A DNA stretch of 64,000 nucleotides. Source: Enorma phocaeensis. GTDB taxonomy: Bacteria > Actinomycetota > Coriobacteriia > Coriobacteriales > Coriobacteriaceae. Within the stretch, counting starts at the first letter, position 1. Each line of letters opens with the position of its first letter. The notes below the pieces were generated by a model that was given only the letters and a program-made list of their open reading frames with translations, ran no database searches and was not told the origin of the DNA. The translations under genes were made by a program, and so were the position numbers. Location: positions 62,001 through 126,000 of the forward strand of contig NZ_JACJKQ010000004.1 in assembly GCF_016901575.1 (NCBI RefSeq), written 5' to 3'. Shown here piece by piece: positions 1 through 64,000 of this stretch.

Positions 1-1
1 A

Positions 2-1588
2 ACGCGGGTCCCCCCGAGCCCTTCAGACGCCGCCGGAAAGGGCGAGGCACAGGCAGCCATGGGCGAGGTGGACATCCCGCCCGTCGACGAGCAGTCGCTG
101 CTTGCACCCACCGACGCCGCGCCGCGCGACGCCGACCCGGGCATCGGCTACATATTTGAGCGCACGCGCGGCCATAAGTGCCTCGTCTTCTCCAACTCGC
201 GCGAAGAGGCAGAGGCCGTGTGCACGATGCTGCGCAGCTACTGCGAGGCGAACCACGAACCCGACCGCTTCCTCATCCATCACGGCAACATCTCGTCCGC
301 GCTGCGCGAGTCAGCCGAGGACGTCATGCGCGATGACGAGCGGCTGGACACCACCGTCACCACTGCGACGCTTGAGCTCGGCATCGACATCGGCCGTCTC
401 GAGCGCGCCTTCCAAATCGACGCGCCCTTCACCGTGTCGAGCTTCTTGCAGCGCATGGGCCGCACGGGACGCCGCGACCTGCCACCCGAGATGCACTTCG
501 TCATGCGCGAGGAGCAGCCTGAGCCGCGCACGACCATGCCCGAAACCATCCCCTGGAAGCTGCTGCAGGGCATCGCGCTCGTTGAGCTCTATCGCGAAGA
601 GAAGTGGGTCGAGCCGCCGCAGCTCGACCGTCTGCCATACAGCCTGCTCTACCATCAGACCATGGCGGTCCTCGCCAGCACCGGCGAGCTGTCGCCGGCA
701 GAGCTCGCCCAGCGCGTGCTGACGCTTTCGTACTTCCACCGCGTCACGGCGGACGACTTCCGTGCGCTGCTGCGCCACCTCCTTGAAACCGACCAGCTCG
801 AGCGAACCGAAGCGGGCGGCCTCATCATAGGGCTTGCCGGCGAGCGCTACACCAACTCGTTCAAGTTCTACGCCGTGTTCCAGGAAAACGAGGAGTTCAC
901 CGTGCGCAGCGACTCCGCCGAGCTGGGCACCATCGTGAACCCGCCGCCGCCCGGCGAGCGCATCGCCATTGCCGGCCATTGCTGGGTTGTCGAAGAGGTC
1001 GACTGGAAGCGCCACCTCGTGTTTGCCACGCAGGTGAAGGGGCGCGTGCCGGCATACTTCGGCGACTGCCCGGGCGATATCAACACGCACATCCTCGAAC
1101 GCATGCGCCGCGTGCTCGCCGAGCATGAGACATACCCCTACCTGCTGGCAAACGCGCGGGCGCGCCTTGCTCAGGCGCGGCGAACCGCCGAGATATCGGG
1201 CGCTGCCGCGCGCCCGCTCATCAACCTCGGCGGCGAGACCTGGGTGCTTTTCCCCTGGCTTGGCAGCTATGCGTTTCTGGCCCTGGAGCGCCTGCTCAAG
1301 ATCAAGTGCGCCGGCGAGCTGGGACTCAAGGGGCTCGATGCGTCACGCCCCTATTTCCTGCAGTTCAAGATGAAGGCAGACGAAGAGACGTTCTTCCAGG
1401 TTGTTGCGGATGAGGCGGCACGCGACTTCGACCCTATCGAACTCGTCTATCCAGGCGAGGTGCCCTACTTCGACAAATACGATGAGCTGCTGCCCGCAGA
1501 ACTCGTCCGCAAAGGGTTTGCCGAAGGCGTGCTCGACATCGAAGGCATGCGCCGCCGCGTGCAAGAGTGGACGGACGCGCGCCTATAG
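2..1588 (+). CDS. Lhr-like DEAD/DEAH helicase, C-terminal part (5' end outside window)
   Basis: The reading frame is open from the first bases of the window, so the N-terminal helicase domain lies upstream and the ATG at 59 is internal. The visible part holds the second RecA-like domain of a superfamily 2 helicase: motif IV-like CLVFSNS (about residue 41 counted from that ATG), motif V TATLELGIDIG (about 102) and motif VI QRMGRTGRR (about 131). It is followed by a winged-helix-like segment and the beta-rich C-terminal region usual in Lhr proteins. Lhr enzymes are ATP-dependent 3'-5' nucleic acid translocases linked to DNA repair. The cellular role here is inferred from family only. The stop is at 1588, 50 bp before the convergent capA-like gene. 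Confidence 0.85.
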   Translation, partial: TRVPPSPSDAAGKGEAQAAMGEVDIPPVDEQSLLAPTDAAPRDADPGIGYIFERTRGHKCLVFSNSREEAEAVCTMLRSYCEANHEPDRFLIHHGNISSALRESAEDVMRDDERLDTTVTTATLELGIDIGRLERAFQIDAPFTVSSFLQRMGRTGRRDLPPEMHFVMREEQPEPRTTMPETIPWKLLQGIALVELYREEKWVEPPQLDRLPYSLLYHQTMAVLASTGELSPAELAQRVLTLSYFHRVTADDFRALLRHLLETDQLERTEAGGLIIGLAGERYTNSFKFYAVFQENEEFTVRSDSAELGTIVNPPPPGERIAIAGHCWVVEEVDWKRHLVFATQVKGRVPAYFGDCPGDINTHILERMRRVLAEHETYPYLLANARARLAQARRTAEISGAAARPLINLGGETWVLFPWLGSYAFLALERLLKIKCAGELGLKGLDASRPYFLQFKMKADEETFFQVVADEAARDFDPIELVYPGEVPYFDKYDELLPAELVRKGFAEGVLDIEGMRRRVQEWTDARL

Positions 1589-1638
1589 CGGCGGCGTCGC
1601 TGTGCCCTCATGCGACGCGTGGCGCCCCAGCGCCGCCC

Positions 1639-2898
1639 CTAGGCTGCTAGCGTGCAGACGCCCGACGCGGCGTCGTAGCCCGCGCCCAGCACCTCGCCGC
1701 AATGGGCGTGGCACCAAGCGAGCGAGAAGTCGGCCGCCCCGCTCTCGCGGCGAACGGCGTTGGCCGCCGCAAGCGCTTCGGTATAGTCCGCCACGGGGTA
1801 GGTGGTCATAGCGGGGCTGAGGGCAAGATGGCTCACCAGCGGGATGAGCGAGGCCCGGGCAAGATGCATGCCGCCGGCGTCTCGCTCAAACGCCAGCTCG
1901 GCCATGCCTCCCACCATGGTGTCCTTGCGCGCCTGCCACGAGATGAAGTTGCCCAGCGAGTAATACACCGCCATGCGATGGCCGTCTTCGCGCACGAGCA
2001 CCTCGGCAGGCTGCAAAACATGGGGATGCGTGCCCAGCACGGCGTCGACGCCCCACTCCAAAAGCCATTGGGCCCATGTGCGCTGCAGGTCGTTTGGCTC
2101 GGCTTGATATTCCTGCCCCCAGTGCGGACACACCACCACCAGGTCGGCGCCCTCGGCGCGGGCGCGCTCGACGTCTGCCGCCACGCGATCGCGTTCGAGC
2201 AGCTGCACGCACCAGGGCGCCTCGACGGGAAGCGCAATGCCGTTCGTGCTCTCGGTGTAATTGAGCACCGCCAGCCGCACGTCGCCGCGCGCCACCATCG
2301 GAATGGACCGGGCGTCCTCCTCGTTCGCCGCGATGCCGCAGCACAGCACGTCCTCGGCACGGTCCCGCCAGCAGGCGCAGGTGGCCTGGATGCCCGCGAA
2401 TCCCTGGTCGAGCGCATGGTTGGTGGCGGAGAGCGCCACATCGAAACCCGCAGCCGCCTCGGCGTCGGCAAGCTCCTGAGGGCTGTTGAACAGCGGATAG
2501 CCCGAAAGGCCCATCGCGGTGCCGCCCAATATGGTCTCTTGGTTGACCAGGGCGACGTCCGCCCCGCCAATCCAAGGCTTCACCTGGGAAAAGAGATGGT
2601 CAAAGGTATAGCCCCCATCTGTCTCCCCGCTCATCCAAACGCCCTCGTGCACCAGCACGTCCCCCACCATGGCAAGCGTGAGCCGGTCGCTCGCCGACCG
2701 GTCCTCGATCGTGGGCAGAAGCGGTCCCTCGTCCCGCCCGGCATGTTCCGACTCGCGGCGCGTACCGCCCGAGACGCTGCAGCCGCAGAGTCCGGCGGCA
2801 CCGGCCGCCACGAGCGCCCCCATGAAGGCGCGGCGCGAGACTGGCACATGCCAGGACCTGGCCACCTGTTGCTGGCAGCGCTCCCTATTCCTCGTCAT
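1639..2898 (-). CDS. CapA-family (PGA_cap) metallophosphatase-like lipoprotein
   Basis: Protein of 419 aa. The N terminus has a twin-arginine-like SRRAF at about 21-25, a hydrophobic stretch and a lipobox LCGC ending at Cys40, so it is probably exported and lipid-anchored. The body carries the motifs of the CapA/PgsA calcineurin-like family: GDVLVHEG, NQET, ATNHALDQG, CPHWGQEY, GTHPHVLQP and YSLGNF, whose His/Asp/Asn residues form the metal site. Members are associated with poly-gamma-glutamate or other capsule handling, but no other capsule gene is adjacent, so the substrate is unknown. It is the last gene of a minus-strand operon; its ATG overlaps the end of the upstream gene by 14 nt, suggesting translational coupling. 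Confidence 0.88.
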   Translation of the reverse strand: MTRNRERCQQQVARSWHVPVSRRAFMGALVAAGAAGLCGCSVSGGTRRESEHAGRDEGPLLPTIEDRSASDRLTLAMVGDVLVHEGVWMSGETDGGYTFDHLFSQVKPWIGGADVALVNQETILGGTAMGLSGYPLFNSPQELADAEAAAGFDVALSATNHALDQGFAGIQATCACWRDRAEDVLCCGIAANEEDARSIPMVARGDVRLAVLNYTESTNGIALPVEAPWCVQLLERDRVAADVERARAEGADLVVVCPHWGQEYQAEPNDLQRTWAQWLLEWGVDAVLGTHPHVLQPAEVLVREDGHRMAVYYSLGNFISWQARKDTMVGGMAELAFERDAGGMHLARASLIPLVSHLALSPAMTTYPVADYTEALAAANAVRRESGAADFSLAWCHAHCGEVLGAGYDAASGVCTLAA

Positions 2899-4033
2899 CG
2901 TGAAGCACCGTCCCTAAAAATCCGTCGTCAAACGGAACGGCTTCGGGAACTTCGACGGGAGCATCGGTCGCCATCACCAGATAGTTGTCTTCTCCACCCA
3001 GTTCGTCATCGGTTGCCGGCAGCACAAACACCCGCTTGAACACCGTCGCAAGCGTCGCCACCTCGTCACGCAAAAAGGTGAGGTCGCTCCCCTCGCCCGC
3101 GCTTACCACGTTCGTGAGGTAGACCCCATCAGGCACCAGGCTGTTTCGCACGGCGCGCGCCGCCTCGACCGTGGATAGCCGGCGCGCCGGCACAGCGCCG
3201 ACAAAGGTGTCGTTGACGACGGCGTCATAGCAGGCAGAGGTCCCCTTGAGGTATTCCCTGCCGTCCGCCACGACGAGGCGCAGCCGGTCTCCCGCAAGCT
3301 CTTTGAGCTCGTCGACAAAGAACCAACGTCGCGCGACCTGCTCGACCGCGGGATCGATCTCGACAACATCCATGACGAGGCCCGGATGCTCGGTCAGGGC
3401 ATGTTTTGGCCATGCGTATCCCCCTCCGCCGAGCGCAAGCACCCGCCGTATGCCATGGCCGCCCGCAGCGCGCAGCGACTCCTCCAGATCGAACATGACG
3501 TCGAAGGCACGATGGTAGGCAAAGACCGGCTCGAAGCGACGCGGCCCCAGATACGTCGCAGATTGATACACCCCGCCCTGCCTCAAGACGCGCATCGGGG
3601 TGCCGGCAACGCGCCGCGTGTAGATGAGGGCGCGCCCTTGCGCGGTGCGCGCCGCATGCACGTCAAGGCTGAGATAGACGACGCCCGCGACGATGAGCGC
3701 AACGAGGACGAGGATGGCGGGCACCGGAAGCCGTGCCAAATAAAAGGCGAGTGCCGCCGCCAGCGTCACGGCGACCGCGGCTACGATACGCATCGCCTGG
3801 TCCATGCCGGGGACCTTTTGAAGCTCCTCCAGGCCATCGCGATTGACGCCGCATCGACAGGCAGGCTCGGGCTTTGCCGCCTCGCGTGCCTCGACCCTAG
3901 CTGACGCCCCTTCCGCCGCGATGCCAGGGCCCTCTATCTCGCGGCCCGCCGCGCCCGACTCTCGCGAGCCATGCCCGGAACCCGTCCTCGCGCCATCTGC
4001 CAGACGGTCTTTGCCGCCCCCGCCCCCGTCCAT
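2885..4033 (-). CDS. Membrane-anchored spermidine-synthase-like methyltransferase-fold protein
   Basis: Protein of 382 aa. The first 75 residues are Gly/Ala/Glu-rich and look disordered. Two hydrophobic segments follow (about 81-97 and 104-122), then a spermidine-synthase-type Rossmann domain with the nucleotide-binding glycine motif LALGGGGYAWP, the acidic DVVEIDP and a VVNDTF segment. Such proteins are common as membrane-tethered SpeE-like proteins; real aminopropyl transfer is not established for them. The ATG at 4033 is chosen because the minus strand shows GAGGAGG five nt before it and it overlaps the elp3 stop by one base. An alternative start at 3805, with AAAGG, would remove the disordered tail. 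Confidence 0.8.
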   Translation of the reverse strand: MDGGGGGKDRLADGARTGSGHGSRESGAAGREIEGPGIAAEGASARVEAREAAKPEPACRCGVNRDGLEELQKVPGMDQAMRIVAAVAVTLAAALAFYLARLPVPAILVLVALIVAGVVYLSLDVHAARTAQGRALIYTRRVAGTPMRVLRQGGVYQSATYLGPRRFEPVFAYHRAFDVMFDLEESLRAAGGHGIRRVLALGGGGYAWPKHALTEHPGLVMDVVEIDPAVEQVARRWFFVDELKELAGDRLRLVVADGREYLKGTSACYDAVVNDTFVGAVPARRLSTVEAARAVRNSLVPDGVYLTNVVSAGEGSDLTFLRDEVATLATVFKRVFVLPATDDELGGEDNYLVMATDAPVEVPEAVPFDDGFLGTVLHDDEE

Positions 4034-6045
4034 CAGAGCCTCCTCTGCTGGTATAACCCGTGATCATAGAACCCAAGGTGACGATAGTATTCCCGCGTGC
4101 CCACGGCGCTGATCACGTTGATGCGCGCAAAGCCCGCCTCGCGCGCCATCTCGCATGCGCGCTCGACAAGGTTGCGCCCGAGCCCATGATGCTGGGCCGC
4201 CGACCCCTCCTCGCCCACGCGCGCAGCCATGCCGTACACGTGCACCTCGCGAATCATGGCCTCGCCGGGCGCGACGACAGGCATCGGCTTCGACCAGGAC
4301 GCAGAAATGCCTTCGTCCCCGCCGGCGCCCGCATCCCTGTCCCGCCTGCCCGTCTGCCCGGCAGCGCCTGCAAGTTCCTCGACAAGCGCCCGGACCGCAT
4401 CGTCGTGCGGAAGCGACAGGCGCAGAAAGCCGGCGATGCGGCCCTCGGACGTCACCCACTGCAAGAAGCGCTCGCTTGTCGTGCTCGTCTCGTAGGGCAC
4501 CACCTGAAGCCGGAGCTCGCCCGGGGACACCTCGCTCGTCGCGATCTCTCTGAAACGTATCTCCTGAACCCGCTCGTTCGATGCGCGGAGCCTGTCTTCC
4601 ACCATCTGCCGCAGGTTTGGCTTCTTGTTGCCCGCAACGATGTCCTTCGAAGAAAAGTCCCTGATCATGCGCGAGACGCGGGTAAATGCCGGGGTCGCGA
4701 GCACGTCGCGCGTCAAGACGTCGACCAGCTCGTCCTCGCCATAGGGCTGCCAGCTACCGTCCTCGTAGCGCTCGCTCAGACGCGAGCTCGCGATGAGCGC
4801 GCAAGGATACAGCTTGACCTCGTCGGGCTGAAACGCGTCGGCCGTAGCGAAGCGCTGATAATCCAGCACGTCGCCCTCGGGCGTGGCGCCCAGCAGGTTC
4901 ACCATGAAGTGCGCGTGTATCTTGAACCCAAAGAGGCGCAGGAGCGAGAACGCCCGCTCGATCTGTGCCACCTGTATTCCGCGGCCATTGGCGTCAAGCG
5001 TTTCCTGGTCGACGCTCTGCACGCCCATCTGGATCTTCGTGGCGCCCATGCGCCTGATAAGGGCGAGCGCCTGCGGGGAAATCGCATCCGGCCTCGTCTC
5101 GATGACAAGGCCCACCACGCGGTGGCGCGCCGTCTCGTTGCGGCGCTGCTCGCGCTCCAGCTGCTCAAAGGTCGCACGCTGCCACGCGGCGGCATCGCCC
5201 CATGCGTCGTTCGCGCCATACACCTGTCGAAAGGCCTCGTTGTAGGACATGCGCCCCTCGTCGATGGCATGCTGGGCGGCACGTGCCGCCGGGGGAACCA
5301 GCGCCCGGGGATGTGCCTCGTCGGCTGCGGACATGAGACCGCACCGGCAGAGCTGCTCGCGCCTGCGAGCGACCCCCGGAGGAACCGAAGCGTCGGCACT
5401 CGGCCCGTCGGCGCGCACCGAATCGTGCCCCGCATCTTCTGCGAAGCCTCTGAGCAGCGGATTTGCCGCCACCCCCGCGACCGCGTCGTCGTTCAGGGCT
5501 CGAAACAGCTCGGTCATGAACCACACCTGGTAGTCGCGCGGGTAATCGCTCCATGTTCCGCCCAGCACGATGAGCTCGATCTTGTCCGTCGCGTGACCCA
5601 TCTGGCTGAGCGCGGTCAGGCGCGCCGACACCTGCAGGTAGGGGTCGAAGCACGCCTGCTCGGCGCGCGCGCACGCCGGCTCGTCGGCAAGGTAGCTCTT
5701 CGGCATGCGGATATCGCTGGGGCAGAACAGGCATGAGCCGGAACACGGCCACGGCTTGGTGATCACCGTAATGGTGGCAACCCCCGATGCGGACCGCCGC
5801 GGCTTCATGCGAAGCACCTTGAGCAGGCGTTCCTCCAGTTCGGGCGAAATGCCCCAGCCCTTCCATCGCTCGGGCTCGTCGCGCTTGACGTGTTGGTAAA
5901 ACGGCAAGAGGCGACGCTTCGCAAATGCGCGTTTGTCGCCGCCGGCACGTCTCGCCTCGGCGTGGATGAGCTTGACGAGCACGCGGTCGTCAACCGCATC
6001 CCCCGCGCGAAGCATCTCGAGAATCTGTTCGATAATGTGTTCCAT
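4033..6045 (-). CDS. elp3: Elp3-type tRNA uridine(34) acetyltransferase (radical SAM + GNAT)
   Basis: Protein of 670 aa. The radical SAM domain has a CX3CX2C cluster motif at Cys101, Cys105 and Cys108 (CSGSCLFC) followed by PSDIRMPKSYL, and the Elp3-typical segment IELIVLGGTWSDYP. The C-terminal domain (about 520-670) is a GNAT acetyltransferase with HGLGRNLVERA and the terminal REYYRHLGF. Elp3 uses acetyl-CoA and a SAM-derived radical to start cm5U formation at wobble uridine of tRNA. It is the main catalytic subunit in eukaryotes and acts alone in some bacteria. A poorly conserved insertion of about 75 residues (roughly 185-260, with Cys-Arg-Cys) lies inside the radical SAM region. First gene of a minus-strand operon with the spermidine-synthase-like and capA-like genes. 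Confidence 0.92.
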   Translation of the reverse strand: MEHIIEQILEMLRAGDAVDDRVLVKLIHAEARRAGGDKRAFAKRRLLPFYQHVKRDEPERWKGWGISPELEERLLKVLRMKPRRSASGVATITVITKPWPCSGSCLFCPSDIRMPKSYLADEPACARAEQACFDPYLQVSARLTALSQMGHATDKIELIVLGGTWSDYPRDYQVWFMTELFRALNDDAVAGVAANPLLRGFAEDAGHDSVRADGPSADASVPPGVARRREQLCRCGLMSAADEAHPRALVPPAARAAQHAIDEGRMSYNEAFRQVYGANDAWGDAAAWQRATFEQLEREQRRNETARHRVVGLVIETRPDAISPQALALIRRMGATKIQMGVQSVDQETLDANGRGIQVAQIERAFSLLRLFGFKIHAHFMVNLLGATPEGDVLDYQRFATADAFQPDEVKLYPCALIASSRLSERYEDGSWQPYGEDELVDVLTRDVLATPAFTRVSRMIRDFSSKDIVAGNKKPNLRQMVEDRLRASNERVQEIRFREIATSEVSPGELRLQVVPYETSTTSERFLQWVTSEGRIAGFLRLSLPHDDAVRALVEELAGAAGQTGRRDRDAGAGGDEGISASWSKPMPVVAPGEAMIREVHVYGMAARVGEEGSAAQHHGLGRNLVERACEMAREAGFARINVISAVGTREYYRHLGFYDHGLYQQRRL

Positions 6046-6292
6046 ACCTGGGATTCTACTATGCTTGGCGCATTCTGTTGCGCCGCCCGAGGACCTTCCC
6101 CCTTGAGCGGGATCCTCTCCTCATCTGAGGCCTTACCCCCGCTCTTCGCCGCGGCAGACGGCTCGCCTGCCTAAACGGATCCGGGCTAGAGTCGCGTCCA
6201 GGACGCGCCGGCGAGCGACGAGCCCCATCCTTTCCGCCGTGAACCCACATGCGCGCCCGCGCGTTCTTCAAAAAATCTCGAAGGAGGGTACA

Positions 6293-6448
6293 TCTGTGCA
6301 AAAAGTCGTTTTGTCGGTCGCATTGGATGTGCATGCACGACCGATACATCGATTCTTTGCACACGAGAGGGAGTTCTTGTTCAAAAAGTCGATTTGTCGG
6401 CCATGAAATCTTACGTGGAACGACCGACAAAACGATTTTTTGCACAGA
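6293..6448. repeat. Four-arm inverted repeat element (BIME-like)
   Basis: The 515-bp gap between elp3 and the next gene contains four related arms of about 26-28 bp built around GTCGWTTTGTCGG. Arms at 6293-6320 and 6421-6448 are inverted copies with one mismatch in 28. Two inner arms (about 6336-6362 and 6378-6403) are diverged copies, so the element can fold as two neighbouring hairpins or one long cruciform. It resembles a REP/BIME or MITE. No coding sequence is seen. The rest of the gap (6049-6292) shows nothing I recognise. Confidence 0.75.
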
Positions 6449-6560
6449 TTTCGACGCTCTCGCGACGATTCACATTTCCAACACATTTTTGCCTGCATAA
6501 AACCCGCCCTAATCTCGGATAATATGCATCTACGGAAAACGCAGGCTCCAGGAGGACGAT

Positions 6561-7370
6561 GTGGACGATCGCGGCGCGAGGGCGCTTATCGAACTCAACA
6601 ATACGTTCTATCGCGAGAACGCCTCCTCCTTTTCCGAGACGAGGTCCGCGCCCTGGCAAGGCTGGCAAGAAGTCGCGCGCACCTTTTGCCGCGAGTGCCT
6701 AGAGGGACGCGCGGCGGGCGATCCCGTGCGCATCCTGGACATGGCCTGCGGCAACCAACGCCTGGCATCGTTTTTAGAAAGCGCGCTCCCCCATAGGGAC
6801 ATCGTGTACTGCGGCGTCGACTCCTGCGACGCTTTCCCCGCCACCGCGTCCCAGGCCTCGCGGCACATGCGGCGCGACTATATCCAGCTCGACGCGCTGC
6901 AAGCGGCGCTCGACGGCGCGCAGCAGCGCCTCGAGCGCATCGCGGCGCACAGGAACTATGACTTGAGCTGCTGCTTTGGCTTCATGCACCATATCCCGGG
7001 CTTCACTCTGCGGCTGCACATCCTTCGGTCCCTCATCGAGCTCACAAAGCCCGGCGGATTGATAGCGGTTTCGTACTGGCAATTCATGAGGGACCCGCGC
7101 CTCGCACGCAAGGCTCGAGAGACGACCGCGCTCGCCATGCGAGAACGCCTCCTTCCCCAGGAGGCTGCCTGCGCCCTAGAAGACGGCGACTGGCTCCTTG
7201 GCTGGCAGGACAGCCCCCGCAGCCTTCGCTACTGCCACAGCTTCACCGACTCCGAGGTCGATGCCCTCATCTCGGAGCTGTCCGCAGGACTCGCTGCGGA
7301 GATATGCAGGTTCTCAGCCGACGGCAAGACGGGTGACCTCAACCGGTATATCATGCTCAGGCGCGCATAG
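6561..7370 (+). CDS. Class I SAM-dependent methyltransferase
   Basis: Protein of 269 aa starting at GTG 6561, six nt after AGGAGG. It has a class I methyltransferase fold: motif I ILDMACGNQR at about 57-66, an acidic YCGVDSCD after the second strand, DLSCCFGFMHHIPG as motif IV/post-IV, and KPGGLIAVSYW as motif VI. The arrangement resembles the methyltransferase domain of the Trm9/ALKBH8 tRNA wobble-uridine family, which would fit the neighbouring elp3 (Elp3 makes the cm5U substrate that Trm9 methylates), but the resemblance is loose and the substrate is uncertain. It is followed 59 bp downstream by a second methyltransferase gene. Confidence 0.75.
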   Translation: MDDRGARALIELNNTFYRENASSFSETRSAPWQGWQEVARTFCRECLEGRAAGDPVRILDMACGNQRLASFLESALPHRDIVYCGVDSCDAFPATASQASRHMRRDYIQLDALQAALDGAQQRLERIAAHRNYDLSCCFGFMHHIPGFTLRLHILRSLIELTKPGGLIAVSYWQFMRDPRLARKARETTALAMRERLLPQEAACALEDGDWLLGWQDSPRSLRYCHSFTDSEVDALISELSAGLAAEICRFSADGKTGDLNRYIMLRRA

Positions 7371-7429
7371 CGCCCTCGCGGCGCATCGGCGTCCATCCGC
7401 GCAAGCAGACATCACCGCGAAAGGAAGCC

Positions 7430-8350
7430 ATGGGAGTCACCCACATCCGAACACCTAAGAACTTCGTGCTCGAAGAGCGGCTCGAACGCTATGCCGACGG
7501 CTTTGAAACCCATGCCGAATCGCTTGCGGGGCGGTGGGCGGAAGCGTGCTACCCGCTTCGGAGCGGTACGTGCGATTGCAGGCGGGATGGACAGGCGAAG
7601 ATGCGGGGGGACGCGCCCGGCTCCTCCGCCAGCCCCTGTCGGCACCGACGTTTTGACCATGTCGAGCTCGACCTTGGGTGCGGCAAGGGCGCCTACATCA
7701 TCCAGGCGGCACGCCAGCGTCCCGACACCCTGTTTCTAGGGATGGACGCCGAGCCCCTCTGCATCGCCTATGCCGCGCAATACATTCTCGAGAGCGGGCT
7801 GCCCAACGTGCTCGCCATTCCGCGAGGAGCCGACTCGGTGCCGCGCGTATTCGCCAAGGGCGAGCTCAGCGGCATCACGCTCAACTTCTCGACGCCCTTT
7901 CCGCGCGCACACGACGTCCGGCGTCGCCTGACAACCGCCGCCAGGCTTGACGCCTATCGGGGCGTGCTCGCACCGGGCGGGACCATAACCTTGCGTACCG
8001 ACAGCCAGCCCCTGCGAGACTGGACCCTCACCCAGCTCGCAGCGGCTGGATACAAAACGCTTTGGACCTCCGACGACACACGTGCCGAGCATCCCGAGCT
8101 CCCCACTACGGAATACGAGTCTCGCCTCGTCGATCGCGGTGCACGCGTCTGGAGCGTTTGCGCCACGCCCGGCGACGCCCCTTCGCGCGAGCAGCTCGAA
8201 AGCGCCCTCGAGGCTGACCCCAGCCTCATGTCCTACCTGCCGGATGACCTCGAAAACCTTGACTACGTCCCACTCGGCATGGAAGACGCCGTGAGAAACT
8301 TCATCAACCGCCGTCGCCGGGCGGCGATGGGCGCCCGCCAGAAGCACTGA
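7430..8350 (+). CDS. trmB: TrmB-like tRNA (guanine-N7-)-methyltransferase
   Basis: Protein of 306 aa with GAAAGGAAGCC just before its ATG. The SAM motif VELDLGCGKGAYI (about 78-90), GMDAEPLC, the RRRLT element and LAPGGTITLRTDSQ match TrmB, which makes m7G46 in tRNA. Two departures are visible. The segment usually reading DPWPKKRH is STPFPRAHD here, so the typical Asp and Trp are missing. The region before the SAM motif holds an insertion of about 30 residues with three cysteines. TrmB is therefore the best family call, but the exact activity is less certain. Confidence 0.75.
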   Translation: MGVTHIRTPKNFVLEERLERYADGFETHAESLAGRWAEACYPLRSGTCDCRRDGQAKMRGDAPGSSASPCRHRRFDHVELDLGCGKGAYIIQAARQRPDTLFLGMDAEPLCIAYAAQYILESGLPNVLAIPRGADSVPRVFAKGELSGITLNFSTPFPRAHDVRRRLTTAARLDAYRGVLAPGGTITLRTDSQPLRDWTLTQLAAAGYKTLWTSDDTRAEHPELPTTEYESRLVDRGARVWSVCATPGDAPSREQLESALEADPSLMSYLPDDLENLDYVPLGMEDAVRNFINRRRRAAMGARQKH

Positions 8351-8471
8351 CGACCCCGCGGCGCCGCAAGCGCCACGACTCGCACCATACACCGCGACGC
8401 GCGACGTCTCATGGCTCATAATGAACTCAATCACAACGAACACCACACGCTACACGACGGGAGCAGCCCGG

Positions 8472-11174
8472 ATGAGTACAGAATCGCATCGCATAGCCCG
8501 AGGAAGCGTCGACGGCGGCGCGACTGCGGCGCCCGCCCGCACGAGCGCCAGCTCTTTTGCCGCTGGAACCGACGGCGTGGGCGAGGCGGGGTCGCTTGGC
8601 GCCCTCTCCCCCAGCTGGTTTTTGCCCGAGGACGGCTCCGAGCCAGAGGCGTGGCTCACGGCAGACGAGGCGTTCGAGCGCTTCCTGACCTGGTGCGAGG
8701 ACCGCGGCATCGAGCTGTGGGAGCACCAGGAGGAGGCCCTCATGGACCTCGCCGCCGGCGACCACGTCATCCTGGGCACGCCCACGGGCTCGGGGAAATC
8801 CCTCGTCGCGCTGGGCATGCTTTTTATGGCCATGGCCCAGGGCAGGCGCGCCTACTACACCGCCCCCATCAAGGCGCTGGTGAGCGAGAAGTTCTTTGAC
8901 CTGGTCGATGTGCTGGGACGCGACAACGTCGGGATGATCACAGGCGACACGCACATCAACACGGCTGCGCCCGTCATCTGCTGCACCGCCGAGATCTTGG
9001 CAAACCAGGCCCTCCGCGAGGGCGACGAGGCCGACGTGGGCTGCGTCGCCATGGATGAGTTCCACTACTTCGCCGACCCCGACCGCGGCTGGGCATGGCA
9101 GGTCCCGCTGCTCACGCTGCCGCACACCCAGTTCATGCTCATGAGCGCGACGCTCGGCGACGTCACCCAGATTGCCGACGCCCTGCGCGAGCGCACGGGC
9201 AACGAGGTCGACCAGGTGACAGACGCGCCGCGCCCGGTTCCGCTCGCCTACGAATACGTCGACACCGCCCTTGAGGGAACGGTCGAGCTCGCGCTTCGTC
9301 GCGGCGAGGCGCCGCTTTACATCGTGCACTTCTCACAAGACGCAGCCCTTGCCACGGCAAGCTCGCTCGCCAACTTCGGCATCGCCACCAAAGAGCAGCG
9401 TGAGGCGATCAAGGAGGCGGCAAAGGGCACGCGCTTCACCACGGCGTTCGGCAAGATCTTGAAGCGCCTGATCGGATGCGGCGTGGGTGTGCACCATGCC
9501 GGAATGTTGCCTCGCTACCGCCTGCTTGTCGAACGGCTGGCGCAGCAGGGCCTGCTTCCCGTCATCTGCGGCACCGACACCTTGGGCGTGGGCATCAACG
9601 TTCCCATCCACACAGTGGTGCTTACCGCGCTCACCAAGTTCGACGGCCACCGCATGCGCCGCCTGCGCGCCCGCGAATTCCATCAGATCGCCGGTCGCGC
9701 GGGGCGTGCGGGATTCGATTCCGAGGGCATGGTGATCGCCGAGGCCCCCGAGCACGAAATCGAGAACGCCAAGCTCGTCGCAAAGGCCGGAGATGACCCC
9801 AAGAAGCTGCGCAAACTCAAAAAGAAGAAGCCGCCCGAGGGCTTTGTCACCTGGAACAAGCAGACCTTCGAACGCCTCATCGAGGCCGCGCCCGAGACGC
9901 TCAAGCCGCGCCTGCGCATCACCCATTCCATGGTGCTCTCCATGGTTGAGCAGGGAGGCGACGCCCGCGAGCACGTCCACGAGCTCATCGCGGCGAGCCT
10001 GCAGACCCCGGAGGAGAAGCTGCGCCTCGAAGAGCGCGCCGACGAGATCTTCGCCACGCTCATAGATTCGGGCGTCGTGGTGCGAACCCAAGTGCCGCCT
10101 GCGCCGGACGCGCCGGACGACGCCGAAGAGGAATGGGACTACGCGCTCACCGTCGACCTGCCCGAAGACTTTGCCCTCGACCAGCCGCTCTCGCCGTTCC
10201 TGCTGGCGGCGCTCGAGCTTCTGGACCCCGAAAGCGAGACCTACACCATGGACCTCATCTCCATGGTCGAAGCGACGCTGGAAGACCCCAAACAAGTCCT
10301 GCGCGCCCAAGAGCGCGCCGAGCGCGACCGCGCCATGGCGGCCATGAAGGCCGACGGGGTCGACTATGAGGAGCGCCTGGAGCGCATCGCCGACGTCACC
10401 TACCCAAAGCCGCTTGAAGACGAGCTTGAAGCGGCATTTGCCCAATATTGCGAGAAGGTGCCATGGGCAAACGACTACGAGCTCTCTCCGAAATCGGTGC
10501 TTCGCGACATGCTGGAAACCGCATCGGATTTCAAGGGCTACATACAGCGCTACAAGATCGCCCGATCGGAGGGCATCCTGCTGCGCTATCTCGCCGAAGC
10601 GTTCCGCTCGCTGGACCGCACGGTGCCCGCATCAAAGCGCAACGACCAGCTGAACGACATCATCTCGTGGCTCGGCTTCGTCGTGCGCTCCGTTGACTCG
10701 AGCCTGGTCGACGAGTGGGCGGCGGCAGGAGACCCCGCCGCCCTCGATGCCGCCCCGCCCCAGGGCGCCGATGTGGTGGTCTCGGACCGCCGCGGCATGA
10801 CCCTGTTGGTGCGAAACGCCCTTTTCTTGCGCGTAAGGCTGGCGGCACGTGGCCGAACCGAAGACCTCGGCGACCTCGACGAGACGTGGGGCATGACCGA
10901 GGTGCGCTGGTCGCGCGCGCTCGACGCGTTCCACGATGCGCACGAAGAGATTCTCACCGACGGCGATGCGCGCTCGGCGGCGTTCCTCTCTATTGACGAG
11001 AGCGACGAGCAGAGCGGCCACGTGTGGCACGTGCACCAAATCTTCCGCGACAACGACGACGACCACGACTTCGGCATCATGGCAGACGTCGACCTGGACG
11101 CCACGCAGGAGGAGAGCGAGGCCGTGTTCAAGAACTATCGCGTCGGCTTCTTCGAGGAGATCAACGAGGGGTGA
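8472..11174 (+). CDS. Ski2-like DEAD/DEAH helicase with DUF3516-type C terminus
   Basis: Protein of 900 aa. Walker A GTPTGSGKS, motif Ia APIKALVSEKF, DEFH box MDEFHYF, motif III LMSATLGD, motif V CGTDTLGVGINVP and motif VI HQIAGRAGRAGFD define an SF2 helicase of the Ski2/Mtr4 type. The remaining 450 residues match the long C-terminal region of actinobacterial proteins annotated DUF3516. RNA unwinding or turnover is the likely role by analogy with Ski2 helicases, but bacterial members are poorly characterised. The ATG at 8472 is chosen for GGGAGC upstream; an in-frame ATG at 8421 has no clear ribosome site. The first 60 residues are low-complexity. Confidence 0.9.
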   Translation: MSTESHRIARGSVDGGATAAPARTSASSFAAGTDGVGEAGSLGALSPSWFLPEDGSEPEAWLTADEAFERFLTWCEDRGIELWEHQEEALMDLAAGDHVILGTPTGSGKSLVALGMLFMAMAQGRRAYYTAPIKALVSEKFFDLVDVLGRDNVGMITGDTHINTAAPVICCTAEILANQALREGDEADVGCVAMDEFHYFADPDRGWAWQVPLLTLPHTQFMLMSATLGDVTQIADALRERTGNEVDQVTDAPRPVPLAYEYVDTALEGTVELALRRGEAPLYIVHFSQDAALATASSLANFGIATKEQREAIKEAAKGTRFTTAFGKILKRLIGCGVGVHHAGMLPRYRLLVERLAQQGLLPVICGTDTLGVGINVPIHTVVLTALTKFDGHRMRRLRAREFHQIAGRAGRAGFDSEGMVIAEAPEHEIENAKLVAKAGDDPKKLRKLKKKKPPEGFVTWNKQTFERLIEAAPETLKPRLRITHSMVLSMVEQGGDAREHVHELIAASLQTPEEKLRLEERADEIFATLIDSGVVVRTQVPPAPDAPDDAEEEWDYALTVDLPEDFALDQPLSPFLLAALELLDPESETYTMDLISMVEATLEDPKQVLRAQERAERDRAMAAMKADGVDYEERLERIADVTYPKPLEDELEAAFAQYCEKVPWANDYELSPKSVLRDMLETASDFKGYIQRYKIARSEGILLRYLAEAFRSLDRTVPASKRNDQLNDIISWLGFVVRSVDSSLVDEWAAAGDPAALDAAPPQGADVVVSDRRGMTLLVRNALFLRVRLAARGRTEDLGDLDETWGMTEVRWSRALDAFHDAHEEILTDGDARSAAFLSIDESDEQSGHVWHVHQIFRDNDDDHDFGIMADVDLDATQEESEAVFKNYRVGFFEEINEG

Positions 11175-11314
11175 CGCATGCGGGCGCGGGGCGAGGCGTC
11201 ATGACGAAACGCGGCCGAGCCCCTCGCCTACCGGCAGCAATGAACAGGGCGGTCTGCAAGATCCTGCACAACCCCACGCGAAACGTTCGTGTGGGGTCGA
11301 CTGAGCGCGCGTCC

Positions 11315-11944
11315 CTACAGGGAGAACCAAGACTCCTGCCGCGCCGCACACCTCTGAGCAAAGGCATCGCGTGCCGCCTGAAGCTCTGCGCCGCCCCCGA
11401 TAGAGCGTGCGCCCTCGGGACACACCGCGACGCAGCGGAAGCACGAGACGTAGAGCCCGGCGTCGGTCGCGGCGGCGTCTGCAATGGTGGTGGCTCCTGT
11501 GGGGCAGGCACGCGCTCAGAGCCCGCAGGCGGTACATGCCCCGGCGTCCACCTCGGGCTTGAACGCAACGCCGCCAAACGCGCGGTACGGCCGGTTGCCA
11601 GGGGCTGCGGCGACGCACGCCGCCTCGGCTCCGTCCACGCGCGCAAGTTTCTCGACGACCTGCGCGGCAAGCGCGCGCACCGCCGCGAGGTCGTCGGCAT
11701 CCGGACGGCCCGCCGCCACATTGGTCATAAGCGAATGATGTGCCACGAAGGAGCCCAGCGCAACGGGCACGAAACCGCCTTCTACCAGCACGTCGGCCAT
11801 CTCGAGGAAGGTGTCGTCCACAGCACGGTTGCCATAGCTCACCACAAGCACCGCAGGTACGCCCTCCGCCGCACCCGCTTTGTTGAAGAATCTCTGCGGA
11901 TGCTTTATTTCGGCAAATATTGGTCTCTCGTAGCCAGCTCGTAG
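11315..11944 (-). pseudogene. Truncated flavodoxin/ferredoxin (EFR1-like) gene with in-frame TGA
   Basis: In one minus-strand frame the sequence reads AVLVVSYGNRAVDDTF, as in the C-terminal half of flavodoxin-like EFR1-family proteins. It then reads through DAGACTACGL, a TGA, and on to ARACPTGATTIAD and CFRCVAVCPEGA before a TAG at 11315. This is a two-[4Fe-4S] ferredoxin tail in which TGA replaces the third cysteine of the first CX2CX2CX3CP motif. The N-terminal flavodoxin half is missing: the frame is closed by a stop just above 11944. Together these point to a decayed gene. A lone selenocysteine codon is possible but unlikely given the missing 5' half. Confidence 0.7.
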
Positions 11945-12012
11945 CTAGCTGCATAGGCGTAGATAAAGGGAGCGAAACCCCCTTCCGCCCGTGTTCCAGC
12001 GCAATCCCTCTA

Positions 12013-12171
12013 CTAACATCCAAATGCATAGGCCGTAAAGTTCACACAGTGCGGATTAACGGAAACAAGACGTGCAGACAGCTTGGCATCAGCGGTAATC
12101 ACCGGAGTTCCCCCTTTTGCCAGCTCCACGAATGATGCGTCCGCGAGGCCAAGTTCTTTATCGATAGTATA
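12013..12171 (-). pseudogene. 3' remnant of a PIN-domain protein gene
   Basis: A 52-codon minus-strand frame ends at a stop at 12013-12015 and contains KELGLADASFVELAK, then TPVITADAKLSARL. This matches the C-terminal half of PIN-domain nucleases (VapC-like and related), where LADASFVE and TADxxL carry the last acidic residues of the active site. An in-frame stop lies directly upstream and no start or N-terminal half is present. It is a leftover of a gene deletion, sitting next to another truncated gene. The remaining bases of the 11945-12366 gap show nothing I recognise. Confidence 0.6.
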
Positions 12172-12366
12172 TCACTTTTGCATCAAAATACGAACATATG
12201 TTTCATTATTCAATATGTGAGGCGTCTCCTCAATTCTTTACTGCGCTGAAACATTGACTTAAGACACGTTGAAGTTCGAGCCATGCAGCCGAAGCGCACC
12301 GAAACAAGTGCTACCGTCTTGAAACCGAATCAGCCCAACGGGCGCCAACCGATGAAGGGAACGCAC

Positions 12367-12777
12367 ATGATCAAGCCCATCGTCACCTCCTTGATAATGC
12401 TCCGCCTGCCCTCTGAGGAGGCGACCCCCGACGACGCGCAGGTTGGCCAGGACCTTATCGACACGCTCGAGGCCCACGCGCATGAATGTGTCGGCATGGC
12501 GGCAAACATGATCGGCGTGCGCAAGCGCATCATCGTGGTACGCGACGGCACGAAGACGCGGCTCATGTACAATCCCGACATCATCAAGGGCACAGGTGAA
12601 TATCGCGCGCAGGAGGCCTGTCTCTCGCTTGACGGCGTACGTCCCGCCGCTCGCTGGCGGCGCATCAAGGTCTCGTATCTTGACGAGGAGTTCCATCGTC
12701 ACGTGCGAAGCTTCACCGGAGACGTTGCGCAGGCCATCCAGCACGAAGTTGACCACTGCAACGGAGTGATTATCTAG
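12367..12777 (+). CDS. Short peptide-deformylase-like protein
   Basis: Protein of 136 aa from the ATG at 12367 (AAGGGA five nt before; in-frame ATG codons at 12283 and 12352 are alternatives). It has the three deformylase motifs in order. Motif 1 is CVGMAANMIG instead of GxGxAAxQ, so the catalytic Gln position is Met. Motif 2 is QEACLSL, keeping the metal-binding Cys. Motif 3 is QHEVDHCNG, with both His ligands and the catalytic Glu. The family removes N-formyl groups from nascent proteins. This short, variant type is found in several anaerobes, usually beside a standard def, so the activity may differ. No partner genes are apparent. Confidence 0.78.
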   Translation: MIKPIVTSLIMLRLPSEEATPDDAQVGQDLIDTLEAHAHECVGMAANMIGVRKRIIVVRDGTKTRLMYNPDIIKGTGEYRAQEACLSLDGVRPAARWRRIKVSYLDEEFHRHVRSFTGDVAQAIQHEVDHCNGVII

Positions 12778-12926
12778 GGGAAATCTTCGAACTCCTACGT
12801 CGTAGGGAATTTGGAGGAGGAGCACCGGACACGCCCGGGCACGCGGGCCCCACATCGGTCAGGCCCCGCAGTCCCAAAGCGCCTCAAAACACCGACCACG
12901 TCTCTTCTGGGTGCTATCTAACTGGC

Positions 12927-12984
12927 TTGGGCGGCCAGGCACGACGAGGGCACTTTATTGCGCCCGCCGTGCCTGACCGCCCAA
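12927..12984. repeat. Large imperfect hairpin between def-like gene and methylase
   Basis: TTGGGCGG at 12927 pairs with CCGCCCAA ending at 12984, and the inner CAGGCACG pairs with CGTGCCTG, leaving an AT-rich loop. There is no T-run on either side, so a simple intrinsic terminator is not shown. It lies at the edge of the restriction-modification block. Confidence 0.6.
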
Positions 12985-13021
12985 AAGGCAGCGAGCGCAT
13001 AGATGACCTTTGTCGAATATC

Positions 13022-13064
13022 AGGCTGGACCCGACGGCATCGTTCGATTCAGCCGGGTCCAGCC
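13022..13064 (-). terminator. Hairpin downstream of the cytosine methyltransferase gene
   Basis: Arms AGGCTGGACCCG and CGGGTCCAGCCT are perfect over 12 bp around a 19-nt loop. It sits 19 bp beyond the stop of the minus-strand methyltransferase gene, which suits a terminator, although no U-tract follows on that strand. Confidence 0.45.
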
Positions 13065-13082
13065 TAAAGACATGGATATAGG

Positions 13083-14348
13083 TTAGTCAGCAAGCCGCCT
13101 CGCCATGGCAAGCCCGATTCTGTGTGGGATGCCTGTAACCAAGGCGTTTCCCATGCAGAAAGCTCGCTGGCCATCCGTCATACCAGTATCGGTCCAACCT
13201 TTGGGAAAACACTGCAACTGATCGAGTTCGTCTGGGACAAGTCGACGAAGGCGCCCGTCAGGGGTCTCGATTACATGCTTGAATCGCGATGGCGAAACTC
13301 CACCCTCTCCTGTCAGAATCGTCCGTGAGGGCCTATCGAGAGCATCTGGGAACGCCATGGCGCCCTCTGTATACATGTACTCGAAGCCAGTTCTCTTGTT
13401 TTTCCGAGGCTCTCGCTTGGCGCCTTTGAGATATTTCCAGTCTGCGATTTTGTCCTCCGAGACGTAATACTCTTCAGGCACCTCGTCGTCTGAAACGAGC
13501 ACGTCGCCAAGCGTAGCGCGACTCCCCTGATACAGTTCGACAACCTCTGCCGTAGTGACGTGACCGCCCTGCATGATTCCCGCAGAGCGGAAAGGCGACG
13601 TCTTGCACCCCACGCCAAACGAATCGGAATTGTCGGCAGGACTTCCAAGAAGATCGAACTCATCGCAAGATAACACCTCTTGAATTGGAAATGCCTCCGC
13701 CATAATCCCCTGCGTCAGCCTTTCGACATGACTCCAGCTTTCATCTGTTTTCTCGGCATAGATGTAAACGCGCTTCCTACGTTGAGGAAACCCATATTCT
13801 GCACTGTTTACCACACGCCACTCAACCGCATATCCCAGAGACGAAAGACATGAAAGGATGATTGCGAAATCGCGGCCACGTTGCGACGCGGGGCTCTTCA
13901 GCAAGCGGTCAACGTTTTCAAACAGACAATACGTAGTGTCCGGCTTAAGCCGGAGGAAACGGTAGATGTCCCACCAGAGCACACCTTTCTTCCCCTCAAT
14001 ACCACTTGCCTGAGAAAGCGTTCGTGCCACGGAATAGTCCTGGCAGGGGAAGCCGCCGACGACCATATCAACATCCGGTATATCGATGTCCCCTGCCTCG
14101 TATTCATCAAGAACGGCATGAATATCCTCGTTGACAACAGAATCCATACCAAAGCGTGCCTTGTAGCATCGGGCTGCAAACTGGCGTCTGTCCGTTCCCG
14201 GCTCCCACTGGTTGGCCCACACCGTCTTAAATGGACCCGCTGGGGGCATCTCAAACTCCGGATGGTCCGGGTCGTGATATCCATCAAGACCCAGCCTGAA
14301 CCCACCGACGCCCGCGAAGAGCTCGGCAACTCTAATTACTGAGGACAC
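13083..14348 (-). CDS. DNA (cytosine-5) methyltransferase, Sau3AI-type system
   Basis: Protein of 421 aa, GTG start at 14348 preceded by TGGAGAAAC. C5-methyltransferase motifs are all present: motif I ELFAGVGGFRLGL (9-21), motif IV GGFPCQDYS with catalytic Cys102, motif VI FENVDRLL, and motif VIII QRRKRVYIYAE. The target-recognition region lies between about 230 and 330, and the C-terminal motifs IX/X near the end. It is divergent from the Sau3AI-like endonuclease gene, so it is inferred to protect GATC by methylating the cytosine. Codon and base use is visibly less GC-rich than in flanking genes, as expected for an acquired restriction-modification module. Confidence 0.92.
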   Translation of the reverse strand: MSSVIRVAELFAGVGGFRLGLDGYHDPDHPEFEMPPAGPFKTVWANQWEPGTDRRQFAARCYKARFGMDSVVNEDIHAVLDEYEAGDIDIPDVDMVVGGFPCQDYSVARTLSQASGIEGKKGVLWWDIYRFLRLKPDTTYCLFENVDRLLKSPASQRGRDFAIILSCLSSLGYAVEWRVVNSAEYGFPQRRKRVYIYAEKTDESWSHVERLTQGIMAEAFPIQEVLSCDEFDLLGSPADNSDSFGVGCKTSPFRSAGIMQGGHVTTAEVVELYQGSRATLGDVLVSDDEVPEEYYVSEDKIADWKYLKGAKREPRKNKRTGFEYMYTEGAMAFPDALDRPSRTILTGEGGVSPSRFKHVIETPDGRLRRLVPDELDQLQCFPKGWTDTGMTDGQRAFCMGNALVTGIPHRIGLAMARRLAD

Positions 14349-14515
14349 GTTTCTCCAATCGCTACTGTGTTCTCGTTTATGTGCTGACTATTCTACGCGA
14401 TCAAAGCTATCCGCTCGTCCGGACATTAGGATTCGCTCGGCTTTGTGTTCGCCTCAATACCAAATCGCAGAATCTACAATGAAGGCAGCCAATCACGAAC
14501 CCTTGGAGGCGCCGC

Positions 14516-16033
14516 ATGGAAAAGAGCGTCGAGCTTAGGAAGCTTCTCGAAAAAACTGACTTTAGCAGCGGTGAAAGCATCGAGCGATTTGCCCTGCACC
14601 TGCAAGGGATGACCTTTCGAGAGGTGTTAGACCTAGGAATTGCGCCTCCCAACATCAACGTTAAGGACTATGGCAGCAAACGCTTCAAAGGCGGTATGGG
14701 CAATCTCCTGGAAGAGAGATACTTTGGATATCGCTCGAACAGCGATGAGCGCCCCGACTTTCCCGAAGCGGGAGTCGAACTCAAGGCGACGTGCTTCGAT
14801 ATTCGTAAGAAGGACCATGAGCCAACCGCGGGCGAACGCCTCGTTCTCACCATGATTCCTTTCGACGAACCCATCGAGGAGGACCTCTTTACCTCGCACC
14901 TGTGGAATAAATGCAGAAGGCTGCTCCTCATTTTTTATCTGCGCGATCGGACGAAAGACAGATATGACCAAACGATCGAATACGTCACGCTGTTCACCCC
15001 ATCGAGAGACGACCTGAAGATCATCCAAGACGACTACCGGAAAATCGTCTCCTACATTCGCGACGGAAGAGCCGACGAGCTAAGCGAGGGCATGACATCG
15101 TATTTAGGCGCCGCGACCAAGGGTGCCTCGGAAGCGACGATGTGGACCACCCAGTTTTACCCCCACATCGAGAAAGACGGTACCAAGGTCTACCGCAAAG
15201 CAAAGCGCCGCGCATTCTCGTTTAAGCGCCAGTACATGGATTACATCTTGCATCATGTGATTATGCAAGATCGGCACGCAGCGGAGAGAATCGTTGCTCC
15301 CGGAGAGCTTGACGGGGTCACCTTCGAAGAATACGTCACGAGCCAGATTGCGCTCCATATCGGAAAAACCGACCTGCAGATTGCCGAAGAACTCCAAGAG
15401 CCCTACACCGGCAATAAAGCGCAGTGGACCAAGCTTGTCTATCGCATGCTGGGCATCAAGGGCAACCGTACTGAGGAGTTCATGAAAGCCGGCATCTCCG
15501 TACGAGTCGTTCGAATTGAGGAGAGTGGGCGAATCAAAGAGAGCCTCTCATTTGCTCCTTTTGAATTCGAAAAGCTGCTCGCCGAATCATGGGACGACTC
15601 GGAGTTCCGATCGTATCTCGACGAAACGCGGTTCTTCTTTGTCGTGTTCAAAAAGGTCGATGGCGCCTATCGCTTGGCAGGAAGCATGTTTTGGAACATG
15701 CCCGTCGCCGAGATCGAGGGAGAGGCGAAGCGCTGCTGGGAAAAAACGCGCAAGGTTATTTCGAGCGGCGTTGAGCTCGTTCCATCAAAGCAAAAAGGCG
15801 GCAAGCTAATCTTCCGAAATAACCTTCCCGGCATTTCGGACAACGCCCTCGTTCATGTAAGGCCTCATGCCCAGCGAGCGGCCTATAAGCTGGATGATGG
15901 AACGACGATCGGCAATATAGAACGAGACGGCTCGCGCCTTCCTGATGGCAGATGGATGACGCGCCAGAGCTTCTGGTTCAACAATAGCTATCTCCTCTCA
16001 ATATTGAACGCCACATTGAATGACGCTCGATAA
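14516..16033 (+). CDS. Sau3AI-family type II restriction endonuclease
   Basis: Protein of 505 aa, ATG preceded by TTGGAGGC. The N-terminal third holds the MutH/Sau3AI nuclease motif: GNLLEERYF (62-70) followed by Asp81, Glu88 and Lys90 in DFPEAGVELKAT, a D-x6-ExK site. The length and a second region from about 260 onward fit the two-lobed architecture of Sau3AI, where the C-terminal domain binds DNA. Sau3AI cuts GATC; the same specificity is inferred here from family and from the adjacent cytosine methylase. The 167-bp divergent intergenic region presumably holds both promoters, but I cannot place them with confidence. Its moderate GC content suggests transfer. Confidence 0.88.
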   Translation: MEKSVELRKLLEKTDFSSGESIERFALHLQGMTFREVLDLGIAPPNINVKDYGSKRFKGGMGNLLEERYFGYRSNSDERPDFPEAGVELKATCFDIRKKDHEPTAGERLVLTMIPFDEPIEEDLFTSHLWNKCRRLLLIFYLRDRTKDRYDQTIEYVTLFTPSRDDLKIIQDDYRKIVSYIRDGRADELSEGMTSYLGAATKGASEATMWTTQFYPHIEKDGTKVYRKAKRRAFSFKRQYMDYILHHVIMQDRHAAERIVAPGELDGVTFEEYVTSQIALHIGKTDLQIAEELQEPYTGNKAQWTKLVYRMLGIKGNRTEEFMKAGISVRVVRIEESGRIKESLSFAPFEFEKLLAESWDDSEFRSYLDETRFFFVVFKKVDGAYRLAGSMFWNMPVAEIEGEAKRCWEKTRKVISSGVELVPSKQKGGKLIFRNNLPGISDNALVHVRPHAQRAAYKLDDGTTIGNIERDGSRLPDGRWMTRQSFWFNNSYLLSILNATLNDAR

Positions 16034-16095
16034 CCCCCACCGGCCCATAGCAGCGCAGCGATACCATTGGTATCATTAGTGCGGCATCTAGGAGG

Positions 16096-16132
16096 TCCGG
16101 CGCGCGGCGCGAGCAGGAGCGCGGCGCGCGGA
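16096..16132 (+). promoter_or_regulatory. GC-rich hairpin in the asnS leader
   Basis: The segment TCCGGCGCGCGGCGC is followed after nine bases by CGCGGCGCGCGGA, able to form a strong stem just upstream of the asnS ribosome site AAGGAG. A palindrome GATACCATTGGTATC lies about 20 bp further upstream and could be an operator or overlap the promoter. A regulatory function is not proven. Confidence 0.35.
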
Positions 16133-16153
16133 CAGAGCATAAGGAGTACACCT

Positions 16154-17557
<1,404 letters not shown>

Positions 17558-17622
17558 TGACCCGAGCGCACCCCTGGCCCCTGCCTCATAAGCGCTTCGA
17601 CGCCTTATGCCAAGCGCCTCCA

Positions 17623-17655
17623 CAAGCCCCGCCGCCCGGCGGGGCTTGTTTGTTG
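17623..17655 (+). terminator. Intrinsic terminator after asnS
   Basis: CAAGCCCCGCC and GGCGGGGCTTG form an 11-bp perfect stem with a 4-nt loop, followed by TTTGTTG. It lies about 65 bp after the asnS stop. Confidence 0.85.
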
Positions 17656-17837
17656 TCGTCGCCGTTGGGCGGGCGATTGGCGCCGTCTACCGAACGGGGC
17701 AGGCCGGCGCATCTGCTTCCCACCGCTGCAAGCTGGCCGGTTTAGAAATCGGAGAGGTATCTGTCAGATTTGGGAAAGGTCCCGCCGATAAGGTTGATGG
17801 TATGGCGTCGTCCGGACAGCGACCGAAGGGGGATCCC

Positions 17838-18740
17838 ATGGCAGATGTCCTATCTCACAACGCAAGCCAGAAACGCATGCCAGGGACGCTCTGCCCTCAT
17901 ACAGGGGCACTCCGTCTACAGATTCCCGACCGCGGCACTCCCCCGCAGCCGGACGACGCCCCAATCGAGAGGCCTGGCGCCGCCTTGCCCCGCGGCATCT
18001 CGGCAGGGGTGCTCAGAACGCTTCGCGTGCTCGAGCTCCTCACGGCCCAGAGCGACGAGGAGCATTTCATCAACTCGGGAGCCCTGATTCAAGAGATCGA
18101 GCACCCCTCTTCGCCGGGGACGCCCGCGACGCACGCCAGCCGCGGCACCATCTACCTTGCCGTTCGCACGCTGCGCCTGCTTGGCTACAACATCGCCTCC
18201 AACAACTCCAGCGGCTACGCGCTTGTAGGAAGAGAGTTCAGCCGCGATGAGATGAACCAGGTCCTTCGCGCCGTCTCGCGATACCCCAAACTCGACGCCC
18301 GCGAGCGGCTCGACCTCACGCGCCACCTGCAAACCCTGTGCACGCCGACCCACCGCGCCGAGCTCGCCTGCGGCGCGGCCCATGCCGCAGGCGAGGCCGA
18401 GGCCACCCATGCGCTCCGCTTTTGCCTGGCGTCTCCGATGGCGATCGCGCGCGTCGCCGCGCGAGAGCAGGGCGACCTCTACTTTGAGCTCACCTCTTGC
18501 AGCGAAGGGCTTCCGCACAGCAGAAGGCGGCGACTGACGGCGCCCACCTTGCGCGAGCGCGGGGGAATTTGGTTTGTGGCGGGCCAGGAGCGCATGCCGC
18601 GGCTTGGCAGCACGAGCTGGCGCATGGTACGGCTTGACCGGCTCGCCAACCTTGCGACTTTTTCCGAGAGCGGCACGGTATATGTGCACCCCTTCGCCCC
18701 GAAGGCAAGCCCCCAATCGGCAGGCGGCCGCCAAGGTTAA
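17838..18740 (+). CDS. WYL-domain-type transcriptional regulator
   Basis: Protein of 300 aa from the ATG at 17838, which follows GGGGGA; longer in-frame starts run back through the asnS terminator. After a Pro-rich N terminus, residues of about 55-130 look like a helix-turn-helix module (VLRTLRVLELLTAQ, then TIYLAVRTLRLLGYNI). The C-terminal half has the layout of a WYL domain: beta strands ending GSTSWRMVRLDRLANL. WYL proteins are usually transcription factors that sense small ligands or nucleic acid. It lies upstream of the ABC importer genes in the same direction with a 185-bp gap, so it may regulate them; this is positional inference. Confidence 0.65.
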   Translation: MADVLSHNASQKRMPGTLCPHTGALRLQIPDRGTPPQPDDAPIERPGAALPRGISAGVLRTLRVLELLTAQSDEEHFINSGALIQEIEHPSSPGTPATHASRGTIYLAVRTLRLLGYNIASNNSSGYALVGREFSRDEMNQVLRAVSRYPKLDARERLDLTRHLQTLCTPTHRAELACGAAHAAGEAEATHALRFCLASPMAIARVAAREQGDLYFELTSCSEGLPHSRRRRLTAPTLRERGGIWFVAGQERMPRLGSTSWRMVRLDRLANLATFSESGTVYVHPFAPKASPQSAGGRQG

Positions 18741-18925
18741 CAGTTGGTGACACCCCGGGCCTGACCGAGGGGGCCGCATATCATATATCTACTTGCAAGG
18801 GGCAGGCTGCACCCCTTCGCGACCCCCTCGCAATCCGGACGTCGCCACGACGCCCCGCGGAGGGCCCGGATCGTCGAAGGGCGGCACGCGCCCAAAGACG
18901 ATTCGACCGCAGAAGGGGACCGCTC

Positions 18926-19915
18926 ATGAAGCGACTCAAGACGCTTACCTCGGCTCTCGCCGTGGGTGCCCTTGCCGTCACGCTCGCAGCGTGCGGCGGG
19001 CAGGATGCCGGCCAAGGCTCCACAGCCGGCGACGGAGACACGTATCAGATCGGCGTGATCCAGCTCACCGAGCACGGCGCGCTCGACCAGGCCAACGAGG
19101 GCTTTATCGCCGCGCTCGACGAGGCCGGCATCTCCTACTCCGCCGACCAGCAGAACGCTCAGAACGACCAATCTGCCTGCCAGACCATCGCCTCCAAGCT
19201 GGTCAACGACGGCGATGACCTCATCTTCGCCATCGGCACGCCTGCGGCGCAGGCCGTTGCAAGCGCGACGAGCGACATCCCCATCGTGGGCTCCGCCATC
19301 ACCGATTACGCCGAGAGCGGCCTTGTCAGCTCGAACGACGAGCCCGGCGGCAACGTGACCGGATCTTCCGACCTCACCCCGGTCGCCGACCAGATCGACC
19401 TTTTGCAGCAGCTGCTGCCCGACGCCCAGACCGTGGGCCTGCTCTACTGCAGCGCCGAGGCCAACTCCGAGATCCAGATCGAGATGGCCGAGGAGGCCCT
19501 CGACGAGGCCGGCATCGCCCACGAGCGCTACACCGTCTCGAGCTCCAACGAGATCCAGCAGGTCGTCGAGTCCATGGTCGGCAAGGTGGACGCCATCTAC
19601 GCCCCCACGGACAACACCATCGCTGCCGGCATGTCGACCGTCGCGATGGTCGCCAACGAGAACAAGCTGCCCGTCATCGTGGGCTGCGACACCATGGTTG
19701 AAGACGGCGGCCTCGCGTCGTACAGCATCAACTACTACGACCTTGGCTACAAAGCCGGCGAGATGGCCATCGAGATTCTCGAGAACGGCGGCGACCCGGC
19801 GACCATGCCTATCGAATACCTCTCGAGCGACGAGTGCACGCTCATCGTGAACCAGGAGACCGCCGACGCCCTGGGCGTCGACATCTCGGCCCTTGAGGAC
19901 GCGACCATCGTCTAA
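18926..19915 (+). CDS. ABC transporter substrate-binding lipoprotein 1 (TrpX-like)
   Basis: Protein of 329 aa with a signal peptide ending in the lipobox LAAC. The body belongs to the ABC_sub_bind family (YIGVIQLTEH-type start, QNAQNDQSACQTIA, IGTPAAQA, YAPTDNTIAAG), whose best-known members bind tryptophan or other aromatic amino acids (TrpX). The ribosome site is AAGGGGACCGCTC. It is followed 79 bp downstream by a close paralogue and then by permease and ATPase genes of one importer. The ligand is inferred only from the family. Confidence 0.88.
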   Translation: MKRLKTLTSALAVGALAVTLAACGGQDAGQGSTAGDGDTYQIGVIQLTEHGALDQANEGFIAALDEAGISYSADQQNAQNDQSACQTIASKLVNDGDDLIFAIGTPAAQAVASATSDIPIVGSAITDYAESGLVSSNDEPGGNVTGSSDLTPVADQIDLLQQLLPDAQTVGLLYCSAEANSEIQIEMAEEALDEAGIAHERYTVSSSNEIQQVVESMVGKVDAIYAPTDNTIAAGMSTVAMVANENKLPVIVGCDTMVEDGGLASYSINYYDLGYKAGEMAIEILENGGDPATMPIEYLSSDECTLIVNQETADALGVDISALEDATIV

Positions 19916-19994
19916 CGTCTGCCGGACACAGACCCCACGGCGCCGCGCCCGGCGCCCGAAACCTCGGCGCATCCGCGCCACGAAGGAGGCTCCC

Positions 19995-21017
19995 ATGAAC
20001 ATCAACACCCCTGTGACCAGGCGCTCCGCGGCCCTCGGCATGCTCGGCCTTATGGGCGCGGCAGCCCTTGCCGGCTGCAGCAACGACTCGGCCGGCAACG
20101 GCTCCACCACCCAGGGAGGTTCTGCGAGCTACAAGATCGGCGTGCTGCAGCTCACCGAGCACACCGCGCTCGACGCCGCCAACCAGGGCTTCGTGAAGGC
20201 CCTTGACGACTCGGGCATCGACTATGAGATCGAGCAGCAGAACGCGCAGAACGACCAGTCCGCCTGCCAGACCATCGCGCAGACCCTCGTGAACGACGGC
20301 TGCGACCTCATCCTCGCCATCGCCACCCCTGCCGCCCAGGCGGTCGCCGGCGTCACCTCGGACATCCCCATCATCGGCACCGCCATCACCGACTTCGCCG
20401 AGAGCGGCCTGGTTGACTCCAACGACGAGCCCGGCGGCAACCTCACCGGCACCTCTGACATGAACCCCGTCTCGGACCAGATGGACCTCCTGCAGCAGCT
20501 GCTGCCCGACGCCCAGACCGTCGGCCTGCTCTACTGCACGGCAGAGGCCAACTCCGTAATCCAGATCGAGATGGCCGAGGAGGCGCTCGACGGGCTGGGC
20601 ATCGCCCACGAGCGCTACACCGTCTCGAGCTCCAACGAGATCCAGCAGGTCGTCGAGTCCATGGTGGGCAACGTCGACGCCGTCTACACCCCCACGGACA
20701 ACACCATCGCGGCAGGCATGACCACCGTCGCCATGGTGGCCAACGAGAACGGCCTCCCCACCATCTGCGGCGAGGTGGGCATGGTCGAGAACGGCGGCCT
20801 TGCCTCGGTTTCCATCAACTACGAGGAGCTGGGCTACCGCGCCGGCGAGATGGCGGTCGAGATCCTCACCGAGGGCGCCGACCCCGCGACCATGGCCATC
20901 GAGACCATGTCGGTAGACGAATGCGACCTGGTGTATAACCAGGAGACCGCTGACGAGCTTGGCGTCGACGTGTCGGCGCTGGCCGACGAGGGCGGACAGG
21001 ACGTCTCCGCCGCATAG
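19995..21017 (+). CDS. ABC transporter substrate-binding lipoprotein 2 (TrpX-like paralogue)
   Basis: Protein of 340 aa from the ATG at 19995, preceded by GAAGGAGG; the longer frame from 19893 overlaps the previous gene and lacks a signal peptide. The signal peptide contains VTRRSAALG and a lipobox LAGC. Over the mature region it is closely similar to the preceding protein (for example both share QNAQNDQSACQTIA and EEALD..GIAHERYTVSS), so this is a tandem duplication. The ligand-facing segments differ in places, such as IVGCDTMVEDG in copy 1 and ICGEVGMVENG in copy 2. The two copies may therefore present different ligands to one membrane complex. Confidence 0.88.
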   Translation: MNINTPVTRRSAALGMLGLMGAAALAGCSNDSAGNGSTTQGGSASYKIGVLQLTEHTALDAANQGFVKALDDSGIDYEIEQQNAQNDQSACQTIAQTLVNDGCDLILAIATPAAQAVAGVTSDIPIIGTAITDFAESGLVDSNDEPGGNLTGTSDMNPVSDQMDLLQQLLPDAQTVGLLYCTAEANSVIQIEMAEEALDGLGIAHERYTVSSSNEIQQVVESMVGNVDAVYTPTDNTIAAGMTTVAMVANENGLPTICGEVGMVENGGLASVSINYEELGYRAGEMAVEILTEGADPATMAIETMSVDECDLVYNQETADELGVDVSALADEGGQDVSAA

Positions 21018-21065
21018 CCACGGCCACATCGTCACGGCGCGCGGTCGCCACAATCGCACGTTCCA

Positions 21066-21098
21066 GCACGGCCCGGACATCCCATGTCCGGGCCGTGC
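21066..21098 (+). terminator. Perfect hairpin after the second binding-protein gene
   Basis: GCACGGCCCGGACAT and ATGTCCGGGCCGTGC form a 15-bp perfect stem around CCC. It lies 50 bp after the stop. No U-tract follows, so it may be a partial terminator or an mRNA-stability element that raises binding-protein expression over the membrane subunits. Confidence 0.6.
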
Positions 21099-21185
21099 CC
21101 GTATCAGGCGCGACCCTCTGTCCCGGGCGTGGGCGCGTTTCCACTCCATTACAAGCGCGGCTCTCGCGTTGGGCCAAAACGTGCG

Positions 21186-21260
21186 TGCTAGACTGAATAA
21201 TCCCGTATGCATCGTGCATACACCGAAGACATGGTACCCCGGCGGCTCCTCCGTCGGGGT
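21186..21260 (+). promoter_or_regulatory. Putative internal promoter and two-hairpin leader before the permease gene
   Basis: TGCTAGACT (21186-21194) looks like an extended -10 box. Just downstream GTATGCA-TCG-TGCATAC (21205-21221) can form a hairpin, and ACCCCGGCGG / CCGTCGGGGT (21236-21260) a second one followed by a short T-rich TTCGTTT. The layout resembles a short attenuator. A TGGTACC just before the second hairpin recalls the T-box core, but no specifier stem is visible. Regulation is speculative. Confidence 0.35.
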
Positions 21261-21285
21261 TCGTTTGGTATGAGAGGAGAGGCAG

Positions 21286-22215
21286 ATGGGACTCGCTCTG
21301 CTTAGCGCCGTCTCCCAGGGCATTCTCTGGGGCATCATGGTGCTCGGCGTGTTCATCACCTACAAGCTGCTCGACATTGCAGACCTGACGGTCGACGGCA
21401 GCTTTGCCCTGGGCGGGTGCGTATGCGCCGTTCTCGTGGTGGGGGGCGTCGATCCGGTCGTGGCGGTGCTCGCCGCCATGCTTGCCGGCATGGTCGCCGG
21501 TGCAGTCACTGGCTTTTTGCATACCGTATTCGAGATTCCCGCGATTCTCGCCGGCATTCTCACCCAAATCGGCCTGTGGTCCATCAACCTGCGCATCATG
21601 GGCAAGTCCAACACCCCGCTGCTGAAGAATGACACCATCTTCAGCGTGGTGGGCGACCTGACGGGCCTCAGCAGCAACACCGTCGCCATGATCGTCGGCG
21701 TGGGCGTGGCCGTGCTCATCATCGCCCTGCTGTACTGGTTCTTTGGAACCGAGATCGGCTCCGCCTGCCGCGCCACCGGCAACAACGAGGCCATGGTGCG
21801 CGCGCTCGGCGTGAACACCAAGGTCACGAAGCTCATCGCGCTCACGCTGTCCAACGGCCTCGTGGGCCTCTCCGGCGGCCTCATCTGCGAGAGCCAGAAG
21901 TATGCCGACATCGGCATGGGCACGGGCGCCATCGTTATCGGCCTTGCGGCCATCGTGATCGGCGAGGTGCTGTGGCGCGTGCTCCCCTGGGCGAAGCTGC
22001 ACTCCTTCGGCGGCCGCCTCACCGCCGCCGTCGTCGGCTCCGTGGTGTACTTCCTCATCCGCGCCATCGTGCTCCAGCTGGGCATGGACGCCAACGACAT
22101 GAAGCTGCTCTCCGCCATCATCGTGGCGCTCGCCCTGTGCGTGCCGGTGGTGTGGGAGAAGTACCAGCTGCGCCGCAACTACAAGCTCGCGCTGCGTGAC
22201 GAAGGGGGGCGCTAG
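21286..22215 (+). CDS. ABC importer permease (TrpY-like)
   Basis: Protein of 309 aa with about eight hydrophobic segments, beginning GLALLSAVSQGILWGIMV. It belongs to the permease family that partners ABC_sub_bind proteins (ADLTVDGSFALGG, GNNEAMVRALGVN as the cytoplasmic coupling loop). The ribosome site GAGAGGAGAGGC precedes the ATG. The next gene, its ATPase, begins three nt after the stop, so the two are co-translated. The complex is predicted to import an amino-acid-like ligand captured by one of the two upstream lipoproteins. Confidence 0.9.
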   Translation: MGLALLSAVSQGILWGIMVLGVFITYKLLDIADLTVDGSFALGGCVCAVLVVGGVDPVVAVLAAMLAGMVAGAVTGFLHTVFEIPAILAGILTQIGLWSINLRIMGKSNTPLLKNDTIFSVVGDLTGLSSNTVAMIVGVGVAVLIIALLYWFFGTEIGSACRATGNNEAMVRALGVNTKVTKLIALTLSNGLVGLSGGLICESQKYADIGMGTGAIVIGLAAIVIGEVLWRVLPWAKLHSFGGRLTAAVVGSVVYFLIRAIVLQLGMDANDMKLLSAIIVALALCVPVVWEKYQLRRNYKLALRDEGGR

Positions 22216-22218
22216 GCC

Positions 22219-23013
22219 ATGCTGACAGTAAAGCGCGTCTGCAAGACCTTCAACGCCGGAACCATCAACGAGAAGCGTGCGCTCGTAAACCTTGACCTGC
22301 ACCTCGACGCCGGCGACTTCGTAACCATCATCGGCGGCAACGGTGCGGGCAAGTCCACGCTCATGAACATGATCGCGGGCGTCTACCCCATCGATGCGGG
22401 CACCATCGAGCTCGACGGCGTCAACATCTCGCGCCTCTCCGAGCATTCGCGCGCCAAGTACCTGGGCCGCGTTTTCCAGGACCCCATGATGGGCACCGCC
22501 GCAGACATGCAGATCATCGAGAACCTCGCCATGGCCCGCCGTCGCGGCCAGCGCCGCACCCTGCGCTGGGGCGTCACGCACTCCGAGAAGGACGAGTACG
22601 CCGAGCGTCTCGCCGAGCTCGGCCTGGGCCTTGAAAAGCGCCTCACGTCCAAGGTGGGCCTGCTCTCCGGCGGCCAGCGCCAGGCGTTGACCCTGCTCAT
22701 GGCCACGCTCACCGAGCCCAAGCTGCTGCTGCTCGACGAGCACACCGCCGCGCTCGACCCCAAGACCGCCGCGAAGGTGCTCGACCTTACCGAGAAGATC
22801 GTCTCCGAGCATAAGCTCACCACCCTCATGGTCACGCACAACATGAACGACGCCATTCGCATGGGCAACCGCTTGATCATGATGCACGAGGGTTCGATCA
22901 TCTATGACGTGGCGGGCGACGAGAAGAAGTCGCTCACCGTAAAAGACCTGCTGCAGAAGTTTGAGGAGGTCTCGGGCGGCGAGCTCGCCAACGACCGCAT
23001 GCTGCTGAGCTAG
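22219..23013 (+). CDS. ABC importer ATP-binding protein (TrpZ-like)
   Basis: Protein of 264 aa with all nucleotide-binding motifs: Walker A GGNGAGKST (about 36-44), Q-loop RVFQDP, signature LSGGQRQAL, Walker B LLLLDEHTAALDPKT, and H-loop MVTHN. Walker B is followed by HTAALD, as in the TrpZ/amino-acid importer group. It forms the motor of the importer with the permease immediately upstream. A strong terminator follows about 115 bp downstream. Confidence 0.92.
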   Translation: MLTVKRVCKTFNAGTINEKRALVNLDLHLDAGDFVTIIGGNGAGKSTLMNMIAGVYPIDAGTIELDGVNISRLSEHSRAKYLGRVFQDPMMGTAADMQIIENLAMARRRGQRRTLRWGVTHSEKDEYAERLAELGLGLEKRLTSKVGLLSGGQRQALTLLMATLTEPKLLLLDEHTAALDPKTAAKVLDLTEKIVSEHKLTTLMVTHNMNDAIRMGNRLIMMHEGSIIYDVAGDEKKSLTVKDLLQKFEEVSGGELANDRMLLS

Positions 23014-23126
23014 CCTGTGCGGGCGCCGGCTCCAATCGGAGCGCCGGGCGATACGCTGCACGGGCGGTGGAGCCGCACGGTGGAGCCACATCGCGATCGC
23101 TCTGCCACAATCAATCGCTCTGCCAC

Positions 23127-23163
23127 AATCGGGGCCTGTCCGAGACTCGGACAGGCCCCGATT
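23127..23163 (+). terminator. Terminator of the importer operon
   Basis: AATCGGGGCCTGTCCGAG and its exact inverse form an 18-bp perfect stem closing on one unpaired base, followed by TTCC. Just before it a 17-bp segment (ATCGCTCTGCCACAATC) is repeated twice in tandem. Confidence 0.7.
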
Positions 23164-23196
23164 TCCGTTCAAAGCCCCTTTTGAAATGATACTGAG

Positions 23197-23343
23197 AAAA
23201 ACGAATTCGCTTTTCCGACATTTTGAGGTGACCAGCTCGGTAGCCGAACATAGTACAAACTCTCTACCAGGCGTTTTCTTGTAGCAAATAGGCTGTCTAC
23301 TCGAAGGGCCGAGCAAAAATGTCGGAAAAGCGCGTTCATTTTT
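23197..23343. repeat. ~147-bp element with 28-bp inverted ends, copy 1
   Basis: Outer arms at 23197-23224 and 23316-23343 are inverted copies with few mismatches, sharing the core GCTTTTCCGACATTTT. The same core and nearly the same length recur at 47320-47469, so this is a dispersed MITE- or REP-like element. No transposase is present. The rest of the 533-bp gap (23344-23546) shows no gene. Confidence 0.8.
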
Positions 23344-23546
23344 TGCCGGCCCTCATGCCGTGGGCTCCAGGGCCGCCCATTGCCCGCGATCGGCGGCGCA
23401 AAGCGCTAAGACTGCCCGATGCCCGCACGTGGAGCCGTCTACATACCGAAGCGGGGCTCCGGCGTTCACGACCAGATCCCCGTGTTGGGAATATGTCTCT
23501 TAGCTAGCGATCGATCCTTAAGCGCATGTCGCGTCGCACCGCGCCG

Positions 23547-23885
<339 letters not shown>

Positions 23886-24014
23886 AGCTCGCTCCCGTTC
23901 TTATCGCCGTGTAAACCACCGTCCGCGCCATTGCGGGCGCAGAACAGAAGGCGCGGCGGGGCGTGGCGACGGCCGCAAAGCTCCGTCGTGTCCCAGCGCC
24001 GCGCGGATACATGC

Positions 24015-25292
24015 CTACGAATCCAGGCCGGTGTACGCCGGATAGGCGCTCTCGCCGTGCAAGGTGACATCCATGCCCAGCGCCTCCTCGCGGTCGTCGG
24101 CGCGCAGGCGTCCGCCGAAGAGCGCCCGCACGACCAGGATGATGACAGCATCCACGACGACCACAAGCACGAGCGTCACCACGATGCCCAGAACCTGGCT
24201 TATCAGCAAAGAAGGGTCGCCCGTGTAGAGCAAGCCGCCCGCATCGGTCCAGGAAAGCTCGGGCACGCAGAACAGACCGGTGAGCAAACCGCCCAGGATG
24301 CCGCCCACGCCGTGGCATCCAAACGCGTCGAGCGCGTCGTCGTAGCCCAGGCGCGCCTTCAGGTGCGAGATGGCAAAGTAGCACACCGGCGAGACCACAA
24401 GCCCCATGATGACCGCGGCCCAAGGCTCGACAAAGCCAGCGCTCGGCGTTACCACGACGAGCCCGGCGACCAGGCCGGTGCATGCGCCGACGAGCGTGGG
24501 CTTGCCGGTCGCCTTGGCCTCGATGGCCATCCAGGACGCCAGGCCCGCCGCACTCGAGACAACGGTGTTGAGCACCGCGAGCGCCGCCACGCCATCCGCC
24601 GCAAAGGCAGACCCGCCGTTGAAGCCAAACCATCCAAACCAGAGCAGGCCCGCTCCCAGAGCCACAAACGGAACGTTGTGCGGACGGTACGAAGCGATTC
24701 CAAAGCCCCGGCGCCCGCCGAGCGCCAGGCATAGCAAGAGGCCCGTCACGCCCGAGCTGATGTGCACCACGTCGCCGCCGGCAAAGTCGAGCGCACCGAT
24801 GATGTCGCCGATCAAGCTGCCGTCTCCACCCCAGACCATATGGGCGAGCGGCGCATAGACCACGATGGACCAGATGGCCAGAAAGGCCATCACCGCGCCA
24901 AAGCGCATGCGACCGGCGACCGACCCCGTTATGATGGCGGCCGTGATGAGGGCGAACGCCATCTGAAAGACGATGTCGACCAGGGAGGGATAGGCCGTGC
25001 CGTCAGGCACGTCTGCGGCCTCGCCCAGCATGGATTCAACCGTGCCCATAAGGCCCAGCTGGTCGAATCCGCCGATAAATGGACTGGTTCCGTCGCCGCC
25101 GTAGGCCAACGACCAGCCCACGAGCACCCAGGTGAGGCCCACCACGCCGATGACGCCAAACGACATGAGCATGGTGTTGATGACGTTTTTGCGACGCGAC
25201 AGGCCGCCATAGAAAAACGCGAGTCCTGGCGTCATGAGCAGCACCAGCATGGTGCTGACGAGCATGAATGCCGTAGTTCCGGAATCGTACAT
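24015..25292 (-). CDS. amtB: Ammonium transporter AmtB
   Basis: Protein of 425 aa with about 11 transmembrane helices. Family signatures are LAFFYGGLSRRKNV, ADGVAALAVLNT, the pore-lining His in DFAGGDVVHISSGV and the second pore His in FGCHGVGGILGG. The start at 25292 is chosen because AAGGGGGG precedes it and MYDSGTTAFML gives a short periplasmic lead; an ATG at 25319 is also in frame. It conducts ammonium/ammonia into the cell and is gated by the downstream GlnK. Confidence 0.94.
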   Translation of the reverse strand: MYDSGTTAFMLVSTMLVLLMTPGLAFFYGGLSRRKNVINTMLMSFGVIGVVGLTWVLVGWSLAYGGDGTSPFIGGFDQLGLMGTVESMLGEAADVPDGTAYPSLVDIVFQMAFALITAAIITGSVAGRMRFGAVMAFLAIWSIVVYAPLAHMVWGGDGSLIGDIIGALDFAGGDVVHISSGVTGLLLCLALGGRRGFGIASYRPHNVPFVALGAGLLWFGWFGFNGGSAFAADGVAALAVLNTVVSSAAGLASWMAIEAKATGKPTLVGACTGLVAGLVVVTPSAGFVEPWAAVIMGLVVSPVCYFAISHLKARLGYDDALDAFGCHGVGGILGGLLTGLFCVPELSWTDAGGLLYTGDPSLLISQVLGIVVTLVLVVVVDAVIILVVRALFGGRLRADDREEALGMDVTLHGESAYPAYTGLDS

Positions 25293-25501
25293 GCGTCCCC
25301 CCTTCATCGTACGGCGCAAGCGCCGGGTTCGTACGGGGCGATGCTACCGCCGCTCGTCGCGATGAAGGTGGCCTGCCCGCCCGGTTTACAGCCTCACAAC
25401 CGTATCGAAACATGGGAAACGGGTTTGAAACCGCTCCGAAAGCAGCGGGCTACACGCGGTTCACCAACCTGACTCCAAGAAGAAACAAAGGCGTGGCAGC
25501 G

Positions 25502-26119
25502 CTACGACGCGATGGATGCCTCCCGGAGGGCGAGCGTATCCAGATGAAGCTCGGGGCGAGGGGCGAGGGTGGGCTCGCGAGCGCAAGGAAGGGCGCACGG
25601 CACTGCGACCGGACGAACCTGCGACGGCACGAGACGCGCACGGCCGTCGACGCAAACCGTCCTTGCCGGCTCGCTCCCGCCAGCCTGCATTCCCACGCGA
25701 AGCTCCCAAACCGATGCGATGTCCGCCTCGGGATCATGCGCGCGAAGCGCGACGAGAACGCCTGAAAAGACGGGGCCTGCGATATGGCACCGCCAAACAT
25801 GCACCCTAAGCCGCCAGGCGTCCATGCCTTCCTCAGACGATGCCCTGGGAACCCAAAGCGTGGCGGGACGGTCGAACCACAGCCCTTCAACCAGGCCTGC
25901 GCCCAAGTCGCTGCGCTCCTCTGCGAGGGCGACCGCAAGCGCCTGCGGCCCCGCCGCGGCATCCGATGCCCCGACGAGCGCCACGCGGCACCAGAACGCA
26001 CCCGCATGTCCCGGCACCTCGATGGCGGCCGGCACGATGCCGACCTCCCCGTCGGCCGGCGTTTCAAACGCGCCCACGACCCCTTCGGGCACAGGCGAAT
26101 AGCGGTCTAGCGCCAGCAT
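25502..26119 (-). CDS. Protein of unknown function at the end of the thiamine-regulated operon
   Basis: Protein of 205 aa with no family I recognise. It lacks a signal peptide or membrane segments and is rich in Val, Ala and Trp; it may be mostly beta-strand (SGVLVALRAHD, TLWVPRAS). Its ATG overlaps the end of the radical SAM gene by 13 nt and GAGGATGGATGAGG lies just upstream, which argues for translational coupling and a linked function. It would be the last gene of the TPP-riboswitch operon. I am less sure it is a gene than of its neighbours because GC-rich DNA opens many frames. Confidence 0.5.
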   Translation of the reverse strand: MLALDRYSPVPEGVVGAFETPADGEVGIVPAAIEVPGHAGAFWCRVALVGASDAAAGPQALAVALAEERSDLGAGLVEGLWFDRPATLWVPRASSEEGMDAWRLRVHVWRCHIAGPVFSGVLVALRAHDPEADIASVWELRVGMQAGGSEPARTVCVDGRARLVPSQVRPVAVPCALPCAREPTLAPRPELHLDTLALREASIAS

Positions 26120-27513
26120 TCCTCATCCATCCTCTCCAAATCTGCACAGGGATGGTTGCCGCACATCTTGTAATCATCGTCCAGGCAGATGAGCCCATGC
26201 GCCCGACGAATGTCATGAAACCCCTGCGCCAAGCGCACGTAGTAGTCGACAGGCGCCATAGGCTGCCAGCCCAGCCGGGCTCGGCGATGCGGGCGCCACA
26301 CGATAAAAAGACAGTTCACCCCGCGCTCGGCAAAGTATTCGCAGCCCGCAAGGTTCGACGCAAGCGCCTCGCCCGTCGTCTCGAAACCATGCGGTGCCGC
26401 AAGCTCGGCACCTGCGACGACCTGCGTATACACGTTGCCACGCCCGAAGACCTCGACGGCGTCGACGGTGCGGCGCACCCACTCGTCATGCCCCACCACG
26501 CGCTCCTTGCCCGGGCAGAGCCATCGGAACCTCTCGCGGTCCCACACCTCGATGTCGGCGCTATAGGATGTGATGCCGGTCTCACGCCGGATGCGCTCCA
26601 GCAGATGCCTGGGGTAGGCCGGCGCCATGAGCTGACAGGGAAACCGACCCGAAAAGTCGCGGCCCATAGCCTGGAGGTCGCAGATGTAGCGCTCGACTTC
26701 GCGCTCGAACGGCTCGGCGCCCGAATAGTCTGTGCCTCCCGACAGGTAGAGCTCGGAGAAGCGCCCCGGCTCCTCGAGGGCGGCGTGAACGGTCTCGTAG
26801 AGGTCTTCTGGGTCGACCGCGGGATCTTCATGCCCCTTGGTGAAAAAGGCGCAGAACCGGCATTGCTCGCGACGGTCCCAGAAATGACACGTGCGGTATG
26901 CGGTGAAGATGAGCTTTTGCGGGCGCACGTCGACAAGGGTGTCCATGAGGGTGCCGCGCGAGGTTCGACGCCCGAAGATCCCAGGGCGCGGCACGAAGTC
27001 CACCACATCGATCGCCGGGTCGCCCTCCCGCGCCTCGCGCAGAACGAACGCCCCGAGCTCCACATCGAGGTCCAGGAGGTAGGGGTCCTCATACGCCTCG
27101 CCGTAGTTGACGAACACGAAGGTGCCGTCACGAAGCACCACCGCCCCCGGCATGACCTGGCTCGTAGAGCGGCCGGCGAACTCGATTTCGAAGGAGTTCG
27201 CCTCGTCGCCCTCGCCGGGAACGGTGCCGAAGCGGTAGTCATCTTGCTGCAGGCGCTCCATAGCGCGTGGCGAGATGATCGCCCCGTGACACGTGAGACT
27301 GAGCTTCATGATCACGAAAGGCGCCATGCCGGGGTTCTCCTCGCACAGGCGCCGCCATTCGGCATACTTGGGATAGGAGCGCGGGTCCACGTCGCGGTTA
27401 AGGGCCTCGCGTGCGTCGGCAGCCCTCGATGCCGTCGCCGCCCGCTCGCGCCCAGGCGCCTCCCCGCGCCCGCCTCTTCCAGAAGCCTCCCCAACATGCG
27501 CCATCTGCTTCAC
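26107..27513 (-). CDS. Radical SAM enzyme with CX8CX2C motif in the TPP-riboswitch operon
   Basis: Protein of 468 aa from GTG 27513 (GGGG five nt before; ATG 27504 is the next choice). The cluster motif is YRTCHFWDRREQCRFCAFF: three Cys spaced CX8CX2C, unlike the standard CX3CX2C, with an aromatic after the last Cys region as usual. Downstream are LYLSGGTDYSG (SAM-binding GGE-like) and SYSADIEVWD. About 100 residues precede the motif, and the C terminus ends in KMCGNHPCADLERMDEECW, a possible second metal site. It starts 20 bp after ykoC and so belongs to the thiamine-precursor operon. No thiamine gene with this architecture is known to me; a pyrimidine (HMP) salvage or degradation step is a guess. 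Confidence 0.8.
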   Translation of the reverse strand: MKQMAHVGEASGRGGRGEAPGRERAATASRAADAREALNRDVDPRSYPKYAEWRRLCEENPGMAPFVIMKLSLTCHGAIISPRAMERLQQDDYRFGTVPGEGDEANSFEIEFAGRSTSQVMPGAVVLRDGTFVFVNYGEAYEDPYLLDLDVELGAFVLREAREGDPAIDVVDFVPRPGIFGRRTSRGTLMDTLVDVRPQKLIFTAYRTCHFWDRREQCRFCAFFTKGHEDPAVDPEDLYETVHAALEEPGRFSELYLSGGTDYSGAEPFEREVERYICDLQAMGRDFSGRFPCQLMAPAYPRHLLERIRRETGITSYSADIEVWDRERFRWLCPGKERVVGHDEWVRRTVDAVEVFGRGNVYTQVVAGAELAAPHGFETTGEALASNLAGCEYFAERGVNCLFIVWRPHRRARLGWQPMAPVDYYVRLAQGFHDIRRAHGLICLDDDYKMCGNHPCADLERMDEECWR

Positions 27514-27532
27514 GACGTCCCCTTCCTGCGAC

Positions 27533-28264
27533 TTATCTGACCAGCATGAGCCCTGCGGCGATTGCCGCCAGCACGCCCAAGGCAAACGCGACGTCGCGGG
27601 CGCGCAGCGGCACGCGGAAGGCGACGCGGCGCGGGGCATCGTTTTCGAATCCACGCGACTCCATTGCCATGGCGAGGCTCTCCGAACGTTCGAGCGCGTG
27701 CGCCAGCATGGGCAGCAGGCGCCGGGTAGAGAAGGGTCCGGCCTTGACGCCACGCACCTTGAGCGCGGCCCCCACCGTGCCGAACTCCTCGCGCACCACC
27801 GGAAAGAAGTGATATGCCGCAAGGATCCCGTAGGCAAACTTCGGAGGCAGCCGGAACTGCTGCATCAGGCTCATCACAAGCTCGAACGCGTTGCTCGTGA
27901 AGGCAAAGAGCATCCCGAGGCCTCCGTAGGCAAGCACGCGCGACGCAAGCTGCATGGCGGTGGTCCAGTCAGTGGCAAGCAGGGTCCGCTGCCCGAAGAC
28001 GCTCGTCGACACGCCCACCGCCTCTGCGTTGCCCGCGCCGCCCGCTCCAAAGAAGAGCCCTGTGGTAAAAAACGCCAGCGCCGTCAAGAAAAATGGCAGC
28101 AGGGCAAGCGCGAGGCGACGTCGGTTCACACCGGACGTGGCGACCGTCGCCACCAGGCAGGCTAGGCACACCGCCACGTTCACCGCAACGTTGTAGGTAA
28201 GCGACAGCATAAGCGACGCCACGATGAGCGTCGCCAGCTTGACGCCCGGATTTATGCTCCGCAT
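27533..28264 (-). CDS. ykoC: ECF transporter T component, YkoC-like
   Basis: Protein of 243 aa with five to six hydrophobic segments. The EcfT coupling motif is visible as MAMESRGFEND; the first of the two usual Arg-Gly segments is LKVRGVK. It is the membrane scaffold linking the ATPase to the substrate-binding S component. Its ATG overlaps the end of the ATPase gene by 13 nt. The order YkoE-D-C under a TPP riboswitch identifies the thiamine/hydroxymethylpyrimidine importer type. Confidence 0.88.
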   Translation of the reverse strand: MRSINPGVKLATLIVASLMLSLTYNVAVNVAVCLACLVATVATSGVNRRRLALALLPFFLTALAFFTTGLFFGAGGAGNAEAVGVSTSVFGQRTLLATDWTTAMQLASRVLAYGGLGMLFAFTSNAFELVMSLMQQFRLPPKFAYGILAAYHFFPVVREEFGTVGAALKVRGVKAGPFSTRRLLPMLAHALERSESLAMAMESRGFENDAPRRVAFRVPLRARDVAFALGVLAAIAAGLMLVR

Positions 28265-29808
28265 GGCGGCTCCTTCCGCTCCTCGACATACCGGTCGACC
28301 TCTTGGGGCGAGAGCGCGCGCAGCGACCCGTCCTCAAGCAGCAGCACCTGATTGGAGATGGCGCGCGCCAGCTCGACATCGTGCGTGGCGACGAGCACGG
28401 CGAGCCCTCGCTCGACCCGCTTCATAAGCAGCTCGAGAATGAAGCGCGTCGAGCGCTCGTCCTGCGCATAGGTGGGCTCGTCCAAAAGCAAGACGTCGCA
28501 ATCCGCCGCAAGCATGGCGAGCAGCGCCAGCCTGCGCTGCTGCCCCTGAGAGAGCTCGTAGGGCGATGCCTGCGCGCGTGCGTCGAGGCCGAATTCTTCG
28601 AGCAGGCCATGGGCGACCGGGGCGAGCTGCTCGTCCGGCACGCCCGGCCTCGACGCCCGAAGCGTTACGAGCACCTCGTCGCTTACGGTCAGGGCGAGAA
28701 ACTGGAAGCGCGGGTTTTGGAAGACCAGCCCCACGCGGCCCGCCGACTCGACCGAACCGGAGAAGCGGGCGGCCCCCGCGAGCGCCGTGAGCAGCGTGGA
28801 CTTTCCCGATCCGCACTCCCCGACGAGCGACGTGACGCTGCCACGCGGGAGCGCGAGCGAAAGCCCGCTCAGAAACGGCGTCCTGCCATGGCGCACCGTA
28901 AGGTCGCGCGCCTCGAGCGCCGCCGAGGCGTCGCCGGCAAGATGCGGCGGATGCACGCCGCGAAGCCAGTCGGATCCCAAGAAGAGCCCGCGCGCCGCGA
29001 ATGCCTCGCGACGCGCGGGCGCCTCTGCCGGCGAAAAGGCAAGCTCGTCCAGGTTGCCCTTGCGCTCCATGAAGATAATTCGCGAGCAAAACGGCAGCCA
29101 CCAGCCTGGCTTGTGGTCCACGACGACAAGCGTGACCCCCCGCCGCTTCAATCGCTCGAGCTCGCCTGCAAGACGCCTGCAGGAGAGCGGGTCGAGGTTG
29201 GCGAACGGCTCGTCCAGCACGAGCGTGCGAGCCCCGGTGGCAAGCGCCGTCACGAGCGCGAGCTTCTGCTTGGTGCCGCCCGAGAGCGTATGGATGGGGC
29301 TGCGGGCATAGCCGTCCAGCCCCGCAAGCTCAAGCAGCTCATGGGCGCGAGCGTCAAGGTCGCCGGGACAATCGACGTTCTCGAGCGCAAAGAGCACCTC
29401 ATGGAGCACGGTGTCCATGCAAAACTGGTTGTCGGGGTTCTGAAAGAGGATCGACACCGCCCGAGAGCGCTCCTGCGGCCCCATCCGGTCGATGGGCCGG
29501 CCCTCGACCTCGACCGAGCCTTCGAGCACCCCCGCATAATCCGGATAGAGGCCGGCCAGGCAGTAGGCAAGCGTGGACTTTCCGCAGCCGGACGGGCCCA
29601 TCACGAGCAGCGTCTCACCCGGCTGGACGGAAAGGGAGATGTCGCTGAAAACGGGGGTCTCCCCCTCCGCATAGCGAAAGGTGAGACCCCGGCACGAGAG
29701 GGCGGGTATGTCGCGCGGCGCCTTTGCAACCGAGGTGCGCGCGCCCCGAACGGACAAGGCGGAGGCGTTTGGCGCGTCCGGCCCGATGTGTGCCTTGCCG
29801 CTACTCAT
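28252..29808 (-). CDS. ykoD: Double-domain ECF transporter ATPase, YkoD-like
   Basis: Protein of 518 aa made of two complete ABC ATPase domains. Domain 1: Walker A MGPSGCGKST, signature LSGGTKQKL, Walker B LVLDEPFANLD. Domain 2: Walker A VGECGSGKST, signature LSQGQQRRL, Walker B LLLDEPTYAQD. Fusion of the A and A' subunits is typical of YkoD. The ATG at 29808 overlaps the ykoE stop in an ATGAGTAG junction; an in-frame ATG at 29826 is equally possible. It energises uptake with YkoC and YkoE. Confidence 0.9.
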   Translation of the reverse strand: MSSGKAHIGPDAPNASALSVRGARTSVAKAPRDIPALSCRGLTFRYAEGETPVFSDISLSVQPGETLLVMGPSGCGKSTLAYCLAGLYPDYAGVLEGSVEVEGRPIDRMGPQERSRAVSILFQNPDNQFCMDTVLHEVLFALENVDCPGDLDARAHELLELAGLDGYARSPIHTLSGGTKQKLALVTALATGARTLVLDEPFANLDPLSCRRLAGELERLKRRGVTLVVVDHKPGWWLPFCSRIIFMERKGNLDELAFSPAEAPARREAFAARGLFLGSDWLRGVHPPHLAGDASAALEARDLTVRHGRTPFLSGLSLALPRGSVTSLVGECGSGKSTLLTALAGAARFSGSVESAGRVGLVFQNPRFQFLALTVSDEVLVTLRASRPGVPDEQLAPVAHGLLEEFGLDARAQASPYELSQGQQRRLALLAMLAADCDVLLLDEPTYAQDERSTRFILELLMKRVERGLAVLVATHDVELARAISNQVLLLEDGSLRALSPQEVDRYVEERKEPPCGA

Positions 29809-30400
29809 GCGCGCGACCGAGCGCATAGCTCTTCAGAAGGCCGGTGCGAGCAAGCTTGTCCGCAACGACCTTGCAGATGACGCCGGCAAAGAGCACCGAG
29901 CTTGCCAGGCGAATGATGAAGAACAGCGCCAGCAGCGGCACGGCGAGCTCGCCATAGCCGGAACGCACAAAGCTCCACACAAAGCTGATGATGCAGGAAC
30001 ATGCCGCCGCCAGAAGCATGGTCGACCAATCGAAGCGGCGGTAGCGAAACGCCGCGAACGCGAGCTCGGAGCCGATGCCCTGCACGAAGCCCGTCACGAT
30101 GACCATGGGGCCATACATATTGCCCAGCAGCACCTCGATGAGCGCCGCGATGATCTCGGACACGAGCGCCACGCCCGGCTTCTGCAGGATATAGGCCGCA
30201 AACGTCGACGCCATGAACCACACGCCAAATAGAAGCTCGTTGCCCAAAAAGCCCAGGCCCATGGGCGTGCAGGCGGTGTTGATGAACGACGACAGATACA
30301 CCGCCACCAGATACACCACGCCAAACACGATGCAGCACATGGCAACCAGAATAATCTCTTTGAGCTCCCAGCCCATCTTGTTGCTGTTCGTCGTCGCCAT
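29801..30400 (-). CDS. ykoE: ECF transporter S component, YkoE-like (thiamine/HMP)
   Basis: Protein of 199 aa with about six transmembrane segments and the YkoE-type start WELKEIILVAMCCIVFGVVYL. Characteristic are the first helix, the FGVWFMASTFAAYIL region and TGFVQGIGSELAFAAFRY, where the substrate cavity forms. It confers specificity for thiamine or its pyrimidine precursor. It sits three bp after the ykoF-like stop, in the operon headed by the TPP riboswitch. Confidence 0.9.
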   Translation of the reverse strand: MATTNSNKMGWELKEIILVAMCCIVFGVVYLVAVYLSSFINTACTPMGLGFLGNELLFGVWFMASTFAAYILQKPGVALVSEIIAALIEVLLGNMYGPMVIVTGFVQGIGSELAFAAFRYRRFDWSTMLLAAACSCIISFVWSFVRSGYGELAVPLLALFFIIRLASSVLFAGVICKVVADKLARTGLLKSYALGRAHE

Positions 30401-30403
30401 AGG

Positions 30404-31084
30404 TTACTCCTCCTCGTCGGTCGGGCTGTTTACGTTGATGGTGAAGTGCAGCACGTAATGGGAGACGGTGTGCTCCATGAGTGCGCAGACGTCGTCAAGA
30501 TAGGTGAAGATGTCGCGGATGCTGCCCTCGACGCGCGTCGCGTAGTGGATGCTCGTAGGGTTGAGACCCAGCTCCTCGGCTCGATACCAGACCTTGGCGA
30601 TGTCGTCGATATAGTTCTCGACGCCAAGCGGATAGAGCGAAAGCTTGGCGAGCGCCGGCTGCGTGGCCGATGCTACGGTCGCGGCGTTGGGCGCCTCACC
30701 CTCGCAGGACAGGACCGAGTCGCCCGAGACGTCGCCGGGGCATCCGCGCGAGACCTGGCCCTCGAGCGCCATGTGGACGCCCTCGCGCCACGCGTTCGCA
30801 AAGAGCGCGGCGACGGCGTCGACCACATACTCGCGCTTGCCGCGATAGACCGTGGACAGCGCGTCCGACTGGCACCAAACATGGCTGGTGTCCGTCTTGT
30901 CGAGCGCGCCCAAGATGATGGACACGAAATCATCGGTCATGGGATATAGGGAAAACCTGCACCCCGTGATGGGCAGATCGGTCCCTCGCCCCGACCACGG
31001 CAGGTCTTCGCGGCCGCAGCCGCACCCGCAACCGCAGGAATCAACGGCCTCGCTCGAAACCGCATTCATCGGTTTTTCTGTCAT
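30404..31084 (-). CDS. ykoF: YkoF-like thiamine/HMP-binding protein
   Basis: Protein of 226 aa. The ATG at 31084 is preceded by GGGAGGGAAGCC; the open frame continues upstream through the riboswitch, which cannot be coding. After a Cys/Gly-rich stretch (DSCGCGCGCGRED, unusual) come two similar ferredoxin-like repeats starting GCRFSLYPM and LAKLSLYPLG, the arrangement of YkoF, which binds thiamine/HMP in the cytoplasm. The Cys-rich N terminus might bind a metal. First gene of the TPP-riboswitch operon, three bp from ykoE. Confidence 0.85.
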   Translation of the reverse strand: MTEKPMNAVSSEAVDSCGCGCGCGREDLPWSGRGTDLPITGCRFSLYPMTDDFVSIILGALDKTDTSHVWCQSDALSTVYRGKREYVVDAVAALFANAWREGVHMALEGQVSRGCPGDVSGDSVLSCEGEAPNAATVASATQPALAKLSLYPLGVENYIDDIAKVWYRAEELGLNPTSIHYATRVEGSIRDIFTYLDDVCALMEHTVSHYVLHFTINVNSPTDEEE

Positions 31085-31207
31085 GGCTTCCCTCCCAGAA
31101 GCGTCAAGCCGTACACGCCGGCCGCCGGGGGAGAACCTGGTTTTGGTTTGGACGAAATGCCTCGGGATGTCTCCGAAGCCCTGGGAACCGCTGCAGACGG
31201 CCCCATA

Positions 31208-31297
31208 CAAGGCTGCTTCCCTCCGCTGGTACAAACCAGATCAGGTTCAAGGGGTTGGGCTTCGGCCCTCTCAGCTCGCAAGAGCACCCCCAGCAAG
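31208..31297 (-). ncRNA. TPP riboswitch (THI element)
   Basis: On the minus strand the conserved parts appear in order: GGGGGTGCTC, CTGAGAGGGC, AACCCCTTGAACCTGATCTG, and GTACCAGCGGAGGGAAGC. These are the TPP-binding pyrimidine- and pyrophosphate-sensor helices of the THI box. It lies about 125 nt upstream of the ykoF-like start. It should reduce expression of the transporter, the radical SAM gene and the orphan gene when thiamine pyrophosphate is high. Confidence 0.96.
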
Positions 31298-31842
31298 ATT
31301 GTCAATGCGGCATCGGGCAGCGGCGCGCCCATGCCCGAGCACCGCGGCAATTGTATACCGCGGGCCCGGGCGTAGCAAATGAAATCAAAGACCGCCCGGA
31401 CCTCTCCCGAAAGCGCATCCGCTCGCCAAACGGCCCCCGGGGCTATCTACGCAGCGTAGGTAGCCCCTTGCGCGGCGCTCACCCATAATGGGGCCTGCGC
31501 CAAAGAGCACCAAGGCACCCCATCGAAAGGATAGACATATGGCGGCGCCCGCCCGCCATGCCGCGCCGCCGTTGCCGCGCGCCGTCCCGATGCCGCGCGG
31601 CAGCGGAGCCTTTTCGGCATATCCCCTGAAGCCGCCGACGCTGCCTTTACCTTCGCCCTCCATTACCCGCCGTTCACCGAGAAGTTTTCTCAAAACCGAC
31701 GCTCACGCAAGATGACGACGCGTTCGCGGGAGCCGAGAGACGCACATGTGCCTCGCCGTACAATTTTTTCTGGAACATCGAGGGTTTCTGCCTCGAACTT
31801 GCCTGCCCCGGCATGGCAGTCGACCCAGAAAGGACACGCGAC
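31298..31842 (+). other. Intergenic region between TPP riboswitch and amylosucrase gene
   Basis: This region lies between divergent genes. A 13-bp-arm hairpin with one mismatch (GGGGCTATCTACG / CGTAGGTAGCCCC) occupies 31438-31466. A 58-codon frame beginning ATG 31540 after AAAGGA looks compositionally biased, and I do not accept it as a gene. Protein-like segments such as FALHYPPFTEKF in one frame and SPYNFFWNIEGF in another (about 31630-31800) may be a decayed gene, but I cannot identify it. Confidence 0.4.
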
Positions 31843-33711
31843 ATGGCAACGAACATCAAGGCGTCGCCGGCACCCGCGGCGGCGAAGAGCCTTTTTGCGC
31901 AACGGCTCGCACGCCACCATGACGAGCTCCGTTGGCTCTATATGGAGCTCTACGATAATGGCGACATGTTCGCCGAGCTCACCCAAACGATGCAGGACTT
32001 CTACGACGACCGCTCCGACGAGCTCAAGCGGCTCGACGTGGAGCGGGAGGCGCAAGGCGCCTGGTACCGAAGCCGCGACATGCTGGGCATGCAGATGTAC
32101 ATCGACAACTTTGCCGGCACCATCAAGGGCGTCGAGCAAAAGCTCCCCTACATCGAGCGCTGCAACGTCTCCTATCTCCACCTCATGCCCTTCCTCGACA
32201 CGCCTGCCGACAAGAGCCGTTCCGACGGAGGCTACGCGGTCTCCGACTTCCGTCGGGTGAAGCCCGAGCTCGGCACAATGGACGACCTCGCGCACCTTGC
32301 CCATGAGTGCCACGAGCGCGGCATCAGCCTGTGCATGGACTTCGTCATGAACCACACCTCCGACGAGCACGAGTGGGCACGGCGCGCCCGCGACGGCGAG
32401 GGCGAGTACATGAGCCGCTACTTCTTCTGCGACAACCAGGAGATCATCGACCGCTATACCCGCGACGTCCCGCAGGTCTTCCCCACCACCGCGCCCGGCC
32501 ACTTCACCTACCTCCCCGAGTTGGGGCAGTCGGTGATGACGCAGTTCTATCCCTACCAGTGGGACCTCAACTACCGCAACCCGCGCGTCTTCAACGAGAT
32601 GATGTACAACTTCCTCTACCTGGCAAACCAGGGCATGGACATCATCCGCATCGACGCGGTCCCCTACATCTGGAAGCAGCTCGGCACAAACTGCCGCAAC
32701 CTCCCGCAGGTCCACAACATCGTCCGCATGATGCGCATGATCGGAGAGGTCGTATGCCCGGGCATCGTGCTTCTGGGCGAGGTCGTCATGGAGCCCGATA
32801 AGGTGGCGCCCTACTTTGGCACGGTCGAGAAGCCGGAATGCCACATGCTCTACAACGTGACCACCATGGCGACCACCTGGAACACCGTCGCCACGCGCGA
32901 CGTGCGCCTGCTGCGCCGGCAGATGGACGTGGTGTGCGGCCTGCCCAAGGAGTACACCTTCCTCAACTACCTGCGCTGCCACGACGACATCGGCTGGGGC
33001 CTGGACTACGGCACGCTCTCGACGTGGGGCATGCAGGAGGTGCCGCACAAGGCCTACCTCAACGAATACTTCCAGGGCCGCACCCCCGGCAGCGTGAGCC
33101 GGGGCGAGCTGTACAACGCCGACCCCGTGACGGGCGACGCCCGGTTCTGCGCCACCACGGCATCCATGTGCGGCATCGAGGCCGCCGGCTTTGAGGGAGA
33201 CGACGACGCCATGGACGTCGCCATTCGCAAGGACATCATGCTGCACGCCTATATGTTCACCCAGTCAGGCCTGCCGATCATCTACAGCGGGGACGAGGTT
33301 TGCCAGGTCAACGATTACACCTACAAAGACGATCCCGAACGCGCGGAAGACTCTCGCTACATCCACCGAGGTGCCTTCCCTTGGGAGCTCACCGACAACA
33401 TCGAGCGTCCCGGAACCGTCCAGCAGCGCATGTTCGACGCACTCGAGCTTCTCGAGGGCATCCGCCGCGACGAAGCCGTCTTCGATGCCGACGCCGACGT
33501 GTCAACCAAGCATTACAGCGACCCCTCGATTCTGTGGATCATCCGCCGCAAGGGCGACCAAGAGCTCCACGCCGTCTTCAACTTCAGCGACAACCCCCGC
33601 TTGGTATGGATGCCAGAAAAAGACACCTATACCAACCTGGTCACCGGAAAGACATCCCCCGTCAAAACTTTCGAGATGCCCTCCTGGGACTTTGTGTGGC
33701 TCATGCGCTAG
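31843..33711 (+). CDS. Amylosucrase-like glycoside hydrolase family 13 enzyme
   Basis: Protein of 622 aa from ATG 31843 (AAAGGA eight nt upstream; ATG 31813 is in frame). It has the GH13 TIM-barrel regions: DFVMNHTSDEH, GMDIIRIDAVPY with the nucleophile Asp, IVLLGEVV with the acid/base Glu, and LRCHDDIGW. The N-terminal helical domain with LDVEREAQGAWYRS and the HDDIGW signature are those of amylosucrase (GH13 subfamily 4), which cleaves sucrose, transferring glucose to glucan or phosphate-independent acceptors. Members can also act as sucrose hydrolases. No signal peptide, so it acts inside the cell. No sugar transporter is adjacent. Confidence 0.88.
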   Translation: MATNIKASPAPAAAKSLFAQRLARHHDELRWLYMELYDNGDMFAELTQTMQDFYDDRSDELKRLDVEREAQGAWYRSRDMLGMQMYIDNFAGTIKGVEQKLPYIERCNVSYLHLMPFLDTPADKSRSDGGYAVSDFRRVKPELGTMDDLAHLAHECHERGISLCMDFVMNHTSDEHEWARRARDGEGEYMSRYFFCDNQEIIDRYTRDVPQVFPTTAPGHFTYLPELGQSVMTQFYPYQWDLNYRNPRVFNEMMYNFLYLANQGMDIIRIDAVPYIWKQLGTNCRNLPQVHNIVRMMRMIGEVVCPGIVLLGEVVMEPDKVAPYFGTVEKPECHMLYNVTTMATTWNTVATRDVRLLRRQMDVVCGLPKEYTFLNYLRCHDDIGWGLDYGTLSTWGMQEVPHKAYLNEYFQGRTPGSVSRGELYNADPVTGDARFCATTASMCGIEAAGFEGDDDAMDVAIRKDIMLHAYMFTQSGLPIIYSGDEVCQVNDYTYKDDPERAEDSRYIHRGAFPWELTDNIERPGTVQQRMFDALELLEGIRRDEAVFDADADVSTKHYSDPSILWIIRRKGDQELHAVFNFSDNPRLVWMPEKDTYTNLVTGKTSPVKTFEMPSWDFVWLMR

Positions 33712-33736
33712 AGCTTTGAGCCGAGCAGCCTGCTCG

Positions 33737-35740
33737 CTAGAAGCCGGATGAGAAGAATGCCGCGTCCGCCTCGCGCCATAGGCGCAGGCGGGCGGGGTCG
33801 ATTGACACATGGGCATGCTCGGGAACCTCGTGCCATTTGACGGTGTAGCCCGCCCCATGGCTGCAAAACACCGAGTCGGGCGTGTTGGGCAGGTCCGCCT
33901 CGGGATCGTAGGCGGCCTCGTCGATAACACGCTGCGCGTCATGGCATGTTCGATAGCCGGCATATTCCAGCATGAGGCGCCCGCGCCCTCCCGAGTAACC
34001 ACTCACTTCCAGGGCATACTCGCGCATCTCGGAGGCAGGGGCGACGCCCTCGATGCCCGCAAGCTCGCCGTCCACCTCTGGAGCGTCGAACTCCGCCGCC
34101 ATACGTTGCAGGTCGGCGAGCGAGCGCCCCACCTTCTCTTGGGGCACCACCAACCGAAAGCGATACCATGGCTCCAAGAGCTCGCAGGCGCCGCGCTCGC
34201 GCGCCATCATGAGCCCCTCGCGGAGCGCACGGTAGGTCGCCTGGCGAAAATCGCCGCCCTCGGTGTGCTTGGCGTGGGCACGCCCGCCCAGCAGGGTGAT
34301 GCGGACGTCCGTGACGGGGGCGCCGGTGAGCACGCCCCGATGCTCGCGCTCAAACACATGCGTCAGAATCAGGCGCTGCCAGTTGCGGTCGAGGTCGTCT
34401 TCAGAACAGCGGGTCCCCGCCTGGATACCCGACCCTCGCGGCAAGGGCTCCAGCATGAGGTGCGCCTCGGCGTAGTGGCGCAGCGGCTCGAAGTGGCCCA
34501 CGCCCTCGACCGCCTCCGTAATGGTCTCCTTATAGAGAATACCGCCCGGGCCAAAGGCGACGTCGAGCCCGTAGCGGTCATGCAGGAGCTGCTGGACGAC
34601 CTCGCGCTGCACCGCGCCCATGAGCTGCACATGCACCTCCTGCAGCTGCTCCTCCCAGCTTACGCCGAGCATGGGGTCTTCGTCGGCAAGCTCGCGCAAG
34701 GCGCGCACGACGGCGTCCACGTCGCGGCCGTCCGCAAGGACCTGATACGAGAGCACGGGCGCCAGGACCGGCGCCGCCCCCGCGGGCTCGGAGCCGAGCG
34801 CGCTGCCGGGAACCACATGCGACAGCCCCGTCACGGCGCACACCCGGCCGGCGGGCACCTCGGATACCGTTTGGAAGGCATCCGCATCATAGATACGCAC
34901 CTGGTCCACCTTCTCGGTCCAGGCCTCACCGCGGTCCACGCCGGAAAGCACCGTCTTCGCACGAAGGGCGCCGCCCGTCACCTTGAGCCACGCCAGGCGC
35001 TCGCCTCGAGGCGACCGGCTCACCTTGTAGACGCGGGCGGCGAACTCCTCCGGCCAGGCATGCTCGTCGACGAGGGCGGCGAGCCCGTCCATGAACGCCT
35101 CCACGCCCTCGCCCCGCAGGGCCGAGCCGGCAAAGCAGGGAAAGACCTTTCGCTCGCGCACGAGCCTGCGCAGGGTCGCGCGCGAGAGCGCCCCGCCTTC
35201 GAGGTATTCGTCGAGCGCCGCCTCGTCGGTCGCCGCCGCGTCTTCGCACGCCGCTCCCCCACCCAGGAGCTCCTCGCCAGAAAGGCAGACGGCATCGAGC
35301 CGGCGCGCAAGCTCATCCGTCACCGCGGCGCGCTCCGTGCCCGCCAGGTCGAGCTTGTTGATGAAGATGAGCGCGGGGATCCCGTAGCGCCCCAGCAGCT
35401 CCCAAAGCGTCTCGGTGTGGCCCTGGACGCCGTCGTTCGCGCCGATCACGAGCACGGCATAGTCGAGCGCCATGAGCGTACGCTCCGCCTCGGCAGAAAA
35501 GTCGACGTGCCCCGGGGCATCGAGCAGCATGAGGTGGACGTCGTTGTAGTCGAGCGACGTCTGCTTCGAGAAGATGGTGATGCCGCGCTCGCGCTCCATG
35601 GCGTCCGTGTCAAGGTGCGCGTCGCCGTGGTCCACGCGCCCGCGCCTGCGGATGGCGCCCGCGGCGAAGAGCATCGCCTCCGCGAGGGTCGTCTTGCCAG
35701 CGTCGACGTGGGCGAGCATGCCCACCACCGCCTGCCTCAT
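33737..35740 (-). CDS. TetM/EF-G-superfamily GTPase (ribosomal-protection-like)
   Basis: Protein of 667 aa from ATG 35740. GTPase motifs: G1 AHVDAGKTT, G2 ERERGIT, G3 DAPGHVD and G4 NKLD, then EF-G-type domains II-V with the YSGGRGRLMLEYAGY segment typical of tetracycline ribosomal-protection proteins. It resembles the chromosomal TetM-like translation factors common in gut Firmicutes and Actinobacteria. Whether it gives tetracycline protection cannot be told from sequence, because that depends on the domain IV loop tips. It starts 11 bp after the COG3044 ATPase gene and is probably co-transcribed with it. Confidence 0.85.
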   Translation of the reverse strand: MRQAVVGMLAHVDAGKTTLAEAMLFAAGAIRRRGRVDHGDAHLDTDAMERERGITIFSKQTSLDYNDVHLMLLDAPGHVDFSAEAERTLMALDYAVLVIGANDGVQGHTETLWELLGRYGIPALIFINKLDLAGTERAAVTDELARRLDAVCLSGEELLGGGAACEDAAATDEAALDEYLEGGALSRATLRRLVRERKVFPCFAGSALRGEGVEAFMDGLAALVDEHAWPEEFAARVYKVSRSPRGERLAWLKVTGGALRAKTVLSGVDRGEAWTEKVDQVRIYDADAFQTVSEVPAGRVCAVTGLSHVVPGSALGSEPAGAAPVLAPVLSYQVLADGRDVDAVVRALRELADEDPMLGVSWEEQLQEVHVQLMGAVQREVVQQLLHDRYGLDVAFGPGGILYKETITEAVEGVGHFEPLRHYAEAHLMLEPLPRGSGIQAGTRCSEDDLDRNWQRLILTHVFEREHRGVLTGAPVTDVRITLLGGRAHAKHTEGGDFRQATYRALREGLMMARERGACELLEPWYRFRLVVPQEKVGRSLADLQRMAAEFDAPEVDGELAGIEGVAPASEMREYALEVSGYSGGRGRLMLEYAGYRTCHDAQRVIDEAAYDPEADLPNTPDSVFCSHGAGYTVKWHEVPEHAHVSIDPARLRLWREADAAFFSSGF

Positions 35741-35751
35741 GTCTCGTCCCC

Positions 35752-37527
35752 CTATCGCTCGACGCGCCACCGGTTGAGGGCGCAGAAAAGCTCTTGCGGA
35801 CGCGGCAGCGCAAGGCCGCAAGCGATCTCGCCGCGCTCACAGAGCGCCTCCCACCCGCGGACGTCCATAAGATCGAACATGTCGTCAACGGCATCTCCCA
35901 CCGCGGAGCCCCCGCCGCGGCGAGCCTGCAGCAGCACCCGCGCCATCTGCGCGAGCGCGGCAACCTGCTCGACGTCCACCAACTGCTCCACCTGGCGGAG
36001 GTCTACGGTCGCGCGCCCGACATCAAAGCCGTCAAGGCCGCGCGTGCGGATCTTGATGCGTGCGTCGCCCGATGCCCCTCGCGCTTGCCCGCGCCCTCCC
36101 CTGCCGGGGCGCGACGCGGCGCGCGGCTCGCCCGCCGAAAGCTTCAGCCCTCGAGGGGCGATTGCCTCAAACGGGTCAGCGGCCGAGCGCTCCTGCGCCA
36201 CCGCCGCGCCGGCGGCATCTTCGCCAAGCATCTCCCGACATACCTCGCGCACGCGCCCCGTTATGTCGCGCGCCTCGTAGCAGTCCATCTGGATCACCAC
36301 GTCCGCGACGGGAAAGAACGCCCCCGAGCTGCCCACCACGAGCACGCAGCTGACGCCCTCGCGTTTCCAGAGCGCCCCCACGCGCTCGACGAACGGCGTG
36401 ATGGGCTCGTGGTCCGCCGCGACCACCGCCTCCATCAGGCGGTCGCGCACCATGAAGTTGGTGGCGGAGGTATCCTCGTCGATGAGCAGCACGCGGGCGC
36501 CCGCCTCGAGCGCCTCCATCGTGGAGGCTGCCTGAGAGGTGCTGCCGCTGGCATCGGCGGTTGAAAACGCATGCGTGTCGCGCCCGTCGGGGAGGTTGTC
36601 GATAAACGGGGAGATGTCGACCGCGCGCACGACGCGCCCGTCCTCGGCACGCAGCTTCATCGCGGTCGCGTCGGTGATGACAAGCTCGCGCCCATCGCCC
36701 GCCACATGATCGTAGACGCCTTCTTGCAGCGCCTTGAGCAGCGTCGACTTGCCGTGATATCCGCCGCCCACGATGAGCGTTATGCCACGGGGCACGCCCA
36801 TGCCCGGCGTCGGCCCCCGATGCGGAAGATCGAGCACCACGCGCAGCGACTCCGGCGAGAAGAAGGGGCGGGCGTCCGCAAGCGGACGCGCCGACACGCC
36901 GCTCGCTCGAGGAAGGACGGCGCCGTCCGCCACAAATGCCACAAGGTCGCGCTCGCGCAGCTGGCGGCGCACCTCGCGCTGGTCGTCGGCAAGCTCGACG
37001 GCACTCCTCGCCGCGACGAGCGCCTCGCGGTCGCAGACCAGGGCGCGCTCCACGCATGCGGGCACGATGTCGAGCAGCATGTGGGCGAGCGCCCGTGCGT
37101 CGGTGGTGCGCCCATGGGCGGGAAACCCCGCCTCGAAGCGCAGTATCACGCCGTCGGGAGCGACTTCGCACGCAGAGCGCGGCAAGACCTCGGGCCCCGG
37201 CCGGCTCGTCGATAGAAGGCCGCTCTTGCCCGACCCTCCCACAGCATAGCTTGCGCGCGAGACCGCCTCGGAAAAGCGACGGACCAGCAGGTCCTCGAGC
37301 GCGATGCGGCGGTGCGGCTCGTCGAAGAGCTCTGGCGGGAACGCGGCGCGCTCTGCCGGAACCCAAACGCTGAGCTTCGAGGGCGCGGCAAACGGGTCGC
37401 CCTGCACGTGGTCGATCGAGAGGTCGAAGCCGTCAAGCCGCCACACGCCGCGAAGCGCCTTGTAGGCGGGGTAGCCCCGCCTGTCGATTGATTCCAGCTG
37501 CCGCAGCAGCTCGCGCCCCGTCTTCAT
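35752..37527 (-). CDS. Predicted ABC-class ATPase (COG3044 / DUF2791 family)
   Basis: Protein of 591 aa. The ATG at 37527 follows the repeat-rich gap; the longer frame from 37737 reads through repeats. The family pattern is visible: HVQGDPFAAPSKL near residue 45, the P-loop VGGGYHGKSTLL, AFSTADASGSTSQAA as signature-like segment and LLIDEDTSATNFM as Walker B. The biological role is unknown; such ATPases are soluble and lack membrane partners. The C-terminal 150 residues are Arg/Gly-rich then helical. Its pairing with a TetM-like GTPase in one operon hints at a translation-linked role, which is inference. Confidence 0.85.
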   Translation of the reverse strand: MKTGRELLRQLESIDRRGYPAYKALRGVWRLDGFDLSIDHVQGDPFAAPSKLSVWVPAERAAFPPELFDEPHRRIALEDLLVRRFSEAVSRASYAVGGSGKSGLLSTSRPGPEVLPRSACEVAPDGVILRFEAGFPAHGRTTDARALAHMLLDIVPACVERALVCDREALVAARSAVELADDQREVRRQLRERDLVAFVADGAVLPRASGVSARPLADARPFFSPESLRVVLDLPHRGPTPGMGVPRGITLIVGGGYHGKSTLLKALQEGVYDHVAGDGRELVITDATAMKLRAEDGRVVRAVDISPFIDNLPDGRDTHAFSTADASGSTSQAASTMEALEAGARVLLIDEDTSATNFMVRDRLMEAVVAADHEPITPFVERVGALWKREGVSCVLVVGSSGAFFPVADVVIQMDCYEARDITGRVREVCREMLGEDAAGAAVAQERSAADPFEAIAPRGLKLSAGEPRAASRPGRGGRGQARGASGDARIKIRTRGLDGFDVGRATVDLRQVEQLVDVEQVAALAQMARVLLQARRGGGSAVGDAVDDMFDLMDVRGWEALCERGEIACGLALPRPQELFCALNRWRVER

Positions 37528-37660
37528 GGGCAGCGCCTCCTCGCATCGCCGAACCCTGCAGCACCTATGAAACCACAACGGGACACGCGTTGCCCAGAAG
37601 AGGCGGCCACCTTCATGCGGGGACGTACGGGGCCGGATGTCCGCCCGCACGGGGCCCGCA

Positions 37661-37723
37661 GATGAAACGGACCCGTCCCCATCCATCCCACGGCGGATGA
37701 AACGGACCCGTCCCCATTCATCC
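37661..37723. repeat. Two direct copies of a 28-bp REP-like sequence
   Basis: Copies at 37661-37688 and 37696-37723 start GATGAAACGGACCCGTCCCC and differ by one base, 35 bp apart. Degenerate GGCGGCCACCTTC repeats flank both (about 37600 and 37748). Similar ACGGACCCGTCCCC words are known as REP sequences mobilised by TnpA-type transposases. They sit exactly where the DUF2798 gene is interrupted. Confidence 0.75.
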
Positions 37724-37772
37724 ACCCATCCATCCACGCGCCGCGAAGGCGGCCACCTTCGTACGGCGGCGC

Positions 37773-38012
37773 GGGGCGCTTGGCGGGGTCGAGCAGCCTA
37801 AAGGTGAGCCGATGGGCGATCCTGCCGCCGACAAGGCTCTCGAGCACGATCACCGCTGCCATGAGCGGGACGATGTCGGCAAAGGGCGTCCAAAACAGCT
37901 CGGTGGCAAGTCCTCCCGCCATGAGCGCCTGGTTGTAGAGCTCCATGCCGTACACCATGGCAAACGCCATGAGCAAAGAAAACACGACACGCTGCGCGCG
38001 ATTGGTTGGCAT
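37773..38012 (-). pseudogene. Truncated DUF2798-type membrane protein gene
   Basis: The first 80 codons (from ATG 38012) match DUF2798 proteins: a TM helix FSLLMAFAMVYGMELYNQAL, then PFADIVPLMAAVIVLESL and GGRIAHRLTFRLLDP. Intact members are about 150-170 aa with four TM helices; here homology stops after helix two. The frame then runs on through the ACGGACCCGTCCCC repeats toward 37524 with no sensible protein. The 3' half was probably lost at the repeat. Whether the 80-aa piece is expressed is unknown. Confidence 0.7.
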
Positions 38013-38054
38013 ATGCGCGAACCTCCTGTTCGCCCAGCCCCCAGATGTACGACG

Positions 38055-38098
38055 ACGCGCTGCGGAAGGCAACTGGACTTATGCCTTCCGCAGCGCGT
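38055..38098 (-). terminator. Strong hairpin downstream of the FtsX-like permease gene
   Basis: Arms of 16 bp (38055-38070 and 38083-38098) pair perfectly around a 12-nt loop, about 78 bp beyond the permease stop. No U-tract is seen. A wider inverted repeat (GGACTTATG at 38075 and CATAAGTCC at 38148, with CGCTGCGG words) overlaps it, so it could also be a REP-type element. Confidence 0.5.
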
Positions 38099-38175
38099 TG
38101 CAAGACCTCTGTGGTAGCTCCACCAGACGCTGCGGGCAGAAAAATGCCATAAGTCCCGCCATGGATCGAGGAGGG

Positions 38176-39540
38176 CTATCGCCGCTGCGGCAGGAGCGTT
38201 CGCGAACAGGCGCGGCTCGTCACCGCACCGTAGACCGCAAAGGTCGTCGCCGTAAGAAAGACCGTGCCAGCTACAAACGAGAGGTAGCCGACCGAGCCGC
38301 TCAGGACGGTCAGCACCCCGATCAGCACAAAGCCGAAGACGCAATGGACGCATGCCATGACGCCCGGCACCGCAAAGCTGATCGCCACCTGAAAGCGTAT
38401 CGATGCGCGCACCATGGAGCGCTCTGCTCCCAAACGGTCGAGCGCGCCGTATGCCGCGACCGAATCGGAAGCCTGCGAGAGCTGCTGCAGCGCCAGCACC
38501 GCCGCCGCGCACACCAAAAACGCCGCCCCATAGAAGATGCAGGCAAAGGCGATGGGCTCGAGCCCGGTCTGGACCGACCCGAACAGCGCCCTCTCGCGCA
38601 GCCCCACGCTAAAGGTGAGACCCGCCACGACCATGCACATGCCTGCGGCCATGAGCACGCAGACCGCGGCAAGTGCGGCGCAACCGCTTTCGATACGTGC
38701 CTCGACCTGCCGCACCGTAAAGAGTCGAAGGCCGCACCAGTAGCCCTCGGGATGCCGTCGCAGGCGCTCGGGCACACGGGCTCCCAACACCCGAAACAAA
38801 AAGTAGGTGCCACCCAGGGCGATGAAGCCCATGGGAATGATAAAGACCACGAAGTATCCCGGGTTGAACAGGCAGGTGCCCCAGACCACGGCGAGCAGCA
38901 CCGCAGCCGCCGCCTGCTGGAGGCGCACCGGACGCGTCTCGACGAGGCGGCGACGTTCGGGGGCATGGTCGCTGCGCATGAGCTCGACCAGGGTCCGCTT
39001 GCGTACGCTCCGCACCGCTCGCACCGCAGCGACCACCATAATCGCGGCGAAGGCGGCCAGCGTCTGCGCGGCGGCATCGGGCGAGAAGGTCATCACCGGA
39101 TGCCACGCGACGCCAAACACGAAGGCGGCCACCAGACCGAACGCCGGAGACAGCAGGCCACCCATGCCGACGCCTGCAATCAGCGAGGCAAGGCCCACCA
39201 TGCCGCTCTCAAGCGCGAGCACCGCCGAGACGCGCGCCTGCCCCATGCCCAAGAGCTCATACAGGCCAAATTCCCTGCGGCGCCGGCGCAGCAGAAACAC
39301 GTTGGCATATCCGATGAGAAACGCAAAGATCACCGCCACAAACACGGCAAAGGCCTCAAGCACCCCGCCCGCCTGGGCAAAATTGGCGCGCTGCTCGGAG
39401 GTGAGGTCGAGCGCCAGCAGATAGCCGTTCGATGCGAGGAAGGAATACAGCAGGCATACCGCGAGAACAAGCGTCAGAAAATACACCGAGAAGTCATGGG
39501 CGCTGCGGCGAACGTTGCCCAGCGCAAGCTTGAAGAGCAT
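38176..39540 (-). CDS. FtsX-like ABC transporter permease without adjacent ATPase
   Basis: Protein of 454 aa from ATG 39540 (GGGGG seven nt before). It begins LALGNVRRSAHDFSVYFLTL, the N-terminal helix of BceB/FtsX-like permeases. RRRREFGLYELLGMGQARV is the cytoplasmic coupling segment, and about eight to ten hydrophobic segments follow. Classical BceB proteins are about 650 aa with a large extracellular domain; that domain is small or absent here. No BceA-type ATPase or sensor is next to it, so either the partner is elsewhere or the locus has been eroded; its downstream neighbour is a truncated gene. Confidence 0.78.
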   Translation of the reverse strand: MLFKLALGNVRRSAHDFSVYFLTLVLAVCLLYSFLASNGYLLALDLTSEQRANFAQAGGVLEAFAVFVAVIFAFLIGYANVFLLRRRRREFGLYELLGMGQARVSAVLALESGMVGLASLIAGVGMGGLLSPAFGLVAAFVFGVAWHPVMTFSPDAAAQTLAAFAAIMVVAAVRAVRSVRKRTLVELMRSDHAPERRRLVETRPVRLQQAAAAVLLAVVWGTCLFNPGYFVVFIIPMGFIALGGTYFLFRVLGARVPERLRRHPEGYWCGLRLFTVRQVEARIESGCAALAAVCVLMAAGMCMVVAGLTFSVGLRERALFGSVQTGLEPIAFACIFYGAAFLVCAAAVLALQQLSQASDSVAAYGALDRLGAERSMVRASIRFQVAISFAVPGVMACVHCVFGFVLIGVLTVLSGSVGYLSFVAGTVFLTATTFAVYGAVTSRACSRTLLPQRR

Positions 39541-39693
39541 CTCATACCCCCAAGAAAGCGATTCCACTTCGAGTCCGTTGCCCTCAGGCGCGGCGGCCCT
39601 CCCTTGCACAGGCTGCCGGCATGCCTCCCCTGCCCAGGCCGCCGACTGACCGACGAGCAGCCTGTGCCCTCAAGCACTGTGGACTTCCATTAA

Positions 39694-40152
39694 TGCAGAG
39701 CGGCCCGTCATGCCGCCCGAGATAATCTTCGCAGGTTCCGACCTGCGGCATCTTACCGGCGGCTTACGATTCGCCGGCATAGCCGAACGGTTTTGTAAGG
39801 TTTGCCGGCACATCGGACCACAAGGCAAAGCCGGCGCCCCACCCAAGCCGCCGGCACGATGCAACCGGTCAAGTCACAATACAGGGCTGCGGCCACTCTT
39901 GACTCCTCATGCCGTCACCCCGCCGGCCCCGAACCGCCGCTCGTCGTGTCTCGCGCCGCCGCTCTACGGGCCTCGCGCCGCCTGGCGAGTCTCATGCCAC
40001 CGCCCCAGCATTCCACTCGCCGGTGCCCGACGGGCCCCGCCCCGTTATCCGGCGAACCCCAAGCCCCGGGCTCCGGGCTCCGGACTTTGCGCTCCGGGCT
40101 CCGGGCTTTGGGCCTTGGACTCCGGGCCTTGGGCTTAGGGCTCCGCGCTCCA
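39694..40152. other. Gene-free stretch with hairpins and low-complexity GGGCTCC-type repeats
   Basis: The 1.2-kb gap between the permease and MFS genes has no convincing gene. It holds small palindromes (GCAGGT-TCC-GACCTGC near 39731, CCGGCG/CGCCGG near 39755-39779). From about 40066 to 40152 it holds a degenerate tandem array of 7-14-bp units such as GGGCTCC and GGGCTTTG. Confidence 0.6.
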
Positions 40153-40157
40153 GGCAA

Positions 40158-40287
40158 ACTTGTGTTGCAGAATGGACGCTCGCGAGGAACTTGTGCTGCA
40201 GAACGGACGCTAAGCCCCTCCTTGAGACCCCTTGCCGCCCATTCTGCAAAAGAAGTGTCTTCAAGGCGTCCGAAATGCAGCAGAAGT
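40158..40287. repeat. Four copies of a 22-bp repeat, two in each orientation
   Basis: ACTTGTGYTGCAGAAYGGAC-type copies lie at 40158-40179 and 40189-40210 on the plus strand and, more diverged, at 40234-40256 and 40266-40287 on the minus strand. The cluster can fold as two nested hairpins, similar in logic to a BIME. Confidence 0.7.
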
Positions 40288-40434
40288 TCAGTCCGCGACG
40301 GGCGGGACTGCCCGGCTGGGCCCGGCCGGCCGAGATGCGCCTTGCTACCGTCGGAGGCCCGGCACGTCCAAGCAAACAGCTGCGGAGGGGCTCGCCGCAG
40401 CGCCAGCCAGCAGAACGCGGCCGGAGCCAAGAAT

Positions 40435-40487
40435 AACATGCAAGTTTTTACGTTTTTCGGCTTAAAACGTAAATAATTGCATGTTTT
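40435..40487. repeat. Dispersed ~53-bp palindrome, copy 1
   Basis: AACATGCAA and TTTACGTTTT arms are mirrored by AAAACGTAAA and TTGCATGTT around a 7-nt centre. In reverse complement it matches the palindrome at 59098-59150 at about 48 of 53 positions. It may be a REP-like element or a bidirectional terminator. The rest of the gap to 40760 contains imperfect GCATCGAT-type repeats and no gene. Confidence 0.8.
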
Positions 40488-40760
40488 GATCCCATACGAG
40501 GGCAAGGACCGCCCGGCTGATAAAAGAACAGCCAGCGCGCGGGCTGCCGGGCGGCAGTCGCTTGCTGGGCGCGCGCCGGACCGTTGGGCGACATGCCGGC
40601 TGTTGAGCTGCGCATCGATTGTTGGTCGCGTACCGGACGCTGTGCGGCGCGCTGACAACTGGGTCACGCATCGACCGCTGGGGTCACCGGCTGTTGAACG
40701 CATCGATCGCCAGTCGTGCAGCCCGTCGGCGCCAGCTCCCGTCCCCAAGCAGCCCCGAGC

Positions 40761-42215
40761 CTAGTCCTCGATATGTCGGATGCTGGGGATAAGCCAGGTC
40801 ACCACCGCAAGCACCGCCATCGCGGCGCCGGCGCCGGCAAACCACACGGGCGCTCCGACCACATCGGCAAAGACCGATGAGACGGCAAGGCCCGCCGGCA
40901 TGGCCCACGACATGATACTTCCATACAGGCCAAACACGCGGCCGAGATACTCGGGCGGCACCTTCTCCTGCATGAGGGCGGTCTGCGGACCCGAATAGAA
41001 GGGAGAGCTCACGCCCATCAGAAAGCTCATCGCCAGAAACAGGGGGAAGCCGTCGGGCGCGAGCGTCCCGGCGATAAAGGTCGCGACGCCGTAGAGCGCT
41101 GTCGCCGCCACCACCGTGAGCGCGCGATTCTTAAATCCGCCCGTCGTGGCAAGTAGCGCGCTGCCGGCGATCATGCCAACGGAAAAGACAATCTCTGCCA
41201 AGGCGGCATCGGAGGTGGTGCCGTCAAAATGATCGAGGCTCATGAGCGGAAACAGTGCCGAGATGGGCGAGAAGACGAGTGTGAAGGCAAATCCGCACCA
41301 GAGCAGGGCGAAGAGGCCGCGATAGCCGCGCAGCACTCGATAGCCGTCGAGGGTCTCCGCCATGATGGCGCGGACCTGGACGAACGCGCCGCGGAACAAG
41401 GAGCCCTCGTCTACGGCGGCGGACGGCTCAGACACAGAAGTGGCGGCGGCTCGCTCGGGCACCGAAGGAGAGGCGGCTCGCTCGGGCGCAGAAGGGACGG
41501 CAGCCGGCCCGGATGCAACAGAGGCGGCGACCTGTTCAGGCGCAGACATGGCCTCTCCCGACCCAGATGCTGAAGCGGCCTCTCCCGACCCGTGCGGCGC
41601 GGTCGAGCCGCCCGCCGGTGCGCTGAGACGGGACAGGTCGAGCCGAGCCGCCAGAATGGCAACGGTTGCCGCCAGCGCTCCGGCCACGTCGAGCGCGATC
41701 ATCGTCGTGAGGCCCCACAGCGGGTAGATCACCGCCGCGACCGCCGTTCCCAAAATGTAGCCGCCCGACTGCACCGCCTGCGAGATCCCCGCAAGCCGCG
41801 TCAGATGCTCCGGAGGCGCCACGAGCGGGGTCAGGGTCTGGAAGGCGGGAGTGTGCAGGGCGCTGCCGATCGCACGGAAAAACAGCGCCACGATGACCAC
41901 CTCTGCCGGAAGCGCCCCGGCGAGCGAGACCATCGCAACCGCAGCGCTCACCGCAGCGATAAAGAGGTCCGCCCCGATGAGCACCCGCTTTACCGAGAGC
42001 CGATCGACCAGGGTTCCCGCAAAGGGGCCCAGCAGCGCAAGCGGCAAGAAGCCCATGAGCGACGCCAGGGAAAGCATGCCCGCCGACCCCGTGGTCATGG
42101 TGATGTGCCAGATGAACCCCATCTGCAGAATGGAGCTCGTGAGCACCGAGACAAGCTCGCCGCCCCACACCCATGCAAGCTTTGCGCCCCACGTCGAGCC
42201 AGCACCCTCCGTCAT
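40761..42215 (-). CDS. MFS exporter with an expanded low-complexity loop
   Basis: Protein of 484 aa from ATG 42215 (GGAGGAGGCC upstream). About 12 TM helices of a drug-exporter-like MFS (GPFAGTLVDRLSVKRVL between helices 2 and 3). The loop between helices 6 and 7 is enlarged by about 75 residues of Ala/Ser/Glu/Pro repeats (SAPERAASPSVPERAA). This lengthened segment has the look of DNA repeat expansion and is probably unstructured and cytoplasmic. The substrate is unknown. It lies 65 bp downstream of prfC on the same strand. Confidence 0.85.
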   Translation of the reverse strand: MTEGAGSTWGAKLAWVWGGELVSVLTSSILQMGFIWHITMTTGSAGMLSLASLMGFLPLALLGPFAGTLVDRLSVKRVLIGADLFIAAVSAAVAMVSLAGALPAEVVIVALFFRAIGSALHTPAFQTLTPLVAPPEHLTRLAGISQAVQSGGYILGTAVAAVIYPLWGLTTMIALDVAGALAATVAILAARLDLSRLSAPAGGSTAPHGSGEAASASGSGEAMSAPEQVAASVASGPAAVPSAPERAASPSVPERAAATSVSEPSAAVDEGSLFRGAFVQVRAIMAETLDGYRVLRGYRGLFALLWCGFAFTLVFSPISALFPLMSLDHFDGTTSDAALAEIVFSVGMIAGSALLATTGGFKNRALTVVAATALYGVATFIAGTLAPDGFPLFLAMSFLMGVSSPFYSGPQTALMQEKVPPEYLGRVFGLYGSIMSWAMPAGLAVSSVFADVVGAPVWFAGAGAAMAVLAVVTWLIPSIRHIED

Positions 42216-42280
42216 CGCCACGGCCTCCTCCGATCGACCCTCCCGAGACCCAGATTCTACCATGCGCCGCAGACGAACGC

Positions 42281-43894
42281 CTAGAACGTCACGTTGCCGA
42301 ACTCCGAGAGGCGCAGCGCCGGGTTATGCTCTGTCGCCCAGTCGATGTTCCACGGGCTTGTAAACAGCAGCAGCTTGTTGCCGCGCATGTCCTCGACACG
42401 CAACGTGTCACGCGTAAGGTTGAGCTTCTGGACATCGAGCTCTTCGGGATCGTTTGCAATCCAGCGGATGTCGGAATACGCGAGCGGCTGGCGGCGCACC
42501 TCGACGCGGTACTCGCTCTTCAGGCGCTGCTCGAGCACCTCGAACTGGAGCACGCCCACCACGCCCACGATGACGCTCTCCATTCCGGCGCCGATCTCGC
42601 GGAAAATCTGGACGGCTCCCTCTTGGGCGAGCTCCTCCATGCCCTTCACGAACTGCTTGCGCTTGAGGGTGTCGACCTGGCTGATGCGCGCGAAGTGCTC
42701 CGGAGCGAAGGTGGGGATGCCGGCAAACCGCACATGGCGCTTTCCGGTGCACAGCGTGTCGCCGATGGAGAAGATGCCCGGATCGAAGAGCCCCACGATA
42801 TCGCCCGCGTACGCCTCGTCGACGATCGCGCGATCGTCCGCCATCATCGCGGTGCCCGTGGCAAGCTTGAGCTTACGGTCGCCCTGGACGTGGAACGCCT
42901 CCATGCCGCGCTCGAATTTGCCCGAGCAGATGCGCAGGAAGGCGATGCGGTCGCGATGGTTCTTGTCCATGTTGGCCTGGATCTTGAACACGAAGCCAGA
43001 GAAGTCGTCTGCCGTGGGGTCCACCTCGTCGCCGCTGACCGCGTCGATGTGCGGGGAGGGCGCAGGCGCCAGGCGGAGGAAGTCCTTTAAGAACGGCTCC
43101 ACGCCAAAGTTGGTGAGCGCCGAGCCGAAGAACACCGGCGAGAGCTTGCCCAAGCGCACGGCATCGAGGTCAAACTCGTCGGCGGCGCCGTCCAGCAGCT
43201 CGATGTCGTCCATGAGGGCGCGATGGTTTTCCTCGCCGATGAGCTCGTCGAGCGCGGCGTCGCCAAGGGACGCCTCGATCTCTCCGACCTTTTTGGTGGC
43301 GTTTGCACGGCCGTCGCCCTCGAAGGCGAGCACGTGGCGGCTCGCGCGGTCGAAGACGCCGCGGAAGTTCTGCCCGCAGCCGATGGGCCAGTTCATGGGA
43401 TATGTGGAGATGACCAGCACGTTCTCGATCTCTTCAATGAGGTCGAAGGGGTCGCGGATCTCGTGGTCGAGCTTGTTCACAAAGGTGAAGATGGGGATGC
43501 CGCGCAAGGCGCACACGCGAAAGAGCTTCACGGTCTGGGCCTCGACGCCCTTTGCGCCGTCGATCACCATGACCGCCGCGTCGGCGGCCATGAGCGTGCG
43601 GTAGGTGTCCTCGGAGAAGTCCTGGTGGCCAGGGGTGTCCAAGATGTTGATGCAGCAGCCGTTATAGGTGAACTGCAGCACCGACGACGTCACCGAGATG
43701 CCGCGCTGCTTCTCGATATCCATCCAGTCGGAAACCGCATGCTTGGAGCTGCTTTTGCCCTTGACCGAGCCGGCCGTCTGGATGCTGCCGGTATAGAGCA
43801 GCAGCTTCTCGGTAAGCGTGGTCTTGCCCGCGTCAGGATGCGAGATGATGGCGAACGTGCGGCGCGATGCGATCTCGTCGGCAATGCTTGGCAT
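42281..43894 (-). CDS. prfC: Peptide chain release factor 3
   Basis: Protein of 537 aa from ATG 43894, preceded by GGGAGGAAATCC; the frame upstream to 44374 is untranslated by this choice. Translation GTPase motifs: ISHPDAGKTT, QRGISVTSS, DTPGHQDFSEDTYR and NKLDHEIRDP, with the RF3-specific MSDWMDIE-type segment SDWMDIEKQRG. RF3 recycles RF1/RF2 from the ribosome after termination. The length and collinearity are as usual for RF3. Confidence 0.96.
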   Translation of the reverse strand: MPSIADEIASRRTFAIISHPDAGKTTLTEKLLLYTGSIQTAGSVKGKSSSKHAVSDWMDIEKQRGISVTSSVLQFTYNGCCINILDTPGHQDFSEDTYRTLMAADAAVMVIDGAKGVEAQTVKLFRVCALRGIPIFTFVNKLDHEIRDPFDLIEEIENVLVISTYPMNWPIGCGQNFRGVFDRASRHVLAFEGDGRANATKKVGEIEASLGDAALDELIGEENHRALMDDIELLDGAADEFDLDAVRLGKLSPVFFGSALTNFGVEPFLKDFLRLAPAPSPHIDAVSGDEVDPTADDFSGFVFKIQANMDKNHRDRIAFLRICSGKFERGMEAFHVQGDRKLKLATGTAMMADDRAIVDEAYAGDIVGLFDPGIFSIGDTLCTGKRHVRFAGIPTFAPEHFARISQVDTLKRKQFVKGMEELAQEGAVQIFREIGAGMESVIVGVVGVLQFEVLEQRLKSEYRVEVRRQPLAYSDIRWIANDPEELDVQKLNLTRDTLRVEDMRGNKLLLFTSPWNIDWATEHNPALRLSEFGNVTF

Positions 43895-44352
43895 GGATTT
43901 CCTCCCCCGCCGCCATGTCGCCGGACGACGCGCGTCCGCGGGACGACCGATAGAGCGGCGATGATACATGATTTGACCGGTGGTATTGTAGCGGCAAGTC
44001 GTACCGGGCGGGGGCGGAAGAGCTCCCCGCCACGAGACTCCATCAACTTGCTGCCTTGAGGGGCGGCGACCTTCGCCCTTGCCGGCACGGCATCGCGCAG
44101 GCAGGCATCCCGACGCGCCCCGCGCACCCGATTCCACCGAGAAGGCAGCCGATTGCGGACACGGGCATCCCGACGCGCCCCGCGCACCGGGCCGGATGCG
44201 ACGCCGCAGCACTTGACGTGGACCATGGAACCTCGCGCACCCCTTCCCCGCAATAAGGCGCAAGAAGGGGGCGAAGCCCCTGTCGACCGCTATCATAGAA
44301 ACATCCGCCCGCCGCCGTGGGGCGCCGGGGCAGCATGGTTTGGGAGGTTCCC

Positions 44353-44607
44353 ATGGAGTACGCGTCCATCGCACTCGGCGTCGTCGCCATCATCATCTCG
44401 TTTGTCCCCATCGTCCCCGTGCAGCTGGCGGGCGTCGTGGTGGGCATTGTCGGCATCGTGCAGTCGCGACGCGCCAGAAAACGGGACTACCGCAAAGACC
44501 TTCCCTGCACGATCGGCTTCGTGAGCTCCATCGCCGGCCTGGTGCTTTGCGCGGCGACGCCCGTGCTCTGGGTCATCTTCGCGATAGCGCGCGGCATCAT
44601 GGGCTAG
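44353..44607 (+). CDS. Small two-to-three-helix membrane protein
   Basis: Protein of 84 aa from ATG 44353 (GGGAGGTTCCC directly before). It has three hydrophobic segments: about 4-21, 24-36 and 54-80, separated by a basic loop SRRARKRDYRKD. This resembles small DUF4190-like membrane proteins, function unknown. Its stop codon overlaps the convergent rsmJ stop by three to four nt, an extremely tight arrangement without room for terminators. Confidence 0.65.
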   Translation: MEYASIALGVVAIIISFVPIVPVQLAGVVVGIVGIVQSRRARKRDYRKDLPCTIGFVSSIAGLVLCAATPVLWVIFAIARGIMG

Positions 44608-45389
44608 GGGCGCGGCGGCACGATGCAGTCGTAGCGAACCGCCTTGCCTGCCATCGTGTGGCTCGGCTTCACGCCCGCAAGGTCCGGCCCCTTCACGGGA
44701 CGCTTGACCACCACCTTGCGCGGATGCGCGGCGAGGGCGGCCCGCAACAGCTCCTCTTGGTTTCCGCAGGGCCGTTCCAGCCGATGGAGCAGCTGAAACT
44801 TCTTTTTGACCGCCGCGCTCTTGCGACGCTCGGGGAACATGGGGTCCAGATACACCACATCGGGAGATGCGGGCAAATGGGGCAGCGCCGCGATGCTGTC
44901 ACATGGATGCAGATGCATGCGAGATACGATGTCCGCCAGCTTGGGATGCTCCCGCGCCCTTCGCAACGCGTCTTCGAGCAAGGCGGCGATCACCGTGTCG
45001 CTCTCGAACAGCTCCACCTCAAAACCCGATGCCGCCAAAAGCAGCGAATCCGCCCCCAGGCCAGCGGTCGCGTCGACTGCACGCGGCGCGTATCCCGCAG
45101 GAAGCCCCTTCAGACGTGCCGCCCGAACAAGAAGCTCGCGCGAGAGGTTCCCGGGCGTCAGGCGCGGCAGCATGTCGGCGAAGTCGGCTCTAAGCTCGAG
45201 CCCTCCGCCCACGAGCGTCACCCCGTCCGCGTCGCAGCGAAGCGAAAGCACCTGCCCGTCGGGCGCCTCCGCAACAAGGGGCACGTCCAGACGGGTGGCG
45301 AGCGCCTCGGCGCGCCCGGCGACATCTGTCGGGGCAGCAGGGTCCGCCACGACCGCCGCCATCGGCCACACGCCTTCGTCCTTCCCCAT
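44604..45389 (-). CDS. rsmJ: 16S rRNA (guanine(1516)-N(2))-methyltransferase-like (RsmJ)
   Basis: Protein of 261 aa from ATG 45389 (GGGAGGAGCGTGCG upstream). The SAM site AVDATAGLGADSLLLA and the RsmJ signature YLDPMFPERRKSAAVKKKF, followed by VVVKRPVKGPDL, identify the family that methylates G1516 of 16S rRNA. Residues from 1 to 90 form the usual N-terminal extension with LAPGQVLSLRCDADG-like strand. It converges with the small membrane protein gene. Confidence 0.88.
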   Translation of the reverse strand: MGKDEGVWPMAAVVADPAAPTDVAGRAEALATRLDVPLVAEAPDGQVLSLRCDADGVTLVGGGLELRADFADMLPRLTPGNLSRELLVRAARLKGLPAGYAPRAVDATAGLGADSLLLAASGFEVELFESDTVIAALLEDALRRAREHPKLADIVSRMHLHPCDSIAALPHLPASPDVVYLDPMFPERRKSAAVKKKFQLLHRLERPCGNQEELLRAALAAHPRKVVVKRPVKGPDLAGVKPSHTMAGKAVRYDCIVPPRP

Positions 45390-45567
45390 CGCACGCTCCT
45401 CCCGTCGATTCGCGCCATATGCGCACGGCGTCCGCAATCCATGACATAAGGTTGGCCTGGGCACCCCGGCAGGGCTGCGCGCGGGCACCTTGGTCTAGCA
45501 GTATGCCATGTCGGCACCGCACATTGTATCAGCGCCCATGCGGCTCCCCGCCTGTGCCTGCAGGCGC

Positions 45568-45597
45568 AAAAAAGGGCGGAGCCTTACGCTCCGCCCC
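45568..45597 (-). terminator. Intrinsic terminator on the minus strand without an adjacent gene
   Basis: Read on the minus strand, GGGCGGAGC and GCTCCGCCC form a 9-bp stem around a GTAAG loop, followed by TTTTTT. The nearest upstream minus-strand gene stops at 46097, 500 nt away, so it ends either a long 3' untranslated region or an unannotated RNA. Confidence 0.8.
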
Positions 45598-45660
45598 ACT
45601 CTCTGTACTTTGGAATCGCCCTTTCATCTACCTCGTATATGACCTGCGATTCTATTGTCG

Positions 45661-45784
45661 AGCTTTTGGCCCGCTCGCGCACCTCAACGGCTCTTACCGA
45701 ACCAGCTCCGGAAAGCTTTGGGCGAGTTCGCTCGCCCCCACGTGCTAAAGGACCTCGGTGTCGTGGAGAGCGGGCCCAAAAGCT
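45661..45784. repeat. 124-bp segment bounded by 16-17-bp inverted repeats
   Basis: AGCTTTTGGCCCGCTC at 45661 is inverted at 45768-45784 with one inserted base. The interior contains a GGCGAGTTCGCTCGCC hairpin. It lies inside the gene-free region 45598-46096, in which I see no gene; a 99-codon open frame from 45639 on the plus strand lacks a ribosome site and any protein-like features. Confidence 0.65.
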
Positions 45785-46096
45785 GCTACATCCTCTGTGC
45801 CCATTGGACTCGCCTCCCTTCGCTACCTGTCGCTTTCTGTCCTGGGCGACTTTTTCTGTGCACTGCTGTTATGCCCCGCCGCCACGAAACCAAACAGCGA
45901 GCAGTAAAGCCAACGCGAGCGGTCGTTTTTATCGGTAAGCGGTCGTGGGGCAGATTCGCACGGGCACGTTTGCAAGGTGCGCTGCGCCAGGACAAGCATC
46001 GCGAACACATGACGCGTGCCAGGGGCTCCCCACGCGACCTCGGCGCACACGAGGGGCCCGGGAAGCCGGACGCAGCACAGCAAGGCCGAGCGCCAC

Positions 46097-47095
46097 CTAG
46101 ATGAAGTCGTACGGCATGCGGCGTGCGACCAGGTAGAACAGGGCAAGCAGCGGCCATGCCATGGGGAAGAAGAGGCACGAGCATCCCATGATCGCCAGGC
46201 GAGCGGCATAGAATGCCGCGCGGCGAGCGCCCGTGCGCTCGCGCGTCTCACAGGACATGCGGACAAACCCGCCGCCCGGGGTCGAGCCGCCGTGAAACCA
46301 TGGGACGACGCCCTCAACGACGCCGAACGTGACCACCGCGATGCCCATGAGCCAGGGGGCCGCCATGAGGCGATCGCCTCCCGGGGTGTTGCTCAGCAAG
46401 TAGAATATCGCCGTGCTGAGCACCATGATGACAAGACCGACCAGCAACATGTCCAGCCAAAATGCCACGCAGCGGCGGATGAACCCAGGCGCGTGCGTGA
46501 CCTCCCCCTCTTGCGCCAAGGCACCCGGAGGCAGCACCCGGGCGAGCATCGAGGTCATCCACCAGCCCACGCAGGCGCCCAAGGTGTTGTAGATGAGGTC
46601 GTCGACGTCGGCGGTGCGATACGAAAAGGGATAGATGCCGAACAGGCCCGTACCCTGCGCCGCCTCGATGAGAAAGGAGACGGCAAAGCCCAACGCCACC
46701 GTCTTCCAAAAGCCCAGGCGCACAAGCCTTCCCGCGATGAAGCCGAGCGGCACGAACAGCACCACATTGAACACGATCTGCGGCACCGCCGAGATGCCCT
46801 CCCGCGCGATGTCTCCCACAAAGGCAAGCGGGTTCAGCTGCCACGGGATGCCGCGCGTGATGCCCAGGCCCGAGCTTCCGCTCGGCAGCGGATACAGGGT
46901 GAAGCACCCCAGGCCCATCACATAGAGCACGGCAAGATAGGTCGATGCCACCGAGACAAACTTGAGACGCCCGTCGCGGTGGTACAGATAGGCGAGAATC
47001 GGCAGCGTGAGCATGAACGATGCCACCGGCCATAGGGCAAGCGCCGCCGCGAAGTTCTCGCTATAGCTTCCCAAAAACCGCTTGAGCAGCTCCAT
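46097..47095 (-). CDS. VanZ-like and RDD-like membrane protein fusion
   Basis: Protein of 332 aa from ATG 47095 (AGGAGGTGCGGCC). The first 200 residues form a VanZ-like domain: NVVLFVPLGFIAGRL, FLIEAAQG and DVDDLIYNTLGACVGW. The last 125 residues look like an RDD domain: RRCVAFWLDMLLVGL at about 220 and a second pair of helices. VanZ is named for teicoplanin resistance but most homologues have no known role; RDD domains may be ion or solute carriers. The two domains in one polypeptide suggest a joint envelope role, not defined here. Confidence 0.8.
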   Translation of the reverse strand: MELLKRFLGSYSENFAAALALWPVASFMLTLPILAYLYHRDGRLKFVSVASTYLAVLYVMGLGCFTLYPLPSGSSGLGITRGIPWQLNPLAFVGDIAREGISAVPQIVFNVVLFVPLGFIAGRLVRLGFWKTVALGFAVSFLIEAAQGTGLFGIYPFSYRTADVDDLIYNTLGACVGWWMTSMLARVLPPGALAQEGEVTHAPGFIRRCVAFWLDMLLVGLVIMVLSTAIFYLLSNTPGGDRLMAAPWLMGIAVVTFGVVEGVVPWFHGGSTPGGGFVRMSCETRERTGARRAAFYAARLAIMGCSCLFFPMAWPLLALFYLVARRMPYDFI

Positions 47096-47319
47096 GGCCG
47101 CACCTCCTTGATCGTGTGGGCGACCGCCTCGTCGTCGCCCGCCCCCTACCATGGGCGGCCCGGCAGGCATCGCCCGGGCATCGCCCCTCTCCTGACGCCA
47201 TTCTCGTTCGACCCGACGCGACGTGCCATCGATTTGCCTTACAGCGGGATTACAAAACGGTAAGGATTGCCGCGGAGACCGGTTTGAAAGCCGCTCGACA
47301 CGGCAAATGCCACCTTTAG
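47096..47319 (+). other. Intergenic stretch upstream of the VanZ-RDD gene
   Basis: No gene is seen. A weak stem (TTTGCC near 47230 and GGCAAA near 47302) encloses CCTTAC/GTAAGG words. It leads directly into the inverted-repeat element at 47320. Confidence 0.4.
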
Positions 47320-47469
47320 AAAAAATCGATTCGCTTTTCCGACATTTTTGGGCCGCATCAGCGAGTAGACAGCTCTTTTCGCTATACAAAACAGCAGCTA
47401 GATGCGTTGCGGTTTTTCGGTCTACTCGAGGGGAGCCTTTAAAATGTCGGAAAAGCGAATCGATTTTTT
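47320..47469. repeat. ~150-bp element with perfect 29-bp inverted ends, copy 2
   Basis: Arms at 47320-47348 and 47441-47469 are perfect inverted copies over 29 bp with the core GCTTTTCCGACATTTT. An inner pair (GAGTAGAC near 47363, GTCTACTC near 47420) nests within. Size and arms match the element at 23197-23343. No transposase gene lies inside, so it is non-autonomous if mobile. No gene is seen between its end and the start of the kinase gene. Confidence 0.85.
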
Positions 47470-47752
47470 AATTGCTTGCACGAGCGGCCCCTCGCCGCGA
47501 TGAGAGGCGCCGGCACGGGCGGTCTCGGCTCCGCGCCGGAGACCCCCCGCCAAGTTTCCCCGTTCGAACGTCGGCCCAGCGGTGCGCAAGCCGAGCGGAT
47601 GGGCGTGGGCCTGGTTGACGCCTGCAGGAAGCGGTGCCAGCATGGACATGCCGGCATCCCTGCCCGCCAGATCCCGCATTGCACCAAAGCGTCCGGCATC
47701 CGGATCCCCAGTGCGACGGCCCCGGCGCGGCGGCTCAATGATAGGAGGACAC

Positions 47753-48580
47753 GTGCCCAGCTTCGCGCCCACCTGTGTGACAAAGACCGCAGCGAACGCA
47801 ACCGACGAGCTGCTGTGCGAGGCCGCGGGGCTTCGCTGGCTCGCCGAGGCGGAACCGTCTGGAGGGATGCACGTCGCCGGCGTGATCGACTCCTCCCCCA
47901 CCAAGCTCGTCGAGGAGCGCATCGCCACCGGCCCGCCCTCTCGTGCCGCCGCACGGCGCATCGGCGCCTCGCTTGCCCGGACCCATGCCGCGGGCGCCGA
48001 CTGGTTTGGATGCCCTCCGCCCGCCTGCCCCGACGCGACAGGTGTCGGGCGGGCGGCGACGCCCTACGTCCGCCGCGAGCACGCCGCCTCAAGCTGGGGA
48101 GCCTTCTTTGCAGAGCACCGCATCATGTACTATGTCCGGTTCCTTCGCGACGACGGCCTATTTGGCGCGCATGAGACGCATCTGCTCGAACAGGTCGCGG
48201 CGCGCGTGGCACGCGGCGACTTCGATGCGCCGCAGCCCGCCCTTGTCGCCGCCTCCCACGTTCCCTGCGCCCGCCTGCACGGCGACCTCTGGGCGGGAAA
48301 CGTCCTCTACCTCGCCGACCGGGGCGCCCCCACGGGAGGCGCCCTCATCGACCCCATGGCCTACGGGGGCCATGCCGAGACCGACCTCGCGATGCTGCAG
48401 CTGTTTGGCTACCCCTACCTGGAAGACGTCCTCGCGGGATACGACGGCGCCTCCCCGCTCGCCGACGGATGGCGCGAGCGCGTCGGGGTGCACCAGCTTG
48501 CGCCGCTGCTGCTCCACTGCGTGCTCTTTGGAGAGGGCTATCTGGGCGAGACCCTCGCCGTGGCACGCCGATATCGCTAG
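47753..48580 (+). CDS. Fructosamine/ketosamine-3-kinase family protein
   Basis: Protein of 275 aa from GTG 47753 (AGGAGG four nt before; ATG 47738 is the alternative). The family motifs are CARLHGDLWAGNVLY with catalytic Asp, and ALIDPMAYGGHAETDLAML binding metal. The fold is protein-kinase-like. Fructosamine 3-kinases phosphorylate sugar adducts on proteins, leading to deglycation. The N terminus has VTKTAANATDELLCEAAGL, the Lys/Glu ATP-binding part. The closest neighbours are unrelated, so a specific substrate cannot be named. Confidence 0.85.
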   Translation: MPSFAPTCVTKTAANATDELLCEAAGLRWLAEAEPSGGMHVAGVIDSSPTKLVEERIATGPPSRAAARRIGASLARTHAAGADWFGCPPPACPDATGVGRAATPYVRREHAASSWGAFFAEHRIMYYVRFLRDDGLFGAHETHLLEQVAARVARGDFDAPQPALVAASHVPCARLHGDLWAGNVLYLADRGAPTGGALIDPMAYGGHAETDLAMLQLFGYPYLEDVLAGYDGASPLADGWRERVGVHQLAPLLLHCVLFGEGYLGETLAVARRYR

Positions 48581-48875
48581 CCAGGCGGCGGGCCATGGCG
48601 GGCCGCGGCCGGCACGGCCGCGTGCCGGCCGCATGAGCCGCGCCTGCGAGCGGGCCTTGCTCCGAGCGCGCGCCGTGCGCTACACTGGGTGCGCCGACCG
48701 AGTCGGACATGGGGTCCGGCAGCGCGTGTGGCGGCGCCATCGGTTCGGATGAAGGGCTGGGAGCAGGTGCGCATCCGCTAGACATCATCGTTTGTACCGT
48801 CATCGTCTGCATGGACGGGGCATCGCCCCGCGCGTCGCCTGTGCGAGCATGCAGCCAGCAAGGGAGAGATGTCTT

Positions 48876-50357
48876 ATGCAGCTCGCACTTTCCGGCGTCA
48901 CATACGCCTACCCCTCCTCGCCAGAACCCATTCTGTCAAACGTATCCATAACCTTCCCCCAGGGCTGGACAGGCCTCTTGGGCGACAACGGCTGCGGCAA
49001 GACCACGCTTGCCCGCATCGCCTGCGGACTTATCGCGCCCGACCGCGGGGCCGTCACCCAAGGCCTCTTCTGCGTGATGTGCGCGCAGGAGGCCGACGAG
49101 CCGCCCGAGGGGCTCTATGACTTCGCCGCAGACTATGGACGCGACGCCCGGGAGCTGAGGCGCGTCTTTCGCATCGAAGACGACATGCCCTGGCGCTTTG
49201 ACGAGCTGTCCTTCGGCGAGCGAAAGAAGCTGCAGATCGCCGTCGCCCTGTGGCAGCGCCCTGACGTGCTTGTGGCCGACGAGCCCACCAACCACCTTGA
49301 CGTCGATGCCCGAGGACAGCTCGTGGAGGCGCTCGGCCGCTTTCGCGGCATCGGGATCCTCGTAAGCCATGACCGCGAGCTCCTCGACGCGCTTGCCGGC
49401 CGCTGCGTGTCCTTTGAGCCGGAGGGACTCGTGGTGCGACCAGGCGGCTATTCGGCGGCACACGCCCAGGCAGAGCTCGAGCGCGCAAGCACCCTGCGCG
49501 AGCGCTCGGCGGCAAAGGGCGAGCTGGCAAGGCTCGCCGCCGAAAAGGACCGACGGGCGCACGAGGCGGCACGTGCCGACGCGCGCCGCAGCAAGCGCCG
49601 CCTCGATCCCAAGGACAAATCCGCGCGCGCAAAAATCGATCTAGCGATCTTCACCGGCCAAGACGGTGCCCGCGGCAGGCTCTCGGCCCAGATGGACACC
49701 CACATCGCGGCAGCCCAGGCCCGCGTCGAGGCGGCGTTTGTGCACAAGCGGTATGACGGCGACCTGTGGATGGACGCCGAGCCGAGCCCTCGCAAGACGG
49801 TCCTCCACATACCCATGGCAACCATCCCGTGCGGCTCGGGCACGCTGAGCATCCCCGAGCTCTACGTGGGCAACACCGACCATATCGGCGTCGTCGGCCC
49901 CAACGGGGCGGGCAAGTCGACCCTGCTCGCCCACCTGCGCACGCTCATCGCAGCCGACCTTCCGGTACTCGACATCCCCCAAGAGCTCGATCCCGACCGG
50001 CGACGGCAGGTCATCAAGAGCGTGCAGGCGCTTTCCTCGGCAGAGCGGGGACAGGTGCTCTCGACGGTAGCCCAGCTGAACTCAAATCCGGACCGCATCC
50101 TCGAGGGAGAGCGCACCAGCCCCGGAGAGCTGCGCAAGCTCATGCTCGCCGTCGGCATGCTCTCGCGGCCGGTCCTCATCGTGATGGACGAGCCCACCAA
50201 CCACTTGGACCTGCACTCGGTCGAGGCGCTCGAGCGGGCGCTTTCCAGCTACCCCGGGGCGCTCGTGCTCGTCAGCCACGACCGCGCGTTTCTCTCGGCA
50301 TGCACGCAGCGCACCTGGGAGGTTCGGCACGGGGCCGTGACGTCGACCTCCCACTAG
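48876..50357 (+). CDS. ABC-F family ATPase
   Basis: Protein of 493 aa from ATG 48876 (AGGGAGAG upstream). Two ABC domains with no membrane segments. Domain 1: GDNGCGKTT, LSFGERKKL, VADEPTNHLD. Domain 2: GPNGAGKST, TSPGELRKL, IVMDEPTNHLD. The linker (about 210-290) is basic and helical (RAHEAARADARRSKRRL), as in ABC-F proteins that act on ribosomes, either as translation factors or antibiotic-protection factors. Which of these applies cannot be decided from the sequence. It ends convergent with the TetR gene. Confidence 0.9.
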   Translation: MQLALSGVTYAYPSSPEPILSNVSITFPQGWTGLLGDNGCGKTTLARIACGLIAPDRGAVTQGLFCVMCAQEADEPPEGLYDFAADYGRDARELRRVFRIEDDMPWRFDELSFGERKKLQIAVALWQRPDVLVADEPTNHLDVDARGQLVEALGRFRGIGILVSHDRELLDALAGRCVSFEPEGLVVRPGGYSAAHAQAELERASTLRERSAAKGELARLAAEKDRRAHEAARADARRSKRRLDPKDKSARAKIDLAIFTGQDGARGRLSAQMDTHIAAAQARVEAAFVHKRYDGDLWMDAEPSPRKTVLHIPMATIPCGSGTLSIPELYVGNTDHIGVVGPNGAGKSTLLAHLRTLIAADLPVLDIPQELDPDRRRQVIKSVQALSSAERGQVLSTVAQLNSNPDRILEGERTSPGELRKLMLAVGMLSRPVLIVMDEPTNHLDLHSVEALERALSSYPGALVLVSHDRAFLSACTQRTWEVRHGAVTSTSH

Positions 50358-50485
50358 AAGCGTGCCGCCCGCCCTGCCGGGCGCCCGCCGCGGCGCGCCA
50401 CAGGCCCCTTTCTCTGGACAACCAACCTGCAGGAAGGGGCCTCGCGCGCCATCGAGCAGAGACGTCTGCCCAGGGGCTTGCCGGG

Positions 50486-51067
50486 CTAGAACAGCTCATC
50501 GAGCGTCGCCTCGATGAGCGCGTCGACGGTGCGCTCGAGGGCGTCGGGATGCAAAAAGCGCCGATAGAGCAAGGTGAAGGCGAGCGACATCTGCAGGTTT
50601 TCCACCGCGTGCTCGTCCACGTTGGGCGAGACGTCGGCCACCTCGCCCACGATCCATCGCACGAGGCGGTCGTCGGTGGCGGGGTCGAAGCTGCGTTCCT
50701 GCGGAAAGCTGCGCACCAGGTAGGCATACTCCTTCTCGTCCGCGATGCGGAAGATGTTGCGCTGCGACCGCCATGTGCGCTGAAACCAGGCGCGCATTCC
50801 GTCGCGGCCGAGCCTGCCGCCCGCGGCGACGCGTTCGTCCTCGAGCTCATCGACCGCGTGCTGGCGGTTCTCCATAAGCATGGCGTAGATGAAGTCGCCC
50901 TTCGAGGGAAAGAAGCTATAGAAGGTCCCCTTGGCAATGCCCACCGCCTGGGCGACCTGCTCGACGCGCAGCGACCGCACGCCACCCGAGACCAGCTGCC
51001 TCCAGCCAGCCTCGATCATGCCTCGGTAGAGCTCGTCTTTGCTTTGTTGAGAGAAGATGGCCGGCAT
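50486..51067 (-). CDS. TetR-family transcriptional regulator
   Basis: Protein of 193 aa. An N-terminal helix-turn-helix, GVRSLRVEQVAQAVGIAKGTFYSFFPSKGDF, spans about residues 29-59, with the TetR-typical TFYxxFPxK; the ligand domain follows. It lies eight bp after the DHA2 exporter gene in the same direction and is very likely its co-transcribed repressor, acting at the palindrome 52595-52621 upstream of the exporter. Ligand unknown. Confidence 0.92.
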   Translation of the reverse strand: MPAIFSQQSKDELYRGMIEAGWRQLVSGGVRSLRVEQVAQAVGIAKGTFYSFFPSKGDFIYAMLMENRQHAVDELEDERVAAGGRLGRDGMRAWFQRTWRSQRNIFRIADEKEYAYLVRSFPQERSFDPATDDRLVRWIVGEVADVSPNVDEHAVENLQMSLAFTLLYRRFLHPDALERTVDALIEATLDELF

Positions 51068-51075
51068 GGGGGCTC

Positions 51076-52560
51076 CTAGCGCGCCCGCGCAGAGCGGGCG
51101 CCGCCCGCTGACTGCCTGCGCTCACGGTAGTTGAGCCATTCACGTACCAGCGCGAGCACGACGCTTGCGCCCACGATCAGGGCAAGAACGTGAAAAGCGA
51201 CGTGCATGCCGTCCATGAAGACGTCCGGCCTGCCCTCGACGTAGCTCGTCACGGGATACCCGATGGAGCTCGACATGCCGCCGTAGAGCAGGGCGGAGCC
51301 GATGGTGATGCCCAGAGACTGTCCGAGGTAGCGCATGAGGTTGCCCAGCGACCCCACGAAGCCGAGCGAGCCCTCGGGGGCATGCCCCATGATGAGCGAG
51401 TTGTTGGGCGCCTGGAAGATGGAGCTGCCGAGCGAGGTGAACATCATGCAGGGAATCACCATGAACAGCGGGGTGTCGACCGCAAGAAAGCCCAGGATGG
51501 TGAGGCCGCAGGTGTAGATGGTCTGCCCCACGAGCGTGGGCCTCTCACACCCCACCTTGTCGGAGACCGCGCCCGAGATGGGGCCGCAGATGGAGTTCAC
51601 CAGCGGGTAGCACGCCATGATGAGGCCCGACACGCCCGCGCTGATGCCGCGCGCCTCTTGCAGGTAATACGGGAAGATGAACGTGAACGCCGACATCGCC
51701 AAAAAGACGAGCGACATGTTGACGAGGTCGATCACGAAGCGCACGTCGCGAAAGACGCCGAGCGTCACGAGCGGGGACGTGGCATGGTTTTCCACCACCA
51801 CGAAGGCCACGAGCAGGGCCGCTCCCACGGCGAGCATGATGAGCTTGCTCGCATCGACGCCGCTCTCGAGCAAGGTGATGGAGGCGAATATCAAAAGGAT
51901 CGACGGGACCAGCAGCACCGCGCCCAGGGCGTCGAACGCCGGGCGATGCCGGGGCGGGCGATTCTCGAGCACCTTGATGCCGACGAGCAGCGAAACGATG
52001 CCGATGGGGATGTTGATGATGAAGATGAACTCCCACGGGAGCACCGAGACGATGAGGCCGCCGAGCGTGGGCCCGCACATGGCGCCCAAGGCCGTGAAGG
52101 TGGCGACCAGGCCGAGCGCGCGGCCGCGGCTATCGGGAAAGGTCTCGGTGATGATGCCCTGGTTGTTGGCAAGCGACGCCGCCCCGCCGAGCGACTGGAC
52201 GGCGCGCGACACCACGAGCATCTCGAGCGTTCCCGACAGCGCGCACAGCGTAGAGCCCACCGTAAAGAGCGCCACGCCGATCTGGAAGATGCGCACCTTG
52301 CCAAACATGTCGCCCAAGCGCCCAAACACGAGCAGGGCGGCGCAGGTGACCACGCTGTAGATGCTCGCGACCCACTGGATCTGCGCCATGTCGACGCCGA
52401 GCTCGACCTGCATGGACGGCATCGCCACATTGACGATGGTACCGTCGAGGATCTCCATGAAGGTCATGCACAAGATGACGGCGAGCACGAGCCCCCGGCC
52501 CCGACGTTTCGGCGCCAGAGCCGGGTCCTGCGCCTCCGCCGCCGTAGATGTCTCTGCCAT
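51076..52560 (-). CDS. DHA2-family (EmrB/QacA-like) multidrug exporter
   Basis: Protein of 494 aa with about 14 hydrophobic segments. Signature D1 is MEILDGTIVNVAMP, motif A is VFGRLGDMFGKVRI, and motif C is LGAMCGPTLGGLI. This is the 14-TM proton-driven drug exporter type. Its start follows GAGGGGCG, and a near-perfect operator overlaps its promoter. Downstream is the TetR regulator gene. Substrates cannot be predicted. Confidence 0.93.
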   Translation of the reverse strand: MAETSTAAEAQDPALAPKRRGRGLVLAVILCMTFMEILDGTIVNVAMPSMQVELGVDMAQIQWVASIYSVVTCAALLVFGRLGDMFGKVRIFQIGVALFTVGSTLCALSGTLEMLVVSRAVQSLGGAASLANNQGIITETFPDSRGRALGLVATFTALGAMCGPTLGGLIVSVLPWEFIFIINIPIGIVSLLVGIKVLENRPPRHRPAFDALGAVLLVPSILLIFASITLLESGVDASKLIMLAVGAALLVAFVVVENHATSPLVTLGVFRDVRFVIDLVNMSLVFLAMSAFTFIFPYYLQEARGISAGVSGLIMACYPLVNSICGPISGAVSDKVGCERPTLVGQTIYTCGLTILGFLAVDTPLFMVIPCMMFTSLGSSIFQAPNNSLIMGHAPEGSLGFVGSLGNLMRYLGQSLGITIGSALLYGGMSSSIGYPVTSYVEGRPDVFMDGMHVAFHVLALIVGASVVLALVREWLNYRERRQSAGGARSARAR

Positions 52561-52594
52561 AAACGCCCCTCGATTCTTTTGTTGCCGTTCAATT

Positions 52595-52621
52595 AATGAC
52601 TATTATATCTAAATAGTCATT
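52595..52621 (-). promoter_or_regulatory. TetR-type operator and promoter of the exporter gene
   Basis: AATGACTATT and AATAGTCATT form a perfect 10-bp inverted repeat with a 7-bp spacer. On the minus strand a TATAAT lies inside it, about 37 bp before the exporter start, so repressor binding would block RNA polymerase. The local AT-richness contrasts with the surrounding DNA. Confidence 0.8.
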
Positions 52622-52712
52622 TTATAGCCACTCAAGATCGGGCTGTGGGACCTGGGCTCTCCAGGCGTCGGCGTGCGAGGCCGCGGGGGTGCATCTCCGC
52701 CTCCCGGGCGAC

Positions 52713-53699
52713 TCAAGACGTCGCCGCCCCCAGCTGGGACAGGCGCTGCCGGTAGCGTGCATAGGCGTCGTTCCACCCATCGTAAGCGGCGTCCTGCCGG
52801 TGATCGGCGATGTCGTAGGAGCCGCGGAGGATCTTTCCCACGGCGCTCGTCACCTTCTGCGCCCCGGAGAGGTTCAGGTGGTCTCCGGCGTCGTAGGTCT
52901 CGCTCGACCAGTCGATCTCTACCTTCGTGTCCCCCACATTGAGGTCGTAATAATCGACCATAAGCTCCGAGGCCGCCTGCGCCATGCCGCGATGACGCGC
53001 CATGTTCCAGTTCACCGTGCTCGGCGTGCTCACCAAGACGAGGCGGGCGCCGGCGGCGTCGCACATGCGCTTGATCTCTTGCAGGTACAGCCAGTTGAAG
53101 CGAGACAACCTCTGGACATCGTCAGTTTCCTGCATGTAGGTCGTGGCATCTGCCGGCTTCACCTGGGTGGCGTGGTCAAGTCGAAATCCCTTGAGGTCAT
53201 CGGCCCACGTGGCGCGCACGGGGCCCACGAAGTCGTCGACGGTGAGGCTCTTCCAGCGGTTGTGGTACTCGAAAACGGGAAACAGGTCGGAAAGCGCCCG
53301 CATGGCCGCGTCTCCGACAGACATGGGCGAGAAGATGCAGTTTGTCTCGAGCACCACCACGCGGGGGCCCTGGTTCTCGAGCGCGCGGGCGAGCAGGGAT
53401 GTCGTGTAATACAGCCGCTGAGCACTCGTCGCGCACACGTATGACGTGATGCCCTGCTCGCCCCAGAGCTGCAGGGGCGAAAACGAGCTGAACGCCTCGC
53501 TGTCACCGAGGAACAGCACGTCGATGGTGTCCGCAGGCTCGCCCATGACGCCGTTTGCCGCGGCGTTTATCTGACCGAACTCGGTCTGGTTGTTCTTTGG
53601 CATGACCACGCGGGACGATAGGGCAAGAAGCGCGATCACCGCGGCCGCTATGGCAAGCGCGCCCAGCACGCGGCGGGCGCCACGGGCGACACGCATCAT
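52713..53699 (-). CDS. SGNH-hydrolase-like membrane-anchored protein of the dlt-like operon
   Basis: Protein of 328 aa from ATG 53699 (AAGGAG seven nt before). One N-terminal membrane segment (about 9-30) is followed by an extracellular domain with the SGNH first block VLFLGDSEAFSS (catalytic Ser) and a distal AGDHLNLSGAQK (catalytic His). This is the architecture of DltD/AlgX/PatB-type acyl-transfer helpers, in which a MBOAT protein passes the acyl group and the SGNH partner places it on the polymer. It closes the five-gene operon. The acceptor polymer is unknown. Confidence 0.8.
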   Translation of the reverse strand: MMRVARGARRVLGALAIAAAVIALLALSSRVVMPKNNQTEFGQINAAANGVMGEPADTIDVLFLGDSEAFSSFSPLQLWGEQGITSYVCATSAQRLYYTTSLLARALENQGPRVVVLETNCIFSPMSVGDAAMRALSDLFPVFEYHNRWKSLTVDDFVGPVRATWADDLKGFRLDHATQVKPADATTYMQETDDVQRLSRFNWLYLQEIKRMCDAAGARLVLVSTPSTVNWNMARHRGMAQAASELMVDYYDLNVGDTKVEIDWSSETYDAGDHLNLSGAQKVTSAVGKILRGSYDIADHRQDAAYDGWNDAYARYRQRLSQLGAATS

Positions 53700-53902
53700 G
53701 AGGGGTCTCCTTTCTTGTGAGATGTGCGGCAGCAGATGCGGCACGGCAGACGCGGCCGCCATGTGACGGGTGCCGCCATGCATGGCCTCCGCGCGCCGGA
53801 AGGGCGGACAGGGGCGTCCCCGGCAGCAAGGGGCCCTTGCCGCGGCAGACCCGCCCGGCGGCAGGGCGCCTCAGGGCAAAAGGCCGGCGAGCCCGCCCGC
53901 CG

Positions 53903-55492
53903 CTAGAACTGGGCGTACATGGGGTCGACGGGAACATAGGAGCCGCCGTAAGCGCCGAAGATCACGATGACGAAGGCGAGCGCGACCATCGCCGCCGCGC
54001 GTACGGGGACGGGAAGCTCCCACGCGCGCCGAACCGGATGCGCCCCGCGCTCGCGCAGGCGCCCCACGGCCGCGAGGACCGCCACGGCACAGGCGACCAC
54101 GCCGAAGTCCGCCGCGTCCATCCCCATCGAAAACACCGTGCCATCCGCAAAGGAGGCAAGCGAGAAGCCGCTGGCAAGGGTCCCTAGCAGCCCGAGCGCC
54201 TCCGGAGCGCTCGATGCGCGGAAGATCAGCTCGCCGATAAAGATCACGACGAGGGTCCTCCCCCGCTGCCAGGCGTGCCACGCCGCCCCGTCGTGGTCGA
54301 TGCCGAGCCTCGGGCAGAGCCGCTCGGCCAGCGGCGCCATCAGGCCGCCGAGCCATATGAGCACGAAGTAGTACGCGCCAAAGAGCAGGTACTGCCCGCC
54401 TGCCCCGTGCCACAGGCCGTTTCCAAACCACACGCATGCAAGCGCCACGCCGCTTGCCGCCAGCGGCCCCATGCGATTGCCCAGAAGATGCCTCGACCCG
54501 TTCGTGAGGCGCTTTATCGGCTTGGAGAGCGACACGGGATAAAACACGTAGTCGCGAAACCATGCGCCGAGCGTCACATGCCAGCGCTGCCAAAACTCAG
54601 AAGCCGTGCGCGAGGCGAAGGGCTGGCGAAAGTTCTCGGGAAGGCGCGTGCCAAAGATGCGCCCCACGCCCACGGCAAAGTCCATGGTGCCGGAAAAGTC
54701 GCAATAGAGCTGTATGGTGTAGAGCACCGCCGCCAGCGCGACCACGCCGCCATCGACCGATGCGCTCCCGTCGAAGACCGTCTTCACAAACACGTTGACG
54801 CGGTCTGCGACGATGAGCTTCTTGGCGAGGCCCCAAAGCGCGCGCGCCGTCCCCCCGAAGAGGTTCTCGGCCGTGACGGGCCTGCCCGACCACAGCGAGC
54901 ACGCCGTCTCGTTGTAGCGCGCGATCGGACCCTCCATGATCTGGGGGAAGAACGCCAAAAACAGCGCGAGGCGCACGGGGTTGTGGTCGGCGGGCGAGGT
55001 CTTGCGATAGACATCGACCACATACGATACCGCCGAAAGCGTATAGAACGAGATGCCGATGGGCACGCCCAGCCTCAGGCCGCCCTGAGGGACCTCGATG
55101 CCGAGCGGCGCCAGGAGCGGTGCCGCGACGGCCTCAAAAAAGGCAAGGTATTTCAGGGCGGCGAGCACTCCGAGGTTGGCGACCACGCACGCCGCGACCG
55201 CGGCGCGCATGTAGCGCGCGAACCGGCGCTTGACGACCCTTCGGTCGACGTCGGGGTCGCGCATCTCGGCGGCCCGGCGCCGCTGGAGCTCTTCGAGCAC
55301 GAGCCCCGTCGCCCACACAGAAAGCGTCGAGAACAGCAGGAATGCCAGGAGCTTGCCGCTGATGCTCCAGAAGAAGGCATAGCTTGCCGCCAGGAGCACC
55401 AACGGGCGCGCCCGCCGGGGCGCAAGCTGGTAGAGCGCCACCGCGGCGGGCACGAACAGCCCCAGCACCATCAGCGAGAAATACGATTTCAT
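53903..55492 (-). CDS. DltB-like membrane-bound O-acyltransferase (MBOAT)
   Basis: Protein of 529 aa with about 11-12 hydrophobic segments. It shows the MBOAT signature around the invariant His: GNGLWHGAGGQYLLFG at about residue 360, and the upstream FAGPIARY-like stretch MEGPIARYNE. In dlt systems DltB carries the acyl group from the carrier protein across the membrane. It starts 25 bp after the carrier-protein gene. The operon context makes a DltB role more likely than an alginate or peptidoglycan O-acetylase role. Confidence 0.85.
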   Translation of the reverse strand: MKSYFSLMVLGLFVPAAVALYQLAPRRARPLVLLAASYAFFWSISGKLLAFLLFSTLSVWATGLVLEELQRRRAAEMRDPDVDRRVVKRRFARYMRAAVAACVVANLGVLAALKYLAFFEAVAAPLLAPLGIEVPQGGLRLGVPIGISFYTLSAVSYVVDVYRKTSPADHNPVRLALFLAFFPQIMEGPIARYNETACSLWSGRPVTAENLFGGTARALWGLAKKLIVADRVNVFVKTVFDGSASVDGGVVALAAVLYTIQLYCDFSGTMDFAVGVGRIFGTRLPENFRQPFASRTASEFWQRWHVTLGAWFRDYVFYPVSLSKPIKRLTNGSRHLLGNRMGPLAASGVALACVWFGNGLWHGAGGQYLLFGAYYFVLIWLGGLMAPLAERLCPRLGIDHDGAAWHAWQRGRTLVVIFIGELIFRASSAPEALGLLGTLASGFSLASFADGTVFSMGMDAADFGVVACAVAVLAAVGRLRERGAHPVRRAWELPVPVRAAAMVALAFVIVIFGAYGGSYVPVDPMYAQF

Positions 55493-55517
55493 GATTGCTG
55501 GATTCGCTCCCTAGCGC

Positions 55518-55751
55518 TTAGAAGTCCTCGTCGCGCAGACGTTGGACCATGGCCCAGATCGCCTCGAGCGAGTTGAAGTTTGCCGCCACGATCTCGACGG
55601 CAGGGATCGAGATGTCAAATGTGTCTTCGAGCTCGGATGTGAGCGCAAGGATGGTCAGCGAGTCGAGCACGCGCGCATCCACCAGATCGGTGCGACCGCG
55701 GTAGTCCTCTCCCGACTTGAGGTCTTCGAGAATGTCCAGAATGGCGTCCAT
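55518..55751 (-). CDS. DltC-like acyl/aminoacyl carrier protein
   Basis: Protein of 77 aa from ATG 55751 (GAAAGGATC upstream). It has the four-helix carrier-protein pattern with DARVLDSLTILAL: the Ser of the DSL motif (about residue 32) is the phosphopantetheine attachment site. Length and sequence resemble DltC. It would hold the aminoacyl group activated by the adenylation enzyme while the PLP enzyme and MBOAT act. The 180-bp gap before it has no gene. Confidence 0.85.
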   Translation of the reverse strand: MDAILDILEDLKSGEDYRGRTDLVDARVLDSLTILALTSELEDTFDISIPAVEIVAANFNSLEAIWAMVQRLRDEDF

Positions 55752-55933
55752 GATGCGATCCTTTCGTTTGAGGGATACCAGACGCTGCCGCCGCGGCGTC
55801 CAGGAAAAGGCGATGGGACGGGAGGGCGCCCCGGCGGGGAGGAGAGATGCCGGATGCGCCCCCGCGCCAGAAGGGGAAGTGTGCGGAGCGGCAACCATGG
55901 GCTGAAAAACGAGCCGCTCCGCGGGGGAAAGCG

Positions 55934-57298
55934 TTATCGGGGGCAGACGGACGGCGTGTTGAGCACGTCGGTTCGCAAGGCGTCGCGCACCAGGCGCGGC
56001 TCGCCACCGGAATCGAGCACCACCACGCGGGGAAGGTCGCGGCTGAGAAACAGCGAGATGCCCTCCGTCATGCAGTAGGCGCCCACGTTGGCGAAGGCGA
56101 GCACGCGCCCCTGCCCCATGCCGACGAGCGGCATCTGCTTGGCCAGCACGTCATTGACCGTGCAGAGCGACCCGAAGATGCTCCACGGCTCGGCCTCTCC
56201 GCCGGCGGCATCGCCTAGAAGGTGGCAGGCGGGCTGGTGCATGGCCATCGACTGGCCAAAGTAGACGAGCTGGTGAATGCCTCCGTCGACGATGGCGTAG
56301 CGCTCGCCACGGTTCGTCTTGGTGTCGACCACCCGGGTGAGATAGGTGCCGCAGCTCGCGACCAGGCTTCGGCCGACCTCGAGCGTGACCTTCCCGGCGA
56401 ACGCCATCTTGGAGAGCGCCTCGGAAAAGGCGGAAAGATACGCCGCCTCGTCGAAGGAGTCGGCTTCGAAATAGGCAACCGGCAAGCCGGGGCCATACTC
56501 GAGCTCGGTCGCCGTCCAGCCATACCCCTCCTCGAGCGACGCAAGGAAGCGATCGAGCTTTTCCAACTCTCGAGACACGCGGCGCGGCGAGGTCTTCTGC
56601 GTGCCCGAGAAGAACTGGATGCCGCGCAGGTCGATCGTCTCGGACGTCCCGTAGCGGCCCACAAGCTCGCGCACCAAGGCGGCGTCGAGACCAAACTGGT
56701 TGCCGCTGGTAAGACGCAGCAGCACCGGCGTGCGCACGCCGCGGCGGCGGGCGCAGAGCTCGACGAGCTCCATCTGCGCCGCGGACTCGATGGTGAGCAC
56801 CGCCCGCCCCGAGCCGTCCACAAGCGCGGCATCGACGGTCTCGGCGTCCTTGTGGACGCCGGAGACCACGAGCTTCTCGCTGGGAACGGAGACCTCGCGG
56901 CAGATGCGATACTCGCCTGGAGAGCATACCTCGACGCGATCGACCAGCTCGACGAGCCCCGGCAGCACGAACGTGTTCGCCTTCATGGCATAGCACAGCC
57001 CCGTGCCGCGAGGAAGCATCGAGCGCAGGAAGGAGGCGCGCTCGCGCAGCACCCGCTCGTCAAAGATATAGAGCGGGGTGCCGAAGCGGTCGGCAAGCGC
57101 GAGCAGCGCGTCATCGTCAAGCAGGGCATCCCCCCTTCGCCACGACGCGCCGCCACCAGCCCCCTCGCACGCCGATGCGACGGGGCGCCCGGGCTCGCCC
57201 ATGGAGGCCGCCGCAGCATCGAGGCGCCCCGCGAAGGAGGCCTCGCTTGAAAGCGGGGTCGTCACCGTCCCACGGGATCGAAATGCAGATGAATACAT
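55934..57298 (-). CDS. Fold-III PLP-dependent decarboxylase-like enzyme of the dlt-like operon
   Basis: Protein of 454 aa. It belongs to the diaminopimelate/ornithine decarboxylase fold. PLP Lys is in LCYAMKANT (about 98-107); the EVCSPGEYR, SGVHKDAE and NQFGLD segments line up with the barrel. LEVGRSLVASCGTY replaces EPGRxxVAxAG, and SLCTVNDVLAK supplies the conserved Cys of the second domain. The usual HIGSQ reads QFFSGTQ, and the glycine loop reads YGPGLPVAYF, so it is not an ordinary LysA. In butirosin synthesis BtrK, a relative, decarboxylates a carrier-bound aminoacyl group; a similar job here is inferred. Its ATG overlaps the stop of the adenylation gene (TAATG), so the two are coupled. 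Confidence 0.8.
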   Translation of the reverse strand: MYSSAFRSRGTVTTPLSSEASFAGRLDAAAASMGEPGRPVASACEGAGGGASWRRGDALLDDDALLALADRFGTPLYIFDERVLRERASFLRSMLPRGTGLCYAMKANTFVLPGLVELVDRVEVCSPGEYRICREVSVPSEKLVVSGVHKDAETVDAALVDGSGRAVLTIESAAQMELVELCARRRGVRTPVLLRLTSGNQFGLDAALVRELVGRYGTSETIDLRGIQFFSGTQKTSPRRVSRELEKLDRFLASLEEGYGWTATELEYGPGLPVAYFEADSFDEAAYLSAFSEALSKMAFAGKVTLEVGRSLVASCGTYLTRVVDTKTNRGERYAIVDGGIHQLVYFGQSMAMHQPACHLLGDAAGGEAEPWSIFGSLCTVNDVLAKQMPLVGMGQGRVLAFANVGAYCMTEGISLFLSRDLPRVVVLDSGGEPRLVRDALRTDVLNTPSVCPR

Positions 57299-58938
57299 TA
57301 GAGGCTCCTTTCGGATGCAGGCCCGCCGGTCGCCGATGGCGCCGTGCGGGCCGATCGGCGCGGGCGCGATGAAAGCTCAAGCAGGCGGGCGCGGTCGACC
57401 TTGCCGTTTTTCGTGAGCGGCATCGCGTCGACGCGTGCGATGCGCCCCGGCACCAGCGCGGCGGGAAGATAGCGCGCGACCCCTTCGCGGAGGCGAGACG
57501 CCTCGGCGTCGCCTTCAAAGAAGGCACAGATGCGCTCGCGGCGGGCGTCGTAGACGCAGCGGCACCGCTCTACCCCGGGCTGGCGCTCGAAGGCGGCATC
57601 GATCTCTTCCAGCTCGACGCGGTGCCCCAGATGCTTGACCTGGTTGTCCGCGCGGCCGCTAAAAAAGAGCTCGCCGCCCGCCCCCACGCGGGCAAGGTCG
57701 CCCGTTCGATAGAACGTTTCGGGCAGGATGGCTGCGCCGGGGCGCTGGACAAACGCCTTGCGGGTACGCTCCTCGTCGCCCACATAGCCGAGCGCGATCG
57801 CCGAGCCGCCGACATAGAGCTCGCCCGTCTCGCCCTCGCCCGCAACAGGCTCGCCCCGCTCGTCGAGCAGCAACACGCGCCGGTTGGGAAACGGCCGCCC
57901 CAGCGGGATGCCCTCGGCGTAGGAACGGGCGGGGACGAGCACATGGTAGGTACAGTTGCACGTGACCTCGGTGGGCCCGTACAGGTTTACAAAGCGGGCG
58001 CGCGGCAGATGCTTCCGCCAGCGGCACAGATGCTCATACGGCATGACCTCGCCGCTGAACATGACGGTGCGCAGCAGGGGCAGCCGCCCGTACTCAAGGC
58101 CATGCAGGCGAGAGAGCAGGCAAAGCGCCGCAACCGCCCAGATGAGCGTCGTCACCCGATGCGTGACGAGAGCGTCCACGAGCTCGGCCGGACTTGAGAA
58201 CAGGCGTCGCGGCAGGACCACCAAGGTGGCGCCGGCGGCCATGGAGCCATAGATATCCTTCACCGAGACATCGAAGTCGAAGGGCGCCTGGTTGCCCAGC
58301 ACCTCGGTAGACGAGATCTCCAGGGTCCGCACGAACGTCGAGATGAACTCGACGATGGCGCGATGGCTGACCGCCACGCCCTTGGGCGTACCCGTCGAGC
58401 CCGACGTGAACAAGACATAGGCGGGATCGGTGTCTACCGTCTCGCGCGCGATGGCATCGAGGCGCTCGGAGTCGATGGGACCTCCAAGAAGGTCCTCGGC
58501 GACAAGCACGTCGTGGTCGCTAAAGACCTCGCGCGCAAGCGACTGGCACGCGCGGTCCGCCACCACAACGGGATCGCCCAGGACCTCGGCGATGAGGCCC
58601 GCGCGAAGCGCCGGCACCGTCGAATCGACGGGCACATAGAACCCGCCCGCGGCAAGCGTGCCGAGCATCGTCGCCAACGCCGGCACGCCCTTCTCCGCAA
58701 ACACGATCACCGGGCTGCCGGCGACATTCGCCTTCGCCAACGCGGTCCCTACGCTCCGGACAAGGCCGAACAGCTGCCCGTAGGTGTACGAGCCGACCTC
58801 GTCAACCACGGCGACCTTCGCCGGATGCATAAGGGCCCCGCGCTCGAGAAAACACAGAGCGGTGTGGCGATATCTCTGGTGCACGCCGACCCTCAGGTCC
58901 AGGACCTGTTCGGCCTCCATTGCCCCACGTGTGTACAT
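57298..58938 (-). CDS. DltA-like amino acid adenylation enzyme
   Basis: Protein of 546 aa from ATG 58938 (GGAGGAGCGC upstream). All adenylation-domain core motifs are visible: A3 VLFTSGSTGTPKG, A4 NQAPFDFDVSVKDI, A5 NLYGPTEVTC, A7 YRTGDLARV, A8 GRADNQVKHLGHRVELEEID, A10 LTKNGKVDRA. The layout without condensation or carrier domains resembles DltA (D-alanine:carrier ligase). The amino acid cannot be read with certainty from the pocket. It is the first gene of the operon and is directly coupled to the PLP enzyme gene. Confidence 0.9.
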   Translation of the reverse strand: MYTRGAMEAEQVLDLRVGVHQRYRHTALCFLERGALMHPAKVAVVDEVGSYTYGQLFGLVRSVGTALAKANVAGSPVIVFAEKGVPALATMLGTLAAGGFYVPVDSTVPALRAGLIAEVLGDPVVVADRACQSLAREVFSDHDVLVAEDLLGGPIDSERLDAIARETVDTDPAYVLFTSGSTGTPKGVAVSHRAIVEFISTFVRTLEISSTEVLGNQAPFDFDVSVKDIYGSMAAGATLVVLPRRLFSSPAELVDALVTHRVTTLIWAVAALCLLSRLHGLEYGRLPLLRTVMFSGEVMPYEHLCRWRKHLPRARFVNLYGPTEVTCNCTYHVLVPARSYAEGIPLGRPFPNRRVLLLDERGEPVAGEGETGELYVGGSAIALGYVGDEERTRKAFVQRPGAAILPETFYRTGDLARVGAGGELFFSGRADNQVKHLGHRVELEEIDAAFERQPGVERCRCVYDARRERICAFFEGDAEASRLREGVARYLPAALVPGRIARVDAMPLTKNGKVDRARLLELSSRPRRSARTAPSATGGPASERSL

Positions 58939-59097
58939 GCGCTCCTCCTGTCTGTGCCTCGCGGTACGATGCATAAGTGTGGAGGAGCAACCTTCAGGCC
59001 GGCTGAACGGAGTCTAAAGGTTCCTTTAGCTTTGGATGAGAGCGTCCCGCATTGCGATGTACGCCTTTCGGCCCAAGGGGCTGTCGGGTCCTATATA

Positions 59098-59150
59098 AAC
59101 ATGCAATTGTTTACGTTTTATACCGAAAAACGTAAATAGTTGCATGTTAA
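59098..59150. repeat. Dispersed ~53-bp palindrome, copy 2
   Basis: AACATGCAA and TTTACGTTTT arms are mirrored by AAAACGTAAA and TTGCATGTT, as in the copy at 40435-40487 but in opposite orientation. It lies in the 397-bp gap between the histidine kinase stop and the adenylation gene start, where it might end kinase transcription or carry a regulatory site. The remainder of the gap (58939-59097 and 59151-59335) shows no gene. Confidence 0.8.
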
Positions 59151-59335
59151 ACCTGGCGCGGGACCGCAAGCAGAGAGTTGGACCGGGAGGTCCGGGCTGA
59201 AGGGCCGCATGTGCGACAGGGACGACGTGCGGCCGGGTCCCGTCGGGCGGCGGCGTGAGGTATGCCAGGCCACCGGCCGCGTCGCGATCGTGGACAGCGA
59301 GGCGCCGGGGCGCGGCACGATCGCGAACAGGGCGT

Positions 59336-60970
59336 CTAGCTGGCGGCAGGCGAGCCCTTTTCCTCCTTGGCATGCAGGGGCAGGGTGATCACCAGCACGG
59401 TCGACCATGGCGATGCGGGCCCGTCGTCCAGGCGAATGCAGCCGCCCATGAGCTCGACGGCGCGGCGGGCGATGGAAAGCCCCAGCCCCGTGCCTCCGCC
59501 TGCGGCGCGCGCGGTGTTCTCCGTCACAAAGGGCTCGAAGGCTCGGGCGGCAAGCTCGGGCGAAAAGCCCTGGCCGGTATCCGCCACCGTCACCTCGACA
59601 TGGCCACCTTCACCCTGCTCGCAAGCGACACGAATGCGAATGCCGGGCTCGTTGTGGGACCAGGCGTTGTCGATAAGATTCACGAGCATGCGACGGAACA
59701 GCTGGTTGTCCACGAGCGCGCGCAGCTCCCCCGCCGCCGCCACCTCGAGCGTGCAGCCCGCCTGCTCCACCGCCGGCGCCGCGTCATCCGCCACCGAACG
59801 CACCAACGAGCAGACGTCGGCAGGCACCAGATGCGGCTCGTAGTCGGGGTGCTCCATCGTGGCGAAGCTGAACAGCGTGTCGATGAGGTCTCCTGCCGCA
59901 GACGCCCGCTCGTACATGGCGCGATGGTAGCCGTCGGCCTTCTCGGCGGGAATGCGGCCCTCGCAGAAGGCCTGCGCATATCCGCGTATCACCGTAAGCG
60001 GGGTCTTCAGGTCGTGCGAGACGTCGGCTATGATGCGCTGGCGCTCAAGGCGCGCCTCGGCAAGCTGGTCCATAAGGTCGACGAAGTTGTCGTAGGTTCT
60101 CGCGAGCTCGCTCGGGACTTGAGAGCTCGTCGCCGCATCGCCCTCGCCGCGCCGATAGGCATCGATCGCCGCATCGAGCGGACGGGCCGCCCGGCGCACC
60201 AGGCGCATAAGGAGCCACACGGCAATGCCGGTGGCGACGAGCATCACCGGGATGCCTAGCAGCGTGATGCGTCCCGCATCGTCGAGCGCCTGCTGGTAGC
60301 GCACATCGCTCACCATGGGCGCAAGCAGCACCAGCGTGCGCGAAGCTCCCGAAACGGTGACGTAGTCGTAGCGCTCGACGGTCAGCTGCGCATCGTAGAC
60401 GCCCTTGATGAGGTCGAACTCGCGCTGCGTCAGGGAGTCGCGGTCGGCGAAGAGGTCGCCGGCAAGGATGTCGAGGTCCTCGTCGAGCACGCACCACGCA
60501 TCGACGTTCTTGCTGTAGCCGTCGTACCTGTCGTACGAGCAGCGCAGCACGCGATAGCGCAGTCCCTCCTCGGTGCGCTCTTGAAACACCTCGTAGAACG
60601 AATCCTCGTCATAGTCGTTGATCAGCGAGAGGTCGGAGGCGCGAACCTTGCCGGCGACCTTCTCGCTCGTGGCATAGAGCCGCGTGCCGCCGTCGTTAAA
60701 TATGATGATTTGACAGTTGCGGAAGGCATCCGACTGGAGCACGGTGAAGTCGTCCTGCTCAAGGGCGTCCTCGTGCTCGAGCACCATCTCCATAGAGGGA
60801 AACGCGCTTGCAAGCAGGGCGTCGCCGGCACGGCCGAGCGCGCCCAGCAGCACGACCAACACCAAGGCATAGGCCACCACCACCGTAAGGCATCTCACCG
60901 CGAGGCTCGTTCGCAGCGCCTTCCAAGCGCCTCGAATGCGCGGGGATGCCGAGCCGCGCCTCCTAGCCAT
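59336..60970 (-). CDS. Sensor histidine kinase
   Basis: Protein of 544 aa. TM1 is at about 24-46, followed by an extracellular sensor of about 190 residues, TM2 about 235-260 (LLGIPVMLVATGIAVWLLM), a HAMP-like linker, and the kinase core. The H-box IADVSHDLKTPLT carries the phospho-accepting His; N-box NLIDNAWSH, G1 DTGQGF and G2 GTGLGLSI form the ATP site. The ATG overlaps the response-regulator stop by 8 nt. It is upstream of the dlt-like operon on the same strand, so it may sense envelope stress and control that operon; this is positional inference. Confidence 0.92.
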   Translation of the reverse strand: MARRRGSASPRIRGAWKALRTSLAVRCLTVVVAYALVLVVLLGALGRAGDALLASAFPSMEMVLEHEDALEQDDFTVLQSDAFRNCQIIIFNDGGTRLYATSEKVAGKVRASDLSLINDYDEDSFYEVFQERTEEGLRYRVLRCSYDRYDGYSKNVDAWCVLDEDLDILAGDLFADRDSLTQREFDLIKGVYDAQLTVERYDYVTVSGASRTLVLLAPMVSDVRYQQALDDAGRITLLGIPVMLVATGIAVWLLMRLVRRAARPLDAAIDAYRRGEGDAATSSQVPSELARTYDNFVDLMDQLAEARLERQRIIADVSHDLKTPLTVIRGYAQAFCEGRIPAEKADGYHRAMYERASAAGDLIDTLFSFATMEHPDYEPHLVPADVCSLVRSVADDAAPAVEQAGCTLEVAAAGELRALVDNQLFRRMLVNLIDNAWSHNEPGIRIRVACEQGEGGHVEVTVADTGQGFSPELAARAFEPFVTENTARAAGGGTGLGLSIARRAVELMGGCIRLDDGPASPWSTVLVITLPLHAKEEKGSPAAS

Positions 60971-61727
60971 CGAGCCTATACCCCAGGCCGCGAACGGTCT
61001 TGATGTAGCGCGGACGCAGCGGGTCGTCCTCCAGCTTGGCGCGAATGTTGGAGATATGCACCATCACGCTGCTTGCGCCGCCAATCGCCGGCTCGCCGTT
61101 GACCGCAGCGTAGAGGTTGCCCTTGCTGAGCACGCGGCCCTGCGCCGCCATGAACGCCGCCATGATCTTGAGCTCGGCGGCGGTAAGGGGCACCGTCTCG
61201 CCACGCTTCGACAAGGTGAGGCGATGCGGGTCGAAGACGAGCTCGCCGCATGTGATGGCGTCGGGCGATGTGGGCGCGGCGGTCTCGCCGGCGCCATCCG
61301 CTGCCTGCACATCCGTCGCCGGGGCGTCGTCCTCCCCTGCGGCGCCAGCAGACTCACGGCCCTGCTCGCGGCGGCGGATCATCGCACGGATGTAGGCGGT
61401 CACCTCAAGCGGGTCGAACGGCTTTGTAATGTAGCCGTCGGCCCCGGCATCGAGGCCCACGATCTTGTCTGCCGGCATGCTGCGCGCCGACACGATCACA
61501 ATGGGCACGTCGCTCGTCTTGCGCGCGGCCTTGATGAAGTCGTATCCGTTCATGCGCGGCATCATGATGTCCACAAGCGCCACGTCGACCTCGTGAGAGC
61601 GAAGCAGCTCAAGCGCCTGCTCGCCGTCGGGAGCCGAAAGCACCTCGTAGCCGCTGCCGGACAGATAGAGCGTGAGCAGCTCGACAATGTCCTTGTCGTC
61701 TTCAGCAATCAGCACGGTCTTGGGCAT
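60963..61727 (-). CDS. OmpR-family response regulator
   Basis: Protein of 254 aa. The receiver has Asp53 (LVDIMMPRMNG) as phosphorylation site, DD at 10-11, Thr/Ser84 region VIVSARS and Lys KPFDPLE. The C-terminal winged helix ends VRGLGYRLDG. Between the two domains is an Ala/Gly/Glu-rich linker of about 40 residues, longer than the common 10-15. It is the first gene of the two-component pair. Confidence 0.94.
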   Translation of the reverse strand: MPKTVLIAEDDKDIVELLTLYLSGSGYEVLSAPDGEQALELLRSHEVDVALVDIMMPRMNGYDFIKAARKTSDVPIVIVSARSMPADKIVGLDAGADGYITKPFDPLEVTAYIRAMIRRREQGRESAGAAGEDDAPATDVQAADGAGETAAPTSPDAITCGELVFDPHRLTLSKRGETVPLTAAELKIMAAFMAAQGRVLSKGNLYAAVNGEPAIGGASSVMVHISNIRAKLEDDPLRPRYIKTVRGLGYRLDG

Positions 61728-61923
61728 TGGCGCCTCCTTGTCCTGGTTTACGCGGCATCCTAGCAGGAAGCGACGGCGTCAACCAATCCATCGGAGGCGG
61801 CGCCCACCAAACATTCAAGAACGGGCGCGACGGCGCTCGGCCCCAAAGAAGGAGACGGCGACACCCCGGCCGCATGCCGCCGACGCGAAGGGCATCTCGG
61901 TCGCCCGGCAGCCGTTCGGCGGG

Positions 61924-62420
61924 CTACTTCACTGCTTCGAGAATCTCAAAGATCTCGTCGGCGTCGAGCACCTTCGGGCATGTGGGGATGATGATCGTGG
62001 AGTCGGCGACGGCGCGCAGCATGTCATCGGTGCCCTCGCCGGAGATGCCCATCTCGGAGAGCGTGGACGGCAGGCCGATCTCGGCGATGAACGCCTCGAG
62101 CGCGTCGATACCCGCGGCGGCGAGCTCCTCGGCGCTCTTGCCCGCGGCGTCGATACCCCAGACCTCGGTGGCGAAGCGCGCGAACTTCTCGGGCGCGCCG
62201 GCCATCATGTGGCGGTACATCGTCGGATGGATCACCGCCAGGCCGAAGCCGTGGTTGCAGTCGGTATAGGCGCCGAGCTGGTGCTCGATCATGTGCGCCT
62301 GGAAGGCCGTGGCCTTGCCGATCTTCAAGATGCCGTTCTCGGCCATGGCGGACGCCCAGAAGAGCTCCCCGGGCAGCGAGCGCGCGGCGCTCAGATACGC
62401 CAGCCCGCGGCGGCCGCGCA
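61924..62420 (-). pseudogene. C-terminal fragment of an iron-type alcohol dehydrogenase gene
   Basis: The minus-strand frame ending at 61924 matches the last 150 residues of iron-containing alcohol dehydrogenases of the YqhD/BDH type: ARSLPGELFWASAM, HMIEHQLGAYTDCNHG (metal-binding His), then EVWGIDAAG. Homology starts near 62420; the N-terminal Rossmann half and a plausible start are gone. The upstream frame runs into an unrelated signal-peptide gene, so the two remnants were joined by a deletion. Confidence 0.8.
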
Positions 62421-62492
62421 GAAGCGATGGGCGCCGCGCCCGGAAACACCCGGTCGACCCTGGCTGTTCCGCGACCTCGCCGACCGCGGGCC

Positions 62493-62633
62493 TCAGGCGC
62501 AAGCAGCCGCGTCATCGCTCCCCGCGTCGCAGCCCGAAGGCAGCGCCGTCGTCCCAACAAGCGCCGCAAGGGACGCCACGCCCCTGAGCAGGGACCTTCT
62601 GCTTACCGATACCTGGGTGGCCATGTCGTTCAT
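62493..62633 (-). pseudogene. N-terminal fragment with Tat-type lipoprotein signal
   Basis: ATG 62633 follows GAGGAGC and encodes QVSVSRRSLLRGVASLAAL then LPSGCDAG, a twin-arginine signal peptide with a possible lipobox. Such signals are usual on exported oxidoreductases in this type of organism. Only about 46 codons remain before the sequence passes into the alcohol dehydrogenase fragment. The original protein cannot be identified. Confidence 0.7.
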
Positions 62634-62844
62634 GCCGATGCTCCTCTCGTATGATTGCTGCAGCAATTGTTGCATCGGCAGCATCAGGCAACGCCCACCC
62701 ATCGGGCATTCCAGTATGCACGTAAAGCATAGTTTTCAAGCCCCGCTGTGGCCCTGCAGAGGACGAAGGCGCGTCGCCAGGCGCAGGAGGCCTGCCACGG
62801 CATGACGCCACGGCGCGGCAGGCCCCTTGGAACCAGAAAAGGCC

Positions 62845-63999
62845 CTAGCAGCCGAAGAGCTCCGCTGCCTGGGCCATCTTGTCGGCCACTTTCACACCGA
62901 AGGGACAGCGGCCCTCGCAGGCGTGGCAGGCGATGCAGGCGTCGGCGCGCACGTCGAGCGCGCGATAGTGCTCACGAAGTGAATCGGGCACCTCGTCCTG
63001 CATGACCGCGAGGTCATAGAACTTGTTGACCGTGGGGATATCGATGCCCTTGGGGCAGGGCGCGCAGTGTCCGCAATAGGTGCACTGGCCCATATAGGCA
63101 TGGCGCGGAGCGCCGGCGAGCACCGTCGCGTAGTCGCGCTCCTCGGCCGATGCACCCTCGTAGGAAATCGCCTCGGCGACATGGTCGGGCGTAGAGAAGC
63201 CCACCATGATGCTCGCCACCGCCGGGCGCGTGAGCGCGTAGTGGATGCACTGCACGGGAGTGAGGGCTACGCCAAAGGGCGACTGGGCGGGGTCGAAAAG
63301 CCTGCCGCCCATGTATCCCTTCATGACGGTGATGCCCGTCCCGGTCTGCTCGGCGAGCGCGTAGAGCTCGGCGCGCTCCGGCGTGATGCCGTCAAGCGCC
63401 GACTGCTCGCCCTTCTCGCCAAAGTAGTCGTCGAGGTCCTCGCTCGCCGGCATCATGTCGAAGGCAGGGTTCACGCTGAAGAGGATCATCTCGATCTCGG
63501 GATGCCTGCAAGCGAGCTTGGCGACCTCGGGATTGTGGGTCGAGAGGCCCACGTGGCGAACGGTGCCGCAGGCGCGCAGCTCGCGCAGGTACCCCATAAA
63601 GGGGCTGTCCGCCACGATCTGCTCGAACTCTTCGACCTTGTCCACGTAGTGGATCATTCCAAGGTCCATATAGTCGGTATGGAAACGCCGCAGCAGGTCC
63701 TCAAAGGCCGGCTTGACGGCGTCGAGGTCGCGCGTGCGCACGTACTGGCCGTCCTGCCAGGTGGAGCCAAGATGCCCCTGGATGATCCATTGCCCGCGGC
63801 TGTCCAGCTCGCGCAGCGCATCACCCAGGTTGGAGCGGCGCGTGGGGTCGGGCATCCAGCAGTCGAGGATGTTCACCCCGGCTTCCTGGCACGCGCGCAC
63901 GACGGCCAAAGCCTGTTCGGCCGTACCGTCCATCCATTCGCCGCCGAAACCGATCTCGCTCACGTCGAGACCGGTCGTACCGAGCTTGCGATACCGCAT
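62845..63999 (-). CDS. Aldo/keto reductase-like protein with C-terminal ferredoxin domain
   Basis: Protein of 384 aa, starting at the ATG 63999 next to the window end. An aldo/keto reductase barrel (about 1-270, GTTGLDVSEIGFGGEW start) is followed by a two-cluster ferredoxin tail: CTYCGHCAPCPKG and CIACHACEGRCPFG. The usual catalytic Tyr and Lys of the barrel read differently (NILDCWMPDP and WIIQGHLG), although GMIHYVD keeps a His. The family is widespread in anaerobes; the electron donor and substrate are unknown. Confidence 0.88.
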   Translation of the reverse strand: MRYRKLGTTGLDVSEIGFGGEWMDGTAEQALAVVRACQEAGVNILDCWMPDPTRRSNLGDALRELDSRGQWIIQGHLGSTWQDGQYVRTRDLDAVKPAFEDLLRRFHTDYMDLGMIHYVDKVEEFEQIVADSPFMGYLRELRACGTVRHVGLSTHNPEVAKLACRHPEIEMILFSVNPAFDMMPASEDLDDYFGEKGEQSALDGITPERAELYALAEQTGTGITVMKGYMGGRLFDPAQSPFGVALTPVQCIHYALTRPAVASIMVGFSTPDHVAEAISYEGASAEERDYATVLAGAPRHAYMGQCTYCGHCAPCPKGIDIPTVNKFYDLAVMQDEVPDSLREHYRALDVRADACIACHACEGRCPFGVKVADKMAQAAELFGC

Positions 64000-64000
64000 G

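Follow-up and report, generated by a model that had tools for sequence, protein, structure and literature searches.

A TPP riboswitch-headed ykoFEDC operon of Enorma phocaeensis that continues into a radical SAM gene and a split-barrel partner gene

We studied a 64,000-nt stretch of the Enorma phocaeensis genome (the window, meaning the whole of this stretch) and found in its negative strand a single operon in which a TPP riboswitch is followed by ykoF, ykoE, ykoD and ykoC, a radical SAM gene and a last gene that encodes a partner of the radical SAM enzyme. The enzyme-partner partnership and its linkage to the TPP riboswitch are well supported by sequence comparisons. The reading we prefer, to which we assign a probability of roughly 45%, is that the pair would be a TPP-controlled two-component radical enzyme that makes usable thiamine from a thiamine-like compound after its import, within what would be a B1 acquisition operon. 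The results suggest an unrecognised way of recovering B1 from imported compounds in a gut-type bacterium. The first-pass annotation had noticed that the operon extends into both last genes; this observation was confirmed, the arrangement being kept in all five Coriobacteriia genomes that carry the enzyme (see below), and its interpretation was partly supported.

Layout of the operon

Table 1 Features of the operon (positions in the window)
Feature	Position	Strand	Evidence
TPP riboswitch aptamer RF00059, operon head	31201..31301	-	cmscan 73.2 bits, gathering threshold 54.3
ykoF, thiamine/HMP-binding protein, Cys-rich N-terminus	30404..31084	-	Pfam PF07615 161.5 bits; PDB 1s7h E 8.7e-38
ykoE, ECF transporter S component	29801..30400	-	PDB 5edl E 8.1e-41; Pfam PF09819
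ykoD, fused double ATPase of ECF transporter	28252..29826	-	Pfam ABC_tran, two stretches
ykoC, ECF T component	27533..28264	-	Pfam CbiQ 72.8 bits
Radical SAM enzyme	26107..27513 (GTG start) or 26107..27504 (ATG start)	-	NCBIfam NF045502 162.6 bits, cut-off 125
Predicted split-barrel (PNPOx-like) partner, invariant C-terminal HLD	25502..26119	-	Chlorobial partner profile E 1.5e-8; model fold

The riboswitch had been called clear and the four yko genes overlapping or abutting, and the cmscan score and the computed coordinates agree with both statements (Table 1); the gene identities were backed by Pfam, and ykoE and ykoF matched solved proteins of B. subtilis (5edl and 1s7h, respectively). The radical SAM gene does lie close behind ykoC, at 19 nt if counted from the GTG or 28 nt from the ATG (first given as 20 bp), and it shares with the last gene the 13 nt overlap already reported. 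Downstream of ykoC, the window shows no terminator-like site ahead of the radical SAM gene, and the last two genes are presumably co-transcribed with the rest of the operon. Such a site was likewise missing on the negative strand between the riboswitch and ykoF, so the riboswitch may possibly act by control of translation; the folded leader presented no clear anti-Shine-Dalgarno switch (z -0.40).

The radical SAM enzyme and its split-barrel partner

By its three-cysteine motif and the partial TIM-barrel fold of its predicted structure, the enzyme is a member of the radical SAM superfamily. The motif is CX8CX2C, as first described (C209-X8-C218-X2-C221, numbered from the GTG), and its three cysteines were invariant in all 45 aligned rows and common to all six clades aligned. 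The model (mean pLDDT 62.4) was nearest to LipA, BioB, HydE and MqnE (best Z 13.0, rmsd 3.7 over 237). The second cysteine-rich segment annotated at the end of the protein is present (C443, C451, C456 and C466), but only C451 is invariant among relatives. This residue belongs to a CGNH motif near the C-terminus (residues 451-454, same numbering), which the alignment showed in 21/21 rows of the partner clades and, among the remaining variant radical SAM clades, in 0/24. The enzyme scored above the curated cut-off of NF045502 (variant_rSAM, no function assigned), a domain model that spans several clades, whereas CGNH and the split-barrel partner occur only in the clade of the window enzyme. It had no Pfam match, either to PF04055, for which a Chlorobial relative reached 23.2 against a gathering threshold of 29.5, or to PF01964 (ThiC). 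Its score with the MSMEG_0568 family TIGR04043 (44.6 bits) was below the curated cut-off of 303.7, and a search of solved structures by sequence returned nothing.

The last gene, previously considered an orphan, turned out to have relatives, a recognisable split-barrel fold and, in two of the five Coriobacteriia carriers, a fusion to the enzyme, with a length of 611-615 aa for the fused protein. On profile and model evidence its product is a diverged split-barrel protein of the FMN/heme/F420 type and a steady partner of the radical SAM enzyme. An HMM trained only on 15 Chlorobial partners recovered 5/5 Coriobacterial partners (E 1.3e-8 to 1.7e-5, 1186 ORFs searched), and outside the training set its sole further match at E up to 10 was a truncated copy from the same Chlorobial cluster. 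The partner was found in all five Coriobacteriia carriers, and it adjoins the enzyme on the 3' side (immediately downstream) or is fused to it in 19 of the 21 rows of the clade and in none of the 24 rows of other variant radical SAM clades; the two proteins would be expected to pair physically in the unfused forms as well. Two radical SAM fragments shorter than 350 aa (L080, L083) and, as partial or weaker matches, loci L034, L035 and L037 are not part of the tree and the adjacency table. The table includes 16 of the 22 Chlorobial matches, with six others outside it, and six of its eight Streptomyces-type loci extend only ~1.4 kb downstream. The gene directly behind one Streptomyces relative was considered as a candidate partner and rejected, being missed by the partner profile; no thiamine context was seen for the plasmid-borne Streptomyces relatives.

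Among the matches listed for the partner model (50 rows, split-barrel type throughout), the nearest folds included HupZ (Z 10.2) and HutZ (Z ~10), of the HutZ/HugZ/HupZ split-barrel proteins, and an FMN-binding protein (Z 9.7). The model was built from three sequences with a mean pLDDT of 68.5, and the resemblance to HupZ is structural, at ~5 percent identity. Pfam PF01243 did not match the window partner; it matched 10 of 20 partner-family members with E values of 0.1 or less, the best being 1.6e-5, and one member scored 24.2 against the cut-off of 28.1. A search of solved structures with the partner profile gave weak split-barrel matches (best E 0.093). The partner probably binds FMN, heme or F420. 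Its C-terminal HLD was invariant in 20/20 family members and could, together with the CGNH of the enzyme, build a shared metal or cluster site.

Distribution of the pair and thiamine context

The enzyme is rare, being found in 5 of 396 Coriobacteriia genomes. All five carriers, which represent two families, share one order of elements: a TPP riboswitch (64-76 bits), ykoF-E-D-C, the enzyme and then the partner. Gene starts are uncertain in several of them. In one carrier, Collinsella sp. An2, the gap between ykoC and the enzyme gene is 318 nt long and contains a strong T-run hairpin (z -6.2), which could stop transcription ahead of the enzyme. The first-pass annotation had proposed to look for co-occurrence of homologues with TPP riboswitches and took homologues never linked to thiamine genes as a sign against its reading: the linkage is complete in Coriobacteriia (5/5), and none of the 14 Chlorobial loci has a TPP riboswitch. 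The Chlorobial relatives are the closest ones outside Coriobacteria and adjoin sulfonate-type NMT1/SsuA importers and, in part, NifHDK-like genes. Because of this different importer type and the missing riboswitches, the family taken as a whole is not a thiamine family.

The TPP riboswitch and ykoF-E-D-C are common to the window and to the B. subtilis-type ykoFEDC operon, to the end of which the window operon adds the two enzyme genes. Close relatives of this ykoFEDC operon occur without these two genes, for instance in Enterococcus gallinarum, where the operon has its own TPP riboswitch (86 bits), which indicates that the importer does not need the pair. Binding and transport of thiamine/HMP have been ascribed to YkoF and YkoEDC (PMC5037267, PMC6593275), with a Kd of 4.5 nM for thiamine in the case of B. 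subtilis YkoE (PMC5037267), and the YkoFEDC of the window would import a thiamine-family compound. In YkoE of the five carriers the pyrimidine contacts of B. subtilis (Trp49, Glu77 and Gln95) are kept and the thiazole contacts are changed (Phe at Tyr46 and Ser at Asp131). An attempt to deduce the ligand from these residues was dropped, as controls without the pair also differ (Phe/Gly in E. gallinarum, Phe/Glu in L. fermentum); the control set was made up of five of seven plasmid-borne matches, the two truncated Lacticaseibacillus sequences being excluded.

ThiC, the HMP-P synthase that combines radical SAM chemistry with TPP control in other bacteria, was absent from the five carrier genomes and present in 13 of 14 control genomes (PF01964), in line with the earlier statement that the enzyme is not ThiC. 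Neither ThiE nor a ThiN-type TMP synthase was found in any of the five carriers, whereas 14/14 control genomes had at least one of the two. Free pyrimidine would thus have no known route to thiamine in the carriers, and this gene content suggests that they need thiamine itself.

Proposed function and alternative explanations

When TPP is low, the operon would be switched on and YkoFEDC would bring in a compound of the thiamine family; the radical SAM protein would make a 5'-deoxyadenosyl radical and attack this compound, the split-barrel partner would pass the substrate or shuttle electrons to complete the reaction, and the product would be thiamine, then open to pyrophosphorylation. We infer here the imported molecule, the substrate and the reaction, and also its direction: since induction under low TPP speaks for a step that raises TPP, salvage or repair of a modified thiamine would be expected, not breakdown. 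More doubtful is the proposal that a radical vitamin-salvage pair with a flavin, heme or F420 partner rebuilds chemically altered thiamine taken in by YkoFEDC; if so, bacteria without ThiC, ThiE and ThiN would tap a B1 pool closed to others. Many gut bacteria rely on external thiamine; which vitamers they can use depends on their transporters and salvage enzymes, and the catalogue of these is still growing. In strains unable to assemble thiamine, a radical pair under TPP control would be a new chemical step in B1 exchange, and it would offer a testable way into a function-unassigned family in which radical SAM and split-barrel proteins are paired and which stands behind many Chlorobial importers. 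No description of the enzyme-partner pair was found in the open-licence PMC literature. A precedent for such an ending of an importer operon is HmuW/HmuF of anaerobic heme degradation (PMC10404700), a radical SAM enzyme with an FMN or heme partner. HmuF is a flavodoxin, in contrast to the split-barrel partner, and HmuW a class C methyltransferase (PMC10404700).

The first-pass annotation had suggested processing of imported pyrimidine or thiamine breakdown products, and conversion of these by the pair into HMP for thiamine synthesis would suit the HMP binding and transport ascribed to YkoF and YkoEDC (PMC5037267, PMC6593275) and the retained pyrimidine contacts of YkoE. We consider it unlikely: HMP would lead to thiamine by no known route in genomes with neither ThiE nor a ThiN-type synthase, and the altered thiazole contacts recur in E. 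gallinarum, which has no pair. The Chlorobial context could point to organosulfur chemistry, in which the pair would cut a C-S bond, as the Chlorobial relatives possibly do, and, in Coriobacteria, split a sulfur-containing relative of thiamine, freeing sulfur or thiazole. The SsuCAB-IsrBHDK layout of Rhodobacter capsulatus, reported to serve isethionate assimilation (PMC11423573), has the same plan of a radical SAM protein with redox partner(s) behind an importer, and Chlorobial relatives lie in similar loci with an importer and NifHDK. However, the Chlorobial radical SAM gene that takes the place of IsrB, judged by gene order (in L081: radical SAM, NifH, NifD, NifK), falls in a separate clade that lacks both CGNH and the partner. 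No NifHDK-like genes were seen beside the five carrier operons, and the carriers yielded no convincing NifH, only short matches (38-75 of 271 positions) that were rejected as NifH and read as MinD/ParA-like proteins. Under this explanation the riboswitch would, moreover, induce the breakdown of thiamine at the very time of TPP shortage, and we regard it as less probable than the pyrimidine route.

Lowest in our estimate is a defence against thiamine antivitamins (e.g., methoxythiamine or bacimethrin) that enter via YkoFEDC and would be inactivated or repaired by the pair: producers of such compounds exist (PMC12345177) and a TPP-controlled importer would admit the analogues at low TPP, but no locus showed any antivitamin link. 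Salvage of a modified thiamine, our preferred reading, must finally be set against an enzyme that leaves the imported molecule untouched and substitutes for a TPP-dependent reaction when TPP is low. Riboswitches can control cofactor-independent isozymes, e.g., MetE under B12 riboswitches, and there was no sign in the data of the pair touching the imported ligand. This by-pass ranks between the pyrimidine and organosulfur explanations and is improbable in our view, as the pair is attached to an importer, not to a metabolic operon, in all five carriers and lies beside importers in the Chlorobial genomes as well.

The operon and its carriers

The window holds a single minus-strand operon that begins with a TPP riboswitch and continues through ykoF, ykoE, ykoD and ykoC into a variant radical SAM gene and one last gene. 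The solved B. subtilis proteins 5edl (YkoE) and 1s7h (YkoF) match the window genes, and in a pattern scan of the window, nothing resembling a terminator separates ykoC from the radical SAM gene. The first-pass annotation had proposed both a TPP riboswitch heading ykoF-E-D-C and an extension of the operon into the two terminal genes. The riboswitch is real (73.2 bits), and the extension was borne out: the radical SAM gene starts 19 or 28 nt past ykoC, the last gene overlaps it by 13 nt, and the order ykoF-E-D-C, enzyme, partner is the same in all five carriers.

Features of the operon and of related or neighboring loci (window coordinates unless another source is named)
Feature	Position	Strand	Remark
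TPP riboswitch aptamer	31301-31201	-	73.2 bits
Cys-rich N-terminus of YkoF	31010-31040		CGCGCGC
Radical SAM enzyme gene	26107-27513	-	CX8CX2C at residues 209-221; CGNH at 451-454
Last gene (split-barrel partner)	25502-26119	-	
EF-G-like GTPase gene	33737-35821		397.9 bits; NCBIfam cut-off 775
Ammonium transporter and P-II regulator-like genes	23547-25319	-	downstream of the operon
ykoC-enzyme gap, Collinsella sp. An2	L028 9292-9609		318 nt
Second TPP-like element, window genome	G000:C22:29911-30032 (L036)		45.4 bits, E 9.4e-8, below gathering score

Profile searches detected the enzyme in 5 of the 396 genomes sampled from the class and in 3 of 140 from the family that includes carrier G060. 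The carriers are the window's source, a draft genome of 2.36 Mb and 99.76 percent complete, a genome of the same genus that is probably Collinsella sp. An2 (An2 below), and genomes G308, G060 and G104. Each of the five, from two families, has a TPP riboswitch (73.2, 75.1, 66.1, 64.3 and 76.4 bits).

In the carriers, the YkoF N-terminus is Cys-rich ahead of the first YkoF repeat, with CGCGCGC in the window and in An2, CSCSC in G308 and TCCEGC in G060 and G104; it is possibly a metal site.

A variant radical SAM enzyme and its split-barrel partner

The enzyme scored 162.6 bits with NF045502, an NCBIfam model of variant radical SAM proteins without assigned function (cut-off 125), fell far below the MSMEG_0568 model and had no match in a Pfam search. 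Its structure model, built from three sequences (mean pLDDT 62.4), most resembled lipoyl synthase, biotin synthase, HydE and MqnE (best Z 13.0, rmsd 3.7 over 237 residues). All 45 aligned relatives keep the three cluster cysteines. A second Cys-rich segment had been proposed at the enzyme's end; there C451, within CGNH, is conserved, but the other C-terminal cysteines are not, beyond the nearest relatives. Between the window and An2, dS was 1.23 and dN 0.089, with dN/dS well below one.

The last gene, earlier described as an orphan, has lost that status. The first link came from BLASTP and hhalign, which paired it with a Chlorobiaceae protein encoded immediately after the radical SAM gene there; this Chlorobiaceae protein matches Pfam PNPOx_N at 4.8e-5, slightly below the curated score. 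A profile trained on 15 Chlorobial partners alone retrieved all five Coriobacterial partners among 1186 ORFs (E 1.3e-8 to 1.7e-5); apart from these and its training sequences, it matched just a single truncated copy from the same Chlorobial cluster. The reverse profile retrieved 15/15 Chlorobial partners. In G060 (615 aa) and G104 (611 aa) the partner is fused to the enzyme C-terminus. The model of the window protein, with a mean pLDDT of 68.5 and low values over residues 146-202, reached Z 8-10 against HupZ, HutZ, an FMN-binding protein and F420-binding proteins, and all 50 structure matches listed were of split-barrel type. For this gene, dS between the window and An2 is 2.0, close to saturation, and dN is 0.31, with dN/dS well below one. 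Taken together, these results support a real gene.

Among the 45 relatives with a length of 350 aa or more, the enzyme is fused to the partner or immediately followed by it in 19/21 members of the clade that joins the window protein with its Chlorobial relatives (support 100/97), and in 0/24 members of other variant radical SAM clades. CGNH occurs in 21/21 and 0/24, respectively; this tracking of the partner by a sequence motif may point to an active site shared by the two proteins.

In genomes G014 and G133, which belong to a different family of the order, the variant radical SAM genes of loci L030 and L031 make up a distant clade of their own; it lacks both CGNH and the split-barrel partner and has Thr replacing the otherwise invariant C333.

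The link to thiamine

The observation holds: each Coriobacterial carrier found has a conserved, sometimes fused enzyme pair linked to TPP control. The original claim of one odd radical SAM enzyme plus an orphan was right about the operon and the enzyme, but the second gene belongs to a conserved pair, a stronger case than sequence alone had shown. No description of the pair was found in the open-licence PMC papers searched.

ThiC was found in none of the five carriers (13/14 control genomes were positive in the same search), nor was ThiE (11/14 controls positive) or a ThiN-type synthase (positive in all three controls without ThiE). By known biochemistry, the carriers cannot join HMP and thiazole, and preformed thiamine must therefore come from outside. 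For YkoE of B. subtilis, the reported Kd for thiamine is close to 4.5 nM (PMC5037267). We propose that low TPP would switch the operon on, YkoFEDC would import a compound resembling thiamine, and the enzyme pair would convert it to thiamine. Breakdown of the compound is the alternative; salvage is favored because a TPP riboswitch expresses its genes when TPP is short. The pair resembles, by analogy and not by membership, HmuW/HmuF of anaerobic heme breakdown, a radical SAM enzyme and FMN partner whose genes close an importer operon; there HmuF delivers substrate and also reduces product (PMC10404700).

Some results stand against this reading. In Enterococcus gallinarum a TPP-controlled ykoFEDC operon lacks the pair, and the YkoE pocket comparison was uninformative on the ligand. 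Within the ykoC-enzyme gap of An2 lies a long palindrome that folds as a hairpin and carries a T-run (z -6.2; 0/200 shuffles as stable). It matches no Rfam family and has no copy in the window; it might end transcription, or it might be a repeat that inserted there.

Chlorobial relatives and the neighborhood of the operon

A strong enzyme match was present in 15/247 genomes of the phylum of the Chlorobiaceae genome, and in the Chlorobial loci read the pair adjoins NMT1/SsuA-type ABC importers. Co-occurrence of homologues with TPP riboswitches, the check suggested at the outset, was seen in all five Coriobacterial carriers, but no TPP riboswitch was found in the 14 Chlorobial loci searched. The pair is therefore not bound to thiamine wherever it occurs, and so far only the Coriobacterial members show that link. 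Some Chlorobial pairs also lie near genes ordered radical SAM, NifH, NifD, NifK. This order (L081) and the importer resemble isrBHDK and ssuCAB, with which Rhodobacter capsulatus assimilates isethionate, as mutants and heterologous expression showed (PMC11423573). The radical SAM genes next to NifH fall into a clade of their own that lacks the partner. In Chlorobial loci L029, L071, L074-L076 and L081, as many as four or five variant radical SAM genes surround NifHDK-like genes and importers of the sulfonate type.

The window genome has a second, weaker TPP-like element outside the window, followed by an ABC transporter (permease, NMT1/THI5-like binding protein and ATPase). The EF-G-like GTPase, of the tetracycline ribosomal-protection type, scored below its cut-off; in An2 a protein with a near-identical start also adjoins the ykoFEDC operon. 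The ammonium transporter gene downstream exceeds the NCBIfam amt cut-off.

Follow-up and report, generated by a model that had tools for sequence, protein, structure and literature searches.

A five-gene operon on the minus strand of the window, the whole 64,000-nucleotide stretch of DNA that was analysed, probably makes and exports an amino-acyl group other than D-alanine. Judging from the encoded proteins, aspartate would be loaded onto a carrier protein, decarboxylated while bound there, and delivered as a beta-alanyl group to a polymer of the cell envelope. The operon is Dlt-like in its working but is not a member of the Dlt family. It belongs to a draft assembly of 2.36 Mb in 108 contigs, from a Coriobacteriaceae-like organism to judge by its named relatives (Collinsella and kin). 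All five ORFs are present at 52713-58938, and their sequence is the one that an earlier sequence-only reading had given: adenylation enzyme, PLP enzyme, carrier, MBOAT and SGNH protein. The genes for a sensor kinase and a response regulator lie directly upstream.

57298..58938, minus strand: DltA-like stand-alone adenylation enzyme with the specificity code DVKIMSLCNK (PF00501, TIGR01734, alignment of the code to GrsA and DltA)
55934..57298, minus strand: fold-III PLP decarboxylase, probably of the BtrK/VinO (carrier-bound) type (PF02784, PF00278, BtrK match, AlphaFold model, Cys-Thr motif)
55518..55751, minus strand: DltC-like carrier protein of 77 aa with the phosphopantetheine Ser in LDSLTI (PF00550; start from homologues)
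53903..55492, minus strand: MBOAT acyltransferase with the catalytic His in LWHGAGGQ and the putative C-terminal Tyr shuttle PMYAQF (PF03062, TIGR04091, hexapeptide in 112/112)
52713..53783, minus strand: membrane-anchored SGNH acyltransferase with GDSE and DAGDHLN, predicted to play a DltD-like role (AlphaFold, Foldseek, conserved residues)
59336..60970, minus strand: sensor histidine kinase, a probable regulator of the operon (HisKA and HATPase_c)
60963..61727, minus strand: OmpR-type response regulator, partner of the kinase (Response_reg and Trans_reg_C)

The adenylation gene likely starts at ATG 58938, with AGGAGG ahead of the start. Base 57298 is common to its stop codon and to the ATG of the PLP enzyme (TAATG), an overlap that had been noticed earlier and is borne out here. 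When taken as 126 aa, the carrier ORF begins too early in comparison with its homologues, and the true start is at 55751; the resulting protein of 77 residues retains the PP-binding match and the DSL serine from which a DltC-like carrier had been recognised. Pfam matches comprise AMP-binding (216 bits), the N and C domains of Orn/DAP/Arg decarboxylases, PP-binding and MBOAT (47 bits), and the SGNH protein has none. The first four products, supported by both Pfam and NCBIfam, score well under the cut-offs of the models for DltA (TIGR01734, 262 bits versus 559.85), DltB (TIGR04091, 137 versus 375), DltC (NF003464, 32 versus 68) and LysA (TIGR01048, 161 versus 297.9). The operon proteins also fall far short of the exosortase-A models TIGR03098 (185 bits versus 592) and TIGR03099 (161 versus 478). 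The gene set, its conservation, the catalytic residues and the separation from LysA and DltA are direct observations.

Gene order in 119 related loci was scored with profile models built for this analysis. The exact order A-PLP-ACP-MBOAT-SGNH occurs in 87 of them, in Coriobacteriia and Clostridia (also in Streptococcus suis) and hence in two phyla, and the remaining loci are mostly reshuffled, broken by contig ends, or furnished with additional MBOAT-SGNH pairs around a single A-PLP-ACP core. The arrangement is far beyond chance, since the adenylation, PLP and ACP genes cluster in nearly all 119 loci. This conserved gene set answers the call for a neighbourhood search made with the earlier reading and rules out that the PLP gene is a coincidental neighbour. 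Gene fusions of A with PLP or of PLP with ACP were not found among the related loci. True relatives of the PLP enzyme, defined in Coriobacteriia by at least 35% identity and E <1e-60, are present in approximately 38 of 298 genomes of that class; LysA matches appear only past a clear gap, at ~30% identity and E near 1e-22. A scan of 84,980 species returned more than 541 relatives, of which the best 80 were retained; the sources among these 80 include Collinsella, Olsenella-like bacteria, Agathobaculum, Pseudoflavonifractor, Faecousia, Ruminococcus bromii, Acetobacterium, Lacrimispora, Anaerocolumna, Adlercreutzia and Streptococcus suis.

The PLP enzyme is probably a decarboxylase of the BtrK/VinO type, to judge from its sequence and predicted fold, and would act on an amino acid bound to the carrier. 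A sequence search of the PDB gave BtrK as the best match, followed by LysA, and the AlphaFold model matched the two equally well (LysA 2p3e, Z 40.4; BtrK 7ru7, Z 39.5), with about 24% identity to BtrK in the structural alignment. The decarboxylase C-terminal domain and the catalytic Cys and Asp are conserved in 119/119 loci. An LC[TS]xxD-type motif at the catalytic Cys was likewise matched in all 119 by a regular expression that accepted T, S, A or N, the residue being T or S in the loci read. The Cys-Thr pair is common to BtrK, a VinO-type enzyme encoded beside methylaspartate mutase, the exosortase-A enzymes and a Streptomyces ACP-linked enzyme. In the reference loci of BtrK/VinO type, the decarboxylase gene similarly adjoins those of a carrier and an adenylation enzyme.

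The substrate residues of LysA are gone from the operon enzymes (His of HIGSQ, Arg and Tyr of RPxLY, Glu of CESGD), and they have lost the THxxIxTG loop, which in LysA lies over the active site; neither RPxLY nor THxxIxTG occurs in any of the 119 (0/119 each). The residue following the catalytic Cys, acidic in LysA (Glu) and ODC (Asp), contacts the distal amine of the substrate in those enzymes. Its replacement by Thr or Ser suggests that the substrate of the operon enzyme probably has no distal amine, which argues against diaminopimelate. In trees, the operon enzymes group apart from LysA, with 100% bootstrap for either clade, so that the phylogeny proposed earlier as a check places the operon family outside LysA; the operon clade has a long stem, which carries a long-branch warning and makes its exact position among the carrier-type enzymes unsure. 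A separate, higher-scoring LysA-type gene is present in 19 of the 20 genomes searched (275 bits in the genome of the window), which rules out the operon gene as the genome's lysA.

The specificity code of the adenylation enzyme, read from an alignment with GrsA and four DltA structures, is near-invariant across 114 loci as DVK(I/V/T)(L/M)SLCNK. Wherever they are readable, positions 239 (Lys), 301 (Ser), 330 and 331 never vary, and Val236 is present in about 96%, with rare Ile or Leu; Cys330 and Asn331 are fixed by the ungapped motif GPTEVTCNC. The DltA code, DLM(T/V)xCTVA, differs. The D-Ala pocket of DltA is formed by Leu236, Met239 and Cys301, and the operon enzyme has Val236, Lys239 and Ser301, that is, Ser and Lys in place of the D-Ala-selecting Cys and Met.

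Lys239 is the carboxylate contact of Glu-activating domains, such as the Glu domain of SrfA-A. It is present in homoserine codes too (PMC12283262), and is therefore no proof that the substrate is acidic. The closest code to the operon pocket is that for Ser, DVWH(L/M)SLVDK, from which the operon differs by Lys for Trp at 239 (PMC12283262); this likeness indicates a small substrate. The combination of Val236 and Ser301 is reminiscent of enzymes that activate beta-amino acids: VinN has Phe at 236 and Ser at 301 and binds the beta-amino group through D235, and A236V became fixed in TycA evolved for beta-Phe (PMC11253843). The beta13-beta14 loop of the operon enzyme shows no visible shortening of the kind seen in VinN and the exosortase-A ligases, and Arg331 is absent; with the loop at this length, activation of Asp through its side chain is a tentative proposal. 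Read as a whole, the code makes a small dicarboxylic amino acid the most likely substrate, with L-Asp the first candidate and L-Glu the second. The suggestion that the substrate might be dicarboxylic is in keeping with this code. The product had been left as either a beta- or a gamma-amino acyl group; with L-Asp as the best candidate, the beta-alanyl group is favoured and the gamma alternative becomes less likely.

The MBOAT proteins of the operon end in the hexapeptide [PFL]-[IML]-Y-[AN]-x-[FY] in 112 of 112 cases (PMYAQF in the window), which matches the acyl-shuttle motif FXYXXF (PMC12148441). In the canonical Dlt pathway, the Tyr of the microprotein DltX receives D-Ala from the carrier by way of DltB and hands it on to DltD; acyl-CoA systems, PatA for one, have the shuttle motif at the C-terminus of the MBOAT itself (PMC12148441). 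With the hexapeptide on its own MBOAT, the operon appears to join a Dlt-like carrier front end with a PatA-like self-contained shuttle. The sequence-only reading had overlooked the shuttle tyrosine on the MBOAT. No separate DltX was noticed in the course of the analyses.

The AlphaFold model of the SGNH protein (mean pLDDT of 92.2) has a membrane helix at residues 25-60. Foldseek returned SGNH hydrolases, with the DltD chains 6pfx and 3bma among the matches, and no family-model match was obtained. Residues G93, D94, S95, D298 and H302 (GDSE, DxGDHLN) are conserved, in agreement with the assignment first made from GDSE and DHLN. As regards the acceptor, the genome encodes two LtaS-like sulfatases, both far under the LtaS cut-off, and contains no PF04464 teichoic-acid polymerase.

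For the substrate, the order of steps, the product and the acceptor polymer, we infer the following scheme. The adenylation enzyme would activate a small dicarboxylic amino acid, likeliest L-Asp by its side-chain carboxyl, and load it onto the carrier. The PLP enzyme would strip the free alpha-carboxyl from the bound residue and leave a beta-aminoacyl, presumably beta-alanyl, thioester. The MBOAT may then relieve the carrier of this group and hold it on the Tyr of its C-terminal hexapeptide, from which the SGNH protein would take it to esterify a hydroxyl, on a sugar or polyol, in a cell-envelope polymer. Such an aminoacyl ester would add positive charge to the polymer. The core of the scheme, decarboxylation on the carrier followed by transfer to an envelope polymer, was put forward in the sequence-only reading and is supported in that it survived every sequence test run.

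The chemistry has close precedents, which that reading did not name. With purified proteins, AfcQ-AfcK-AfcP of the Burkholderia compound AFC-BC11 loads L-Asp through its side-chain carboxyl, and the PLP enzyme decarboxylates it to beta-Ala on the carrier (PMC12186527); VinN-VinL-VinO of vicenistatin biosynthesis performs the same on-carrier chemistry with 3-methyl-Asp (PMC11284099). Both share with the operon the triad of adenylation enzyme, carrier and PLP decarboxylase, but their products feed a lipopeptide or a polyketide, they have no MBOAT or SGNH protein, and their adenylation codes are different. An Afc-type triad combined with export and transfer enzymes makes a beta-alanyl ester on an envelope polymer the likeliest product. 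The butirosin pair BtrK-BtrI also relies on a fold-III PLP decarboxylase with the Cys-Thr motif, acting on carrier-bound Glu, but makes an antibiotic side chain; its carrier is loaded by BtrJ, a ligase of another family. In the exosortase-A set (TIGR03098/TIGR03099), genes for ligase, PLP decarboxylase and ACP are adjacent and lie within polysaccharide clusters, but an MBOAT-SGNH pair is missing and the code is DASTATMRSK. Conversely, PatA/PatB and AlgI-type O-acetylation systems have an MBOAT with a C-terminal Tyr hexapeptide and a separate SGNH protein, but use an acyl-CoA donor and no carrier protein (PMC12148441), whereas the operon encodes a carrier.

DltABCD resembles the operon in its stand-alone adenylation enzyme, DltC-like carrier, MBOAT with catalytic His and SGNH acyltransferase, all within a single operon. 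The present operon differs in the added PLP decarboxylase, in its own code (Lys239 and Ser301 versus Met and Cys in DltA), and in the position of the shuttle Tyr, at the MBOAT C-terminus rather than on the DltX microprotein. A DltA above the curated cut-off is absent from 19 of the 20 operon genomes searched; S. suis SSHP-D has both systems, and a Thermophilibacter genome (G673) has a sub-threshold DltA-like gene (450 bits). Within Coriobacteriia, tallies made by hand gave a DltA-like gene in 9 of 38 operon genomes versus about 54 of 260 others. Co-occurrence is therefore at about chance level, and the operon as a simple replacement of dlt in this class is unsupported.

That the operon is instead a divergent dlt system, with a racemase or another non-decarboxylase as its PLP enzyme and an ordinary (D-)amino acid as the attached group, is the least likely of the alternatives considered. 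It would account for the general likeness to DltABCD and for a weak match of the PLP enzyme to Ala_racemase_N (31 bits), but is at odds with the universally conserved decarboxylase domain and its catalytic residues, with the loss of the D-Ala-selecting Cys and Met, and with the separate DltA-like genes in the nine Coriobacteriia operon genomes. Scarcely more probable is decarboxylation of meso-diaminopimelate at its far end on the carrier, which would yield a lysyl group and amount to carrier-based lysylation. The fold and homology of the PLP enzyme to LysA are compatible with this route, and alpha-carboxyl activation with D235, Lys239 holding the distal carboxylate, would fit; the Thr or Ser that replaces the Glu of LysA or Asp of ODC speaks against it, the adenylation pocket seems too small, and the separate LysA already supplies free lysine.

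Two further possibilities deserve somewhat more weight, though each is unlikely. In one, distinctly improbable, the PLP enzyme acts on a free substrate and only makes a building block, e.g. beta-alanine from Asp, which is then loaded by the adenylation enzyme. Supply of building blocks is a common function of operon neighbours, and sequence does not reveal the order of the steps, but this arrangement leaves Lys239 with no carboxylate partner, the Cys-Thr motif is common to carrier-acting enzymes, and the AfcQ system does not directly activate beta-Ala itself (PMC12186527). In the other, rather unlikely, L-Glu takes the place of L-Asp, and decarboxylation of a gamma-glutamyl carrier yields a 4-aminobutyryl (GABA) group for transfer to the polymer. 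BtrK, the best match in the PDB, decarboxylates gamma-Glu on its carrier, and Lys239 occurs in Glu-activating domains, as noted above. The small, Ser-like pocket (Ser301, Leu322) is a poor fit, however, as Glu adenylation codes have Gly301. Unprotected GABA thioesters cyclise to pyrrolidinone, and the operon has no conserved protecting ligase. Loading of L-Asp, followed by its decarboxylation on the carrier, remains the preferred reading.

No description of the operon was found in the open-access literature searched, and nothing relevant was found there on beta-alanyl teichoic acids or on an MBOAT paired with a decarboxylase. On balance, the operon seems to modify the envelope of gut Clostridia and Coriobacteria in a way that is widespread and has not been described, with Asp decarboxylated on a carrier and a self-shuttling MBOAT exporting the group, so that a surface polymer carries beta-alanyl or other decarboxylated amino-acyl esters. 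D-alanylation is the textbook Gram-positive means of adjusting surface charge and withstanding cationic peptides. If the proposal is correct, Ruminococcus bromii, Agathobaculum and relatives of Collinsella, all abundant gut bacteria, as well as Acetobacterium, carry an unreported envelope amino-acyl group, and carrier-bound decarboxylation, known from antibiotics, is joined with MBOAT-SGNH polymer acylation, two processes hitherto observed separately. The predicted decoration would be new, widespread and easy to test, with a simple in vitro assay for each step.

The kinase encoded beside the operon is its probable regulator. A response regulator at least 40% identical to that of the window and no more than 5 kb from the adenylation gene is present in 47 of 117 loci, and its conservation alongside the operon extends to both phyla. 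The adenylation gene is preceded by a 45-bp palindrome, which was rejected as an operator and is treated as a dispersed repeat, because it is present in 13 full copies, some of them between convergent genes.

Seven of the loci compared with the window operon (L071, L074, L075, L077, L091, L125 and L150) carry a single core of adenylation enzyme, PLP decarboxylase and carrier, accompanied by extra MBOAT-SGNH pairs or by up to four SGNH genes. Because these additional transfer genes surround only one core, the arrangement suggests that several acceptors are served by one loading module.

About 60 Coriobacteriia genomes besides L171 hold members of a DltA-like group that scores 430–563 bits, mostly slightly below the curated TIGR01734 threshold for DltA (559.85 bits), and the specificity code of the L171 member, DLYVLCTVAK, is divergent in comparison with the usual DLM..CTVA. 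In Streptococcus suis SSHP-D (L129) the new operon shares a contig with a canonical dltA (745 bits) that lies approximately 25 kb away, which may reflect horizontal acquisition. A PLP enzyme with 45% identity is encoded at 11267–12397 of MT836540.1, a record that is labelled Bacteriophage sp. but probably represents a contig of bacterial rather than genuine phage origin.

A ligase-decarboxylase cassette distinct from the operon occurs in L180–L202, L218, L254 and L255, whose hosts are Actinomycetota MAGs, Sinorhizobium and Burkholderia. The ligases read from these loci exhibit the code DASTATMRSK and a short β13-β14 loop.

Directly downstream of the window operon lies a gene pair that the majority of the related loci examined do not share:

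50486–52560, minus strand (that of the operon), TetR-type regulator and DHA2/EmrB-type efflux pump

A 45-bp palindrome, ATGCAAnnnTTTACGTTTT-N7-AAACGTAAAnnnTTGCAT, was observed at window positions 59101–59145 and 40438–40482, with one copy directly upstream of the operon. It is probably a dispersed hairpin repeat: the genome contains 13 full copies, some of them between convergent genes, and changes in one arm are mostly matched in the other.
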